From positions 62,001 through 126,000 of the forward strand of contig NZ_QLZR01000001.1 of the NCBI RefSeq assembly GCF_003289955.1: 64,000 bases of DNA, written 5' to 3'. Position 1 is the stretch's first letter, and the number at the start of each line of letters is the position of its first letter. Source of the DNA: Planococcus halotolerans. Lineage in GTDB: Bacteria; Bacillota; Bacilli; Bacillales_A; Planococcaceae. A program made the position numbers and the translations under genes. Positions 1 through 64,000 of this stretch are shown one piece after another. The notes below the pieces were generated by a model. That model was not told where the DNA came from, did not search any database, and saw nothing but the letters and a program-made list of their open reading frames with translations.

Positions 1-1519
1 GTTTATGGGCATCCTTGCCGAATTGGCCGATATTGAGAACCGGCGCTCTTAATTGCTTCATGGCTTGGAACGGGATGCTGTAGGAATCGCCGTAGACTGG
101 GGTATTGTTTTCATAAGTGACCCAGCCGTCTTCCTGGTCGCCGTAATTGACATAGCTCAAATCGGAAATGCCATTGAAGTAATGGATTTGATTGAGCTGA
201 TAGCCGAATTTCGCCTTGGCGTTTTCCGTGACCTGTTCAACCAAGCGTTTGACCAGTTCGTCTTCAGATGAGTTGACCGCCGGGTAGTATGGCGGCGCGA
301 ACATGATGACGATTGCCGGCGTCAGTTCCTGGCAATTGAGCAGCAGGATGTCGGTGATGTGCATGGATTTTTCGCGAACGTCCCATTCGGGATGCATCAG
401 CGTATCATGGATCAGGTCGTTGAAATACTCAACGCCGAATTTCTCGAGCGCATATCTGACCAAGTCCTCGTAGCGCATAACCTGGATGTCACCCACAGGT
501 TCGATGTTTTCATTGCGGCACATTGAACGGTAGTCGGCCATGCAGTGGGCGGCGGCATCTTTTGCCACTCCTTCGAACAAGTCGAAAACCTCTTTGGCGC
601 TGTGTTCCATGGTGAAAACATTGTACATGGCATACGTCCGGTACGGCGTTTGCGCCGAATAGGAATGCTTGATGTCACGTTGCGTCAGAGTTACCGGCAG
701 CGGCGTCGTTTCGCCGTATACCGTTTCCTTGAACGACGGATTCCATTCCATCCGGTGCGTCAGGTAAGTCGAAATATAGCTCGATGTGATGCCAGACAAC
801 GGTTCGCCGACATGCGTCTCTTTACCGTAGAACATGGCGGACGGCATGATTTTGCCGATCGACCCCGTATAAATATAATGGTCCTGGTCCCCTGGCTTTT
901 GCGCGAATGAAGGCTCGCCGTTAAGGAATAAAATATATTCAAGTCCGTATTCGCGTTCGAGGTCCAGCAATTTGCTGACGCTGTAGCGCATGCCGGCAGA
1001 ATTGACTTCCTCATCCGGAACGGACAATAATAATAAGTTGACCGGCCATCCATCCGCGGCAGCTTTCTCAAGCATTGCCATATGCATTGCAATGCCCGCT
1101 TTCATATCCATCGTGCCGCGGCCGAAAAGATATTCACCTGAATCGAGATCTGCCCTTGCATACTCGTCGAGTTCTTCGCGGAAATCCTTCAGCGCTTCCG
1201 TCAGCTCAAGCGGCTTGCAGGCAAGCGGTTCCAGATCACCATATTCCTCCGTTTCGACCGTATCGAAATGGCTCATCAGAACGATCGTGTCCGTGGCGTC
1301 CGGATGTTTATATAATGCGGTGACGTATTGGCGGTCCCAATTGACTTCGCCGAGATAAATCTTTTCAGGATTTTCCTGGAAGTAAGGAATCTGCTTCAGC
1401 TTTTCCTTCAGATTATAGGCGAATGCCACTTCCCCCTCCGACAGCGTGATGCTGTTCCAACTGACCATTTCACAAAGCAAGTCCTTCAATTTCTCCGGTG
1501 TTCCCCATAACAAACCCAT
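1..1519 (-). CDS. rocB: RocB-like M20-family peptidase, arginine utilisation (partial at left edge)
   Basis: The frame is open from the ATG at 1519 to the window edge, giving about 506 residues without the C-terminus. It reads as the B. subtilis RocB type of M20 metallopeptidase. Metal-site motifs are visible: LMSHFDTVE near residue 80, GRGTMDMKAG near residue 135 and VPDEEVNSAG near residue 165. The RocB-like LNIGQFGKDAHK lies at the cut end. RocB is linked to arginine/ornithine catabolism in Bacillus, but its exact substrate is not established. The start lies 3 nt after the patA stop and its ribosome site (AGAGGGG) sits in the last patA codons, so the two are probably translationally coupled. 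Family assignment is confident; the substrate is inference from the name. Confidence 0.9.
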   Translation of the reverse strand, partial: MGLLWGTPEKLKDLLCEMVSWNSITLSEGEVAFAYNLKEKLKQIPYFQENPEKIYLGEVNWDRQYVTALYKHPDATDTIVLMSHFDTVETEEYGDLEPLACKPLELTEALKDFREELDEYARADLDSGEYLFGRGTMDMKAGIAMHMAMLEKAAADGWPVNLLLLSVPDEEVNSAGMRYSVSKLLDLEREYGLEYILFLNGEPSFAQKPGDQDHYIYTGSIGKIMPSAMFYGKETHVGEPLSGITSSYISTYLTHRMEWNPSFKETVYGETTPLPVTLTQRDIKHSYSAQTPYRTYAMYNVFTMEHSAKEVFDLFEGVAKDAAAHCMADYRSMCRNENIEPVGDIQVMRYEDLVRYALEKFGVEYFNDLIHDTLMHPEWDVREKSMHITDILLLNCQELTPAIVIMFAPPYYPAVNSSEDELVKRLVEQVTENAKAKFGYQLNQIHYFNGISDLSYVNYGDQEDGWVTYENNTPVYGDSYSIPFQAMKQLRAPVLNIGQFGKDAHK

Positions 1520-1522
1520 AAA

Positions 1523-2695
1523 TTATCCCCTCTCCGTCACTTGCACAGTTTTTAGCCATTCGGCCATCCGCTCCATCGCCTGCTCCAAAGTCGGCATTGC
1601 ATAAGCATATGAAATGCGCAGGAAGCCCTCCCCGTATTTTGTGAAAGCTGAGCCTGGCACAGCCGCCACGCCCCCTTCTTTCAACAGGCGCGTAGCGAAG
1701 TCAAACGAGGAAAGACCGAATTTCTCGATGGACGGGAATATGTAGAAAGCTCCAGTCGGCTTGACGACATCAAATCCCATTTCCACTAATTTGCCGTAAA
1801 CATAATCACGACGTGTTTTATACGCATCGTTCATTTCATTTGGCACGAAACGGTTGTTCTGCAACGCTTCGATCGCCGCATGCTGGCTCGGCAACGACGC
1901 GCACACCGTATTATACTGATGCACCTTCAACACATGCTGCATATATTCTTCCGGCCCGAGCAAAAAGCCCATCCGCCATCCTGTCATCGAATGCGATTTA
2001 GACAGGCCGTGCACCAGGAAAGTCCGGTCTTTAATCTCTTCATAGCACGCGAATGAAAAATGCTGTCCCTCGAAGACATTCTCCGAATAGATTTCATCCG
2101 ATATGATGAACACTTCATGATTTTTCAACACTTTGACCAAAGCATCAGTTTCTTCCTTGTTCAAGCTGACACCCGTCGGATTTGAAGGAAAATTGAATAG
2201 CACAGCTTTTGTTTTATTCGTGATGGCCGCTTCCAAACGCTCCGGATCCGGCACAAGTCCCGTATCCGACGTATCGAGCAGAATCGCTTTCCCGCCGTTC
2301 AACTCAACGAGCGGCACATATCCCGTATAGCAAGGCGCCGGAATAATGACTTCGTCGCCTTCTTCGATCATGGTGCGCAGCAGCGAATCAAGCCCTTCAC
2401 TGGCACCGTTCGTAATAATGATTTCCGTCTGCGGATTATAGGACAGCCCGTAGGTGTCACCGAAAAAAGCCGCAACTTCCTGGCGCAGCTCGATAAGTCC
2501 CGCGTTATGCGAATAGCTGGTTTTATTGGCCGCAATCGCCTCCATGCCGGCTTTCTTCACCGCTTCCGGCGTCGGAAAATCCGGCTGCCCGATTGTCAAA
2601 TTGATGGCATCCGGGTAATCGACCAGCTGGTTGAAAAATTGGCGGATGCCTGAAATAGCGAGCGCTTCCGCCCGTGGATTAAGGGATAATGTCAT
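1523..2695 (-). CDS. patA: PLP-dependent aminotransferase PatA
   Basis: A 390-residue class I/II fold-type I aminotransferase, close in layout to B. subtilis PatA. Visible are the N-terminal AISGIRQFFN and TIGQPDFPTPEAV segments, SNPTGV, and the PLP-lysine motif GLSKSHSMTGWR with the Schiff-base lysine in SKS. PatA is annotated as an aromatic/N-acetyl-diaminopimelate aminotransferase; which applies here cannot be read from the sequence. I place the start at the ATG at 2695 because GGAG lies 7 nt upstream. An in-frame ATG 21 nt earlier has no comparable ribosome site. It is first in a probable patA-rocB operon. A TATAAT hexamer at 2727-2732 is a possible -10 element without a good -35. Confidence 0.9.
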   Translation of the reverse strand: MTLSLNPRAEALAISGIRQFFNQLVDYPDAINLTIGQPDFPTPEAVKKAGMEAIAANKTSYSHNAGLIELRQEVAAFFGDTYGLSYNPQTEIIITNGASEGLDSLLRTMIEEGDEVIIPAPCYTGYVPLVELNGGKAILLDTSDTGLVPDPERLEAAITNKTKAVLFNFPSNPTGVSLNKEETDALVKVLKNHEVFIISDEIYSENVFEGQHFSFACYEEIKDRTFLVHGLSKSHSMTGWRMGFLLGPEEYMQHVLKVHQYNTVCASLPSQHAAIEALQNNRFVPNEMNDAYKTRRDYVYGKLVEMGFDVVKPTGAFYIFPSIEKFGLSSFDFATRLLKEGGVAAVPGSAFTKYGEGFLRISYAYAMPTLEQAMERMAEWLKTVQVTERG

Positions 2696-2914
2696 AATAA
2701 TCTCCGTTCCATTCATGTTTTCTTCTATTATATTCTTTTTGGGCTAAATAATAACAGGCGGATATTCCTAAAGATTGTCTCGGCAAGCTCATTCAAGCAA
2801 TAAAACCACCTGCAGCCGCTCGCATTGTCCTGTTGTCCTCATCATAAGTAATAATGCCGATTAGGACAAGAGAAAACGGTTGGGTTCTGCCTGAATGAAG
2901 ACTGTTTTCTATTT

Positions 2915-3551
2915 GCGTGTCTCTTCTTTTGATGAAAGCCGATTGAAAAGTCGGCACGTTAAGTAAAATGTGCTATACGTCACCAAATCACAGCTATACG
3001 ACACCAAACAGAATCTATACGACACTAAATCTCCGCTATACGTCACCATATCTCCACCCAAACGAGTCAACCCACTATTAGCCAAGATCGGGCGGCGGCC
3101 GAAGCGCCGCCCAATGGGCAGTCCGCAGCTCGCGGCGGACTGCTTTCCATTCAAATGTACTTTTCTTTTGGTGAGAGCCGGAGGAAAAGTCGGCACGTTA
3201 AGTAGAATGTGCTATACATCAGCAAACCGTCTCTATACGTAAACAAAATCATTCTATACGACACTAAATCTCCGCTATACGACAACATAACCTCCACCCA
3301 AGCGAGTCAACCCACTATCAGCCAAGATCGGGCGGCGGCCGAAGCGCCGCCCACTGGGCAGTCCGCTGCTCGCGGCGGACTGCTTTCCATTCAGATGTAC
3401 TTTTCTTTTGGTGAGAGCCAGAGGAAAAGTCGGCACGTTAAGTCAATCCCGCTATACGTCACCAAATCACAGCTATACGACACCAAACAGAATCTATACG
3501 ACACTAAATCACCGCTATACGTCACCATGTCTCCACCCAAACGACTCAACC
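2915..3551. repeat. Composite intergenic repeat cluster I (three units, phased 21-nt iterations)
   Basis: About 640 nt holding three tandem copies of a roughly 240-nt module. Each module carries four CTATACG cores at exact 21-nt spacing (2973, 2994, 3015, 3036; 3212, 3233, 3254, 3275; 3452, 3473, 3494, 3515). These are followed by a conserved tail in the first two modules with two GC-rich hairpins: GGGCGGCGGCC...GCCGCCC and GCAGTCCGC...GCGGACTGC. The module ends in a conserved CGGCACGTTA that leads into the next unit. Because 21 nt is seven codons, open frames with heptad-like repeats appear on both strands. I treat those as by-products. A second cluster lies at 6418-7018. Confidence 0.9.
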
Positions 3552-3564
3552 TATTCAACACAAA

Positions 3565-3597
3565 TAAAAAAACGATCCAGCATCAGCCGAACCGTTT
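3565..3597 (-). terminator. Rho-independent terminator of the EamA gene, overlapping its stop codon
   Basis: On the minus strand AACGGTTCGGC and GCTGGATCGTT pair over 11 bp (three G-U) around a TGAT loop. A run of seven T follows. The TGA stop of the transporter gene begins in the loop, so the gene ends inside its own terminator. Confidence 0.75.
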
Positions 3598-4503
3598 CCT
3601 TCTTTTATTTAACAAATCTTCTGCCGCGCCTGATCCGAACAGGACGCCGATTACGATTAGGACAAAGCCGCCCAGGTGGCCGGGCAGAATGGTTTCATTT
3701 AAAATGATGGACGCTGCGACCAGTGAGAACAGCGTGTTGAGGTTCATGAAAATCGCCGCTTTTGTTGGGCCGGCCTGGCCGATTGAGTAGTTATAGAGCA
3801 TGTGGCCAACGGATGTGCCGATGACGGCTGAGAAGAAGAACGCCAGCCAGAATATCGGCGGAACTTCAGCGAATGCCGCCATGCCGCCCGGTTCCTGCAC
3901 GAGCGAGATGAGGAACAGCACGATGGAACCGGTGATGAACATATAGCCGGTCATCAGCCGCGGATCGAGGTTTTTCGCCGCGTTGGCAATGACGATATAG
4001 CTGAGTACCTGCGTCAAAATCGAAATGAAGACTAGCAGGTCGCCGATGTTCATGCCGCTCGCAGGATCGCTGCCAACACGCACGGTAATGATGACACCCG
4101 CCAAGCCAATTATGACGCCGAGCCATTGAAGGCGCGAAGGATAACTGCGCATAATGAGCGAGACGAGCACCGCCGTCAGCATCGGACCCGTGCCGAGAAT
4201 CAGTCCGGCGTTCGTGCCAGTGGTCATAGTGAGCGCATTGGACAGGAAATAATGATGCGAAACGACATTCAATAATCCGCCGAGCAGGATATATTTCCAA
4301 TCGATGCGCGATGGCCAGCGCAGCATCCGGAAATAGGCCAGAATGACAAAGACTGATACTCCTGCGAGGAGAATCCGGAATGCCGTCAACGTAACAGGGC
4401 CGACAAATTCGACCATATATTTAACTGTTGCGAGATTAAATCCCCAAACGATCATGACACCCGTCAGGATCATATATACTTTCCATTGCTTCAATCCAGT
4501 CAT
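3583..4503 (-). CDS. EamA/DMT-superfamily transporter
   Basis: A 306-residue integral membrane protein with about ten hydrophobic segments in two EamA repeats (roughly 10-145 and 155-295). This is the usual drug/metabolite transporter size. The first helix carries the typical GVMIVWGFN and the second repeat ends IGVLFGSG followed by a basic tail. Substrate is unknown; relatives export amino acids, nucleosides or metabolites. The ATG at 4503 has AGAAGG very close by; an internal ATG at residue 11 is an alternative start. It lies 61 nt downstream of panF in the same direction and may be read from the same transcript. Confidence 0.85.
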   Translation of the reverse strand: MTGLKQWKVYMILTGVMIVWGFNLATVKYMVEFVGPVTLTAFRILLAGVSVFVILAYFRMLRWPSRIDWKYILLGGLLNVVSHHYFLSNALTMTTGTNAGLILGTGPMLTAVLVSLIMRSYPSRLQWLGVIIGLAGVIITVRVGSDPASGMNIGDLLVFISILTQVLSYIVIANAAKNLDPRLMTGYMFITGSIVLFLISLVQEPGGMAAFAEVPPIFWLAFFFSAVIGTSVGHMLYNYSIGQAGPTKAAIFMNLNTLFSLVAASIILNETILPGHLGGFVLIVIGVLFGSGAAEDLLNKRRKRFG

Positions 4504-4564
4504 GCCTTCTTTCGGGTTTCGAATAAATATTCATTTTACGCCCTGTTGAATGGATTGTAAATAA

Positions 4565-6013
4565 CTATGCCGCATAATCATAAGCTTTTCGCCCAATCAG
4601 CAGGCTGAATGCGATGAATGCCACGAGCGACAGCAGCACCGGAAACGTCACGGTATGGACGCCGAGCAGATTGCCATATTCCTGGTTATAAAAATGCAGC
4701 GCAACATATGTGCCAATCCCCGTTATCATCGACGCGATGGCACCGTATTTATTGCCCCATTTCCAGTAAAGCCCGAGCACGACCGGCCAGATAAAGGCTG
4801 CTTCCAAGCCACCGAACGCAAATAAATTCAGGAATATCAACAAGTCCGGCGGATCTAGTGCCAATAGGAATACACCGATTCCGAGCATCGCCGTTACGCC
4901 GAACGAAATGCGTTTGATGGTTTTCAATTCTGCTTCCGGTTTTATGTAATTCAAATAGACGTCACGGACAATCGAGGAACTGACGATTAAGAGAAGCGAA
5001 TCGACGGTCGACATGATTGCCGCCATCGGAGCCGCGAGCACAATTCCTGCGAGCCATGCCGGCAGGGTTTCCAGCGCAATCAGCGGAATGACTTTATCAC
5101 CGACATCGATGCCCGGCAGAATCGGACGCGCAAAAACGCCGATTAGATGCATATTGAGCATAATGATGCCGGTGACAAGCGTCCCGATGATCAGCGCGCG
5201 GTGCATCGAGCGCGAGTTCTTATAGGACATTGCACGTACCGCAATCTGCGGTAAACCGACAACACCCACGCCGACCAGTATCCAGAAGGACGACACATAA
5301 GCCGCTGACAAATTGCCTTCTGCACCGTATGGTGTTACGAGATTCGGGTTTTCATTGATTAAATCCTGGACGATATTCGGAATCCCGCCGCCCGCGAAAA
5401 TAACCGCGATCAGCAGAATCAGGGTTCCGACAAGCATGACAGCTCCCTGCACAGCATCCGTCAGCGCAACCGCGCGAAATCCGCCGATGGTGACGTAAAC
5501 CAACACGGACACCGCGAACAGGAATAACGCCGAGTTATACGACAGCCCGGTCAGCGATTCGATCAGCCGCGCACCGCCAATCCACTGCGCTGCCATGGCG
5601 GAGAACAGGAAAATGATGATGCTTAACGCAGACAATAAAACCACGGCTTTGCTGTCGTAGCGCGCTTTCAGGAAATCAATCATCGTCACCGCTTTATAGC
5701 GGCGCGCCATGATGGCGAATTTCTTGCCGAGAATCATCAGCACAAAATAACCGGTGACCACCTGCGTCATCGCAAGCAGCACCCAGCCAAAGCCCATCGT
5801 ATATGCCGTTCCGGGACCGCCCAGGAAACTCGACGCACTGCCGTAAGTCGCAACCATCGTCATCGCCAGCACAAAGCCACCAAGTTCACGTCCCCCGAGG
5901 AAATAATCGCTGATGAAATTTGATGACGACGCCAGCTTGCGGCTTGACCAATAGCCGATAAAGAAGATGAGGATCAAAAACATGATCATCGGAATCAAAA
6001 CAGCATAATTCAT
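4565..6013 (-). CDS. panF: Sodium/pantothenate symporter
   Basis: A 482-residue sodium:solute symporter with about 13 membrane helices. Diagnostic stretches are SDYFLGGRELGGFVLAM near residue 35, GSASSFLGGPGTAYTMG near residue 60 and a long VALTDAVQGAVML segment near residue 185. These match PanF, which imports pantothenate for coenzyme A synthesis. Its first codon overlaps the last codons of yhdT by 4 nt (ATGA), the arrangement usual for this pair. PanF is preferred over proline or other SSS members mainly because of the DUF997 partner. Confidence 0.88.
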   Translation of the reverse strand: MNYAVLIPMIMFLILIFFIGYWSSRKLASSSNFISDYFLGGRELGGFVLAMTMVATYGSASSFLGGPGTAYTMGFGWVLLAMTQVVTGYFVLMILGKKFAIMARRYKAVTMIDFLKARYDSKAVVLLSALSIIIFLFSAMAAQWIGGARLIESLTGLSYNSALFLFAVSVLVYVTIGGFRAVALTDAVQGAVMLVGTLILLIAVIFAGGGIPNIVQDLINENPNLVTPYGAEGNLSAAYVSSFWILVGVGVVGLPQIAVRAMSYKNSRSMHRALIIGTLVTGIIMLNMHLIGVFARPILPGIDVGDKVIPLIALETLPAWLAGIVLAAPMAAIMSTVDSLLLIVSSSIVRDVYLNYIKPEAELKTIKRISFGVTAMLGIGVFLLALDPPDLLIFLNLFAFGGLEAAFIWPVVLGLYWKWGNKYGAIASMITGIGTYVALHFYNQEYGNLLGVHTVTFPVLLSLVAFIAFSLLIGRKAYDYAA

Positions 6014-6282
6014 CGTTTCTCCTCCTCTTCCTCTTCAAACGGCACTTCCACAAAAAAGAATTTCACAATGATAATCACCAGTACCGCAATGACCAGGAAT
6101 CCCACTACACAGCTGTAGAAAAACCATGCCGGCAGCCCAAAGACATACGTATACTCTTCCACTGGCGCCGAGCCCATGCCATAAGCAAAGCCAAACCACC
6201 AAACAAAATTGAACAGCGCCAGCCCCACGCCAATCAGCGCTTCCCGGTGGGCTATCTTAAACCGCCAATCCGTCTCGTTCAT
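6010..6282 (-). CDS. yhdT: YhdT/DUF997 family membrane protein, partner of PanF
   Basis: About 90 residues with two membrane segments (roughly 22-40 and 55-82). Before the first is the family feature DWRFKIAHREALIG, and the C-terminus is strongly acidic (EEEEEEKR). DUF997 proteins are regularly encoded directly upstream of panF; their role in pantothenate uptake is not defined. I choose the ATG at 6282, which has GGAG 8 nt upstream. A GTG nine bases earlier sits on the ribosome site itself. Confidence 0.85.
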   Translation of the reverse strand: MNETDWRFKIAHREALIGVGLALFNFVWWFGFAYGMGSAPVEEYTYVFGLPAWFFYSCVVGFLVIAVLVIIIVKFFFVEVPFEEEEEEKR

Positions 6283-6317
6283 CTTTCCCACTCCATTTCT
6301 CTACCTATCATTTTCTT

Positions 6318-6348
6318 ATCGTACCATTATTTTCTAGAATGAATAATG
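6318..6348 (-). promoter_or_regulatory. Candidate promoter and inverted repeat upstream of yhdT-panF
   Basis: On the minus strand TGGTACGAT (6318-6326) is an extended -10 element. It abuts an imperfect inverted repeat with arms CATTATT and AATAATG around a 10-nt centre (6325-6348). No convincing -35 hexamer is visible. The overlap suggests possible repressor binding, but this is inference. Confidence 0.4.
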
Positions 6349-6417
6349 GGGTGCGGTGATTTTTTGTACTTTAAGCCCTCTTCTTTTACAGGCGAGATGC
6401 CGCTGAAAATTGCTTGC

Positions 6418-7018
6418 GCCGTTATACGACAGCAAACAGATTCTATACGACACTTTAACTCCGCTATACGTTAACAAAAACAATCTATACGACACTAAAT
6501 CTCCGCTATCCGACAGCATAACCTCCACCCAAGCAAGTCAACCCACTATCGGCAAAAATCGGGCGACGGGCGAAGCCCCGCCCACTGGGCAGTCCGCGGG
6601 CAGCGGACTGCTTTCCGTTTGAATGCACTTTTCTCCCGATGCAACCCGCAAAAAAATCCGGCACGTTACGTAAAATGCGCTATACGTCAACAAACCAACG
6701 CTATACGTCAGCAAAAACAACCTATACGACACTAACCGCCAGTTATACGACACTATCCGCCAGCTATACGACAGCATAAGCTTCACCCAAGCGAGGCAAC
6801 TCACTATTACCCAAAATCGGGCGGCGGCCGAAGCCCCGCCCACTGGGCAGTCCGCCGACAGCGGACTGCTTTCCATTTGAATGCACTTTTCTTTTGATGC
6901 AACCCGCATGTAAACACGACACGTTACGTAAAATGCGCTATACGTCAACAAACCATCGCTATACGTCAGCATAAACAATCTATACGACACTAACCGCCAG
7001 CTATACGACACTAAAACC
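6418..7018. repeat. Composite intergenic repeat cluster II (phased 21-nt iterations)
   Basis: Same family as 2915-3551. Cores [C/T]TATACG stand at 6422, 6443, 6464, 6485, 6506; 6680, 6701, 6722, 6743, 6764; and 6938, 6959, 6980, 7001, every step exactly 21 nt. Between the blocks lie the GC-rich module with hairpin GCAGTCCGC(GGGCA)GCGGACTGC near 6589-6611 and a second copy near 6848-6870. The cluster has five, five and four cores per module, against four each in cluster I. Apart from the repeat I see no gene in the roughly 820-nt interval 6283-7106. Confidence 0.9.
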
Positions 7019-7070
7019 ACTCCATCCGACAACGCCCCCAGACCAGACCAAACAAAACCACCCCAAACAA

Positions 7071-7098
7071 AAAACCCGAGAGCAGCCGCTTCCGGGTT
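7071..7098 (-). terminator. Terminator downstream of the HlyD-like gene
   Basis: Minus-strand hairpin with arms AACCCG and CGGGTT plus an inner AGC/GCT step, followed by a run of T. It ends about 10 nt beyond the stop codon of the upstream gene. Confidence 0.75.
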
Positions 7099-7106
7099 CA
7101 CCATAT

Positions 7107-8405
7107 TCATCTCGCCAATAAATATTCAACATATCTGCGCCACTCGGTATTCTTCGCATGTTCCATATCCGGTTGGACACTCGGGAACGGCAGGAATGCC
7201 TGTGGGGCAAATGCGAATCTTTGAAGGATATCACTGTCGACCACTGTAGATCCCGGCAGCACACCCTCACTTAATACGGCTTTGCCTTCGAGGTCGAACG
7301 CGATGGTGACTGGCAACGATTCTGCCCGTCCTTGTGCATTCAGGACTGACACCTTGCCTGTGCCGTTGTAACGGTCAAAGATCCAGGCGTCTTTTAAGGC
7401 AACAGCATCTGCTGCTTCATTGATGATAATGGAAGCATTGGCTGTTTTGCCGTAAGGGACGGCGTCGGTAATCGGTTCTTCTGTCATGATGAGAACTTCA
7501 TAAATCGCAATGGGGTTATTCTGGTCTATCGGATCGAGTGCGCGGTACGCATCGAGCCATTTCGAGCTGTCCGCCGGCAGCTGCGATTTCCGCAGAACCT
7601 TGCCGGGCATTGCCTGAGCAACTCCATCGACATGAAGGAATACTCGGTCGTCGACGTTGACTTCGAGCCATTCTTTTTCGACAACATAGGTCATAAACAG
7701 TTTTTCGCTCGAATAAATTTCAATGCTCATCGGCATGTTGCCTGCATCGATTTTGCCGACAATGCCTTCAATCGGACTGATTAAAGCCGGTTTTGCAGTG
7801 TTTTGGTCCAATTGCGCTTCGACGACAGCAAGCTGGGTTTCGAGTGCTGCGATGCGCTGTTCCGTTTCTGCAACACCTGCTGCATAGGAACCATCTTGTG
7901 GCACTTCAACTTCCACTTGCACATTGACGTCCAGTTCGACAGTATCGCCATTCGCATTGGTTGCCGTATCGCGGTTCGTTGAAGAGCCGGTGGTCGGACG
8001 CGAATTCCGGGAACTCGCGGTCTCGAGTTCTCTAAGAACACTGCGGACTTCGCGCAATTCATCATTCAAGGCATCTTCTTCCGCTTCCCAGATTGCGCGC
8101 TGTTCTTCGCTTTCCGCTTCATTTAGCAAAGCTAATTCTGTGCCAGCTTCTACAGAATCGCCTTCATTGATGATCCATTGCTCCACAGCGTCTGAATCCT
8201 GGATGAAGATTTCCGTCGCAGCAAGCGGCGCCGTGATGGCTTCTTTCGGCAATTTTTCTGTATAGCTGCTGGTATAGGCACGTTCGTATTCATTGATGTA
8301 AAGTTTTTTCGGCACCTGGCTTTTTTCGCTGAACAATAAAATCGCGTTGATTGCCAAAAAAGCCGTGATGGCAACGGATAAACCGATCATAAAGTATTTA
8401 TTCAC
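7107..8405 (-). CDS. HlyD/YknX-type membrane-fusion (periplasmic adaptor-like) protein
   Basis: A 432-residue protein with a single N-terminal membrane anchor (about 5-27). A biotinyl-lipoyl-like half (about 58-95, INEGDSVEAGTELALL) follows, then an alpha-helical hairpin (about 98-205) interrupted by a Ser/Thr/Asn-rich linker. The second lipoyl half is at ALISPIEGIVGKIDAGNMP, and a beta-barrel region follows. That is the layout of adaptors of ABC or RND exporters in Gram-positive bacteria. It overlaps the upstream membrane gene by 8 nt and is followed by a terminator, so the pair lacks an adjacent ATPase or permease. Partner exporter unknown. Confidence 0.75.
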   Translation of the reverse strand: MNKYFMIGLSVAITAFLAINAILLFSEKSQVPKKLYINEYERAYTSSYTEKLPKEAITAPLAATEIFIQDSDAVEQWIINEGDSVEAGTELALLNEAESEEQRAIWEAEEDALNDELREVRSVLRELETASSRNSRPTTGSSTNRDTATNANGDTVELDVNVQVEVEVPQDGSYAAGVAETEQRIAALETQLAVVEAQLDQNTAKPALISPIEGIVGKIDAGNMPMSIEIYSSEKLFMTYVVEKEWLEVNVDDRVFLHVDGVAQAMPGKVLRKSQLPADSSKWLDAYRALDPIDQNNPIAIYEVLIMTEEPITDAVPYGKTANASIIINEAADAVALKDAWIFDRYNGTGKVSVLNAQGRAESLPVTIAFDLEGKAVLSEGVLPGSTVVDSDILQRFAFAPQAFLPFPSVQPDMEHAKNTEWRRYVEYLLAR

Positions 8406-9090
8406 CCGGAACCACTCCTTCCGTGAAGCCTTCGATCATGTCTGCAAGCGGAACCAAGCTCAATGCCCCGATTGCCAGCGCAACCAGCACATGCAGCAAG
8501 ATCAGGCCAAACAGCAGCCATTTCGGTGAAAATGTCACGTAATTGCGCAGGAAACGGTATTGGATGGCAATGATGAGCGAAGTAAAGATCGTTAATTGAT
8601 TGAAGAACAAGATTACAAATGAATGATTAAAGAGCAAGGCCGCCAGCGGGCCGAATGAAAACAGCGATAAATAAGTGGTATAGCCGAGCACCGCAAACAG
8701 GAAAAACAGCAAGGCTTTTTCAATAACAAGAATTGCCGTTACATAAGTCTGCATGACCAGTGCCGCGCGCCATGGAATTTTTAAAATGCGGCTGAACAGG
8801 AATGCCGCTCCGTATGTATGGAAAGCCAAATATATTCCGGCCCAGATCAATGTGCCGGCAAGAGAAGTCCAACGGCCAAGACTATATGTATCCATGTCGC
8901 CCGCTACTAGGTACGGCGTCAGGGAAGAGCTGTTCATGCCCCAAATTTCCCGCAGCGCAAAAAGGAGGATGCCAAGGGCAAATATCCATCCCAGCCTCTT
9001 ATTGAAATGACGCATTTCCGAATTCTCAAGATTATGTATAAGTTGTCCCTGTCTGGCGAAATAATGCCAGAACTTAAAATCAAATATCAT
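8398..9090 (-). CDS. Polytopic membrane protein, Yip1/YknW-like by context
   Basis: 230 residues. After a soluble N-terminus (1-30) come about five or six hydrophobic segments. The C-terminal GFTEGVVPGE is soluble. I do not recognise a catalytic motif. The combination with a directly downstream HlyD-like gene (8-nt overlap) recalls B. subtilis YknW-YknX, where YknW is a Yip1-domain protein needed for assembly of an exporter against the SdpC toxin. That comparison is inference from arrangement and size. The ATG at 9090 has GAAGGG 11 nt upstream. Confidence 0.55.
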   Translation of the reverse strand: MIFDFKFWHYFARQGQLIHNLENSEMRHFNKRLGWIFALGILLFALREIWGMNSSSLTPYLVAGDMDTYSLGRWTSLAGTLIWAGIYLAFHTYGAAFLFSRILKIPWRAALVMQTYVTAILVIEKALLFFLFAVLGYTTYLSLFSFGPLAALLFNHSFVILFFNQLTIFTSLIIAIQYRFLRNYVTFSPKWLLFGLILLHVLVALAIGALSLVPLADMIEGFTEGVVPGE

Positions 9091-9249
9091 AAGGCTTTAT
9101 TCCCTTCATGGCGATTGATATTCCGCGTATGTTAATCTTACCTTACTTTACCAAAAAGCGATGGACTTTGGAATGCCAATACTGGTACAATTTTCAAAAA
9201 ATATATTGTCAGAATTGTTCTGGCTTCTCTACCCCAAAAATGCCCAAAG

Positions 9250-9279
9250 AAAAAACTCCCACACGCGGCAGGAGTTTCG
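9250..9279 (-). terminator. Terminator downstream of the YkvS-like gene
   Basis: Minus-strand hairpin AAACTCC(TGCCGCGTGTG)GGAGTTT followed by a T run, about 7 nt after the stop codon at 9286. Confidence 0.85.
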
Positions 9280-9285
9280 GCTAAA

Positions 9286-9510
9286 TTATTCTACTGGTGT
9301 ATATTTTTTATGTGAAATCACGGTCATGTTGGACGCTGCACCAATTTCTTTTGCATCTTCTGGTGAAATTTCAACAATCACCGAGTTGTCCATAATTTTA
9401 AAAATGGTTCCATTGACTTCGACGCCATTACGGGTAAAGGAAATCCATTCTCCGATGCGGCGGGCCGCTACGAATTCTGATACTTCTTTTTCATGTGGTT
9501 GGAATGCCAT
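9286..9510 (-). CDS. YkvS-like DUF2187 family small protein
   Basis: 74 residues, soluble, with the DUF2187 pattern: an IGEWISFTRNGVEVNGTIFK segment, then NSVIVEIS and a KYTPVE end typical of a small SH3/KOW-like barrel. Function in Bacillus is not known. It is a single-gene unit with its own terminator. GAGAGGCG precedes the ATG. Confidence 0.75.
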   Translation of the reverse strand: MAFQPHEKEVSEFVAARRIGEWISFTRNGVEVNGTIFKIMDNSVIVEISPEDAKEIGAASNMTVISHKKYTPVE

Positions 9511-9649
9511 TGTTATCCACGCCTCTCTTTTAGAAACAATATCTATCTATTATATCATAAAAATATGGAAAAATCACCTTTTGGCCTCGGTAAAATCCAT
9601 ACCGCCCATAATCCACTGTTATCTTCCCAGCGCTGAACAATTTACCGCC

Positions 9650-10573
9650 TTACTCGACTCCCGGCAAAATCGTCAGTGTCATTTCAGTGGCATCGAGCTT
9701 TGCCATCACCCCGAGCGGCACTGAAAAATGCGGTTCGCAGTGGCCGATTTTAAAACCTTTTACAACCGGCACGCCAAGATCTTTGAAATAATGGTCGAAC
9801 ACATGATCCAGGCTCAGCGATTCATCCGGCCTTTTCGGGTCGGAATTTTTGAAGTCGCCAATCACCACGCCTGCAACTTCTTCAAATTTCCGTGCCAGCC
9901 GCAGCTGATTCAACATTTCATCGACGTCGTCAGGCTCCCTGTTTACCGCTTCAATCAATAAAATCTTATCTTTCGTATCGATTTCGAATTTCGTTCCGAT
10001 GCCGCTGCGCAATAAAGACAGATTGCCCCCGACCAATTCGCCTTGAGCCACGCCTCTGCTCACAGGAATTAATGTTGAAATTCCTTCATCATAATGAAGC
10101 TCAAATGGTGCAAATAATTGACCGAACATGCGGGCGCTCCGTTCATGGAACTCTTCTTTTCCAACGTCGGATGCAAGCATCGGTCCGTGGAAAGTTACAA
10201 GCTCCGCATAATGGCCAATGGCTGTATGCAAAAATGTGATGTCCGAGTATCCCCAGAAAACTTTCGGATTCTCTTTAATCATTCCAAAATCCACACGGTC
10301 CGTAATACGCGCGGCGCCATATCCGCCTCCTGCACAGATAATGCCTGCCACTTCCGGATCTTCGAACATGGCATGGAGATCTGCCAGCCGCTCTTCATCT
10401 GTACCGGCCAAATAACCGTTTTTGGCTTCAACTGAGTTGCCCATCTTCACTTTCAGCCCCAACTCTTCCAGAAAAGGCAGCGCTTTTTTTAAATTTTCAA
10501 GATCCGGAGGGCTTGATGGGGCTATAACTCCGACCGTATCCCCTTTTTTCAAGCGTTTTGGCAATGTCCGCAT
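9650..10573 (-). CDS. LD-carboxypeptidase, peptidase family S66 (LdcA/MccF-like)
   Basis: 307 residues, full length for S66. The N-terminal half has GDTVGVIAPSSPP and ICAGGGYGAARI. The nucleophile motif GYSDIT places the catalytic serine at residue 110. LLIEAVNREP supplies Glu208 and FKIGHCEPHFS supplies His278, completing the Ser-Glu-His triad. LdcA members cut the L-Lys-D-Ala or mDap-D-Ala bond of cytosolic muropeptides during wall recycling. MccF members detoxify microcin C. The sequence alone does not separate these roles. It is monocistronic, with GAAGGAG 9 nt before the ATG. Confidence 0.88.
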   Translation of the reverse strand: MRTLPKRLKKGDTVGVIAPSSPPDLENLKKALPFLEELGLKVKMGNSVEAKNGYLAGTDEERLADLHAMFEDPEVAGIICAGGGYGAARITDRVDFGMIKENPKVFWGYSDITFLHTAIGHYAELVTFHGPMLASDVGKEEFHERSARMFGQLFAPFELHYDEGISTLIPVSRGVAQGELVGGNLSLLRSGIGTKFEIDTKDKILLIEAVNREPDDVDEMLNQLRLARKFEEVAGVVIGDFKNSDPKRPDESLSLDHVFDHYFKDLGVPVVKGFKIGHCEPHFSVPLGVMAKLDATEMTLTILPGVE

Positions 10574-10869
10574 AGTTATCTACTCCTTCTATGTATAATA
10601 TCGATCAACTCCGGAACTCTCCCGGATTTGCTTCTCTTCAATATAGCAATGGACCGGGCTTTCTTCAACCAAACCCGCTTCGCGCATAAATACCCACACC
10701 GATTAATACTTATTATATTCGAATTATTTAGAATATTTAGTAATAAAGTATCATGACAAGAATTTGATTTTCTAATAAAATAAAAACAAGTTATAAATCC
10801 AGCAAGAATTTATAGCTTATAAGCAAGATCTTCTAAACAAACTCAGAAAAACAAAAGGAGCGGATTGGT
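10574..10869. other. AT-rich intergenic region
   Basis: About 300 nt between the LD-carboxypeptidase start and the 34-residue ORF. It is very AT-rich from about 10700, with several overlapping short inverted repeats around ATTATTTAGAATATTTAGTAAT and TTATAAAT/ATTTATA. A promoter for the small ORF must lie here, but I could not fix convincing -35/-10 hexamers. Confidence 0.4.
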
Positions 10870-10974
10870 ATGAATTTTGACAAAGCACTTGAAATGGGAT
10901 GGGAAGATCTTGCACTGGGAATTGGTGGCTCAGCAATCGTCATGCTGTTTGTCAACTTTTTCACAATGATGTAG
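10870..10974 (+). CDS. 34-residue single-pass membrane peptide
   Basis: A short plus-strand gene among minus-strand neighbours. It has an ATG, a 34-residue product and a TAG stop. AAAAGGAG lies 9 nt upstream of the ATG. The peptide begins MNFDKALEMGWEDLALGIGG, an acidic amphipathic head, and continues into a hydrophobic stretch (about 15-34) to its C-terminus. A strong terminator starts 28 nt after the stop. Ribosome site, reading frame and terminator together support a real gene. I do not recognise the family. It has no basic C-terminal tail of the kind common in type I toxins. Confidence 0.6.
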   Translation: MNFDKALEMGWEDLALGIGGSAIVMLFVNFFTMM

Positions 10975-11002
10975 AGGTGACTCATGTATACTTACAAACC
11001 AT

Positions 11003-11040
11003 AAAACCCCTCTTCCGTATTATCAGGAAGAGGGGTTTTT
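11003..11040 (+). terminator. Terminator of the 34-residue ORF
   Basis: Perfect 14-bp stem AAAACCCCTCTTCC / GGAAGAGGGGTTTT with a 9-nt loop and a terminal T run. It could also serve the minus strand. Confidence 0.92.
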
Positions 11041-11136
11041 GCTGTTTCGCCGACGCTTTTTTTTGCAAACGAAAACGCCTCCCCATTCTTGCCGGGCAGA
11101 CGTTGTCATTTGAATAAGAATTTCACAAGACTGGTT

Positions 11137-11607
11137 TCAGGCTTCACTTGGCAGACCTCCATTTAGCTGCTGTTGCGCCATAAGTTCATGGAACATTGCT
11201 TCATCCCGCGACTCGAGCGCGTAATCTATCATACGTTCAAAATTTTCCTGTTCCAAAAATTCGATTGCTTCCATCGCTTCTGATTTGGCTTGATCCGGAA
11301 TCTCTGCGATGCCTGCGCTTTCGCCCTGCAGGATAGACTGGAGATGCATATGAATATCAGAGACCAGCAGCAGTTGATACAGCGGCAGACGGATAAAGCG
11401 GTTTCCTTTTTGAAAAACGAATACTTCAGACAAGTTCTCGACCTGGAATGTATTTGTATTTACTACAATTTCTTTCCCTTCAACTGGAATGAAATGAAAT
11501 AATTCATCATCTTTCATAATTGAGAGGTACTGGTAGGCAAAGACGAATTTCACAAGATGATCTTCTTTCTTTGTATAGAACGGCTTCATCATTTTGACAT
11601 GCAACAT
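11137..11607 (-). CDS. IDEAL-domain protein
   Basis: 156 residues. The C-terminal part (about 121-148) reads as an IDEAL domain: NFERMIDYALESRDEAMFHE, with the I-D-x-A-L-x-x-x-D-x-x-x-F spacing. IDEAL domains are short helical modules of Firmicutes; one occurs as a tail in B. subtilis YpiB, and others appear in ComK-linked or unknown proteins. The N-terminal 100 residues look like a small alpha/beta domain I do not recognise. A strong ribosome site (GGGGGG, 7 nt) supports the start at 11607. Confidence 0.7.
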   Translation of the reverse strand: MLHVKMMKPFYTKKEDHLVKFVFAYQYLSIMKDDELFHFIPVEGKEIVVNTNTFQVENLSEVFVFQKGNRFIRLPLYQLLLVSDIHMHLQSILQGESAGIAEIPDQAKSEAMEAIEFLEQENFERMIDYALESRDEAMFHELMAQQQLNGGLPSEA

Positions 11608-11683
11608 GACGGTTCCCCCCTCTCTGATTTTAGAATATTCTGTTTAGTTAATCATAACATATATTCCCCGTTACGTAACTAAA

Positions 11684-11708
11684 AAAACACAAGAATTATC
11701 TTCTTGTG
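11684..11708 (-). terminator. Terminator overlapping the stop of the 125-residue gene
   Basis: Minus-strand stem CACAAGAA(GATAA)TTCTTGTG followed by seven T. The TAA stop at 11696 is in the loop. Confidence 0.85.
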
Positions 11709-12073
11709 CCCAATCTTTTTACTTCCGCTTTTTTGGCGGTTGCACAAAACTGTATTCTGTCTTTCTCCACTCTTACAAATAGCTGGGAAAGCAAATCGAA
11801 CAGGAAGTCTTCAAACTCTTTATGGCCCGCTCCGCCTTGATTGAAGACGATTTTGTTCTCATCGAAATCAAGTTGGACCGTCGCCAATATGCCATTGCAT
11901 GCCTCGACATTGGTGAATGTATAGCAGCCTCCATCACTGGAAACCTGAAAACGGACCTTCTCGTAGCGTTTTTCAGCAGTCAATAAAAAAAGTTCCCATA
12001 CCGCAATATCTTCCTGATTTAATACTCGCTGCAAATCAGGGATTCCCAATACATATACATTGTCCAAGGTCAT
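11696..12073 (-). CDS. Hypothetical 125-residue protein
   Basis: I do not recognise this protein. It is soluble, begins MTLDNVYVLGIPDLQRVLNQ and carries a Gly/Cys-containing central part (DGGCYTFTNVEACNG). A basic tail (KKAEVKRLGTRR) follows; no signal peptide or membrane segment is present. It is divergent from ywqB and shares the 12074-12260 intergenic region with it. The terminator overlapping its stop codon supports it as a real transcription unit. Confidence 0.6.
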   Translation of the reverse strand: MTLDNVYVLGIPDLQRVLNQEDIAVWELFLLTAEKRYEKVRFQVSSDGGCYTFTNVEACNGILATVQLDFDENKIVFNQGGAGHKEFEDFLFDLLSQLFVRVEKDRIQFCATAKKAEVKRLGTRR

Positions 12074-12199
12074 GCTCCTGTCTAAATTTTATAGGTAATT
12101 TGAATTATACTTATCCCAGTATAATCTATCTGTCATCAAAAAAGAACTGTCCAAGAAAATATATTTACAATCCTGTTCTGCACGGATCTTTCCTTCTTC

Positions 12200-12229
12200 G
12201 TTTACGGGTTAGCCGTAAACTAGTATAAT
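12200..12229 (+). promoter_or_regulatory. Promoter of ywqB-ywqA overlapped by a perfect inverted repeat
   Basis: TTTACG (12201-12206), a 17-nt spacer and TATAAT (12224-12229) form a SigmaA-type promoter. The inverted repeat GTTTACGG(GTTAG)CCGTAAAC at 12200-12220 covers the -35 element and most of the spacer. That is a typical position for a repressor operator. The binding protein is unknown. Confidence 0.65.
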
Positions 12230-12260
12230 AGAAGGAAAGTTTTATTTTGGGGCGATGCAA

Positions 12261-13793
12261 ATGGCTACGGTTCAATCCCTGGCACAACAATACGAAGACA
12301 CAATACACAATTATATGGCTGCTATCGAGAGATCCCTTTATCCCGCTCGTGCTGCGGATGAGGAAATGGTTCGAAAAGCAGTCTTTTTAGTGCGCCATGA
12401 CGGGGTGCAAATCCAGTCATTCAATGAAGAAAGGCTTCTTCTGGAAGCAATTGTAAAAGATGCCCACTCTGTGAAAGTTGTACTGAATTTTGAAAAGCTG
12501 ACGGCTGTCTGTGCATGTCCGCAGGATGAAATGTGCCGGCACCGGCTTGCAGTGATTTTCGCTTTGTATCAAAAAGTGGGTTCGCTGTCCCAGTGGGTAG
12601 CGGATTGGCGCGCACAGGAACAGGATCAGCTTTCCGCGATCGGCAATAAACGCTCGCCGCAGCAATGGAAAAAAGTGATTCAGAGTGTCTGGCGGGATCC
12701 GATTCCGGATTACACGACAAGAAATTATTTTTACTATGAGCAGATGTATGAAGGGCGGCTGAAAAACGCCTTATCTTTCGTCCCGCTCGAACGTGAATGG
12801 AAAACCCTGTTCCGTGCTTATGCCCATTTCATTTCATTATCCGAAGTGTGGGGCACCTATATATCGGGTACCAACGATGTCCATCACTCTTTCTTTAAAA
12901 CCTGGTTTGAAGATGAACTCCATGATCTTCGCGACTTGCTTGATCAATTGCACGGCCAGCACCGAACATTCGAATCGGATGCTTTTTTTGACTACCTCCG
13001 GGACATGGTCCGTGACTTCGCTGCAATACGAGATGGTTCATCTTCCCAGCGTTTGACGGTCTACCAATTATTCTGGACGAACCTTTTCACCAACGACCGT
13101 TTACGCAGACAGGAACTTGCCGCTTTCCCTCGGCCTGATGAACGGATTACGGGATTTTTCTCGATTTTATTGAAAGAACCGGTGGAGCTTAAAAAGATCA
13201 CACCAAACGAAGCACATGACTGGATCCAGCTTGCAATCCTCGCTGAAGAAGAACAGAACCAACAGGCGCTCGAAGTTATTTTGATGGCAGTCAAACCGCA
13301 TGTCAAAACATTCCTGTTCGAAGGATTGTATACGCAATACCGCCATCAGTATGTGCGTACACTCAGCCGCCTTTTCTCTTTAATCAACTTAAGTGAAAGG
13401 GACTGGGAGGACCTGTTCCGCCAGTTCGGCCATTACGGTTTACCCGCCTACTCCACTTATCTGATTGAAAAAGGTTTCTATAAGCAGTGGGCGGAACTTC
13501 ACCATATGCATAATTCCCCTTTGTATTTCGCCGAAGAATGCGGATTGAAGGAAGTGCAGGAAGCGGCGCCCGATTATGCACTGCCGCTATACCACCGTTA
13601 TGCGATGGCCCATTTGGACGAACGCAGCCGCGCCAGCTATAAACAGGCTGTGCGCATCTGGAAAAAGATGAAGTCCGCTTGCAAAAAGAGCGATCAAATG
13701 GAATTTTGGAAATCCTATATGAAAGAAATCCGGACACAGAATAAACGTCTCCGTGCATTGCAGGAAGAGATTGAGAAAGGAAACCTGGTATGA
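12261..13793 (+). CDS. ywqB: SWIM zinc-finger protein, YwqB-like
   Basis: 510 residues. The SWIM signature C-x-C-x6-C-x-H is seen as VCACPQDEMCRHRLAV near residue 95; the rest is helical. It overlaps ywqA by 4 nt (ATGA), as in Bacillus, where the SWIM and SNF2 proteins are co-encoded. SWIM domains are thought to bind DNA or protein; the pair presumably remodels nucleoprotein, but the cellular role is unknown. I start at the ATG at 12261 because GGGG lies 8 nt upstream. An ATG 6 nt earlier is too close to it. Confidence 0.82.
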   Translation: MATVQSLAQQYEDTIHNYMAAIERSLYPARAADEEMVRKAVFLVRHDGVQIQSFNEERLLLEAIVKDAHSVKVVLNFEKLTAVCACPQDEMCRHRLAVIFALYQKVGSLSQWVADWRAQEQDQLSAIGNKRSPQQWKKVIQSVWRDPIPDYTTRNYFYYEQMYEGRLKNALSFVPLEREWKTLFRAYAHFISLSEVWGTYISGTNDVHHSFFKTWFEDELHDLRDLLDQLHGQHRTFESDAFFDYLRDMVRDFAAIRDGSSSQRLTVYQLFWTNLFTNDRLRRQELAAFPRPDERITGFFSILLKEPVELKKITPNEAHDWIQLAILAEEEQNQQALEVILMAVKPHVKTFLFEGLYTQYRHQYVRTLSRLFSLINLSERDWEDLFRQFGHYGLPAYSTYLIEKGFYKQWAELHHMHNSPLYFAEECGLKEVQEAAPDYALPLYHRYAMAHLDERSRASYKQAVRIWKKMKSACKKSDQMEFWKSYMKEIRTQNKRLRALQEEIEKGNLV

Positions 13794-16513
13794 CTCAATT
13801 CCAAACAGAAGGAAGCCGCATCTATTATTTAAAAGTCACCAAAGGAGACAGCTTCCGAATTCAGGCGATCAATGAAACCGGAAATCGCATTCCTCCTGAG
13901 ATTTGGACTCCTTTTTTGTATTTCATGGACAAGGACAGCTTTTTCGGCATGAAGTCGGAAATGGACGGGCTCGACCTCGTGCTGTCGCCAGCAGATTTTG
14001 TCAGGCTTTTTAAGGGGGACGGACATCATTATGTCACCTTCAAAGGCCAGACCGACGCCGATACTGCATGGCTGCAACTTGCCGAAAAAGTCTCGGATTC
14101 CTTAAACGATCCCGATTTGTGGGAGCACGTTTCCGTTGACGGCGAAGATATCATCATCGACAGCAAGTATGGTGACTCGGATATCCAGGCATTCTTAAGC
14201 GATACCCTCAGCCAGCAATTACGCCAAAAAGGCTTAACGACTGCCCAATTGCCTTATATCCAGCATTTTATCCAGCAAGCAGGCTGGGACGGACTCGAAG
14301 CTGCGGATGATTATGTGATCGCTGTGCAATTGAGCGAACCGGACGAAACGCCGGAATGGTCATTTAAAGTGGTGCTCCGTTCAAAACGCGGCAGTGTTTA
14401 CTGGACGCCTTCCAAACGCCGGATGGATGAGCCGCTTGAAAAGGTGCTGCCGGAAAAATGGCGCAGCCGCCATGCTGAAATAGCAGAAAAGCAGGCTCTG
14501 ATATTAAGCCTTTGCCCTTCGGTTGACGGTTTTGATGAAACGAAGCTCTATCATGCGGAATGGACGGACGCGGAAGTCCTTCAATTCCTGCGCAGCGATA
14601 CTGAAATCCTGCAGGCTTTCGGCATCGAAGTTTCGATACCTTCCTGGCTTCAGGCTGTACAGGAATCGAAGGTGCGCGTAAAAGCCAATGTCCATTCCCC
14701 TGCCAAAAAAGCATCAGTGGTCGGGCTCGATCAGATCATCCGCTTTGACTGGCAGTTCTCGCTGAATGGCCATGAACTCAGCATGCAGGATTTCGAAAGG
14801 CTCGTTACCGAGAACAAGGAATTTATTCGCATAGGAAATGAATGGGTTCGGGTAGATTCAAACCTTCTGATGCAGCTTCGTAAGATGATTGAAGAAGCTG
14901 AGGATGCCGATTGGACGATAAAAGATATGCTGTTCCAGAACGTGCCGGAGATCATGCTCGAAGAAGCCGCTGAAGAAGACGATCCGCTCGTCGAATATAA
15001 TCTCAATAAATCTTTGAAGGTCCTATTGGATAAATTGCTCGATAAACGGGATCTGCCGCCGACTGCGATTCCAGAAAATCTGAACACGGAGCTCCGTCCA
15101 TACCAGAAAACAGGCTTTGACTACCTTGTGTTTATGCGCGAAGAAGGTTTCGGGCTTTGCCTGGCGGATGATATGGGGCTTGGCAAAACCGTCCAGCTGA
15201 TTGCCTACCTGCTTCATGTGCATCCGGAAAAACAGGCGCAGCCTTCGCTGATCGTCTGCCCGACTTCAGTGCTTGGCAACTGGCAAAAAGAACTTGAGCG
15301 CTTTGCGCCGGATTTGAAAGTTTATATGCATTACGGTCCGGTCCGTCCGAAAGCTGAGGAATTCACTCAATTCCTCGAAGCAGAACGGCCAGACGTTGTA
15401 TTGTCCACTTACGGCATCGCTTCGTCCGACGCTGAAGAGATGCAGGACATTCCGTGGACCAGCATTACACTGGATGAAGCACAGAATATCAAAAATATGT
15501 ATACCAAGCAGTCGCGTACAATACGCCGCTTTAAAGGCCAGCATCATATTGCGCTGACCGGCACACCGATTGAAAACCGCCTTTCTGAGCTTTGGTCGAT
15601 ATTCGATTTCATCAATAAAGGCTATTTATACCGCATCAAGCAATTCCAGGAAACTTTCATGATTCCGATCGAACGCGACGATTCAGAAGAAGCGAAGGAA
15701 AAATTGCGTCAGCGCATCCAGCCATTCCTGTTGCGCCGTACGAAAAAAGATCCTGAACTTCAGTTGAACCTGCCTGAAAAACAGGAGCAGCTTGAATATT
15801 GCCCATTGACTCCGGAGCAGGCCGCTCTCTATGAGGGACTGGTACAGGACACCGTTGAAAAAATGGAAACCTTGACCGGCTTCGAGAAAAAAGGGCTGGT
15901 ATTGAAAATGCTCAGCAAGCTGAAGCAATTGTGCAACCATCCTGCTTTGTATCTGAAGGAGCCTTATACATCGGCAGAAGAAATTCTTCCCCGCTCCCAG
16001 AAACTCGAGCGGATTGTGACACTTGCCGGCGAAATCGCGGAACGCGGCGAACAATGCCTGATTTTCACGCAATATATCGGCATGGGCCACTTGCTGCAGC
16101 AAGCGATCAACGAATTGTATGGACATGAAGTGCCATTCCTTACCGGCAGCATGCCGAAAAACCAGCGGGATTCGTTGGTGAATGCTTTCCAGCAAGGTAA
16201 ATTCCCGATCTTTATCCTTTCGCTGAAAGCCGGCGGAACAGGGTTAAACCTCACTGCTGCCACACATGTGCTGCACGCAGACAGATGGTGGAATCCAGCT
16301 GTTGAAAACCAAGCGACGGACCGTGCCTATCGTATTGGGCAGACGCAATTTGTCCACGTCCATAAATTTGTGACCATCGGCACCATCGAAGAAAAAATTG
16401 ATTCCCTGCTGACTCAGAAACAGACCATGTCAGAACAATTTATCCAGTCAAGCCAGTGGATGACAGAGCTATCCGATAATGAGCTGAAAGAGCTGTTCAC
16501 TTATTCGTTGTAA
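13790..16513 (+). CDS. ywqA: SNF2-family DNA-dependent ATPase/helicase, YwqA-like
   Basis: 907 residues. The N-terminal half (1-430) is the bacterial SNF2-associated region. The ATPase begins near residue 435 (ELRPYQKTGFDYLVFM) with Walker A LADDMGLGKTVQ, motif II LDEAQNIKN and motif III ALTGTPIENRLSELWSIF. In the second RecA lobe are SLKAGGTGLNL and the motif VI-like DRAYRIGQ. Such proteins translocate on double-stranded DNA. In B. subtilis YwqA's process is not settled; related Swi2/Snf2 proteins (HepA/RapA) recycle RNA polymerase. Translation is coupled to ywqB. A strong terminator follows about 40 nt after the stop. Confidence 0.92.
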   Translation: MTQFQTEGSRIYYLKVTKGDSFRIQAINETGNRIPPEIWTPFLYFMDKDSFFGMKSEMDGLDLVLSPADFVRLFKGDGHHYVTFKGQTDADTAWLQLAEKVSDSLNDPDLWEHVSVDGEDIIIDSKYGDSDIQAFLSDTLSQQLRQKGLTTAQLPYIQHFIQQAGWDGLEAADDYVIAVQLSEPDETPEWSFKVVLRSKRGSVYWTPSKRRMDEPLEKVLPEKWRSRHAEIAEKQALILSLCPSVDGFDETKLYHAEWTDAEVLQFLRSDTEILQAFGIEVSIPSWLQAVQESKVRVKANVHSPAKKASVVGLDQIIRFDWQFSLNGHELSMQDFERLVTENKEFIRIGNEWVRVDSNLLMQLRKMIEEAEDADWTIKDMLFQNVPEIMLEEAAEEDDPLVEYNLNKSLKVLLDKLLDKRDLPPTAIPENLNTELRPYQKTGFDYLVFMREEGFGLCLADDMGLGKTVQLIAYLLHVHPEKQAQPSLIVCPTSVLGNWQKELERFAPDLKVYMHYGPVRPKAEEFTQFLEAERPDVVLSTYGIASSDAEEMQDIPWTSITLDEAQNIKNMYTKQSRTIRRFKGQHHIALTGTPIENRLSELWSIFDFINKGYLYRIKQFQETFMIPIERDDSEEAKEKLRQRIQPFLLRRTKKDPELQLNLPEKQEQLEYCPLTPEQAALYEGLVQDTVEKMETLTGFEKKGLVLKMLSKLKQLCNHPALYLKEPYTSAEEILPRSQKLERIVTLAGEIAERGEQCLIFTQYIGMGHLLQQAINELYGHEVPFLTGSMPKNQRDSLVNAFQQGKFPIFILSLKAGGTGLNLTAATHVLHADRWWNPAVENQATDRAYRIGQTQFVHVHKFVTIGTIEEKIDSLLTQKQTMSEQFIQSSQWMTELSDNELKELFTYSL

Positions 16514-16552
16514 GAAAAGCGAGGGCGCCCGCTAAGCTCTCATAGGCGTTAA
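16513..16552 (+). repeat. Truncated copy of the stop-codon-abutting hairpin repeat
   Basis: Immediately after the ywqA stop, AAAAGCGAGGGCGCCCGCTA and the following AGCTCTCATAGGC match the first about 35 nt of the family at 18090, 22394, 31078 and 31201, read in the gene's sense direction. The rest of the element is absent and is replaced by a terminator hairpin. Confidence 0.7.
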
Positions 16553-16554
16553 AT

Positions 16555-16596
16555 GAGCATGGCCGGGTCCCCACCCGGCCATGCTCCCCTTTTCTG
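16555..16596 (+). terminator. Terminator of ywqB-ywqA
   Basis: Perfect 14-bp stem GAGCATGGCCGGGT(CCCC)ACCCGGCCATGCTC followed by CCCTTTT. Confidence 0.88.
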
Positions 16597-16619
16597 ATGA
16601 GTGAATGAAACCAACCGCC

Positions 16620-16763
16620 TCAAACTTTCGTAGCGGAACGGAAATGCTCCTTCAGTTCACTTAGCTCCCGTTCCGCCTCTGCCAATCGTCTATGAAGCAA
16701 GGCTGTCAGGCGGATCAGCTGCTCCATATGCACTTCCAATTGCTGTTGTATGTCTTTCGGCAT
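16620..16763 (-). CDS. 47-residue coiled-coil protein
   Basis: A small minus-strand gene with the strong ribosome site AGGAGG 9 nt before its ATG. It encodes 47 residues, MPKDIQQQLEVHMEQLIRLT onward, almost wholly helical with leucine/arginine heptads (LLHRRLAEAERELSELKEH). I do not recognise it; a small coiled-coil adaptor is plausible. It is downstream of ssb in the same direction. Confidence 0.6.
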   Translation of the reverse strand: MPKDIQQQLEVHMEQLIRLTALLHRRLAEAERELSELKEHFRSATKV

Positions 16764-16789
16764 GACTAAGTGCCTCCTATTTTCAAATT

Positions 16790-16847
16790 TTATCCCGTAT
16801 TGATGGTCAGTGGGGAAAAGAAAACTCCCACTGATTGAAGATTCTCT
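16790..16847 (-). other. 3-prime module shared by ssb and fadF
   Basis: After the ssb stop the minus strand runs TAAAGAGAATCTTCA, then the hairpin TCAGTGGG...CCCACTGA, then CTGACCATCAATACGGGATA. The same opening (AAAGAGAAACTTCA), a hairpin and the same closing (CTGACCATTAAAACGGGATA) follow fadF at 60583-60702. It may be a terminator-like or processing module, or two copies of one small element. Confidence 0.5.
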
Positions 16848-17258
16848 TTATGCGTTAATTGGTTCCGCTTCTGGTACCGGGAAATCAAAATCTGCTTCAG
16901 ATTCTGGTTCCTTCTGTACTGGGGCGGTTTCTTCTTGCGCTTTTCTTCTGTCGAGGAATCGTACCTGGTCGCCAAGAACTTCCGTCACATAAACGCGGGT
17001 TCCATCTTCCCTGTCATAATGACGCGACTGAAGACGCCCGGATATCGCTACAAGAGAACCCTTAACACAGAATTTCGCAACGTTAACTGCCGGTCTTCCC
17101 CACGTGGAACAGAGTACAAAATCGCTTTCGATTTCCCCTTTTTGGTTTTTATAGTTTCTGGAAACGGCTACGATGAACGTTGTATGTACACGTCCTTCGC
17201 TTAATGTCCGAGACGATGGATCTTTTGTCAGCCTTCCTACCAGTCCGACTTGATTCAT
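16848..17258 (-). CDS. ssb: Single-stranded DNA-binding protein (SsbB-like)
   Basis: 136 residues. The OB fold (1-105) has MNQVGLVGRLTKDPSSR, a CSTWGRPAVNVAKF strand and SGRLQSRHYDREDGTRVYVT. By position (next to ywpF and fabZ) it corresponds to B. subtilis SsbB, the paralogue linked to competence. After residue 105 there is an acidic tail that ends DFDFPVPEAEPINA. It lacks the canonical terminal DDDIPF-type peptide used to recruit partner proteins. Divergent from ywpF. Confidence 0.9.
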   Translation of the reverse strand: MNQVGLVGRLTKDPSSRTLSEGRVHTTFIVAVSRNYKNQKGEIESDFVLCSTWGRPAVNVAKFCVKGSLVAISGRLQSRHYDREDGTRVYVTEVLGDQVRFLDRRKAQEETAPVQKEPESEADFDFPVPEAEPINA

Positions 17259-17483
17259 ATTTTTTCACCTCCTTTCCGTAAAGCCAGCATACTAAATAAA
17301 CTGAATTTTATGCAAAAGGCGAAAAATAGAATTTGCCAAGTTTTTGGCAGGCCATATTTCATTTTTCAAATACCAATAAAAATAAATTTTTTCTCTAATC
17401 CTTGCACGGATTGGCTTTTACATTCATGGATAGGCCGTGACAAAAAAGAATTTTCGAAGATTCAGGGATGTTTTCTTCATTAG

Positions 17484-17510
17484 CGTGAAATTTCACGGCT
17501 ATGCTATACT
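17484..17510 (+). promoter_or_regulatory. ywpF promoter with overlapping palindrome
   Basis: TGCTATACT (17502-17510) is an extended -10 element. Directly upstream, CGTGAAATTTCACG (17484-17497) is a perfect 14-nt palindrome occupying the -35 position. The palindrome is a candidate operator; the regulator is unknown. Confidence 0.5.
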
Positions 17511-17540
17511 GGAAAAAAGATCGATTTAGGGGGTAGACGG

Positions 17541-17978
17541 ATGAAGACCTTTAAAATGCTGTCAATAGGCCTTGTTGAAGAAGAAAGCATCATTAACTTC
17601 CCTCTGGAAGATGGCATCATTATCAACCAGGAGAACAGCTATCGGTCCTGGGTGCTTGAAATGCTGATGGATTTGTCTCATGAGGAACGTTTCAAACAAA
17701 TGATGGATTCAGGTAAAATCTATGATGTAAAAGTAGTTATCTCTTATCCGGAGAATGAACCGGCAACTTTCGAAGTAGGAATTTATGGAGTTAAGAAAAT
17801 CGGAGATCATATTTCTGTCCTGATGAAGGGGACACTGAAACGGGCACGCCGAAAATATGCAGAAACTCTGCTATCGGAACTGCTTGAGGACGGCCTGGAA
17901 GGCGATCAATTGCTGACACGGTTTGAAAGCGATATGCGTTCGCGTCCAGTGCTGCGAAAAGATGAAGCCAAACAGTAA
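17541..17978 (+). CDS. ywpF: YwpF-like protein
   Basis: 145 residues, soluble. Sequence and position between ssb and fabZ match YwpF: MKTFKMLSIGLVEEESIINF, GIIINQENSYRSWVLEM, VVISYPENEPATFEV and IGDHISVLMKG. Function is unknown. It has its own promoter at 17484-17510 and the bidirectional terminator at 17994-18033. Confidence 0.75.
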   Translation: MKTFKMLSIGLVEEESIINFPLEDGIIINQENSYRSWVLEMLMDLSHEERFKQMMDSGKIYDVKVVISYPENEPATFEVGIYGVKKIGDHISVLMKGTLKRARRKYAETLLSELLEDGLEGDQLLTRFESDMRSRPVLRKDEAKQ

Positions 17979-17993
17979 TATTTTTGAACAGTA

Positions 17994-18033
17994 AAAAAGC
18001 AGTGCAGACGATTAATGTCTGCACTGCTTTTTC
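17994..18033. terminator. Bidirectional terminator between ywpF and the fabZ tail
   Basis: Stem AAAAAGCAGTGCAGAC(GATTAAT)GTCTGCACTGCTTTTT, perfect over about 16 bp with A and T runs on both sides. It can end ywpF on the plus strand and the fabZ transcript on the minus strand. Confidence 0.92.
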
Positions 18034-18089
18034 AATGGTTAAAAAGTAAACAATTTAATGTAAAAATTCTTGGGGAAATTTGTTTATGT

Positions 18090-18208
18090 GTCCAGACTCC
18101 GGCGACCCAGCTCTTCGAGTCATAAGCCATATCAGCTGCGTGGCAAAGACCGCCACTACGCTGATCCGTCTTATGCTTTTCAGAGCTAAACGGGTGCCGT
18201 CGCTTTTC
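18090..18208 (-). repeat. Long-hairpin repeat, copy 1 (after fabZ)
   Basis: About 119 nt starting 2 nt after the fabZ stop in sense direction. The two flanks can pair (GCTCT with AGAGC; CATAAG with CTTATG; the GC-rich base), leaving a variable centre. It is homologous to 22394-22513, 31078-31196 and 31201-31320. Confidence 0.85.
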
Positions 18209-18209
18209 T

Positions 18210-18647
18210 TTACTTTTCAGCAACCGGCCCAAGTGCAAAAAGGATATCGCATTCGCAGGCGATTTCACCGTCTACAGTAGCGATTCCATGTCCTTTGCCC
18301 ATCGGTCCTCTTAGTTTCGTCAATTCCACTTCGAGGCGCAATTGGTCGCCTGGAACAACCTGCCGCTTAAAGCGGCAATTGTCTATGCCTGTGAAAAAAG
18401 CGAGCCGCCCTTCGTTGCCTTCCATCTTCAATACGGCAGTTGCTCCGACCTGAGCCAGTGCTTCTACTATCAAGACGCCTGGCATAACCGGGTATCCTGG
18501 AAAATGGCCGTTGAAAAATTCTTCATTGGCGGAAACATTTTTCAGGCCTACCGCTCTTTTGCCGGCTTCGAGCTCCAGCATCCGATCCACCATCAAAAAT
18601 GGATAGCGGTGCGGTAAGATCGCTTTAATCTGTTCAGTCGTCAACAT
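18210..18647 (-). CDS. fabZ: 3-hydroxyacyl-ACP dehydratase FabZ
   Basis: 145 residues, hot-dog fold, full FabZ length. Visible are [13 protein letters not shown], the catalytic-histidine region [20 protein letters not shown], and the acidic catalytic residue within that helix (VEALAQ). It dehydrates 3-hydroxyacyl-ACP in type II fatty acid synthesis. I place the start at the ATG at 18647, with AAGGGG upstream. A longer in-frame extension to 18740 would run into the epuA end and is not needed. Confidence 0.95.
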
Positions 18648-18691
18648 GAGTCCAACCCCTTTTGTAAAATGAATGAAAAAGGCAGCGCCAG

Positions 18692-18982
18692 TTATTTCTT
18701 GCCGCTCATTATATCGATAATGTGCTGCCAGGTCTCCCATTTAAGCGCATCTTTCGGCTGTCCGTCACCAAGCACTCCATAACCGACCATCGCTCCAAGT
18801 GCAGCTGCAATGACGATTAATACAAGTACGAGGATGATGCGAAGCCAGATGGGAAATAACCGAATTTGGACCCACCAGGTTTTTTTCCCCTGTTGGCCAC
18901 CAGCTGCTTCTTCATTTTTATGTTCTTTTCTTTTGGAAACTTTTTTAGTTGGCTCAGCCATTTCAGTCGTCAACCTTTCCAC
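18692..18982 (-). CDS. EpuA-family small membrane protein (often annotated as RNA polymerase beta subunit)
   Basis: About 96 residues: a Lys-rich cytoplasmic head, one strong membrane segment ([20 protein letters not shown]) preceded by [12 protein letters not shown], and the family tail [20 protein letters not shown]. This is the EpuA family of Bacilli; many databases call it DNA-directed RNA polymerase subunit beta, which is misleading. I prefer the GTG at 18982 (GGGAG 9 nt upstream). An ATG at 18961 is an alternative. It lies between mbl and fabZ in the same direction. Confidence 0.75.
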
Positions 18983-19124
18983 TGATGCACACTCCCATTC
19001 TATTATGTAAGAGCAATTCACATCCACAGTTCTATTGCGATTCCGCGCAAGCACGATTTCACTATGTTGCTATTATACTAAAAAAATGCGGTTGCTGTAC
19101 ATACTTAAAAAAATGGAGAGAATT

Positions 19125-20117
19125 TTATTTGGATTTACGTGATAGGCTGTCCAACATCTTGCCTGTGCCGATTGCAACACAGTTCATCGGATCTTCAGAA
19201 ATGAAAACTGGAACTTTCAATTCTTCCGCAAGCAATTGTTCGATGCCATGCAGCAAGGCCCCGCCGCCAGTCAGTATAACACCCCGATCAATTATATCAG
19301 CTGAAAGTTCAGGAGGCGTCTTCTCCAAAACATTCTTGGCTGAGGCTACTATCAGATTTACTGATTCGCGAAGCGCCAATTCGATTTCTTCTGAATGGAT
19401 AGTTATGACACGCGGAAGGCCGGACACCATATCTCGTCCACGGATTTCCATCTCATCTTTACGGCTGCCTTTGAAGACAGTTCCTATTTCCATTTTAATA
19501 TTTTCTGCTGTGCGTTCACCAATCAGTAATTTATAATGCTTTTTAACGTACTGAAGAATATCGTTATCAAATACGTCTCCTGCTATTTTGATGGATTCAC
19601 TGGTAACAATGTCACCCATAGACAGCACGGCAACGTCAGTAGTTCCTCCACCAATATCAACCACCATATTGCCTGTCGGCTGGTAAATATCCATCCCGGC
19701 TCCAATAGCAGCTACTTTAGGTTCTTCTTCAAGATAAACTTTCTTCCCGCCGGACTTTTCAGCAGCTTCCCTGATTGCTTTTTGTTCGACACTCGTCACA
19801 TTGGTCGGACAGCAAATAAGGATGCGCGGCTTGTTCATGAAGCCTCTGACTTTTAAACGGTCTATGAAATACTTCAGCATGATTTCAGTGACATCAAAAT
19901 CAGCGATAACGCCATCTTTTAACGGTCTTACAGCTATTATATGTGCCGGTGTACGGCCAATCATTTTTCTCGCTTCTTCTCCTACAGCGATTACCTGATT
20001 AGTTTTCCGGTCCATCGCGACGACCGAAGGTTCATTCAATATAACCCCTTTGCCTTTAACGTAAATCAGAACATTTGCTGTTCCTAAGTCAATTCCTATA
20101 TCTCTTGAAAACAACAT
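19125..20117 (-). CDS. mbl: MreB-like actin homologue Mbl
   Basis: 330 residues, the usual Mbl length. N-terminal MLFSRDIGIDLGTANVLIYV carries the phosphate-1 loop. The phosphate-2 motif is VVDIGGGTTDVAVLSMG, and ILTGGGALLHGIEQ is the adenosine site. Mbl filaments guide cylindrical wall synthesis. The ATG at 20117 has AGGGG 8 nt upstream; a longer frame is less likely. It sits between murA and epuA. In B. subtilis spoIIID precedes mbl and flhOP follows it; here neither is present. Confidence 0.94.
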   Translation of the reverse strand: MLFSRDIGIDLGTANVLIYVKGKGVILNEPSVVAMDRKTNQVIAVGEEARKMIGRTPAHIIAVRPLKDGVIADFDVTEIMLKYFIDRLKVRGFMNKPRILICCPTNVTSVEQKAIREAAEKSGGKKVYLEEEPKVAAIGAGMDIYQPTGNMVVDIGGGTTDVAVLSMGDIVTSESIKIAGDVFDNDILQYVKKHYKLLIGERTAENIKMEIGTVFKGSRKDEMEIRGRDMVSGLPRVITIHSEEIELALRESVNLIVASAKNVLEKTPPELSADIIDRGVILTGGGALLHGIEQLLAEELKVPVFISEDPMNCVAIGTGKMLDSLSRKSK

Positions 20118-20304
20118 TCCTGCTACCCCTTCCGGTAATGGTACTTCTATTATGTATCTCTCTATAAAGACGCTCCTAACTGAATATTTTAACACAAAGA
20201 TTCAGGGTGCTGCATAACAATTTGGAAGAATATATGTTATTTTAAGAAAACTTCATTTTTATTTAATAATATTTCTTAATAGAAGTATTTTTAGCCTTTC
20301 TTAT

Positions 20305-20322
20305 TCATTCCCCGGGAAATAT
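20305..20322. promoter_or_regulatory. Near-palindrome ATTCCCCGGGAAAT
   Basis: A CCCGGG-centred near-palindrome between mbl and murA. The same core, as a perfect 16-nt palindrome TATTTCCCGGGAAATA, occurs at 21971-21986 on the other side of murA. No known regulator is assigned. Confidence 0.35.
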
Positions 20323-20337
20323 CTTTATGACAATTAA

Positions 20338-20368
20338 AAACCCGGAAGCAAGTTTGCTTCCGGGTTTG
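20338..20368 (-). terminator. Terminator of murA
   Basis: Minus-strand stem AACCCGGAAGCAA / TTGCTTCCGGGTT with a 3-4-nt loop and T run, about 15 nt after the murA stop. Confidence 0.92.
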
Positions 20369-20384
20369 AATATTAAATATGGAA

Positions 20385-21683
20385 TTAGACCGTTTGTTCT
20401 TCCATGACTGGTGCTTCTTCTGTAATGACGCGTTCGATATCTGCGCCAAGCGATGCAAGTTTCTTATGAAAGTCAACGTAACCCCGATCCAAATGCTGTA
20501 ATTCATTTACTCGTGTAATTCCTTCTGCGGCTAGTCCAGCTAATATTAATGCAGCTGCTGCACGCAGATCAGTAGCTGATACTTCAGCTCCCTGCAATTT
20601 AGAAGGCCCTTCCATGATTACAGAACGCCCTTCAATTTTAACTGAAGCATTCATGCGGCGAAACTCTTCGACATGCATGAAACGATTTTCAAAGACTGTT
20701 TCAGTCAAAATTCCGTTTCCTTTAGCAGTCAGCATCAATGACATCATCTGAGACTGCATATCTGTAGGGAATCCTGGGTGCGGCATTGTCTTGATATCAA
20801 TGGAGCGAAGAGGACGAGTCGCCTGGACACGAAGGCCTTCAACTGTCTCTTCGATTCTGACACCCATTTCACCAAGTTTCGAAATTAACGCCGCCATATG
20901 CTCAGGTACTGCATTTTCAATCGTTATGTCACCTTCAGTGATGGCTGCTGCTACCATGAATGTACCAGCTTCCACACGGTCCGGGATGATGTAATGCTCA
21001 GCGCCTTTAAGTTCTTCAACGCCTTCGATACGGATTGTATCTGTACCAGCACCAATCACTTTTCCTCCCATTTCATTGATGTAAGTAGCCAAATCAACAA
21101 TTTCAGGCTCTTTTGCTGCGTTTTCGATGATTGTAACGCCTTCAGCCAACGCGGCTGCCGTCATAATGTTTTCAGTAGCTCCTACACTTGGGAAATCTAA
21201 GTATATTTTTGCTCCGCGTAATCTTCCATTCACGTCTGCTTCTACAAAACCATTTCCGAATGTGATTTTTGCGCCCATCGCTTCAAATCCTTTTAAATGA
21301 AGTTCGATCGGCCGCGATCCGATTGCACAACCACCTGGAAGCGCCACGCGAGCAAAACCATTGCGTGCAAGAAGCGGTCCCATAACCAAAATTGAAGCTC
21401 TCATTTTTCTTACGTATTCGAATTGAGCTTCACTTGATAAAGTTGAAGATGAATCGATATGCATTTCATTCTTTTCCGGGAAGTACTCAATGCCGACATT
21501 CAAGCTTCTTAGAACCTCTTGAATTGTGTAGACATCCGCCAAATGCGGAACTTCCTTTATGATGCTTTTGCCTGAACCTGCGAGCAATGCGCCGGCCAGG
21601 ACCGGAAGAACTGCATTCTTAGCCCCTTCCACTCTTACTTTACCGTTTAATTTGTTACCGCCTCTAACAATGATCTGTTCCAC
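20385..21683 (-). CDS. murAA: UDP-GlcNAc 1-carboxyvinyltransferase (first paralogue)
   Basis: 432 residues, full length. It transfers enolpyruvate from PEP to UDP-GlcNAc, the first committed step of peptidoglycan synthesis. N-terminal [20 protein letters not shown] and the substrate loop [15 protein letters not shown] with the fosfomycin-target cysteine are intact; [13 protein letters not shown] is conserved. The start is GTG at 21683 with GGAGGG 7 nt upstream; the earlier ATG overlaps the ribosome site. Position between ywzB and mbl identifies it as murAA. A second paralogue lies at 44620-45918. Confidence 0.95.
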
Positions 21684-21699
21684 TGAAACGCCCTCCATG

Positions 21700-21734
21700 T
21701 GTAAAATAATCTGTAAAAAAATCTGTAAAATGTA
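21700..21734. repeat. 12-nt tandem repeat in the murA leader
   Basis: TGTAAAA recurs at 21700, 21712 and 21724 (exact 12-nt period, unit TGTAAAAWAATC), just upstream of the murA ribosome site and within its probable leader. Confidence 0.55.
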
Positions 21735-21785
21735 TATAAACCGTTTAAAAGTCCAATGTCATAATTTAGAAACAAAACCTTTACT

Positions 21786-21814
21786 ATGATACCCGTATTT
21801 TATTAAAATAACAA
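21786..21814 (-). promoter_or_regulatory. Probable SigmaA promoter of murA
   Basis: Minus strand TTGTTA (21809-21814), a 17-nt spacer and TATCAT (21786-21791), about 100 nt upstream of the GTG start. The leader contains the 12-nt repeats. Confidence 0.55.
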
Positions 21815-21970
21815 GTATCCAGCAGATTATTTTTCTTAAATATTATCTGCTTGTTTATATGATTCGTAATAACCCTTTGATTTGTGTCCGTCGACGTACA
21901 GTTTATATTACAATTTGATTACAGTGAATATTTTCCCCGAATATAGGAAAATAAACATGGTTTTTAAATT

Positions 21971-21986
21971 TATTTCCCGGGAAATA
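21971..21986. promoter_or_regulatory. Perfect 16-nt palindrome TATTTCCCGGGAAATA
   Basis: Lies in the murA-ywzB interval, which otherwise holds only the murA promoter and an AT-rich stretch. It is related to the near-palindrome at 20305-20322. It is a candidate operator; nothing in the window identifies the binder. Confidence 0.4.
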
Positions 21987-21999
21987 CCTAAGGTTTGGT

Positions 22000-22046
22000 A
22001 AATTGGCCTGTTCCCACCAAGTGGAAACACGGCAATTTGCCAATTT
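22000..22046 (-). terminator. Two-tier hairpin after ywzB
   Basis: Minus-strand outer stem AAATTGGC/GCCAATTT encloses TGTTTCCAC/GTGGGAACA. It starts directly at the ywzB stop but has no clear T tract, so it may be a weak or Rho-assisted terminator. Confidence 0.4.
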
Positions 22047-22280
22047 TTAAAAGAGATATGGCAACTGCCTTGACCAGGCGGATATATTCAGGAAAAAGGT
22101 TGAAACCATTGTACCTAAGGCAATGCTGAGGAAAATATAAAGAATTTGCGCCTGCAGCACATGATGTTTGCGGATCCAATTTTCAAAAGTCATCGCGCGC
22201 AGCGCATAAAAAGCTACACCCGTAAAAAAGATATGGCTAAAGATAGAGATGATTGCCTGCTGCCCAATCATTTGTTCCAT
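22047..22280 (-). CDS. ywzB: DUF1146 family membrane protein YwzB
   Basis: 77 residues with two membrane segments (about 10-30 and 45-65) and the family stretch FYALRAMTFENWIRKHHVLQ. DUF1146 genes sit between atpC and murA in many Bacilli, as here; function unknown. AAGGAGG lies 6 nt before the ATG. Confidence 0.82.
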   Translation of the reverse strand: MEQMIGQQAIISIFSHIFFTGVAFYALRAMTFENWIRKHHVLQAQILYIFLSIALGTMVSTFFLNISAWSRQLPYLF

Positions 22281-22327
22281 ATAAATCCTCCTTTCAAGTA
22301 TTTATTTCTTAATAAATAACAGTATAT

Positions 22328-22374
22328 AGAAAAAGCGGACAAAAGTTTGGATAACTTTTGCCCGCTTTCCCACA
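22328..22374 (-). terminator. Terminator of the atp operon
   Basis: Minus-strand stem AAAGCGGGCAAAAGT / ACTTTTGTCCGCTTT (one mismatch) with an 8-nt loop and T run. It is separated from the atpC stop by the repeat at 22394-22513. Confidence 0.88.
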
Positions 22375-22393
22375 TTATCTGTCGCTAATCTAT

Positions 22394-22511
22394 GTCCAGA
22401 CTCCAGCGACCCAGCTCTTCGGGTCATAAGCCACTTTGGCTGTGCGGCTGAAAAGATGCCGCTTCGCCAAACCGTCTTATGCCTGTCAGAGCTTAACGGG
22501 TGCTGTCGCTT

Positions 22512-22513
<2 letters not shown>
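22394..22513 (-). repeat. Long-hairpin repeat, copy 2 (after atpC)
   Basis: About 120 nt whose sense start overlaps the atpC stop codon by 2 nt (TAA then AAGCGACAGC). It has the same arms as copies at 18090 and 31201. It lies between atpC and the operon terminator, so it is transcribed as the atp 3-prime UTR. Confidence 0.85.
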
Positions 22514-24386
<1,873 letters not shown>

Positions 24387-24446
24387 TCATTATTGCAAGC
24401 TTCGACGGCCTAATCGACCGTCTCCACTTCAATGTTTACTTAATAA

Positions 24447-25319
<873 letters not shown>

Positions 25320-25352
25320 TTATTATTTTTTCTTCTGATCCAGCTGAACTGC

Positions 25353-26882
<1,530 letters not shown>

Positions 26883-26889
26883 TCATTAA

Positions 26890-27420
26890 TTAACCGATCA
26901 ATTGACGCTGCAGGCGAGCCAGCTTTGTGCTGATGCTGCTGTCATAGATCCGGTTTCCGATTTGAAGACGCAGTCCACCGATTAACGATGGATCTATAAT
27001 GTTTTCAATTCGTAAAGACTGTTTGCCTACTTTTTGTGCAAATACAGTGGAAATCGATGCACGTTCCTCTTCAGTCAACAGACGTGTCGAGTAAACTTTT
27101 GCATCCTGGATTCCCTGTGCATCGTTGGAAAGGTTGATGAAAGCATCGACCAATTCCCCTACTTCGTTTAAACGTCCGCGCTCGGCAATCAATTGGATCG
27201 TGTTAACCACGTATTGATTGCCTTGCTTGAACAATTCGTTGATCAAGTTGATTCTTTTTTCAGATGATAATTTCGGTGAAACCATCAGTTGATAAAGTTC
27301 AGGAGTCGTAGCAAATATTTTTTTCACTTCGCGCAAATCCTGTTCCACTTCAGCAGTAACCTGATGTTTCTGTGCCGTTTGGAACAATGCTAATGCATAG
27401 CGTTCTGCAGCCTGACTCAT
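26890..27420 (-). CDS. atpH: F1Fo ATP synthase delta subunit
   Basis: 176 residues, OSCP/delta family: AAERYALALFQTAQ at the start, and the C-terminal IDPSLIGGLRLQIGNRIYD signature. It links F1 to the peripheral stalk. Its ATG overlaps the atpF stop (ATGA). Confidence 0.95.
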   Translation of the reverse strand: MSQAAERYALALFQTAQKHQVTAEVEQDLREVKKIFATTPELYQLMVSPKLSSEKRINLINELFKQGNQYVVNTIQLIAERGRLNEVGELVDAFINLSNDAQGIQDAKVYSTRLLTEEERASISTVFAQKVGKQSLRIENIIDPSLIGGLRLQIGNRIYDSSISTKLARLQRQLIG

Positions 27421-27938
27421 TGCACTTCGCCTGCCTTCGCAATCGTTTCGTTAATCAACTGGCGGTTGTCTTCCTCAGAGATTTCTTTTTCAAGCACTTT
27501 CGTAGCTGCAAGCAATGACAATGCCACAACTTCTTCACGAACTGCCGAAATCGCTTTGTCTCTTTCGTTGGCAATCTCAAGAACTGCCGCATCTTTCATG
27601 CGTCCAGCTTCAGCGCGTGCCGTCGTGATGATTTCCTCACGCGAAACTTCGCCTTGCTTTTTGGCATTCTCTACGATTTCCTGTGCCTGTGTGCGCGCAT
27701 CTTTCAGAAGGTTGCGCTGTTCTTCAAGCATTTTTTTGGATTCCAGACGGCTGTTTTCAGCAGTTTCGATTTCACTTGCGATCAAGTCTTCACGTTCCTG
27801 CATAACGCCCATCAAAGGTCCCCATGCGAATTTTTTCAGTAGCAACATCAATGCGATAAACACGATTAAAGTTGCTGCGATATCTCCAATATTCAAAAAC
27901 TCCCCGGTAGCACCGAGTACGAGGTGATCAAAAAACAC
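27417..27938 (-). CDS. atpF: F1Fo ATP synthase b subunit
   Basis: 173 residues: one N-terminal membrane segment (about 15-35) and then a long charged helix with right-handed coiled-coil pattern (ENSRLESKKMLEEQRNLLKD onward). It is the peripheral stalk. Start GTG at 27938 with GGGAGTG 8 nt upstream. Confidence 0.95.
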   Translation of the reverse strand: MFFDHLVLGATGEFLNIGDIAATLIVFIALMLLLKKFAWGPLMGVMQEREDLIASEIETAENSRLESKKMLEEQRNLLKDARTQAQEIVENAKKQGEVSREEIITTARAEAGRMKDAAVLEIANERDKAISAVREEVVALSLLAATKVLEKEISEEDNRQLINETIAKAGEVQ

Positions 27939-28043
27939 GATTGTTTCACTCCCTTCAAGAGCCTAAAAGTACGTTTCTTCTATAGTAAGATCTTTAATTG
28001 CTGCAAGATGATTTTTCAGTTGTAAAATGATTCATAACAAGCG

Positions 28044-28082
28044 TAAATGGCGAAAAACATGCCGAAGCATTCTCGCCATTTA
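28044..28082 (-). promoter_or_regulatory. Intercistronic hairpin between atpE and atpF
   Basis: Minus strand TAAATGGCGA and TCGCCATTTA pair perfectly over 10 bp. The loop holds a second hairpin ATGC-TTCG-GCAT with a UUCG tetraloop. No T tract follows, so it is unlikely to terminate. It is better explained as a processing or stability element setting the high c-subunit level. Confidence 0.65.
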
Positions 28083-28105
28083 GCTTTAATAAGATACGTT
28101 AATGA

Positions 28106-28333
<228 letters not shown>

Positions 28334-28380
28334 TCAGGATAATTGTTTTTTTGTTTTTTGCCTGTTAAGGCGTTTTTATG

Positions 28381-29124
<744 letters not shown>

Positions 29125-29496
29125 TTAATGGTGTTTCACGTGATAGATGATCCGTTCCGCCAAAAGCAGGATATAAGGGATCATCAATCCAATTACCGTA
29201 CTGACCAAGTGAATGTGCTCTGCGAACAATATCGCAATCGCAACAGCTGCAACACCTGATGCAAACCGTAATGCCGTTCCAAGGGAACGAACTTTCGAGC
29301 CTTCAGCCACCGCCCGGTCAAATTTGTCCATCCGGCGAACCAGAATCCACATATTATAAATGCCGAACAAAGTTCCGATGATCAGACCGGCAAAGATGTC
29401 CTGGTATGAGGTGAATCCCCAACCGAGCACGAATATTGCCAGGATAAAGATGATTATCCTTTTAAGTCTTGTGAAAATCTCCCTGAGTCCATCCAT
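29125..29496 (-). CDS. atpI: ATP synthase protein I
   Basis: 123 residues with four hydrophobic segments in two hairpins, preceded by a basic amphipathic start (MDGLREIFTRLKRI). AtpI helps assemble the c-ring in some bacteria. It is placed between atpZ and atpB. Confidence 0.85.
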   Translation of the reverse strand: MDGLREIFTRLKRIIIFILAIFVLGWGFTSYQDIFAGLIIGTLFGIYNMWILVRRMDKFDRAVAEGSKVRSLGTALRFASGVAAVAIAILFAEHIHLVSTVIGLMIPYILLLAERIIYHVKHH

Positions 29497-29499
29497 TTT

Positions 29500-29721
29500 T
29501 TACTTGTCTCCTGATTCGAATTTTCGGACGGTCTGAAACATTGCCCAGACGCCTGCTGAGATGCCTGCGAGAAGGCAGATGACCAGAAAAAGCGGGGCGG
29601 TTCCGAACTGATCATCGAGCCACATACCTGTGAACGCACCGATGAGTACGGACCCGACAAGTTGTGAGAGGATGGCGCTGTAAAGTGCCATCGCTTGTAA
29701 GGGACTTTTTTTCGGGTGCAT
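29500..29721 (-). CDS. atpZ: AtpZ/AtpI-family small membrane protein, first gene of the atp operon
   Basis: 73 residues with two membrane helices. The family pattern is visible: ALYSAILSQLVGSVLIGAFT, GMWLDDQFGTAPLFLVI, GISAGVWAMFQTVRKF. AtpZ with AtpI has been described as a Mg/Ca carrier in alkaliphilic Bacillus. It lies 3 nt upstream of atpI. GAGGGG precedes the ATG. Confidence 0.82.
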   Translation of the reverse strand: MHPKKSPLQAMALYSAILSQLVGSVLIGAFTGMWLDDQFGTAPLFLVICLLAGISAGVWAMFQTVRKFESGDK

Positions 29722-29836
29722 GATAAACCCCTCGAAATTCGTTGATTTGACATTTTACCCCTAAAAAAGAGCAGTCGCATCAGGCTTTTACCATAAAAAA
29801 TTATGTAAAAAAACCTTCTCATGCATACCCTTTGTA

Positions 29837-29865
29837 AGCATACAATAGGGGTAAAATCATGTCAA
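29837..29865 (-). promoter_or_regulatory. Promoter of the atp operon
   Basis: Minus strand TTGACA (29860-29865, consensus), a 17-nt spacer and TATGCT (29837-29842), about 115 nt upstream of atpZ. Confidence 0.7.
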
Positions 29866-29934
29866 TTGATAGAAGTGAAAAACTTCACAAGCAAATTTGC
29901 CCCGACATATTGTGGACAAAAATTCACAAATTTT

Positions 29935-31053
29935 TTATTTGGCGTCGAAATACTGGTGAAGCGCTTCAACAATTCGAACCGATGCCTTGCCATCACCGTA
30001 AGGATTTGATGCATGTGACATCGCTTTATAAGCCGCTTCGTCTGTCAATAGTTCTTTCGCCAGCCCGTAAATCGTCTCTTCATCTGTTCCTGCGAGCTTC
30101 AATGTGCCCGCGTCGATGCCTTCCGGACGTTCAGTTGTATCGCGAAGCACCAGAACCGGTTTGCCAAGTGAAGGCGCCTCTTCTTGAATGCCCCCTGAAT
30201 CCGTCAATATAATGAAGGAACGCGCAGCGAAGTTATGGAAATCCAACACTTCAAGCGGTTCAATCAAATGGATGCGGGAATCGCGGCCAAGCACTTCATC
30301 CGCCACTTCCCGGACTGCCGGATTCATATGTACCGGATAAACAACTTGAATGTCATCATGTTCCTCGATCAGGCGTTTGATGGCACGGAACATATTACGC
30401 ATCGGCTGGCCCAGGTTTTCACGGCGGTGCGCCGTCAAAAGGATCATTCGGTCCTTCCCGATTTTCTCAAGAATCGGATGCGAATAAGTTTCTGTAACCG
30501 TTGTCTTGAGCGCATCGATTGCTGTGTTGCCTGTAATGTAGACAGCTTCTTCTTTTTTGTTCTCAGCCAAAAGATTCTGAGCCGACTTTTCTGTCGGTGC
30601 AAAGTGCAGATCGGCGATGACACCGGTCAATTGGCGGTTCATCTCTTCCGGATAAGGAGAAAATTTATTGTGCGTCCGCAGTCCTGCTTCTACATGGCCG
30701 ACAGCAATCTGATTATAGAATGCGGCCAGGCTCGCAACAAAAGTAGTTGTCGTATCGCCATGGACCAGCACAATATCGGGTTTCGCTTCTTTCATCACTT
30801 TATCGAGGCCTTCCAGCGCCCGGGTTGTAACTTCCCCGAGCGTTTGGCGGTCCTTCATGATATTCAAATCGAAATCCGGTGTGATTTTAAACGTTTCAAG
30901 AACTTGGTCGAGCATTTCACGGTGCTGGGCTGTAACAGTTACCAGCGGCTCGATGGTTTCAGGATGTTTTTGAAGCTCGAGTACAAGCGGAGCCATTTTT
31001 ATGGCTTCCGGGCGAGTACCGAATATAGTCATCACTTTCCATTTCTTTTTCAT
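29935..31053 (-). CDS. mnaA: UDP-N-acetylglucosamine 2-epimerase (non-hydrolysing)
   Basis: 372 residues, GT-B fold. FGTRPEAIKMAPLVLEL at the N-terminus, VTAQHREMLDQVL, HVEAGLRT and the UDP-binding LTDSGGIQEEAPSLGKP near residue 290 are characteristic. It makes UDP-ManNAc for the teichoic acid linkage unit. GCGAGG lies 9 nt before the ATG. Two hairpin repeats separate it from upp. Confidence 0.95.
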   Translation of the reverse strand: MKKKWKVMTIFGTRPEAIKMAPLVLELQKHPETIEPLVTVTAQHREMLDQVLETFKITPDFDLNIMKDRQTLGEVTTRALEGLDKVMKEAKPDIVLVHGDTTTTFVASLAAFYNQIAVGHVEAGLRTHNKFSPYPEEMNRQLTGVIADLHFAPTEKSAQNLLAENKKEEAVYITGNTAIDALKTTVTETYSHPILEKIGKDRMILLTAHRRENLGQPMRNMFRAIKRLIEEHDDIQVVYPVHMNPAVREVADEVLGRDSRIHLIEPLEVLDFHNFAARSFIILTDSGGIQEEAPSLGKPVLVLRDTTERPEGIDAGTLKLAGTDEETIYGLAKELLTDEAAYKAMSHASNPYGDGKASVRIVEALHQYFDAK

Positions 31054-31077
31054 AAGGATCAGCCTCGCTTTATTATT

Positions 31078-31196
31078 GTCTAGTCTCCAACGGCCCAGCT
31101 CTTCGGGTCATAAGCCAGTATAGCTTTGCGGCAAAAACCGCCGCTCCGCTATCCTGTCTTATGCCTTTCAGAGCTTAACGGGCGCTTGCGCTTTTC
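31078..31196 (-). repeat. Long-hairpin repeat, copy 3 (between upp and mnaA)
   Basis: Second of two tandem head-to-tail copies in the upp-mnaA gap. Arms pair as in the other copies (GCTCT/AGAGC, CATAAG/CTTATG); the centre differs (GCGGC/GCCGC, ATAGC/GCTAT), with compensatory-looking changes. It ends about 25 nt before the mnaA start. Confidence 0.85.
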
Positions 31197-31200
31197 TATT

Positions 31201-31320
31201 GTCCAGTCTCCAGCGGCCCAGCTCTTCGGGTCATAAGCCACTTCGGCTGTGCGGCTGAAAACATGCCGCTTCGCCAAATCGTCTTATGCCTTTCAGAGCT
31301 TAACGGGCGCCTTCGCTTTT
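31201..31320 (-). repeat. Long-hairpin repeat, copy 4 (after upp)
   Basis: Starts 2 nt after the upp stop in sense direction, with AAAAGCGAAGGCGCCCGTTA. Directly followed by copy 3 in the same orientation. Confidence 0.85.
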
Positions 31321-31322
31321 CT

Positions 31323-32084
<762 letters not shown>

Positions 32085-32096
32085 TTATTCCAAATA

Positions 32097-32120
32097 AAAA
32101 AACCGGAGCATCTGCTCCGG
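32097..32120 (-). terminator. Terminator of the GGDEF/EAL gene
   Basis: Stem CCGGAGCA(GA)TGCTCCGG on the minus strand followed by seven T, directly after the stop. Confidence 0.92.
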
Positions 32121-32121
32121 C

Positions 32122-34296
32122 CTACAAAAGGTTGGCATCTTCAAGCGGCATCGGCCGGTAAAAATAATATCCCTGGCCGACATGGCATCCCAGATCCAGC
32201 AGCAGCTGTTTCTGTTCTTCCGTTTCCACGCCTTCCGCCACTGCGGTCATGTCCAGGTTTTCCGCCAATTGAATGATGGTCCGGACAATGGCAAGCGTAT
32301 CTGTTTCGTGCATTTTGGAAATGAACGACCGATCGATTTTAATTTCGCTGACCGGAAGCTTCTGCAGGTAACTCAAAGAAGAATACCCGGTGCCGAAATC
32401 ATCCACCGAACTGGTGAAGCCATATTTCGTTAATTGCTTAAAGATTTTTCTTGCGGCTTCGATATCGACAAAGCCGATGCGTTCTGTAATTTCAAGTTGG
32501 ATCAAACGCCGGTCGATATTGTATTCCGCCGTCATGTCCACCAGGTTCGGAACGAACGAATGATGGAAGAAATGATCAGCTGAAACATTAACCGCGACCT
32601 GCTGGAGATTCAGGTTATGCTCCTGGCGATTTTTCAGCCATTCCATTACCTGCTTCAATACATTCTGTTCCAGAACGCGGATCTTGCCATTTTTTTCGGC
32701 TGCCGGTATGAAAACATCCGGTGCAATATTGCCAAGTTCCGGTGAATTCCAGCGGGCCAATGCTTCAAAGCTTAAAATTTTGCCTGTACGCATATCCACT
32801 TTCGGCTGAAGGTGAACTTTTATTTCTTCACGGCGAAGCGCTGCAGTCAGCTCATTGGCTATACGGAGATTTCGCATCATGTACTCATCATGTTCGTTTT
32901 CATAATAGCAGATGGACTCGCCTGCACGCAGTTTCGCTTTTGATAAAGCGCTGTCTGCATAACGGATAAGCTCTTCCACATCCTGCTGCATCGCTGTGAT
33001 GATCGACACACCGGTTTTCAGGGACAGGAACAACTCCATGTCCCTTACTGTAATCGGTTCTGCCAATAATTTAGCAAGCTCTTCCAGGTATTCCGGTATC
33101 TGATCCAGCGGCATCAGGCTGACGAGCGCTAAAGTCGAATCGGAAAACCGGGCGATCAATGCCTCTTTGGAAGAAGTGGCCAAGCCGAAACGCTTCCCGA
33201 TCTCCTGGATCAATTGATCTCCTGCACGATGTCCATATTGATCCACGACTTTGACGTACTCGTCTACGGATAAAAATGCGACGAGCCCCTCTTTGTTTTC
33301 TTCAAGCAAAGACGCCAATTCAATCATGAAATAGTTTCGGTTGCGAAGTCCCGTCGTCCTGTCCGTATAGGCAAGTTTCAACATTTCTTCCTGCTGGCGT
33401 GAATATTTGACTGTCAGCGAAATTGTCGGAGCAATTCTCTCCATGAAAGTATAATCTTTCTCATCCGGTTTAGTCGTCGAAGGGAAATAAATGCCGAGTG
33501 TGCCGATGGCATTTCCGTCTTTGTCGAGGAATGGCACTGACCAGCTGGATTTGAAACCATATTCTACAGCTATGTCGCGATATTCCTCCCACAACTTGTC
33601 TTCAAGCATATTTTCCACGATGACAGACTCACCCCGGTGATAAGCCGCACCGCAGGAGCCTGATTCCGGAGTCGCTTCACGTCCATCGATAAACTCCCGG
33701 AAGCCCTTAGGCATAGAGTTTCCTGCAACATCACGGAATTTATTGTTTTCATCGATAAAAAGAATCGTGCAGGTCGTGCCGTCTTTAAAGAATGATTCGA
33801 TGATTCGGCAAACATTTTCGAGCAGCGAGCCGAGCATATAGCCTTTTTCAATGCCGGTATATGCTTCCTGCTGCAGCTGGATCAATGCTTCTTCCCTTTT
33901 ACGGTCGTTGATATTCTTCATCAGCATCAGCGTGTATCTGTGTTTTCCACCGTCCACGCTGATTGGCTGAATGGTGATTTCATTCCAGAAGGGATTCTTA
34001 TTCTTTTGGTAATTCACGATTTCAAATGTGTCTGCCTTATCGGATAAAGTGCATTTCCGGATTTTTTCGCTAATAACTTTATCCGTTTTTTCCCCGTGCA
34101 AAAAGCTGCCGTTCTTCCCCAAAACATCCGTTTCGGAGTACCCCGTCATGTCGTAGAATGCCTGGTTGGCATAGAGGATCGGCTGCTCATCAAGCTGCGA
34201 ATTGATGACGACAAAACCGGTCTGGAATTCGACACCCAGTCGGCTGAGCCAATCAACGATTATGTATTTTTCTTTTTCTATTTTACTGTTTTGCAT
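32122..34296 (-). CDS. PAS(LOV-like)-GAF-GGDEF-EAL protein, probable c-di-GMP phosphodiesterase
   Basis: 724 residues, soluble. Domains: PAS about 20-135, GAF about 150-305, GGDEF about 310-460, EAL about 475-720. The PAS resembles a LOV domain (TGYSETDVLGKNGSFLHGE; NPFWNEITIQPI), but the photoactive cysteine of NCRFLQ is Gly63. The GGDEF signature is replaced by RFSDST (383-388), so cyclase activity is unlikely. The EAL domain keeps EALAR (511-515), EITE, DDFGTGYSSLSYL and KIDRSF, so it is probably an active phosphodiesterase. Single gene between upp and glyA with its own terminator. GAF suggests small-molecule control; the ligand is unknown. Confidence 0.88.
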   Translation of the reverse strand: MQNSKIEKEKYIIVDWLSRLGVEFQTGFVVINSQLDEQPILYANQAFYDMTGYSETDVLGKNGSFLHGEKTDKVISEKIRKCTLSDKADTFEIVNYQKNKNPFWNEITIQPISVDGGKHRYTLMLMKNINDRKREEALIQLQQEAYTGIEKGYMLGSLLENVCRIIESFFKDGTTCTILFIDENNKFRDVAGNSMPKGFREFIDGREATPESGSCGAAYHRGESVIVENMLEDKLWEEYRDIAVEYGFKSSWSVPFLDKDGNAIGTLGIYFPSTTKPDEKDYTFMERIAPTISLTVKYSRQQEEMLKLAYTDRTTGLRNRNYFMIELASLLEENKEGLVAFLSVDEYVKVVDQYGHRAGDQLIQEIGKRFGLATSSKEALIARFSDSTLALVSLMPLDQIPEYLEELAKLLAEPITVRDMELFLSLKTGVSIITAMQQDVEELIRYADSALSKAKLRAGESICYYENEHDEYMMRNLRIANELTAALRREEIKVHLQPKVDMRTGKILSFEALARWNSPELGNIAPDVFIPAAEKNGKIRVLEQNVLKQVMEWLKNRQEHNLNLQQVAVNVSADHFFHHSFVPNLVDMTAEYNIDRRLIQLEITERIGFVDIEAARKIFKQLTKYGFTSSVDDFGTGYSSLSYLQKLPVSEIKIDRSFISKMHETDTLAIVRTIIQLAENLDMTAVAEGVETEEQKQLLLDLGCHVGQGYYFYRPMPLEDANLL

Positions 34297-34324
34297 CCGG
34301 TACCCCTTCTTTCGTTATCTATGG

Positions 34325-34370
34325 GGAGAAAAATGCAGCTGACTGCCTTTGCCTGACAGCAGCTGCATTC
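34325..34370 (-). terminator. Terminator of glyA
   Basis: Minus-strand arms ATGCAGCTG and CAGCTGCAT (9 bp, palindromic) around a 22-nt loop, then TTTTC. Confidence 0.75.
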
Positions 34371-34372
34371 CC

Positions 34373-35608
34373 TTATTTATATAGCGGGAAGCTGGCTGTC
34401 AATTTTGCAGTGCGGTCAGCCGCTTCTTTCTTCGCTGTTTCGTCTTCTGGGTTTTTGAGGAGCATCGCAATAATTGATGCGACTTCCTTCATTTCTGCTT
34501 CTTTAAAGCCGCGGGATGTTACCGCAGGCGTTCCAAGACGGATCCCTGAAGTCACAAAAGGACTTTCGGGGTCAAATGGAATTGTGTTTTTATTCGTTGT
34601 AATGCCCACTTCATCCAAAACTTTTTCGGCTACTTTGCCCGTAAGATTCAATGAACGCAAGTCAATCAGCATCAGGTGGTTGTCCGTGCCATTCGACACG
34701 ATATCAACGCCCTCTGCCATCAGGCCTTCTGCAAGTGCATCCGCGTTTTTAACAACCTGGTCGATATATTCCTTATATTCAGGCTGCTGTGCTTCGCCGA
34801 ACGCTACCGCTTTTGATGCGATAACGTGCATAAGCGGGCCGCCCTGGATTCCCGGGAATATCGTTTTGTCGATTTTCTTCGCGAATTCCTCTTTGCAGAG
34901 AATCAATCCGCCGCGCGGGCCGCGCAGGGTTTTATGCGTTGTTGAAGTGACAAAATGCGCATGCGGCACTGGATTCGGATGAACTCCTGTTGCGACAAGA
35001 CCAGCAATATGAGCCATGTCGACCATCAGGTAAGCGCCAACTTCATCAGCGATTTCGCGGAATTTCTCAAAATCAAGCTTGCGCGAATAAGCGCTGGCTC
35101 CCGCTACGAGCATTTTCGGTTTATGTTCAAGCGCAGCTTCACGGACTTTATCGTAATCGATCAATTGAGTTTCTTCATCTACACCATATTCCTGGAAATC
35201 ATACTGCATACCACTGAAATTCACTTTGCTGCCATGAGTTAAATGACCGCCGTGGTTCAAGTTCATCCCAAGAACCGTATCGCCTTTTTCAAGAACTGCA
35301 GTATAAACGGCCATATTTGCCTGCGAACCGGAATGCGGCTGGACATTGGCATGATCAGCACCGAAAATTTCTTTCAGGCGATCTCTGGCAATATTTTCCA
35401 CAACATCAACGAATTCACAGCCCCCATAATAGCGTTTGCCCGGGTAGCCTTCCGCGTATTTATTCGTCAATACAGAGCCTTGCGCATCCATAACGGCCTG
35501 CGACACAAAGTTTTCTGATGCAATCAGTTCGATATTCGCTTCCTGGCGTTCTTTTTCCGCATTCATTGCTTCATATACTGCCTGGTCTTGCGCTTTAATC
35601 AAATCCAT
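34373..35608 (-). CDS. glyA: Serine hydroxymethyltransferase
   Basis: 411 residues. [20 protein letters not shown] start, [23 protein letters not shown], and the PLP-lysine motif [14 protein letters not shown]. It interconverts serine and glycine with tetrahydrofolate. The ATG at 35608 has AGGAGG 9 nt upstream and lies inside the last codons of ywlG (14-nt overlap), suggesting coupled translation. Confidence 0.97.
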
Positions 35609-36179
35609 CCTGATTTCCCTCCTGTAATTGAACAAACTCACGATTGTAGCTGGCGCGTTCACCGCCGATCAGTTTCGGTCGGGTGGTTGCTGCAGAAACA
35701 ATCGCATCTCCTATTAGTTTAACAGATGTACGCACCGGAACGGCTACTCTTTTTAAATGCATTCCGATCATTGTCTGGCCGATATCGATTCCTGCATGTG
35801 CTTTAATTTCTTCAACCACCACTGGATCATTCATGCTGCTGTAGGCATAAGCACTCATCGATCCCCCGGCTTTAGGCACAGGAATGACCGAAACCGGGTC
35901 CCAGCCGTATTTTTCCGCTGCATGCCGTTCGATCGTCAGTGCGCGGTTAATATGTTCACAACCTTGGAATGCCAGAAAAATCTTGTGGCGTTCCGCGAAT
36001 TTCTGCAATGGTTCATACAAGCTTTCTGCAATATCCAATCCGCCTCCGGTGCCGATATGCTGTCCAAGCACTTCTGAAGTTGAACAGCCGACAACAAAAA
36101 CCTGGCCTTTCCTGAAATCAATTGTCTGTTCCAGTTCACCCAACGTTTCTTCTAGCTGCAATTGCCATAAAGTTTGCAT
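35595..36179 (-). CDS. ywlG: YwlG, UPF0340/TIGR01440 family protein
   Basis: 194 residues, soluble alpha/beta. Conserved stretches include [35 protein letters not shown] and [11 protein letters not shown]. It is encoded between rpiB and glyA across Bacilli; function unknown. ATG at 36179 with AAGGAG 8 nt upstream. A GTG three codons earlier lies within that site. Confidence 0.85.
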
Positions 36180-36191
36180 GCCGACCACTCC

Positions 36192-36629
36192 TTATTTTTC
36201 TAAGTTTGTGATTTTCTGAACCCGTTTCTCGTGGCGCCCGCCTTCAAACTCTCCTGTCAGCCAGGTTCTTGCAATCTCGCGTGCAAGGCCTCCTCCGACA
36301 ACCCGTTCACCCATTGCGAGGACATTCGAATCGTTATGCCCTCTTGTCGCTTTTGCACTGAAAACATCATGCACTAGAGCACAGCGAATTCCTTTTACTT
36401 TATTGGCTGCAATCGACATTCCGATACCGGTACCGCATATAAGGATGCCGCGGTCCGCTTCCCCTTTTACTACTGCTTCCGCAACCGGAGTCGCATAATC
36501 CGGATAGTCGACAGAGTCATCTGTATGTGGTCCAAAGTCCTGATATTCAATGCCCATCTCGTTTAAAAGATTGACCATTTCCTTGCGAAGATTGTTGCCG
36601 CCGTGATCAGAAGAAATAGCGATTTTCAT
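36192..36629 (-). CDS. rpiB: Ribose-5-phosphate isomerase B
   Basis: 145 residues, RpiB/LacAB family. ISSDHGGNNLRKEM, CGTGIGMSIAANKVKGIRCA (with the active-site cysteine) and ARGHNDSNVLAMGERVVG-type motifs (here ATRGHND) are visible. It interconverts ribose- and ribulose-5-phosphate. ATG at 36629 with AGAGGG 6 nt upstream. Confidence 0.93.
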   Translation of the reverse strand: MKIAISSDHGGNNLRKEMVNLLNEMGIEYQDFGPHTDDSVDYPDYATPVAEAVVKGEADRGILICGTGIGMSIAANKVKGIRCALVHDVFSAKATRGHNDSNVLAMGERVVGGGLAREIARTWLTGEFEGGRHEKRVQKITNLEK

Positions 36630-36773
36630 GTATAACCCTCTTTTCTTTTCTGTTAGTGCATTAAGCTGCCTTATGCTTTTACACTTTGATTTCATTTTAA
36701 CATCTTTATGCGAAAAAACATATAAACGCTGAGCTTTATGGCGTCGAGAGTCTGGGGAAATCTGCACATAAGA

Positions 36774-36802
36774 AAAACCACCCGCAGGATTAGGGTGGCA
36801 AA
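36774..36802 (-). terminator. Terminator of ywlE
   Basis: Minus-strand stem CCACCC(TAATCCTGC)GGGTGG with TTTTT, close after the stop at 36807. Confidence 0.88.
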
Positions 36803-36806
36803 GTTT

Positions 36807-37244
36807 TTATTTTTCCTGCAATAGTTTCTCTTCGAGCCTGCCGATCAATTCATGCAATTCATCAAAAGTCTGCTGATAGACCGAGTAGGAACCGCCATAA
36901 GGATCGCTGACATCTTCCACAGATCCCGTCACGTATTCCTTCAATGTAAATAATTTATCCGAAACATGCGGATGCTGCTGGCGAATGAGCTGTTTATGCG
37001 AAAGGGTCATGGTCAAAACGATATCCGCCCATTCCAATTCTTCCGGCGAAAGCGGCCGTGAGGTATGGTCGAATTCAATTCCCTGTTCTTCAAGAACCGC
37101 GCCGGCATTTTTGGATATCGGCGAACTGCCCGCAAAAACGCCCGCAGACCGCACTTCGATACCCTCTATTTCCTTGGATGCCAAAATAGCTTCCGCCATC
37201 GGGCTTCTGCAAGTATTGCCTGTGCATACAAAAACAATTTTCAT
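36807..37244 (-). CDS. ywlE: Protein-arginine phosphatase YwlE
   Basis: 145 residues, low-molecular-weight phosphatase fold. The P-loop CTGNTCRSP starts at Cys7, and Thr11 is the residue that in B. subtilis YwlE selects phospho-arginine over phosphotyrosine. The general-acid loop is VSDPYGGS. It reverses McsB arginine phosphorylation that marks proteins for ClpCP. Downstream of ywlC with a 25-nt gap. Confidence 0.92.
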   Translation of the reverse strand: MKIVFVCTGNTCRSPMAEAILASKEIEGIEVRSAGVFAGSSPISKNAGAVLEEQGIEFDHTSRPLSPEELEWADIVLTMTLSHKQLIRQQHPHVSDKLFTLKEYVTGSVEDVSDPYGGSYSVYQQTFDELHELIGRLEEKLLQEK

Positions 37245-37269
37245 CCTTTCACCTGCTTTACAAGAATTC

Positions 37270-38262
37270 TTAACTGAACCATTTATGGTCTGCCGCTTTT
37301 TCCAGGCGGTTCATCATGAAATCATTATCATCCCGTTCGCTCGGCACGCCAGTCAAAATCAAATCTGCATCAGTCATATCGCATTTCCTTAAACTGCTGT
37401 ATAAAGTCTCCGGGCTCAACGGAAAGTGAAAATCGGCTTCCGGATATTCGGTGCTGCTCAGGACCGCAACTTTCTTTCCTTTGCCTTGCACATGCTCTAT
37501 TGCTTTCCTGATCAATTTGCTGTCGTCTTCAATCAAGTAGACCGGTGCTTCCGGAGCATAATGCGTATACTTCATGCCCGGCGATTTCGGTACATTGCCA
37601 TGAAGATCAGCAGAAAACCTGATAGTGCCGATAACATTCTCAATCTGTTCTTTTGTGACATTGCCCGGACGAAGAATAACCGGCGGTTCGCTGGTCATGT
37701 CCAGTACTGTCGATTCAATACCGATTTTTGTCGGGCCACCGTCAAGAATCAGCGGTATTTTTTGTTCCATGTCGTGGTAGACATGTTCAGCAAGTGTCGG
37801 ACTCGGCTTGCCGCTGGTATTGGCGCTCGGAGCTGCTATCGGCAGCTGAACACGTTTCAATAGATTCAACGCTACCGGATGGTTCGGCACCCGGATTCCG
37901 ACTGTTTCAAGATCAGCGGTCACATTCTGCGCAAAAATCCGCGGTTTGGATTTCATGATCAGCGTCAAAGCCCCTGGCCAAAACGCATCCATCAGTTTTA
38001 GCGCCTTATCTGAAACGTCATCCACATAGTTGATGGCTGCCTCTTTTGAATCCACATGAACAATCAATGGATTATCAGCGGGCCGGCCTTTCGCCTCGAA
38101 TATTTTTCCGACTGCTTCTGCATTTGTGGCGTCTGCCCCAAGCCCGTAGACTGTTTCGGTCGGAAAAGCGACGATGCCCCCGCTGCGAATGATACCCACA
38201 GCTTGTGCATAAGTTTCTTCTTTATTCACATTTTTGTCCACAAGAATTACTTCTGTACTCAT
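37270..38262 (-). CDS. ywlC: L-threonylcarbamoyladenylate synthase (Sua5/YwlC)
   Basis: 330 residues: N-terminal YrdC domain (about 10-210; AFPTETVYGLGADATN, APSANTSGKPSPT) plus the C-terminal Sua5 domain (about 235-330), joined by a linker. It makes threonylcarbamoyl-AMP for the t6A37 modification of ANN-decoding tRNAs. ATG at 38262 (GGGAG 8 nt upstream). The upstream region carries a DnaA-box cluster. Confidence 0.93.
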   Translation of the reverse strand: MSTEVILVDKNVNKEETYAQAVGIIRSGGIVAFPTETVYGLGADATNAEAVGKIFEAKGRPADNPLIVHVDSKEAAINYVDDVSDKALKLMDAFWPGALTLIMKSKPRIFAQNVTADLETVGIRVPNHPVALNLLKRVQLPIAAPSANTSGKPSPTLAEHVYHDMEQKIPLILDGGPTKIGIESTVLDMTSEPPVILRPGNVTKEQIENVIGTIRFSADLHGNVPKSPGMKYTHYAPEAPVYLIEDDSKLIRKAIEHVQGKGKKVAVLSSTEYPEADFHFPLSPETLYSSLRKCDMTDADLILTGVPSERDDNDFMMNRLEKAADHKWFS

Positions 38263-38297
38263 CTCTGCAACTCCCATTTCCTTAGGTTTCTATGACA

Positions 38298-38350
38298 TTG
38301 TCCACAAATTGTGTATAACTGTATACTTATTATACCCAATTTGTGCACAA
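38298..38350. promoter_or_regulatory. DnaA-box cluster upstream of ywlC
   Basis: Within 53 nt: TTGTCCACA (38298-38306, one mismatch to TTATNCACA), TGTGTATAA (38310-38318, the reverse complement of the perfect box TTATACACA) and TTGTGCACAA (38341-38350, one mismatch on either strand). A further near match, TTATACAGA, lies at 38360. From memory, the ywlC intergenic region is a known stable DnaA-binding site in B. subtilis. Confidence 0.6.
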
Positions 38351-38351
38351 G

Positions 38352-39209
38352 TCAGGTATTTATACAGAAAACCATCCGGTCATTTTTGTTGATATCTTTT
38401 TTGCAATAGATTTTCGCCTGTGGAAAAGCGGTTCTCATCATCTTTTCCACAGCCTCTCCTTGTAAATGGCCGATTTCGAGACCGATTATCCCAGGTTTAT
38501 TCAACAGATCCGGCAAGTCTTCCATCATCTTATAATAGAGAGCCAGACCTTCCTGTTCCGCGAATAAAGCCGAATGCGGTTCGAAATCCTTTACACTATC
38601 TGACATGGATTCCGCTTCCGAATAAGCGATATATGGCGGATTTGACAGGATGACATCCCATTTCTGCCCTTTTAACGGTTCCAATAAATCCCCCAGCTTA
38701 AAATCGACTTCAGCACCAAGCTCACTTGCATTTATCCGAGCAGTATCAAGAGCCTTTTGTGAAATATCAGTCCCCGTAACTTTTGAAGAAGGCATTTCCT
38801 GTTTCATCGTAATGGCAATGATTCCACTGCCTGTACCGATATCAGCAATTGAAGGGGATGGATTTGGAATATGCTTAGCAATCAATTCCAAAGCTTCTTC
38901 GACGAGTTCTTCTGTTTCCGGCCGCGGAATCAGCACATCGGGATTCACGAGAAATTTCCGGCCATAGAATATTTCATGTCCGGTCAGATGCTGCACAGGC
39001 GTCCCTTTGGCATGCTGTTCAATCCCTCTCCAGAATTCTTTAAAGCTGATTTCATCCATGTCATCGCGCATTGAAGCCAGAAGACCAGCCTGGCTAATCC
39101 CAAGTGTATGCTGGAGTAAAATCCTGGCGGCTGCTTCTTCACGTCCATTATCCAATAAATAAGAAGAAGCCCGGTTAAGGGCCTCAAAGATTTTATGCTG
39201 TTTATGCAT
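38352..39209 (-). CDS. prmC: Release factor glutamine methyltransferase
   Basis: 285 residues. N-terminal helical domain, then an AdoMet Rossmann fold: [15 protein letters not shown], and the NPPYIAY motif that binds the substrate glutamine. It methylates the GGQ glutamine of RF1/RF2. Overlaps prfA by 8 nt. In B. subtilis ywkF, spoIIR, ywlA and ywlB lie between it and ywlC; here the gap is about 90 nt. Confidence 0.94.
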
Positions 39210-40275
39210 TGTTCAGGCTTTCCATTCGTGCAGACTGCTCTTCAACGATCAATGCATCGATCAATTCGTCCATTTTCCCTTGAAGAATCTGATCTAATTT
39301 CTGGATTGTCAAACCAATGCGGTGATCTGTCACGCGGTTCTGCGGGTAATTATACGTACGGATCCGTTCAGAACGGTCGCCGGTTCCCACTGCAGATTTA
39401 CGGACAGCATCATATTCAGCTTGTGCTTCCTGCTGGAATTTATCATAAACACGTGCGCGAAGCACTTTCATGGCACTCGCTTTGTTTTTAATCTGTGATT
39501 TTTCGTCCTGGCATGTTACAACGGTATTCGTCGGAATATGCGTCAGGCGCACCGCTGACATCGTCGTGTTGACCGACTGTCCACCGGCACCCGAAGATGC
39601 ATAGGTATCCACTCGAATATCATTGTCATGTATCTCGACTTCCACTTCTTCAACTTCCGGCAGACAGGCTACCGTCGCTGTTGAAGTATGGATGCGGCCG
39701 CCTGATTCCGTTTCCGGAACACGCTGCACGCGGTGAGCACCGTTTTCGAATTTCATCTTGGAATATGCGCCTTTCCCGGAAATCATGAACACAACTTCCT
39801 TGAAACCGCCAAGCCCTGTTGCAGATGAATCCATAATCGTGACTTTCCAGCCTTTTGACTCGGCGTACCGGCTGTACATCCGGTAAAGATCACCAGCAAA
39901 CAAAGCTGCCTCGTCTCCACCGGCTGCTCCGCGGACTTCCATAATGACGTTTTTATCGTCATTCGGATCTTTCGGTATCAATAAAATATGGAGACGATCT
40001 TCTATCGCTTCCACTTTCTCTTCCAATTCGTTCACTTCTTCTTTGACCATTTCCCGCATGTCAGCATCCATTTTATCATCGAACATCGCTTTGGCATCAG
40101 CCAATTGCGCTTTCAGGTCTTTATATTCGCGGTAAGCTTCTACCGTTTCCTGCAAATCTGATTGCTCTTTGGAATACTCGCGCAGTTTATTGGTGTCACT
40201 GACAATTTCCGGGTCACTTAATAACTCATTCAAACGGTCGTATCGATCTTCAACAGCTTGCAATCGATCAAACAT
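39202..40275 (-). CDS. prfA: Peptide chain release factor 1
   Basis: 357 residues. Helical domain 1, then the catalytic GGQ motif in [12 protein letters not shown] near residue 230 and the conserved [20 protein letters not shown] near residue 285. Recognises UAA/UAG. ATG at 40275 with GAGGTG upstream. Followed by prmC, which modifies the GGQ. Confidence 0.96.
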
Positions 40276-40365
40276 CGCCGTCACCTCAATTTCTTCTTAC
40301 TATTTTGGTTTTCTTCTATTATATAAGTTAAAATATTAAAATACTTAAATACCGCTTCGACGCTT

Positions 40366-40450
40366 AGGACAAGCCTCCCGCAATAAGCCGAGAAGAGCAC
40401 TCGTCTTATTGCTCCGGCCAGTCCATAGGCGCGCCTGCGCTAGAGAAATC
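40366..40450 (-). repeat. Dispersed palindromic element, family B (copy near prfA)
   Basis: Read on the minus strand it has TTTCTCTAGCGCAGGCGCGC, then a stem GCAATAAGACG/CGGCTTATTGC, then GGAGGCTTGTCC. The copy at 50345-50575 carries the same blocks in plus orientation with extra sequence between them. Confidence 0.65.
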
Positions 40451-40455
40451 TCTAG

Positions 40456-40727
40456 AGATATGGAGCAAAACAGCGAAGAGTCGGCCGAAGCCTGCAAGGA
40501 CGACTCTTTGCGACGAAGCTAGCGCAGCGATGCAGGAGCATGGGTTTAAGTTAGTGTAGAACCAGCATGTTGAAACAAAAATCACGTGCTCCTGTCTCTG
40601 CACCGCTACGCTAGCTTCGAGACACAAAAAACGTTGCAGTGCTTTGCACTTCGTCGCAAAGACTTGAACTCGCAAGCTTCGTTCAAGTCTTCGAAGCTGT
40701 TTTGCGGAATATCGGTTACTATAGATT
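40456..40727. mobile_element. Inverted-end palindromic element left of tdk (MITE-like, non-coding)
   Basis: Left end AGATATGGAGCAAAACAGCG and right end CGAAGCTGTTTTGC then GAATATCGGTT. The GCAAAACAGC/GCTGTTTTGC ends can pair. The interior contains another palindromic pair: GCAGGAGCA (40530) against TGCTCCTG (40590), with the CGAAGCTAGCG/CGCTAGCTTCG arms, suggesting nested insertion. The same two ends in opposite orientation lie right of tdk at 41405-41545. No open frame of note. Confidence 0.6.
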
Positions 40728-40765
40728 CTATGTTCTACTTATTCATGTTATATACAGTATCACTT

Positions 40766-41359
40766 TCATTCAGAAACCGTAACGCCTGTCGGCACTTCAT
40801 GGTGGTGGCGGCATCTTGGTTCGTATGCTTCCGATGCCCCAACCAGGATTGTCGGATCGTCCGACCCCGCCGGTTTGCCGTCAATCAGGCGCTGTGTACG
40901 GCTCGCAGGTGAACCGCAAACTGTGCATACTGCCTGCAGTTTGGTAACTTGCTCAGCAATTGCAAGCAAAGACGGCATCGGACCAAAAGGCAGCCCTCTG
41001 AAATCCTGATCCAATCCTGCAACAATCACGCGGAAGCCGTGGTTAGCAAGTTTTTGGACGTTTTCGATGATGCCGTCGTCAAAAAATTGTGCTTCGTCGA
41101 TGGCAATTACATCGAATTCATCTGTAATGTATTCCCACATTTCTTCGGAATGCGAGATTGGCAACGCAATTACTGTCGTGCCGTTATGGGATACGACCGC
41201 TTCTTCACTGTAGCGATTGTCAATTTTCGGTTTGAATACTGCGATTTTCTGTTTGGCAAATTGTGAGCGTTTTACGCGGCGGATCAGTTCTTCCGATTTG
41301 CCGGAAAACATGCTTCCGCAAATCAATTCCACCCAGCCTGTCTGTTTCATTACATACAT
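40766..41359 (-). CDS. tdk: Thymidine kinase
   Basis: 198 residues, type II TK. P-loop [17 protein letters not shown], Walker B-like [12 protein letters not shown], lasso [13 protein letters not shown] and C-terminal RCRHH zinc ligands. Phosphorylates thymidine for salvage. ATG at 41359, AAGGGG 8 nt upstream. The gene is bracketed by inverted copies of a palindromic element. Confidence 0.95.
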
Positions 41360-41404
41360 TTTAGGGACCCCTTTCAAACACTTTGTTAGTTATCTTTATA
41401 TTTT

Positions 41405-41545
41405 TATAAAACCGATATTACGCAAAACAGCTTCGCTTTCCTGGTGGCTTGCGCTGAGCTAACTCGGTCTCGTTTCACTTCGCCCGAGTGGATCTCAGCA
41501 CTTCGCTTGCTCACCTGGGAGTCTTCGCTGTTTTGCTCCATATCT
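41405..41545. mobile_element. Inverted-end palindromic element right of tdk (MITE-like, non-coding)
   Basis: About 140 nt from AACCGATATTACGCAAAACA to TTCGCTGTTTTGCTCCATAT. The two halves fold into one long hairpin (GCAAAACAGC/GCTGTTTTGC, then paired AAGC and CTCAG/CTGAG and CTCGG/CCGAG steps). Its ends are the inverted counterpart of 40456-40727, with 26 of 27 positions matching at the inner end. I recall very similar hairpins scattered in many Bacillaceae genomes. Confidence 0.65.
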
Positions 41546-41746
41546 AATTATCTTTCTCAGCACCGGTAAGATAGGAACTAACGAAAGCTTTAAATCAGAT
41601 TGCACTCTGTTATCAGTGTCATTTTAGACAAAACGACGAAGCAGTGTAATTACTTTTGATGATTTATATAGTATTAATAATACCTAATTTCGGCATGCAT
41701 TACCGCATTTTTGTTGTAATTATGTAAATGGATTTACCGATAAAAT
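41546..41746. other. AT-rich intergenic region upstream of tdk
   Basis: About 200 nt between the palindromic element and the rpmE terminator. It is AT-rich; I see no open frame or clear signal in it. The tdk promoter is presumably within 41360-41746 but I could not assign it. Confidence 0.35.
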
Positions 41747-41795
41747 GGCAAAAAAAAATCCTGCCCGGCGATTTCGCGCAAGGCAGGTATTTTTT
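41747..41795 (-). terminator. Terminator of rpmE
   Basis: Minus-strand stem CCTGCC(TTGCGCGAAATCGCC)GGGCAGG with a long T run, about 10 nt after the stop. Confidence 0.88.
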
Positions 41796-41802
41796 TACAC
41801 TC

Positions 41803-42027
41803 TTACTCTTCAGAGTTTGGGTTTTCTTCTTTAAGACCGTATTTTTTGTTGAAACGGTCAACGCGGCCATCAGCTGCTGCGAATTTTTGACGTCCAGTGT
41901 AAAATGGATGACATTCCGAGCAAAGCTCTACGTTAATATCTTCTTTTACAGATCCTGTAGTGAAAGAGTTACCGCAAGAGCAAGTTACTGTAGCTTGTTT
42001 GTATTCTGGGTGAATTCCTGTTTTCAT
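41803..42027 (-). CDS. rpmE: 50S ribosomal protein L31, zinc-binding (C+) type
   Basis: 74 residues: [20 protein letters not shown], with the four zinc cysteines in CSCGN and [10 protein letters not shown]. This is the zinc-dependent form, which in B. subtilis is replaced by YtiA on zinc starvation. It has its own promoter inside the rho-rpmE gap and a structured leader. GAGAGGAG precedes the ATG. Confidence 0.96.
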
Positions 42028-42080
42028 GTGTTTTTCTCCTCTCGCCCTGAACCATCCGGAACAGAGTTTAATCTATTTTA

Positions 42081-42120
42081 CTATTGCCTTACACGGCTCT
42101 TTAGGCCGTATATGCAATAG
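42081..42120 (-). promoter_or_regulatory. Structured leader of rpmE (possible L31 autoregulatory element)
   Basis: Minus-strand hairpin: outer arms CTATTGC/GCAATAG, inner CGGC(CTAAAGA)GCCG. It lies in the roughly 110-nt 5-prime UTR between the promoter at 42145 and the ribosome site. Ribosomal-protein leaders upstream of L31 genes have been proposed in Firmicutes; whether this matches that model is not checked. Confidence 0.5.
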
Positions 42121-42144
42121 CTTTGCTTTTGACTCATTGATACT

Positions 42145-42173
42145 ATCTTAACAAGATTTGATGTCTATTGCAA
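42145..42173 (-). promoter_or_regulatory. SigmaA promoter of rpmE
   Basis: Minus strand TTGCAA (42168-42173), 17-nt spacer, TAAGAT (42145-42150), just downstream of the rho stop. Confidence 0.6.
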
Positions 42174-42177
42174 GAAA

Positions 42178-43461
42178 TTAAATCGTCTTTTTTGATGAGC
42201 GATGAGCTTTCATTTCGGCAGTCAATTGCGCGAAAAAGTCTTCATTCGTTTGTGTTTGGTTTAATTTTTTCAGGAAACGTTCCGCAAAATCGTGTGTGTC
42301 CGAGAACGTTTTACGAATCTTCCATAGTTTATCAAGTTCTTCTTTGCCAATCAATAATTCTTCCTTGCGTGTTCCCGAACGGCGAATGTCGAGTGCCGGG
42401 AATATGCGGCGCTCAGCCAGGCTTCTGTCCAGATGGAGCTCCATATTGCCAGTCCCTTTAAATTCCTCATAGATTACTTCATCCATACGGGAGCCCGTTT
42501 CGACTAAAGCTGTCGCTAAAATCGTCAGGCTTCCGCCTTCTTCAATATTGCGGGCCGCACCGAAAAATCTTTTCGGGCGGTGGAACGCCGCGGGGTCGAT
42601 CCCTCCGGAAAGTGTACGGCCGCTTGGCGGGATAACCAGATTGTATGCACGTGCGAGACGGGTTATCGAATCCATCAAAATGACGACATCACGTTTATGT
42701 TCAACAAGGCGCATAGCGCGTTCCAGAACCAATTCTGCAACTTTTACATGGTTTTCCGGAATTTCATCAAATGTTGAAGAAACAACATCCGCATCAACTG
42801 AACGTTCGATGTCTGTTACTTCTTCCGGACGTTCATCGATCAGCAGGACAATCAATTCCGCTTCCGGATGATTCGTTGTGATGGAATTTGCGATTTCCTT
42901 CAACAACATTGTTTTACCGGCTTTTGGCGGTGCAACGATCAAACCGCGCTGGCCAAATCCGACGGGTGAAACCAAATCCATGATGCGCGTCGATAAATGG
43001 TCGTGGCTGGTTTCAAGACGGATGTGGCGGTCTGGGTACAGTGGTGTCAAGCCAGGGAAATGGACTCGTTCTTTTGCAACTTCAGGATCTTCGCCATTTA
43101 CCGCTTCTACTTGAAGCAAGCCGAAATATCGTTCGTTTTCTTTTGGCGGGCGCACTTTCCCGGATACTTTGTCTCCATTCCGCAGATCAAAACGGCGGAT
43201 TTGTGATGCCGAAATGTAGATATCCTGAGAACTCGGTGAATAATTGATCGGACGCAGGAAACCGAAACCTTCAGACTGGATAATTTCAAGAACACCTTCC
43301 ATAAAGAAGAAGCCTTCCTGTTCAGCGCGGGTTTTCAATATCGCAAAGATCAATTCTTTCTTAGTCAGCTTGCTGTAATTTACAAGCTTGTATTCCTTCG
43401 CTAAATTATAAAGTTCTTTTAAGGTCATGTTTTCCAATGCGGAAATTGTAATCGTTGACAT
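42178..43461 (-). CDS. rho: Transcription termination factor Rho
   Basis: 427 residues. N-terminal helical domain ([20 protein letters not shown]), cold-shock RNA-binding domain ([17 protein letters not shown]), Walker [16 protein letters not shown], Walker [17 protein letters not shown] and R-loop residues in SGTRKEELL. Hexameric helicase that ends transcription. I use the ATG at 43461 ([12 protein letters not shown]), matching Bacillus Rho starts; upstream GTG codons in frame are possible. No autoregulatory leader is evident in the short gap after glpX. Confidence 0.95.
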
Positions 43462-43537
43462 GTATGAGGACACCACTCTTATTTAAATTTTTTGGAATCG
43501 TTATTGGGGTTATCAATTGGAAGATTTTAAAGAAGGA

Positions 43538-43560
43538 GCCCGGCTTTTAAGCCGGACCCA
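43538..43560 (-). terminator. Possible terminator between glpX and rho
   Basis: Minus-strand stem CCGGCTT(AA)AAGCCGG followed by GCTCCTTCTTTAAAA; the T tract is interrupted, so it may be leaky and let rho be co-transcribed. Confidence 0.5.
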
Positions 43561-43576
43561 ATTTGAAGTTCATTCA

Positions 43577-44542
43577 TTAATCATTCATCACGAGATTCGG
43601 TTTTTTCTTCAGACTATGGCGCCCTTCCACAAAGCGTACCGTGCCTGATTTTGCACGCATGACCAAAGTGTGGCTTTCTGCAAAGCCGCCTTTCAGCTGG
43701 ATACCGCGCAATAATTCACCATCAGTAACACCGGTAGCTGCAAAAATTGCGTCATCACCTTTTACAAGATCGTCCATTAAAAGAACTTTATCAACGTCGA
43801 TGCCCATATCGATGCAGCGTTGTCTTTCTTCATCATTCTGCGGAAGGAGCTTTCCTTGAAGTTCGCCTCCCAGGCATTTCAACCCAACAGCTGCAATGAC
43901 TCCTTCAGGTGCTCCGCCTGAACCGAACAGAATGTCTACGCCTGTTTCATCAAAAGCCGTGTTGATGGCACCAGCCACATCCCCATCATTGATGAGTTTG
44001 ATGCGGGCACCGGCGTCACGGATCTGTTGGATGATTTCAGCATGGCGTTCACGGTTCAGGACCGTAGCCACTACATCTTCAATATCCTTGTTCTTGGCTT
44101 TCGCCACGGCACGGAGATTGTCGATGATAGGTGCGTTAATATCAATTTTCCCTACTGATTCAGGACCGACAGCAATTTTATCCATATACATATCGGGTGC
44201 ATTCAACAGATTGCCGCGATCGGCAATCGCCAATACTGCCAGCGCATTCCAACCGCCTGCCGCTACAATATTCGTTCCTTCAAGCGGATCTACTGCGACA
44301 TCCACTTCCGGTCCGTTGCCTGTCCCAAGCTCTTCGCCAATATAAAGCATCGGAGCTTCGTCCATTTCGCCTTCGCCGATTACAACAACGCCTTGCATAG
44401 GAATAGTATCGAATACTATTCGCATGGCAGTTGTTGCTGCGTCGTCCGCTTCATTTTTCAGGCCGCGGCCCATCCATTTTGCGGAAGCGATTGCTGCCGC
44501 TTCTGTGACACGCACTAATTCCATTGATAAACTACGTTCCAT
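43577..44542 (-). CDS. glpX: Class II fructose-1,6-bisphosphatase
   Basis: 321 residues, GlpX family. Conserved: [40 protein letters not shown] (metal ligands), [16 protein letters not shown], and [20 protein letters not shown]. Gluconeogenic phosphatase. Located between murAB and rho as in B. subtilis (ywjI). Confidence 0.95.
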
Positions 44543-44619
44543 ATTATTCGTTCCTCCCGTTCGGCTATATAAATATATGTCCCTGCAATTATAACATATA
44601 TTGTTAGGCCTAAGCCGGG

Positions 44620-45918
44620 TTAATTGGCGTCTGAGCTAAGGTCTGACTTCGAACTTGTTACCGGATCGATTGTTTCTCTCCGGATATCTGCGCCTAAACC
44701 GCGTAACTTTTCAATGATTTCTGCATAGCCACGTTCGATGTGATAAATTTCACGGATTTCTGTTTCACCATCAGCAAGCAATCCGGCGATCACCAGCGCT
44801 GCACCGGCACGCAGATCTGAAGCAACGACTGTTGCAGAAGTCAATGGCGTCGGTCCCGTAATGATAGCGGCTCTGCCCTCGACTCTGCCGCTGGCGTTCA
44901 TGCGGCGCAATTCGTCAATATGCTTAAATCGTGCGGAATAAATCGTGTCGGTGATCATCGATGACCCTTCCGCCTGCGTCATCAGCACAGAAAAGGGCTG
45001 CTGAAGATCCGTAGCGAATCCTGGATAAACAAGGGTTTTCACGTCAATTGCCTTCAATTTCTCGGGTTTCGGAATATGAATCGATTCTTCGCCTTCCTGC
45101 ACTTCCACACCCATTTCACGCAATTTGGCTGTTAAAGCTTCCATATGGAAAGGAATGACGTTATCAATAGTTATGCCGTCACCGGCTGCAGCTGCAAGAA
45201 TCATAAATGTACCTGCTTCGATCCGGTCCGGAATGATTGTATGGTTTGTGCCATGCAATTCTTCAACACCGTCGATACGGATAACATTTGTTCCCGCTCC
45301 TTTGATTTTCGCGCCCATATTGGTCAATAAAGTCGCTACATCGATAATTTCAGGTTCTTTTGCTGCATTTTCAATAGTCGTCTGGCCTTTTGCCAAGACT
45401 GCTGCCAGCATAATATTGATGGTAGCGCCGACTGAAACAACATCCAGATAGATTTTCGCTCCGCGAAGTTCATCTGCGCGAAGGTAGATGGCGCCGTGTT
45501 CATTTGTTACTTTGGCACCCAGTGCTTCAAAACCTTTGATGTGCTGATCGATTGGACGTGGTCCCAGGAAACAGCCGCCTGGCAGTCCGATAGCTGCATG
45601 TTTGAAACGGCCAAGCATTGCACCCATCATATAGTAGGAAGCGCGCAATTTCTTCACATTGCCGTTTGGCAGCGGCATGTCGATCATATTTGTTGGATCG
45701 ATGCTCATTGTGCCGTCTTCGAAACTCACTTCTCCACCGATTTCTTCCAGGATATTCTTCAACGTCCATACGTCAGAAATGCCAGGCAAACCTTCAATCT
45801 GAACAGGTGAATTCGCCAAAATCGATGCGGGGATCAATGCTACCGCGCTATTTTTTGCTCCATTGACTTTTATCGTCCCAGACAGGCGATTTCCGCCTGT
45901 AATTTTATAAACGTCCAT
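44620..45918 (-). CDS. murAB: UDP-GlcNAc 1-carboxyvinyltransferase (second paralogue)
   Basis: 432 residues. [20 protein letters not shown], active-site loop [16 protein letters not shown] with the catalytic cysteine, and [17 protein letters not shown] in place of the HPGFPTDMQ of the first paralogue. Same reaction as MurAA. Gram-positive low-GC bacteria often keep two copies; here MurAB has the standard position after tal. The C-terminal tail is Ser/Asp-rich. Confidence 0.94.
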
Positions 45919-45983
45919 CAGTATTCTCCTTTATCCTACTTTTATGGCTATCCGATGCGTCGGTTGCCGCTTTTCCGGAAAAC

Positions 45984-46028
45984 CATAAAAGTCCGATTGG
46001 CCCAGTTTGCCTTAAACATTCCGGACTC
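45984..46028 (-). terminator. Weak hairpin between tal and murAB
   Basis: Minus-strand arms AGTCCG and CGGACT around a 26-nt loop, followed by TTTATGG. It may attenuate tal transcription into murAB. Confidence 0.4.
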
Positions 46029-46043
46029 GGTTTCCTAATTATA

Positions 46044-46694
46044 TTATTTTTCAGTCCGTTTTTCCCAGTCAGCCAAAAATGCTTCGATTCCTTTATCCGT
46101 CAACGGGTGTTTAAACATTTGCTCCATTACTTTAATTGGCATCGTGCCGATATGGGCACCATTCAAAGCTGCTTCCGTCACGTGTTGAGGGTGGCGGATT
46201 GAAGCTGCGATGATTTCTGAATCGATATCATGGATTGCAAAGATTTCTGCAATTGTCGCAATAAGATCCATCCCGTTGTGGCCAATATCATCAAGACGGC
46301 CAAGGAAAGGTGATACATAAGCTGCGCCGGCACGTGCTGCAAGCAAAGCCTGGTTTGCGCTGAAAATCAATGTAACGTTAACTTTTTTGCCTTCGCCAGC
46401 AAGAACGGCACATGCTTTCAAGCCGTCTGGAGTCATAGGCAGCTTCACTGTGATATTTGGTGCAAGCTCAGCAAGCTCGCGCCCTTCTTTGATCATGCTT
46501 TCTGCATCAAGAGCAATAACTTCGCCGCTGATAGAACCATCAACCAATGCAGCAATTTCTTTCAAACGGTCGTGGAAAGATACGTTTTTCTCTTTTGCCA
46601 CCAGTGATGGGTTTGTTGTAACACCGGATAGGATGCCCCATGAATGTGCTTCTTTAATTTCGTCAAAATTTGCTGTATCAATGAAAAATTTCAT
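46044..46694 (-). CDS. tal: Transaldolase, TalC/fructose-6-phosphate aldolase type
   Basis: 216 residues, the short TalC subfamily. [30 protein letters not shown] and the Schiff-base lysine in [14 protein letters not shown] are visible. Non-oxidative pentose phosphate pathway. AGGAGG lies upstream of the ATG. Placed directly after fbaA as in B. subtilis (ywjH). Confidence 0.93.
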
Positions 46695-46718
46695 AATATT
46701 TTTTCCTCCTGTAGTACG

Positions 46719-46755
46719 GAAAAAAGAGAAGGCGCTTTTTGTCGCTGCTTCTCTC
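46719..46755 (-). terminator. Terminator after fbaA
   Basis: Minus-strand AGAGAAG...CTTCTCT stem with six T, just upstream of the tal ribosome site. Partial read-through could still feed tal. Confidence 0.7.
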
Positions 46756-46777
46756 TTCCATCTATTTGCATTCTGTC

Positions 46778-47638
46778 TTATTGCGCTTTGCCTGAACTTC
46801 CGAATTCACGCATTTTGCCGATAACTGTGTTTTTGATTGCTTCGCGTGCAGGACCCATGTATTTGCGCGGATCGTAGACAACTTTATCGTTATCCAATAC
46901 TTCACGTACTGCTTTTGCGGAAGCGATTTGGCTTTCTGTATTAACATTGATCTTCGCTGTTCCAAGTGATACAGAACGTTGAATATCCTTAACTGGAATT
47001 CCTGTACCGCCGTGCAGAACAAGCGGCAGATCACAAAACTGCGAAATTTCTTCCATTTCCTTAAACCCAAGGTTCGGCTCGCCTTTATAAGGTCCGTGAA
47101 CTGAACCAAGTGCAGGAGCCAGGCAATCAATTCCAGTCTGCTCGACCAATTGTTTGCATTCCTGTGGATCGGCGTAAATAACGCCATCAGCGATAATATC
47201 ATCTTCCTGGCCGCCAACCGTGCCTAATTCAGCTTCCACAGATACGTTATGTTTATGTGCATACTCGACAACTTGTCTCGTTATCTCAATATTCTCTTCA
47301 AAAGGATGGTGAGATGCATCAATCATTACTGAGGTAAATCCAGCATCGATTGCTTCCTTGCATTTTTCGAAGCTTGAGCCATGGTCCAAATGAATTGCCA
47401 CAGGCACTGTTATTTTATAGTCGTGCATAAGGCCCTTCACCATGTTTACTACCGTTGTGAATCCACCCATATAACGGGCAGCTCCTTCTGATACTCCACA
47501 AATAACCGGAGAATTCTCCTCTTGTGCAGCCTGAAGAATCGCCTGTGTGAATTCCAAATTGTTCAAGTTGAACTGACCAATTGCGTATCCTTCTTCTTTA
47601 CCTTTTATCATCATTTCTTTCATTGAAACCAATGCCAT
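46778..47638 (-). CDS. fbaA: Class II fructose-bisphosphate aldolase
   Basis: 286 residues. Zinc ligands in [18 protein letters not shown] and [13 protein letters not shown], plus [17 protein letters not shown] and the [15 protein letters not shown] phosphate site. Glycolysis and gluconeogenesis. An extended -10 (TGTTATGAT on the minus strand near 47690) may be its promoter. Confidence 0.96.
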
Positions 47639-47724
47639 GACAAACTTCCTCCTCAGGGACTAAATAAAGCAAATACCTTCCCTATCATAACAAAAACTGT
47701 ATCTATCCGCCACTTCCCAGTGTA

Positions 47725-48084
47725 TCAGTCTTCTAACAATTTCTTTACAGTCTCGCGTAACTCGAATACGTCGAACGGTTTTGTGAAGTGGCGCACCGCT
47801 CCCCATGTCTTCGCTTCTTCGATTAAATTCAATTCACCATAGGCAGTCATCATCACCACTTGTACACCTTCGCATTCCTGTTTCATTCGTTTTAGAATTT
47901 CAATGCCATCCATTCCTGGAATTTTCATATCAAGCAGGACTAATTCCGGCCGCAGCTGTTCAAAAATATCCAATGCTTCACGACCATTGCTGGCGGAAAG
48001 GGTCTCAAAGCCTTCTTTCGAAAAAACCTCTTCCAACAACATCCGGATTCCCGGTTGGTCGTCTACAATCAAAATCGTTTTCAA
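47725..48084 (-). CDS. spo0F: Response regulator Spo0F (sporulation phosphorelay)
   Basis: 119 residues, a lone receiver domain. Acidic pocket ILIVDDQPGIRMLLEEVF, phosphoacceptor Asp in LVLLDMKIPGMDGIEILKRM, MMTAYGE and VRHFTKPFD with the conserved lysine. The start is TTG at 48084, judged from AGGAGG 7 nt upstream (48092-48097). Position next to fbaA and ywjG identifies Spo0F. Sporulation genes normally nearby are missing, so it may act in another relay here. Confidence 0.9.
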   Translation of the reverse strand: MKTILIVDDQPGIRMLLEEVFSKEGFETLSASNGREALDIFEQLRPELVLLDMKIPGMDGIEILKRMKQECEGVQVVMMTAYGELNLIEEAKTWGAVRHFTKPFDVFELRETVKKLLED

Positions 48085-48132
48085 ATAGTTTCCTCCTAAC
48101 TCTTCTCCCCGCATTTTATCTGTTGATGCATC

Positions 48133-48141
48133 TGCTATACT
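48133..48141 (+). promoter_or_regulatory. Extended -10 promoter of ywjG
   Basis: TGCTATACT at 48133-48141. Start of transcription near 48148 would leave a very short leader, beginning just at the GAGGTG ribosome site. Confidence 0.45.
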
Positions 48142-48160
48142 TTTGCTTGAGGTGAAAGAA

Positions 48161-48655
48161 TTGAAAATATTCTCTGCACAATTAACTAAGCTGTTTCAGC
48201 AAATCGACGGTCATAAAGATACCCTCGAAGACGTCGCGCGCCTTCTTGCCCAGGCTGTTATCAGTGAAGGCACCATCTGTCTTGCTGCCTTCGGTGAAAT
48301 GAAAGCCGTGGCCGCTGCCGCACTCGACGGCGATGAGCCGCTGCCTTCTGCCAGCGAATGGAAACCGGAAAGCATTCTAACCAGCGCAGACCGTGTCTTC
48401 ATTCTAGCAAAAAAAGATGAAGGGGATGAACTTGCAGGCAGATTGTCCGATGCCGCCATCCCATTCGCCATGCTCTGCGCGGAGTCAAAAGAGACAGATC
48501 TTCCGGAAGTCTTCCTGTCGCTTGGCATCGATAATGGCATCCCTGTGGCTGAAACTGGCAGCCGAAACGTCATGCCCCATGCGATGGCAGCACTCTATGC
48601 TTACCACATCATCAAGTTGATGATGGACGAGATGCTGGCTGAAGAATCCTATTAA
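48161..48655 (+). CDS. ywjG: YwjG, DUF2529 family protein
   Basis: 164 residues from a TTG start at 48161 (GAGGTG 6 nt upstream). It resembles DUF2529/SIS-like proteins: MKIFSAQLTKLFQQ-type start, IPVAETGSRNVMPHAMAALY near the end. Function unknown. It is divergent from spo0F, as in B. subtilis, and convergent with pyrG, separated by a bidirectional terminator. An in-frame codon at 48143 is an unlikely alternative. Confidence 0.8.
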   Translation: MKIFSAQLTKLFQQIDGHKDTLEDVARLLAQAVISEGTICLAAFGEMKAVAAAALDGDEPLPSASEWKPESILTSADRVFILAKKDEGDELAGRLSDAAIPFAMLCAESKETDLPEVFLSLGIDNGIPVAETGSRNVMPHAMAALYAYHIIKLMMDEMLAEESY

Positions 48656-48658
48656 ACC

Positions 48659-48700
48659 GAAAAGCCTTCCCGGATTTAATTTACCGGAAAGGCTTTTGTT
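48659..48700. terminator. Bidirectional terminator between ywjG and pyrG
   Basis: Stem AAAAGCCTT-CCGG(ATTTAATTTA)CCGG-AAGGCTTTT with one mismatch, then T-rich on the plus strand and A-rich upstream. Confidence 0.9.
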
Positions 48701-48710
48701 TTTTGTTTAA

Positions 48711-50575
<1,865 letters not shown>

Positions 50576-50583
50576 TGTCCGGG

Positions 50584-50627
50584 AAAAAATAAAAAGCGCC
50601 CCTCCTGCTGCGTGCAGAGGGAGCGCA
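50584..50627 (-). terminator. pyrG leader attenuator
   Basis: Minus-strand hairpin GCGCTCCCTCTGC...GCAGGAGGGGCGC followed by TTTTTATTTTTT, about 40 nt after the predicted +1. Its 5-prime arm is the C/U-rich CUCCCUC, which an RNA beginning with extra G residues could pair with. This matches the B. subtilis pyrG mechanism. Confidence 0.85.
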
Positions 50628-50664
50628 TAAACTGTACGAATCATTTCTCCTGTTTTAAGGAGCC

Positions 50665-50700
50665 CAGTAAAATCTTATCCAGTCCTGCGATTAAAGTCAA
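50665..50700 (-). promoter_or_regulatory. pyrG promoter with GGGCTCC initial transcribed sequence
   Basis: Minus strand TTGACT (50695-50700), 17-nt spacer, TAAGAT (50672-50677), then after 6 nt GGGCTCC with +1 at 50665. The GGGCTC start is the sequence needed for reiterative G addition when CTP is low. Confidence 0.85.
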
Positions 50701-50718
50701 GGTAAAAAAATGTTCTGA

Positions 50719-51288
50719 TTACTTCAACTCTTCGTCTTCTTCTTCATCTTCTTCGTCTTCTTCATCAATGATGTTGCCATCGATGTCTTCGACCAGTACG
50801 TCAACATCCTCTTCATCCTCGTCTTCGTCAGTTTCCGCATCGAAATCGATTACTTCCACTTCTTCGCCGAGTTTAGGAGTTACATCCTCGTCATCTTCTT
50901 CATCTTCGTCAAAATCATCGAAGTCGAGTTCATCTTCCATTTCAAGGTCCATGTCTTCGAATTCTTCATCGTCCGCAACTTTCGCTTTCTTCTTGCGGGC
51001 TTTTACAGTCGGTGCAGATTCTTCTTCGATCTGTTCAACCGGATACCACTCGCGAAGGCCCCAACGGTTTTCGCCCAGGATCAGGAAGCGTCCATCAATA
51101 TTCATGTCTGTGTAGAATTGCACAAGGCGGGCTTTCATATCTTCTCTTGAAAGGCCCAACAAGTTTTCAATTTCCTCGACGATTTCAGGATATGTTTTTG
51201 TTTCATGGGTTTCAGCCAATAATGCGTATGTTAAGTCTACAAACGACTCTTCGATTAGTTCTTCTCTGGATAATTCACGTAATTTCAA
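50719..51288 (-). CDS. rpoE: RNA polymerase delta subunit
   Basis: 189 residues. Folded N-terminal domain (1-90; ending DGRFLILGENRWGLREWYPV), a basic KARKKKAK patch near residue 96-103, then a long Asp/Glu tail to the C-terminus. Gram-positive-specific subunit that speeds polymerase recycling. The start is TTG at 51288, as in B. subtilis. Upstream of pyrG as usual; a TATAAT on the minus strand near 51330 may be its -10. Confidence 0.94.
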   Translation of the reverse strand: MKLRELSREELIEESFVDLTYALLAETHETKTYPEIVEEIENLLGLSREDMKARLVQFYTDMNIDGRFLILGENRWGLREWYPVEQIEEESAPTVKARKKKAKVADDEEFEDMDLEMEDELDFDDFDEDEEDDEDVTPKLGEEVEVIDFDAETDEDEDEEDVDVLVEDIDGNIIDEEDEEDEEEDEELK

Positions 51289-51350
51289 TTACCGCACGTC
51301 CCTTCTTCTCTCTTAACTTAATTCATTATATACAAAGTCTCTTCAGTCCG

Positions 51351-51512
51351 CTACCGTGACTTGTTTTTTCTTTTCCCCAATTCCTTCCACCCATAATAAA
51401 ACAGGTACAGCGACAGGATGATTAACGGAATGGAACCCAGTGCTCTATTGTACAGGAAAACGATCAATATGATACACACAATTACGATCAGGTAATTTAC
51501 ATACTTCGGCAT
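51351..51512 (-). CDS. 53-residue membrane protein upstream of rpoE
   Basis: ATG at 51512 with AAGGATG 7 nt upstream; TAG stop at 51351. Product of 53 residues: MPKYVNYLIVIVCIILIVFL, a short YNRALGS turn, IPLIILSLYLFYYGW and a basic tail KELGKRKNKSR. That gives two membrane helices with a positive C-terminus. Not recognised as a named family; it is separated from rpoE by about 60 nt and probably has its own promoter further upstream. Confidence 0.65.
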   Translation of the reverse strand: MPKYVNYLIVIVCIILIVFLYNRALGSIPLIILSLYLFYYGWKELGKRKNKSR

Positions 51513-51672
51513 AGTTAATCATCCTTTATGGCCCACGTGCAATTTCTTCTATTATAACTGAGTTTCCTGAATATATCGAATAGCATTTCGGATCAATCCG
51601 GAGAGCCGGCTGTATGTTGCCCCACATGTCAGTCACATGCAGATTTGTGCTGAACGTACGCAAGCGGGCGTT

Positions 51673-51792
51673 AATCGCGCGTAAATCTGTTTAATCGCCC
51701 ACAAATCATTTTATTCGCCCATATTTTTTTCTAATCGCCCATAAACTTTTCTAATCGCCCATAACTCGATTTAATCGCCCACAACTTCCAAA
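51673..51792. repeat. Phased 20-nt repeat array (AATCGCCCATAA cores)
   Basis: Six cores related to AATCGCCCATAAA at 51673, 51693, 51713, 51733, 51753 and 51773: exact 20-nt steps with T-rich variable spacers. Located between the icmF terminator and the 53-residue gene. Architecture as in the 21-nt arrays at 2915, 6418 and 60202 but with a different core. The rest of the 51513-51857 gap shows no gene. Confidence 0.9.
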
Positions 51793-51812
51793 ATCAATCA
51801 AATCCAAGCATG

Positions 51813-51847
51813 AAAAACCCGTCTGCAAAGGATGCAAACGGGTTTTC
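51813..51847 (-). terminator. Terminator of the acyl-CoA operon (after icmF)
   Basis: Minus-strand ACCCGTTTGCA(TCCTT)TGCAGACGGGT (one mismatch) followed by TTTT, about 11 nt after the stop. Confidence 0.9.
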
Positions 51848-51857
51848 ACTAAAAATC

Positions 51858-54800
51858 TTACATATTCCGGCGATATTGGCCGCCGACTTCGTATAAAGCT
51901 GTCGTGATTTGGCCAAGGCTTGCCACTTTTACAGTTTCCATCAATTCTTCAAAGATGTTGCCGCCAGTTTTCGCGGCCTGTTTCAAGCGTTCAAGCGCTT
52001 CGTCCGAGTTATTGCGATCCTGGAAGGCACGCAGCTTCTCGATTTGTGCTTCTTTTTCCTCTTTGGTGGCGCGGGCGATTTCCATCGCGTTGATGTCATC
52101 GTCCGATTGCGGATTCGGGTTCAGATACGTATTGACTCCGATAATCGGCAATTCACCTGTGTGTTTCTTCATTTCGTAATGCATGGATTCTTCCTGGATT
52201 TTGCCGCGCTGGTATTGTGTTTCCATTGCGCCAAGTACGCCGCCGCGGTCGTTGATGCGGTCGAATTCCTGCAATACCGCTTCTTCAACAAGCTGCGTCA
52301 TTTCTTCTATAATGAATGCCCCCTGCAGCGGGTTTTCGTTTTTCGACAAGCCATGCTCTTTCGTGATGATCATCTGGATCGCCATAGCGCGGCGCACAGA
52401 TTCCTCAGTCGGAGTCGTGATGGCTTCGTCATAAGCATTTGTATGAAGCGAGTTGCAGTTATCCTGCAGCGCCATCAATGCCTGCAGCGTCGTGCGGATA
52501 TCGTTGAAGTCGATTTCCTGTGCGTGAAGGCTGCGGCCTGAAGTCTGAACATGGTATTTCAGTTTCTGGCTGCGTTCATTGGCACCGTATTTATCGCGCA
52601 TCACGATTGCCCAGATGCGTCTTGCCACGCGGCCGATAACCGTGTATTCCGGATCCAGGCCGTTCGAGAAGAAGAACGACAAGTTCGGCGCAAAGTCATC
52701 GATGTTCATGCCGCGGCTTAAATAATATTCCACGTAAGTGAAGCCGTTCGACAGCGTGAAGGCGAGTTGAGAAATTGGATTCGCGCCCGCTTCCGCAATG
52801 TGATAGCCCGAAATCGATACAGAATAGTAATTGCGCACTTTATGGTCGATAAAGTATTGCTGGATATCACCCATCATACGCAACGCGAATTCAGTTGAGA
52901 AGATACAGGTATTCTGCCCTTGGTCTTCTTTCAGGATATCCGCCTGGACAGTTCCGCGGACCACTTGCAGCGTTCCTTCACGGACTTCCGTGAATTCTTC
53001 GACGGTCAATGTGCGGCCGAGTTCTTCTTCACGTTTTTTGACTTGCTGGTCGATCGCCGTGTTCATGAACATCGCAAGGATGATCGGCGCCGGTCCATTG
53101 ATTGTCATTGAAACAGAAGTGGACGGTGCGCACAAATCAAAGCCGTCATATAGTTTCTTCATATCTTCAAGAGTACAGATGGATACACCCGACTCGCCGA
53201 CTTTTCCGTAAATGTCGGGACGGTGATCCGGATCTTCGCCGTAAAGCGTTACAGAATCGAATGCCGTCGACAAACGTTTCGCATCATCGTCTTTCGACAG
53301 GTAATGGAAGCGGCGGTTTGTGCGTTCCGGCGTTCCTTCGCCCGCGAATTGGCGTTTCGGATCTTCTCCAGCCCGTTTGAACGGGAATACGCCAGCCGTG
53401 TAAGGGAATGAACCCGGTACGTTTTCAGCGTAAACCCAGCTGAGGATTTCTCCGTAATCAACGAATTTCGGCAATACGACTCTCGGAATCTTCAGGCCGG
53501 ACAAGCTTTCCGTACGTAAAATCGTGCGGATTTCCTTGTCGCGGACAGTGGTCACGAATTCATCGCCTGTATAGGCTTCTTTCAAAGCCGACCAGTTTTC
53601 AAGAATGCGTTTCGATTCATTCGTCAATTGATCGCGAATGCCATTAGCAAGAGATTCAAGCGAATTAACCAATGCATCGTCCGGTGAATTTTTCTTCACT
53701 TCTTCGATGGCACCTTCCAATTGGAACAAACGGCGGGCAAATGCTGCCTGTTCTTTTGACTTGGCATGGTAGCCGCGTACTGTATCCGTCAATTCACGCA
53801 AATAATAACGGCGGTCATTCGGGATGATCAGATTCTCTTTTTGGGTTTTTGCGAATTGTTCATAATCCGTTTCCCAGTCAGTTCCACATTTTTCATTGAC
53901 TATTGCCACCAATGCCGCAAATAGGGAATTTGTTCCTTTATCATTGAACTGGCTGGCAATTGTGCCATAAACCGGCATTTTATCCAAGGCTTCATCAAAA
54001 CGCATATGGCTGCGCTGGAATTGCTTTTGAACTTGGCGAAGTGCATCTTCTGAACCTTTACGCTCGAATTTATTGATGACGATCAAATCTGCATAATCGA
54101 TCATGTCGATTTTTTCAAGTTGGGAAGGAGCTCCGAACTCACTTGTCATCACGTACATGGAGACATCCGAGAAGTTGGCGATTTCAGCATCGCCCTGGCC
54201 GATTCCGCTCGTTTCCACGACGATCAGGTCGAAGCCGGCAGCTTTGATCACGTCGAGTACGTCACCAAGAGCTGCGGACAATTCCGTGCGTGAACCACGG
54301 GTTGCAAGACTTCTCATAAAGACGCGTTTGTTGAAAATGGCATTCATGCGGATCCGGTCACCCAAGAGGGCCCCACCCGTTTTCTGTTTTGTCGGGTCGA
54401 TTGACAGGATTGCGATGTTTTTGCCTGGCAATTCAGTGAGGAAACGGCGGATCAATTCATCCGTTAACGAGCTTTTCCCCGCTCCGCCTGTTCCGGTGAT
54501 ACCTAGGACCGGTGTATTCTTTGATGCTTTTTTAACTGTTTCCATCAAATCGGCTGTATCACCGCCGCGGGTATGCGTTTCTTCTGCGGCTGTGATCAAG
54601 TTAGCAACTGTTACCGGATTTTCTGGAGACAGGTTGTCCAAAGTAAGACCCTCTTTGACAGTCGAGAAATCACATTCTTCCACGATTTCCGTGATCATTC
54701 CCTGCAGGCCTTTTTTACGGCCGTCTTCAGGAGAGAAGATGCGGGCAATGCCGTAATCATGAAGTTCCATAATTTCACGCGGCAGAATGACCCCTCCGCC

Positions 54801-55109
54801 TCCGCCATAAATGCGGATATGTCCTGCACCTTTTTCCGCCAAAAGATCGTGCATGTATTTAAAGTATTCAACGTGGCCGCCCTGATAAGAAGAGATGGCG
54901 ATGCCCTGTACATCTTCCTGGATTGCAGCATTAACAACTTCTTCAACAGAACGGTTATGTCCAAGATGGATCACTTCCACTCCTGTCGACTGAAGGATAC
55001 GGCGCATGATATTAATCGAAGCGTCGTGTCCGTCAAACAACGCGGAAGCCGTCACAAAACGGATATGGTTTTTCGGCTGGTACGTTTTTGATTCCTGGAT
55101 TGTAGCCAT
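51858..55109 (-). CDS. icmF: Fused isobutyryl-CoA mutase IcmF (B12-dependent)
   Basis: 1083 residues, the usual IcmF length. Order: cobalamin-binding domain (about 15-145; [16 protein letters not shown] with the lower-ligand histidine, and [11 protein letters not shown]), MeaB-like GTPase chaperone (P-loop [15 protein letters not shown] at 206, [27 protein letters not shown]), linker, then the TIM-barrel mutase (from about 560; [35 protein letters not shown]). It interconverts isobutyryl-CoA and n-butyryl-CoA using adenosylcobalamin. Last gene of the operon, 3 nt after the TetR gene. Neighbouring acyl-CoA dehydrogenases and thiolase would oxidise the product. Confidence 0.93.
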
Positions 55110-55112
55110 TTA

Positions 55113-55757
55113 TTAGTAGCCCCCTGTTATCGAGATTTTTTCTCCTGCCATCCCCTGCAGAAGGAACTTCGTTTGCATTGCGATAAATTCTTGAATGGTG
55201 AAGTCGCGCAGGGCCCAGCGGCGGAATGCCCACATCTGGCCCTGAACGAATAAATGATGGGACGCCAAAACGATTTCCTTCGGCGTCAGATCCACCTGCC
55301 CGCGTTCGGCGCATTCAGTCAATAGGCGCTCGAAAAGGGAGACCATTTCCGTTTCCTTTTTCAGCACGTATTGCAAGGCGTCTTTCGGCAATGATTTCGA
55401 TTCCTGGTACATGACGACAAATTCATCCTGCATATCATCGATCAATCCGTAATAATGCTCGAGTGCAGTAATCAGCACTTCCCATGAGCCATTTTCCATA
55501 TCGATCGTTGCAAGGCGTGAATGCACTTCGTCATAAATCGAGTCACAGACCAGATAAAGCACATCTTCTTTTGTACGGATGTATTCATATAAAGTGCCGA
55601 TGCTGAAGCCTGCTGCTTTGGCGATTTCTCTAGTAGTCGTGCGGTGAAAGCCTTTTTCTTTAAAAAGCGTGACAGCGCCGCGGATCATTTGCGCTCGGCG
55701 CTTTTCGATCAGGCTTTCATCTTTTACGGAAGACTGTATTGCACGCTTTTCATTCAT
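55113..55757 (-). CDS. TetR/AcrR-family regulator within the acyl-CoA operon
   Basis: 214 residues. Helix-turn-helix about 24-70: TTTREIAKAAGFSIGTLYEY is typical TetR. The C-terminal ligand domain is helical and unassigned. GGAGG precedes the ATG. Encoded between an acyl-CoA dehydrogenase gene and icmF, so it probably senses an acyl-CoA, in the manner of FadR-type TetR repressors. A candidate operator TGAATGAGCATTCA lies upstream of fadF at 62942; whether this protein binds it is inference. Confidence 0.88.
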   Translation of the reverse strand: MNEKRAIQSSVKDESLIEKRRAQMIRGAVTLFKEKGFHRTTTREIAKAAGFSIGTLYEYIRTKEDVLYLVCDSIYDEVHSRLATIDMENGSWEVLITALEHYYGLIDDMQDEFVVMYQESKSLPKDALQYVLKKETEMVSLFERLLTECAERGQVDLTPKEIVLASHHLFVQGQMWAFRRWALRDFTIQEFIAMQTKFLLQGMAGEKISITGGY

Positions 55758-55771
55758 AGGCCTGCCTCCGA

Positions 55772-56911
55772 TTATTTTGTGACCATACGGGAAATGACCA
55801 AACGCTGGATTTCCTGTGTGCCTTCATAGATTTGGGTGATTTTCGCGTCGCGCATGAAGCGTTCGACCGGATAATCTTTCGTGTAGCCGTAACCGCCGAA
55901 TACCTGCACAGCTTCAACTGTAACTTTCATCGCTGTATCGCCAGCCATCAATTTAGCCATAGCCGATTCTTTGCTGTAAGAGTATTTATTCGACTCAAGC
56001 CAAGCAGCCTGGTAAGTCAACAGGCGTGAAGCTTCGATTGAAGTCGCCATATCCGCCAGTTTGAATGAAATCCCCTGGTTCGCAGCAATCGGTTTGCCGA
56101 ATTGCTCGCGCTCTTTCGCATAATCGATTGCAGCGTCCATTGCACCTTGTGCGATGCCGACTGCCTGTGCAGCGATTCCGTTGCGTCCGCCGTCAAGTGT
56201 CTGCATTGCGATTTTAAAGCCCTGGCCAAGTTCGCCGAGCATATTTTCTTTCGGTACACGGCAGTTGTCGAAAATGATTTCAGTTGTTGGGCTTGAACGG
56301 ATTCCGAGTTTCTTCTCTTTTTTGCCGACAGAGAAGCCTTCGAAATCTTTTTCTACGATGAACGCAGTTGTCCCTTTATGTTTTGAAGTCGGGTCAGTCA
56401 CAGCAAAGACGATATAAATGTCGGCAATGCCGCCGTTTGTGATGAAGATCTTCGAACCGTTAAGGATCCAGTGGTCGCCGTCTTCTTTGGCATTTGTTTT
56501 CATGCCGCCCGCATCCGAACCAGAAGCCGGTTCAGTCAGACCATAAGCGCCAATTTTCGAACCTTCTGCCATCGGACGAAGATATTTCTGTTTCTGCTCT
56601 TCTGTTCCGAATGTGTATACCGGCCATCCCGCAAGTGATGTATGCGCTGAAAGGGTTACACCTGTTGATGCACAAACGCGTGACAATTCTTCAACTGCGA
56701 TGCAATACGCCAAGTAATCGGAACCGATTCCGCCGTATTCTTCCGGCCAAGGAATCCCAGTCAGGCCAAGTTCAGCCATCTTGTCGAAAATTTCGCGGTC
56801 AAAGCGTTCTTCTTCGTCACGCTCTTCTGCTGTCGGTGCCACTTCTTTGTTTGCAAAATCGCGCACCATTTTACGGATCATTTCATGTTCTTCGCTTAAT
56901 TTAAAATTCAT
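55772..56911 (-). CDS. Acyl-CoA dehydrogenase (second of two)
   Basis: 379 residues, short/branched-chain class. FAD/substrate motifs [15 protein letters not shown] and [14 protein letters not shown]; the catalytic base Glu in [15 protein letters not shown]. Probable substrates are short or branched acyl-CoAs. Choice of ATG at 56911 (GGGGG 9 nt upstream) over 56917. About half the residues match the adjacent paralogue by eye, so a local duplication is likely. Confidence 0.92.
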
Positions 56912-56927
56912 TTTCATTTTCCCCCTG

Positions 56928-58064
56928 CTATTTTAATAATTGCTTGCTGATAACGATTCGTTGAATTTCACTCGTGCCTTCGTAGATTTCTGTCACTTTC
57001 GCGTCGCGGAACAAGCGCTCCACCGGATAATCTTTTGTATAGCCGTAGCCGCCGTATACCTGAATTGCTTCAATAGCAATATCCATAGCAGCTTTTGAGG
57101 CGAATAACTTCGCCATCGACGCTTCTTTATTGCAATTCTTGCCTTCAGAATAGAGACTGGCAGCGTTATAGACGAGAAGTTTTGCCGCCTCAACCTGAGT
57201 AGCCATGTCTGCAAGTTTAAACGCAATGCCTTGCTGCTGGGCAATCGGTTTACCGAATTGCTCACGTTCTTTAGCATAGGCAACTGAATACTCGTAGGCA
57301 GCTTCGGCAATACCCAGCGCCTGAGCGGCGATGCCGATACGGCCGACATTCAAGTTAGCCATGGCAATGCTGAAGCCTTTGTTTTCCTTGCCCAGAAGAT
57401 TTTCAGCGGGAACTCTCATATTGTCGAACGTAAGCTGCACAGTTCTTGAACCGTGCATTCCCATTTTTTTCTCATCTTTGCCGATGATCAGGCCTGGAAA
57501 ATCTTTTTCGACAATAAAAGCGGAGATGCCGCGCGAGCCGGCTTCCGGTTTCGTGGAAGCGAAGACGATATAAGTATCCGCTTCGCCGCCATTCGTGATA
57601 AACACTTTTGAACCGTTCAATACATACTCGTCGCCGTCCAGCACAGCTCTTGTCTTCAAACTTCCTGCATCAGAACCGGCTGCTGGTTCTGTCAGGCAAA
57701 ACGCGCCGAGATATTCGCCGCTTGCAAGTTTCGGCACATATTTAGCAATCTGCTCTTCTGTCCCAAAATGCAAAATCGGATTCGTTCCGACTGAAGTGTG
57801 GACGGAAAGAATAACGCCGATGACGCCGCTTGCTTTCGATAATTCATGGATAGCTGTGATATATGAAGTGAAATCCATTTCCGAGCCGCCGTATTTTTCC
57901 GGAGCTGTAATGCCCATCAAGCCAAGACCAGCCATTTTGTTCAAAATTCCCCGTGGAAATTCGCCTTCTTCCATCTTTTCGATAAAAGGCGTAATTTCTT
58001 CTTTAGCAAAATCGCGCACCATATTGCGCATCATTATTTGTTCATCTGTAAAATGTAAATCCAC
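56928..58064 (-). CDS. Acyl-CoA dehydrogenase (first of two; MmgC/AcdA-like)
   Basis: 378 residues. [40 protein letters not shown], catalytic Glu in [15 protein letters not shown]. The start [20 protein letters not shown] is typical of butyryl-CoA/short-chain dehydrogenases. Follows the hydroxyacyl-CoA dehydrogenase in the operon, as mmgC follows mmgB in B. subtilis. Confidence 0.92.
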
Positions 58065-58081
58065 TGCGGGTTCCCCCTCGA

Positions 58082-58933
58082 TTAATTATATTCGTAGAAT
58101 CCGCGTCCTGTTTTTTTGCCAAGCCAACCGGCTTTCACGTACTGGCGCAATAATGGGCTTGGGCGGTATTTGCTGTCGCCAAAGCCTTCATGAAGAACTT
58201 CCATGATGTAAAGGCATGTGTCGAGTCCGATAAAATCAGCCAGCTCGAGCGGGCCCATCGGATGGTTCATGCCCATTTTCATAATGCTGTCGATCGCTTC
58301 TTTCGTCGCGACGCCTTCCTGTAGCGTGAAAACTGCTTCATTGATCATCGGCATCAGGATACGGTTTGAAACGAAACCAGGAAAGTCGTTGCATTCCACT
58401 GGTGTTTTCGACAATTTCAATGTCATTTCTTCAATTGTTTTATAAACTTCATCCGTTGTCGCAAGGCCGCGGATGATTTCAACCAATTTCATGACCGGCA
58501 CGGGGTTCATAAAGTGCATGCCGATAACCTGCTCCGGACGGTTCGTTGCAGCAGCAATTTCCGTGATTGGCAATGAAGACGTGTTAGTCGCCAGAATAGC
58601 GTGCTTCGGCGCCACTTCATCAAGCGTTTTGAAAATGCTGTGCTTGATTTCCATGTTTTCAACTGCCGCTTCGATGACGATATCGACGTCATGGGCGTCT
58701 TTTAAATCAAATGAAGACGTAATGCGTCCAAGAGTTTCTGACTTTTCGTCTTCCGTCATACGACCCTTTTCCACATTGCGGGAAAGGTTTTTCGTGATAT
58801 TCGTAATTCCGCGCTCATACGCTTCCTGTTTCATATCATTCAACTTCACATTAAATCCAGCTTGAGCGCAGACTTGCGCGATGCCGGAGCCCATTTGTCC
58901 GGATCCGATCACCATTACATTTTGAATTGCCAT
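58082..58933 (-). CDS. 3-hydroxybutyryl-CoA dehydrogenase (MmgB/Hbd-like)
   Basis: 283 residues. NAD-binding [20 protein letters not shown], active-site [20 protein letters not shown] with the catalytic His, and [20 protein letters not shown] in the C-terminal helical domain. Oxidises L-3-hydroxyacyl-CoA. Two bases separate it from the thiolase stop region; it is second in the operon. Confidence 0.94.
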
Positions 58934-58935
58934 TC

Positions 58936-60129
58936 TTATTTTGCCTCCTTAGGAACTTCGATCATGATTGCATCGCCTTGTCCGCCGCCTGAGCAGATTG
59001 CCGCAATGCCGATTCCGCCGCCACGGCGTTTCAGTTCATATGCAAGAGTCAGGATGATGCGTGTTCCGCTTGCACCAATCGGGTGTCCAAGTGCTACAGA
59101 TCCACCGTTGACGTTCACTTTTTCTGCATCCAACCCGGCAATTTTCGAACTCGCCAGTGCTACAGCTGCGAATGCTTCATTGATTTCGAATAAATCGATG
59201 TCATCCAAAGATTTGCCTGTTTTCTTCAATAGCTCGTTGATGACGAGACCCGGTGTTTCCGGGAAACGGTGCGGTTCTACAGCCACTTCTGTGTGAGAAA
59301 GTACGTACGCTAATGGCGTTTTACCATCCCTTTGTGCGCGTTCTTCACTCATCAGGATAAGTGCAGCCGCTCCGTCATTGATCCCTGGTGCATTTCCGGC
59401 AGTGATTGTGCCGTCTTTGCCGAATGCCGGTTTCAGTTTTGCAAGCGCATCGGCAGTCGTGCCTTCGCGCGGCGCTTCATCTACTTCCACTCTAATCGGA
59501 TCACCTTTGCGCTGCTTCACTTCGATCGCTGTGATTTCTTCAGCAAAAATGTCTTTCGATTTGATGGCGCGTTCATGTGAACGGACAGACCATTCATCTT
59601 GTTTTTCACGCGTCAAGCCGTGCTCTTCTGCTGTCGAGTTTCCGTATGTGCCCATGTGGACTTTGTCCGGATGGAATGAACACGACAATCCGTCATGAAC
59701 CATTCCGTCAATAACTTGGGAATCACCCATGCGTAAGCCCCAGCGTGCTTTCGGCAAATAGTAAGGCGCGTTCGACATGGATTCCATTCCGCCGGCTACG
59801 ATTACTTCTTCGTCACCAAGGCGGATGATCTGGTCTGCCATCGTTACTGAACGAAGACCTGATGCACAAACTTTATTGATTGTTTCCGATTTAACGTTAT
59901 ATGGAATGCCGGCTTTATAAGCGGCCTGTCTTGATGGAATCTGGCCCTGACCAGCCTGCAGAACATTGCCCATGATCACTTCCTGAACATCTTCCGGCTG
60001 GATATTTGCACGGTTCATTGCTTCTTTGATTGCTGCAGCGCCTAGGTCACTGGCTGTCAATGAACTCAGACCGCCTCCGTATTTCCCAAATGCTGTTCTT
60101 GCGCCATCAATGATAACTGTTTTTGCCAT
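58936..60129 (-). CDS. Acetyl-CoA C-acetyltransferase (thiolase; MmgA-like)
   Basis: 397 residues from the ATG at 60129 (AGGAG upstream). Nucleophile Cys in [26 protein letters not shown] with the catalytic His, and the second Cys in [13 protein letters not shown]. Cleaves or condenses acetoacetyl-CoA. First gene of the operon. The same frame is open for 72 further codons upstream, but these only read through the repeat array at 60202-60340. A cre site lies 20 nt upstream of the start. Confidence 0.94.
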
Positions 60130-60149
60130 GATAAATTCTCCTCCCATTT

Positions 60150-60163
60150 TGTAAACGTTTTCA
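60150..60163. promoter_or_regulatory. CcpA cre site upstream of the acyl-CoA operon
   Basis: TGTAAACGTTTTCA matches the consensus TGWAANCGNTNWCA at every position on both strands. It sits between the ribosome site and the presumed promoter, consistent with roadblock or initiation repression under glucose, as known for B. subtilis mmgABC. Confidence 0.8.
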
Positions 60164-60201
60164 CATGAAATAAAAAAATTTTGGATGTGCTTTTTTCTCG
60201 G

Positions 60202-60340
60202 AATCGACGATAAATGGTGAAAAATCGACGATAAACTCATGAAAATCGACGATAAACCTTTAAAAATCGACGATAAATACCGGAATCGCTGATAAATCAA
60301 GAAAAATCGCTGATAAACCTCTGAAAACCGCTGATAAATA
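60202..60340. repeat. Phased 21-nt repeat array (AATCGACGATAAA / AATCGCTGATAAA cores)
   Basis: Seven 13-nt cores at 60202, 60223, 60244, 60265, 60284, 60305 and 60326 (steps 21, 21, 21, 19, 21, 21). The first four are of type AATCGACGATAAA. The last three are of type AATCGCTGATAAA, with one AACCG variant. Located just upstream of the acyl-CoA operon; spacers are variable. Confidence 0.9.
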
Positions 60341-60395
60341 TTCAATGCCTCACTAGCTTCAGAGGGTTACCATTTCTAGAATTGGAGACAGGTCA

Positions 60396-60533
60396 TACTT
60401 GCTCCTGCACCACTACGCTTCGCTCCGTTGCTTCGTCGCAAATTTTATTCGCCGAATTCCTTTCGGCGAATAAAATTGACTGAACGCTCGCTCGACAATT
60501 TCTCGTGAAAAAAGGGAGCTTTTACACTCCCTC
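60396..60533 (-). terminator. Hairpins between fadF and the acyl-CoA operon
   Basis: At 60509-60533 the minus strand has GGGAG(TGTAAAAG)CTCCC followed by six T, a probable terminator for fadF transcripts. At 60446-60481 there is a perfect 15-bp stem ATTTTATTCGCCGAA/TTCGGCGAATAAAAT. TTGCTCCTGCACCACTACGC at about 60398 resembles sequence inside the element left of tdk (40590-40610), so this is likely decayed repeat material. Confidence 0.6.
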
Positions 60534-60582
60534 CTCTTATCTTTCATATTATAGAATTATCCCACTTTTAGCAATGTTTATC

Positions 60583-60702
60583 CCGTTTTAATGGTCAGTA
60601 AGGCTCCCACTTTGCCAAGCGGTAGCTCAACTGACCCTAAAAACCCGAATGGATCAACTAACATTCAGCGGAAAAATAGACTCCGCTGAATGAAGTTTCT
60701 CT
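60583..60702 (-). other. 3-prime module after fadF, shared with ssb
   Basis: Minus strand: AAAGAGAAACTTCA, the hairpin CATTCAGCGGA(GTCTATTTT)TCCGCTGAATG, a second imperfect GTCAGTTGAGC/GCTCAACTG-like stretch, then ACTGACCATTAAAACGGGAT. The opening and closing segments match the sequence after ssb at 16790-16847. Confidence 0.5.
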
Positions 60703-62847
60703 TTATTGGACAATAGTCTCTTCCGGCATCGGAGTTTCTTTGCCGAAGATCGCCATTTCAAGCAGTTCGGACACGTCATAAGTGCCTACTGTTTCTTCAA
60801 CTTCTTTCGCTTTCGTTCCATCTGACAGCATTGTCAGGCAGTACGGACAACCGGAAGAAATCATTGTAGGGTTAACTTCGAGTGCCTGCTCGGTACGCGC
60901 AACGTTCACGCGGTGTCCGGCATCTTCTTCCATCCACATCAATCCGCCACCGGCGCCACAGCACATTCCGTCCTGGCGGTTACGGACCATTTCAACAAGT
61001 TCGACGCCTTCGATTGATTTCAAGATCTCACGCGGTGCGTCATAGACATCGTTGTAGCGTCCAAGGTAGCAGGAATCATGGAACGTAATTTTTTCATGTA
61101 CCGGATATTGCGGTTTCAGCTTGCCTTCCTGCAATAGCTCGAACAGCATTTCGGTATGGTGGTAGACTTCAGCCTGGAAACCGAAATCAGGATACTCATT
61201 TTTGAAGATATTGTATGCGTGTGGATCGATTGTAACGATTTTCTTGATATCCGCTTTTTCAAACTCTTTGATATTCGCAGTCGCAAGTTCCTGGAACAGG
61301 AATTCGTTCCCTAGGCGGCGCGGTGTATCTCCGGAGTTCTTTTCTTTATTGCCAAGAATTGCGAATTTCACTCCCGCTTCATTCATCAGACGGGCAAATG
61401 ACAGAGCGATTTTTTGAGAGCGGCTATCGAATGAACCCATTGAACCAACCCAGAACAGGAATTCGAATTCTTCTCCAGCTTTGTTCATCTCTTTGACAGT
61501 CGGGATATGAACGTCTTCACGCGCATCTCTCCAGTTTTCTTTATCTTTGCGGTTAAGGCCCCATGGATTCCCCTGCTTCTCGATGTTTGTCATCGCGCGC
61601 TGAGCATCTTTATCCATTCTCCCTTCAGTCATAACAAGGTAACGGCGAAGGTCGATGATTTTATCGACGTGCTCGTTCATTACCGGACATTGGTCTTCAC
61701 AGTTACGGCAAGTCGTACATGCCCAGATTTCTTCTTCTGTGATAACGTCTCCGATAAGGCTTGGGCTGTAAAGATCATCGATGCTTACGCCTTCAGCGCC
61801 AGCAGCCATAGCCAACTGGTTTCCTTGCGTATTGCCGAATGCCATTGCAGGCACCCAAGGTTTTTTCTGGGTCATTACTGCACCCGTGTTTGTTAAATTA
61901 TCACGGAGTTTTGTAATAAGGTCCATCGGCGACAGCATTTTCCCTGTACCGGTTGCTGGACACATATTCGTGCATCGTCCACATTCAACGCAAGCGTAGA
62001 AGTCGATCATCTGTGCCTGGTTGAAATCTGTGATTTTGCCGACACCAAATGTAGGCATAGCGTCTGGATCATTTTCATCCGCTTCTTCCATCTCTTCAAA
62101 ATTGATCGGCTTCAAGCGGCCGACGTGATCAACACGGTGGAACCATGTGTTGACCGGCCCGAAGATCAAGTGAGCATGTTTCGATTGTGGAACATAAACA
62201 AGGAATGTTAACAGGAACAATAAATGTGCCCACCACATAACATAGAAAATTGACGCTGCCGCTACTTCCGGAAGGCCAGAGAATAGCATCGCGAATAAAG
62301 AAGCAACCGGCTCTGTCCAAGCTGTCGGATGGTTCTGCCAAATCATTCCGGCGCCATTTCCGACCAGGACTGTAACCATCAAACCGCCGATGAAAATGAG
62401 CACAAGCCCGGATTTCCAACCGCGTTTCAAACGAACCAATTTTTCAATATAACGTCTGTAGAATGCCCACACCACGGCAACCAGAATTGTTAACGTTACA
62501 ATTTCCTGGAAAAACGTAAACGCCGGATACAGTGGTCCCAGCGGCAAATGAGAACCTGGTGACAAGCCTTTGATAATAAAATCGATGGCGCTTGCCTGCA
62601 CCAACAGGAATCCATAGAAGAACATGACGTGGATTGTTCCACTTTTCTTATCCTTCAATAATTTTTTCTGACCAAAAACGTTGACCATGACTTTGCGGAC
62701 ACGTTCATTGAAATTGTCCTCAAACTCCACTTTTTTCCCAAGTTGGATGTAATCGTAGCGTGACTTCAGCAAATAAACGAATAGATAAACTGCATATATC
62801 GTCACAGCCAGGAACAAGATCCAGTTAGCAATGAGCAATGGCTCCAT
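60703..62847 (-). CDS. fadF: FadF-like membrane iron-sulfur oxidoreductase
   Basis: 714 residues. Membrane domain (about 1-230, five or six helices), then two 4Fe-4S motifs CVECGRCTNMCPATG (about 275) and CTTCRNCEDQCPVMNEH (about 380). Two CCG domains follow (CYLGRYNDVYD, MCCGAGGGLMW, SSGCPYCLTML). Related to heterodisulfide reductase/GlpC-type proteins. B. subtilis FadF is in the FadR regulon and probably passes electrons from acyl-CoA dehydrogenases (via ETF) to the quinone pool. Upstream of the acyl-CoA operon, with its own promoter, operator and possible cre. Confidence 0.9.
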   Translation of the reverse strand: MEPLLIANWILFLAVTIYAVYLFVYLLKSRYDYIQLGKKVEFEDNFNERVRKVMVNVFGQKKLLKDKKSGTIHVMFFYGFLLVQASAIDFIIKGLSPGSHLPLGPLYPAFTFFQEIVTLTILVAVVWAFYRRYIEKLVRLKRGWKSGLVLIFIGGLMVTVLVGNGAGMIWQNHPTAWTEPVASLFAMLFSGLPEVAAASIFYVMWWAHLLFLLTFLVYVPQSKHAHLIFGPVNTWFHRVDHVGRLKPINFEEMEEADENDPDAMPTFGVGKITDFNQAQMIDFYACVECGRCTNMCPATGTGKMLSPMDLITKLRDNLTNTGAVMTQKKPWVPAMAFGNTQGNQLAMAAGAEGVSIDDLYSPSLIGDVITEEEIWACTTCRNCEDQCPVMNEHVDKIIDLRRYLVMTEGRMDKDAQRAMTNIEKQGNPWGLNRKDKENWRDAREDVHIPTVKEMNKAGEEFEFLFWVGSMGSFDSRSQKIALSFARLMNEAGVKFAILGNKEKNSGDTPRRLGNEFLFQELATANIKEFEKADIKKIVTIDPHAYNIFKNEYPDFGFQAEVYHHTEMLFELLQEGKLKPQYPVHEKITFHDSCYLGRYNDVYDAPREILKSIEGVELVEMVRNRQDGMCCGAGGGLMWMEEDAGHRVNVARTEQALEVNPTMISSGCPYCLTMLSDGTKAKEVEETVGTYDVSELLEMAIFGKETPMPEETIVQ

Positions 62848-62930
62848 TGATATTCCCCCTTAAAATATATTCCAAAAAATCCTTATTCAAAGCTTACGTG
62901 AACTCCCATCGATTGTCGATGCTTAGTTCT

Positions 62931-62983
62931 ATATTAAAATATGAATGAGCATTCAGTCAATAGTTCATTTGAAAGGGTTTTCA
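62931..62983 (-). promoter_or_regulatory. fadF promoter with TetR-type operator and degenerate cre
   Basis: Minus strand TTGACT (62955-62960), then TTAATA at 17-nt spacing (62932-62937) or TAATAT at 18. The spacer contains the palindrome TGAATG-AG-CATTCA (62942-62955), close in half-site to the FadR box of B. subtilis but with shorter spacing. TGAAAGGGTTTTCA (62970-62983) matches the cre consensus with one mismatch at the centre and lies 10 nt upstream of the -35. Confidence 0.65.
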
Positions 62984-63076
62984 TATTTCACCTTAATTAA
63001 TAATATTATTCCACTTCTTTTCATTCACCGGGACAGAAAAAATATCACTAGTTCATACTTTGTGGACATCAATAAA

Positions 63077-63104
63077 ACAAAAAGACATCGCCGATAGCGA
63101 TGCC
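63077..63104 (-). terminator. Terminator of cblS
   Basis: Minus-strand GCATCGC(TATCG)GCGATGT stem then TTTTTG. Confidence 0.88.
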
Positions 63105-63106
63105 TT

Positions 63107-63784
63107 TCAATCAATAAAAGATAATGGAAAAAGAGGTTCAACCTTATACTTTTTCAACAACTCATTCTTTTCATGACTGACGCCAATCAGAACAGCTGTT
63201 GAAGGTCCGCCGGAAGCTTGAAGATCCAGGCCGTTTATCGGTGAAACCGGCTTGCCCAACATTGCTTCTATTTCAGCCTCAATTCCTTTGGACCCAATCG
63301 GCCAAAGGGTCTCGATGATTTCTTCTTTTATCAACTGGTTTAATAATTTCATATCTGCAACATGACCAGGCTTGTCCATTACATCTCTGCCTGTCAACGG
63401 CAATCCATAAACAAACCACGTTAAGTTTGTATAGCTGATTTCTCTGCTTTTCTTTCCGAGAATTGTTACCGAAATACCAGATTGAAGTGTGCTCATGTTT
63501 GTTTCGGAACTTCCTTTCATCGGAATTGGCTGCAATCCGGCTTCTTTAAAAAGTTCTTCTATGCCAGAAACATACTCGGCCCATTGTCCCGCTCCGCTGA
63601 AATTATGCAGTAATACTGCCTGTGCTTCACTGCCGGCCGCCCATTGTTCCAGCAATGCCACTCTTGCCGAGAATTTTGCCACAATGCGGTCCGGCGCTTT
63701 GATTTCGTCAAACTCTTTTTCGCCAATAGCTGCAGAATTATCAGTTGTCACGACGAGGTCATCAATGATCAGTTCATGTCGCAT
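63107..63784 (-). CDS. cblS: Alpha-ribazole kinase CblS-like (cobalamin lower-ligand salvage)
   Basis: 225 residues, AIR-synthase-related. N-terminal VVTTDNSAAIGEKEFDEIKA resembles the DxSxxIGEKE pattern of CblS proteins of Listeria and Geobacillus, which phosphorylate alpha-ribazole to alpha-ribazole-phosphate. A second half includes GLDLQASGGPSTAVLIG. GGGGAG lies 8 nt before the ATG. It overlaps the upstream membrane gene by 11 nt. Placement 8 kb from the B12-dependent mutase fits a cofactor-supply role. Name from memory of the family. Confidence 0.68.
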   Translation of the reverse strand: MRHELIIDDLVVTTDNSAAIGEKEFDEIKAPDRIVAKFSARVALLEQWAAGSEAQAVLLHNFSGAGQWAEYVSGIEELFKEAGLQPIPMKGSSETNMSTLQSGISVTILGKKSREISYTNLTWFVYGLPLTGRDVMDKPGHVADMKLLNQLIKEEIIETLWPIGSKGIEAEIEAMLGKPVSPINGLDLQASGGPSTAVLIGVSHEKNELLKKYKVEPLFPLSFID

Positions 63785-64000
63785 GGAACGATCTCCCCGC
63801 AGTCATTTTAATGATAGATGGCATAACAATCGCCGCTGCTGCTGCATTGACAGATGACGCAAACAACAGTGCCGGCACGGATGCGTAAAAAAATGCCGGC
63901 GACAGCAGAAAATAAAAAGGAACAGTTGCGATTACCCCATTGCCGAGAATGAATGCCACCCATTTGATCCAGTTTTTATTTATGTTATGCAATTTCGCAA
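63774..64000 (-). CDS. C-terminal part of a membrane protein, possibly CblT (alpha-ribazole transporter); runs off the right edge
   Basis: The frame is open to the window edge; only about 75 residues are seen. Two membrane segments (VAFILGNGVIATVPFYFLL and VPALLFASSVNAAAAAIVMP) precede a basic C-terminus. The stop overlaps the cblS start by 11 nt. In Listeria and Geobacillus the ECF-type transporter CblT is encoded next to CblS; by analogy this could be CblT. A TTG near 63992 is not a convincing start, so the gene probably begins outside the window. Confidence 0.5.
   Translation of the reverse strand, partial: AKLHNINKNWIKWVAFILGNGVIATVPFYFLLSPAFFYASVPALLFASSVNAAAAAIVMPSIIKMTAGRSFHAT

Follow-up and report, generated by a model that had tools for sequence, protein, structure and literature searches.

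The closest known systems to the arrays described here are the STAR and BOX repeats and the iterons of plasmids. BOX elements of Streptococcus pneumoniae are modular and intergenic, with a repeated middle module, and they form one family that is not known to include a 21-nt phased array; what our locus shares with them is modularity, here in the form of an array joined to a two-hairpin tail. Lrp/AsnC-type wrapping proteins use quasi-palindromic sites every 21 bp and wrap about 100 bp, and the same two-turn period recurs in our arrays, whose cores, unlike those sites, are not palindromic. CRISPR repeats measure about 23-47 nt and alternate with unique spacers of similar length. Iterons of theta plasmids are direct repeats of about 17-22 bp, in head-to-tail copies at fixed helical phase (about 3-6 copies, 21/22 nt apart, in the Rep_3 type) and resemble our arrays in this, whereas the genome studied here has no Rep_3 gene, no initiator was seen among the scanned neighbours and no significant sequence match was obtained. 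STAR elements of staphylococci are interspersed intergenic direct repeats of unknown function, with loci that expand and contract and with locus- or lineage-specific sequences; they have one motif, most loci hold a single copy of it, and the loci differ in each species (PMC3532100). The Planococcus arrays, from the same order of bacteria, are likewise interspersed, intergenic, direct and variable in copy number, but differ from STAR by their 20-21-nt phase, their 4-6 units, their many cores and the exchange of these cores where the flanking genes stay the same. The TAACTGA direct repeats of Beggiatoaceae, which are intergenic sets of 2-6 scattered over the genome and proposed to be regulatory, differ in being tandem 7-nt repeats of one sequence, found particularly upstream of start codons (PMC4679880).

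The window, that is, the whole 64,000-nt stretch of Planococcus halotolerans DNA that was analysed, holds two clusters of CTATACG cores and two arrays with other cores, as follows (strand is given where one was assigned).

2952..2972, plus strand: degenerate unit before array 1, CGGCACG replacing CTATACG (our reading)
2973..3056, plus strand: array 1, four units of 21 nt, core CTATACGnCACYAAA
3090..3112: tail hairpin H1
3118..3143: tail hairpin H2, GCAGTCCGC...GCGGACTGC
3191..3211 and 3431..3451: degenerate units before arrays 2 and 3 (our reading)
3212..3295, plus strand: array 2, four units, CTATACA as first core
3330..3352: hairpin H1, copy 2
3358..3383: hairpin H2, copy 2
3452..3535, plus strand: array 3, four units
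6422..6526, plus strand: second cluster, five-unit array (TTATACG, three CTATACG, CTATCCG)
6561..6611: second-cluster tail, H1 and H2
6680..6784, plus strand: second cluster, five-unit array, one core TTATACG
6819..6869: second-cluster tail, H1 and H2, copy 2
6938..7021, plus strand: second cluster, four-unit array
51671..51786, plus strand: six-unit array of 20-nt period with another core (TTAATCGCCCATAAA type)
60202..60338, plus strand: seven-unit array (spacings 21, 21, 21, 19, 21, 21), cores AATCGACGATAAA then AATCGCTGATAAA

The first-pass annotation had described the first cluster as twelve CTATACG cores in exact 21-nt register inside a tandem composite of 240 nt, each block joined to a GC-rich two-hairpin tail. 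The tail and a composite repeat of about 240 nt are indeed present. The cores start at 2973, 2994, 3015 and 3036, at 3212, 3233, 3254 and 3275, and at 3452, 3473, 3494 and 3515; eleven of the twelve are exact CTATACG, the one at 3212 being CTATACA. The register holds inside each block, but the block starts lie 239 and 240 nt apart, distances that are not multiples of 21, so that phase is lost from block to block. CGGCACG stands one register step ahead of each of these blocks and of the block at 6680, and as a degenerate unit in register it allows the blocks to be read with one extra unit. The second cluster (6422-7021) comprises 14 units, and over the whole window the pattern CTATACG-N14-CTATACG is matched 15 times, compared with none in 100 dinucleotide-preserving shuffles. 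Beside the array at 51671..51786 we read a terminator-like hairpin, and a thiolase gene lies downstream of the array at 60202..60338, whose core AATCGACGATAAA is common to unlinked arrays, at C1:122k, C10:371k and C11:174k, with mostly different spacers.

Other elements share the window. A repeat of about 123 nt in two copies with ‘GCCCAGCTCTTCGGGTCATAAG’ (31062-31322) looks like another interspersed repeat, and a stretch resembling it follows the array at C1:138.6 kb and the G039 ortholog of that array. At the gathering threshold the sole Rfam match in the window is an L31-Firmicutes ribosomal protein leader at 42036-42066 on the minus strand.

Phased intergenic arrays are a real and widespread class. 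It had been suggested that the host genome (3.62 Mb in 17 contigs) be searched for further clusters, and the search succeeded: apart from the second cluster in the window there are 40 exact CTATACG pairs in the genome (35 at C1:28-69 kb, 4 at C11:79-100 kb and 1 on C17), as well as arrays with other cores. The named loci whose PanF is 98-99% identical to that of this genome belong to Planococcus and Planomicrobium, and CTATACG pairs occur in 5 of 46 genomes of the genus. Our set of arrays, 101 after duplicate removal, was sought at lags 20-22, 40-42 and 61-63 only, and the unbiased evidence for the period therefore comes from open lag scans. When any lag of 10-49 nt was admitted in 20 stretches from the genus, some of them picked for holding CTATACG pairs, 78 of 85 segments fell at lags 21 (52), 42 (21) or 20/40 (5), the seven others each being at a different lag. 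In 526 kb of contig C1, 37 of 47 periodic segments had lag 21 (16), 42 (15), 20 (3) or 40 (3), and seven of the 10 off-lag segments were at 41, 60, 61 or 63; two Markov-simulated copies gave no periodic segment at lags 10-63.

The class extends beyond the genus. Among 80 named loci around PanF, arrays were found in Planococcus, Bhargavaea, Edaphobacillus, Psychrobacillus, Paenisporosarcina, Sporosarcina, Cytobacillus and Halobacillus, while the loci of ten other genera yielded no segment; in this survey, where runs of N and coding repeats form the noise at other lags, the repeats of Chryseomicrobium and Tetzosporium look coding and that of Evansella has a period of 58 nt. In twenty 20-kb stretches taken from other genera of this family, six rows appeared: two we judged to be coding repeats, and three or four to be arrays (L303, two in L318, perhaps L301). 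Abundance is uneven, with only two arrays in 20 stretches (400 kb) of G014, as seen by a detector that is blind to arrays less than about 70% alike. The earlier annotation had named in advance what would speak against it, namely a lack of other clusters in the genome and a spacing that was unconserved or drifted freely in relatives; what was found are further clusters and a spacing of 21 or 20 nt kept in several genera. Searches of open-licence papers turned up no title or abstract opening that reports intergenic arrays with a 21-nt period from Planococcus, Planococcaceae or Bacillales, which is weak evidence of absence.

The strict 21-nt spacing that had been claimed holds as the main period, alongside which steps of 20, 19 and 22 nt occur. 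One of the 101 arrays, a CTATACG array within a long ORF whose frame we take as spurious, was set aside, and the remaining 100 gave 598 unit spacings: 432 at 21 nt, 71 at 20, 23 at 19 and 5 at 22, the rest being junctions, missed units or coding repeats. After removal of six coding-like arrays, the commonest unit counts among the 94 left were five (37 arrays), four (18) and six (14), and the long arrays L089, L130 and L143 proved to be chained blocks with junctions of 18, 19 or 29 nt. The conserved part of a unit spans, by eye, about 13-16 nt, and every array has a core peculiar to it, asymmetric and about 13 nt long, between whose copies the bases vary; core columns were defined as those in which the units of an array agree with one another, and the seed width was set by us at 13. 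Within arrays the cores agree and the spacers vary. The claim that this is not CRISPR stands, given whole units of 20-21 nt with a conserved part of about 13-16 nt, and no cas genes were seen among 30 scanned neighbour proteins.

Loose clustering yields 30 core types. Palindromes are in no excess in the cores over shuffled cores (P 0.6), and palindromic dimer sites were dropped as a candidate on that account. A motif common to all cores, TARA-like and convincing by eye, was also given up as not significant (P 0.07, 0.09 and 0.30). Among seven harmonics tested on 30 flavour representatives, A+T content within the unit shows extra power at 10.5 nt (P 0.006, a weak signal) and less at 21 nt (P 0.04).

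The arrays are intergenic, and they are unevenly distributed among kinds of gap. When gaps of 150 nt or more are counted in C1 pooled with a 380-kb stretch of G039, an array is present in 10 of the 50 between convergent genes, in 13 of the 157 between co-directional genes and in 2 of the 62 between divergent genes, which amounts to convergent enrichment at P 0.012 and divergent depletion at P 0.08, the gap classes being approximate because genes were taken as plain long ORFs. Array strand is independent of gene direction: the arrays at C1:59-61 kb are on the minus and those at C1:64-69 kb on the plus strand, and the genes are on the minus strand at both. The neighbouring genes are unrelated. 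Of 30 array-neighbour proteins (29 of 38 flanking entries plus the thiolase), Pfam placed 28 in unrelated families and left two without a match, and a regulon was dropped as an explanation. No clear lasting switch of GC skew accompanies the clusters in the stretches inspected, and the replication terminus was likewise abandoned as a candidate. One stretch of the genome (L191, C1:426001-446000) holds a SelB gene, identified by Pfam, at about C1:430.5-432.7 kb, near which we read a candidate selenocysteine tRNA just before a 20/21-nt array.

A comparison of strains had been proposed as a check on copy number, and between species whole units prove to be gained or lost: the genome studied here and three relatives differ by entire units. 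Around PanF, arrays were detected in 15 of 29 Planococcus stretches and in none of the other 14 at the threshold used. One interval between conserved genes there, F5-F11, which also holds other ORFs in some species, holds arrays of four or more core types across seven species, and five further intervals have arrays in more than one species, with cores that differ in four of them. In different species one pair of conserved genes can enclose arrays with different cores.

Cores are also better conserved than their surroundings. We compared 21 array/species pairs, eight of which had at most two gapped positions in the array, and counted identities by hand. Two of the eight were set aside, 340271/G039 as another array and 145877/G003 as a poor alignment, and in the six remaining orthologous pairs (five arrays) the core is identical at 380 of 408 positions (93%), the spacer at 216 of 325 (66%) and the flank at 1363 of 1815 (75%). 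With both set-aside pairs included, the eight give 460/553 for core, 253/411 for spacer and 1725/2473 for flank, and all 21 give 956/1200, 510/869 and 4438/5894. Array 235637 behaves in the opposite way (core 82%, flank 89%). That cores are conserved above spacers and flanks speaks against simple tandem duplication; it points to the core being recognised as DNA, probably by a protein that binds cooperatively.

We favour, tentatively and with a probability of about 0.45, the reading that the arrays are DNA-level platforms for a cooperatively binding protein, with exchangeable words. Such a platform would usually consist of 4-6 asymmetric sites, each some 13-16 bp long, that follow one another head to tail at intervals of two helical turns, which may allow a protein to bind cooperatively along one face of the helix. 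The idea of sites on one face had already been put forward; directional, non-palindromic cores that are conserved above spacers and flanks agree with it, and the cooperative platform itself goes a step further. Since the arrays are intergenic, commoner between convergent genes and seldom found between divergent ones, they may act at boundaries between transcription units, as a roadblock, insulator or anchoring point, and would not be promoter elements. Copy number shifts by entire units; the recognised sequence would drift and be replaced over time, with phase preserved and, in several cases, position as well. Several observations count against this reading. No binding protein for the arrays was found, which is why the platform is something we infer, together with its protein reader, the cooperativity of that reader and the boundary role; what the data show is the period, the intergenic position, the stronger conservation of cores, the change by entire units and the differing cores between shared conserved genes. 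The unrelated neighbour genes mean that no regulon is visible, and many cores per genome mean that one sequence-specific reader would be insufficient and that many readers, or a shape reader, would be needed. Orthologous arrays are moreover nearly absent or replaced in places, as in G039, where array 418132 is reduced to about one unit and array 340271 is replaced by GGACAGTATTT units in opposite orientation.

The main rival, which we rate as possible, though distinctly less so than the platform, is that the arrays are selfish or neutral minisatellites without function, generated by tandem duplication and slippage with a strong mechanical bias to 20-21 nt and spread locally. The change of copy number by whole units fits this, as do the occasional absence or replacement of arrays, the local duplication of composite blocks and the restriction of the CTATACG flavour to 5 of 46 species. 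Duplication would, however, copy core and spacer alike, whereas spacers differ where cores agree and cores change more slowly between species; the homogenisation of whole units, spacers included, that is expected of a minisatellite or VNTR is met only for blocks within composites. To our knowledge, no mechanism yields solely 20-21-nt duplications.

A bolder and rather unlikely possibility is chromosome-wide addressing, in which phased protein-binding arrays sit at fixed places while two unlinked regions change their word in concert, CTATACG with its partner TATCTTACG serving in one clade and AGTTCATGTA in another. In the PanF region, CTATACG arrays and TATCTTACG arrays have a common tail of two GC-rich hairpins, and in G029 the two kinds of array take turns along a tandem series, separated by copies of this tail. 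Nine proteins of the second dense region of our genome (C11:70-110 kb) have relatives in the same order at 590-630 kb in G006, and eight of the nine have relatives in G008; the arrays there are of the AGTTCATGTA type in both genomes. Exact AGTTCATGTA pairs lie at 594-625 or 2,572-2,711 kb in all cases, 7 of 7 in G006 and 15 of 15 in G008, and the type is present in 9 of 46 genomes. From this placement of CTATACG/TATCTTACG and of AGTTCATGTA it follows that both dense regions carry one set of types per clade, which could come from a shared reader or from exchange between the regions. The exchange might be driven by DNA-binding proteins of a family that changes fast or by a conflict with the initiators of plasmids, and the situation could be likened, as an analogy, to eukaryotic centromere satellites and their readers. 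In G006 and G008, whose records measure 3.31 and 3.42 Mb, one dense region (at about 0.60 Mb) is some 0.6 Mb from one end of the record and the other (at 2.57-2.71 Mb) some 0.7 Mb from the other end. In G017, a perfect run of GGTTG units (L077:19040-19106) lies inside a dense array region.

We consider it improbable that the arrays are decoys or relics of iterons, chromosomal copies that titrate or handcuff incoming Rep_3 initiators and whose cores change in an arms race. The likeness to iterons noted by the first-pass annotation is borne out in architecture, and the link in sequence to real plasmid iterons found no support in our tests. In period, copy number and head-to-tail order the arrays match the repeats before Planococcus plasmid Rep_3 genes: 25 of 30 Rep_3 loci of the genus have 21- or 22-nt repeats, and these loci together with the plasmid records gave 28 distinct units, 15 with a length of 21 nt and 13 with one of 22 nt, that come in about 3-6 copies. 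Rep_3 genes occur in 18 of 46 genomes and are absent from the genome studied here, and no replication initiator was seen among the 30 scanned proteins near C1 arrays. A AGTTCATGTA-type array has one match in 72,556 plasmids, to Lysinibacillus pFN9D (78% over 70 nt, E 8e-3), where it falls on 21/22-nt repeats; some 97 bp further on begins a rep gene whose product is a Rep_3 initiator. Relatives of this initiator are found on plasmids of Planococcus, Sporosarcina, Psychrobacillus, Lysinibacillus, Carnobacterium and Desemzia and, distantly, of two more genera. Five arrays reached the floor of P 0.003 against iterons, which is suggestive and uncorrected for the best of 28 iterons and for 94 arrays.

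Against decoys stand a position weight matrix of 12 iteron units (P 0.23) and three submotif tests (P 0.07, 0.09 and 0.30), each run on 30 flavour representatives against shuffled units. Three other arrays had no plasmid match and two no phage match, and three flavour patterns gave 0, 1 and 1 matches in viral contigs, both of them pairs and not longer arrays. Iterons of the ACTTTCGGTC type occur, at up to two mismatches, in 9 of 46 genomes, in seven of them beside Rep_3 genes, while in the other two a larger contig holds just one imperfect pair. Plasmid iterons are, furthermore, conserved across the entire unit, the chromosomal units in part only. Carriage by mobile elements was itself rejected, as the CTATACG composite has no plasmid or phage match and the viral matches are mere pairs, one of them inside an ORF. 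As for pFN9D (L268, L269), its 81 kb string together six near-copies of a unit measuring about 13.5 kb, which bears the same Rep_3 gene along with cfr and lsa(B), genes that some copies have in split form, and the 8.3-kb plasmid pNM8 of P. citreus has the rep gene and several neighbours in common with it.

An RNA-level element, in which transcribed arrays would serve as repeated binding sites in 3' regions or in a small RNA ending in the two hairpins, seems slightly less probable still than decoys. Several arrays do lie, by eye, near gene ends and terminator-like hairpins, and each pair of the tail hairpins is broken in at most 2 of 42 tails (seven sets of stretches), with two pairs of H2 changed on both sides. 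Yet the arrays stand some before and some beyond such hairpins, their orientation relative to neighbouring genes is inconstant, a period of two DNA turns would be unexpected in RNA, and no Rfam family falls on the window arrays at the gathering threshold. A coding repeat of seven codons can be dismissed almost completely: open frames of 64 to 193 aa do run through the window arrays, but hairpin tails interrupt the repeats, and 20-nt arrays and 19-nt steps break the frame, the former refuting the idea for the class, which fits the earlier view that the coding potential is an artefact.

Many bacteria are known to have interspersed intergenic repeats, but we know of no other repeat class that is set by helical phase and not by sequence, with turnover of the word at retained places. 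The arrays may account for spurious repeat-bearing ORFs in these genomes. As platforms for a binding protein, the class predicts DNA readers that nobody has looked for, and places where the same position and the same phase carry a different word would offer natural experiments for finding them.
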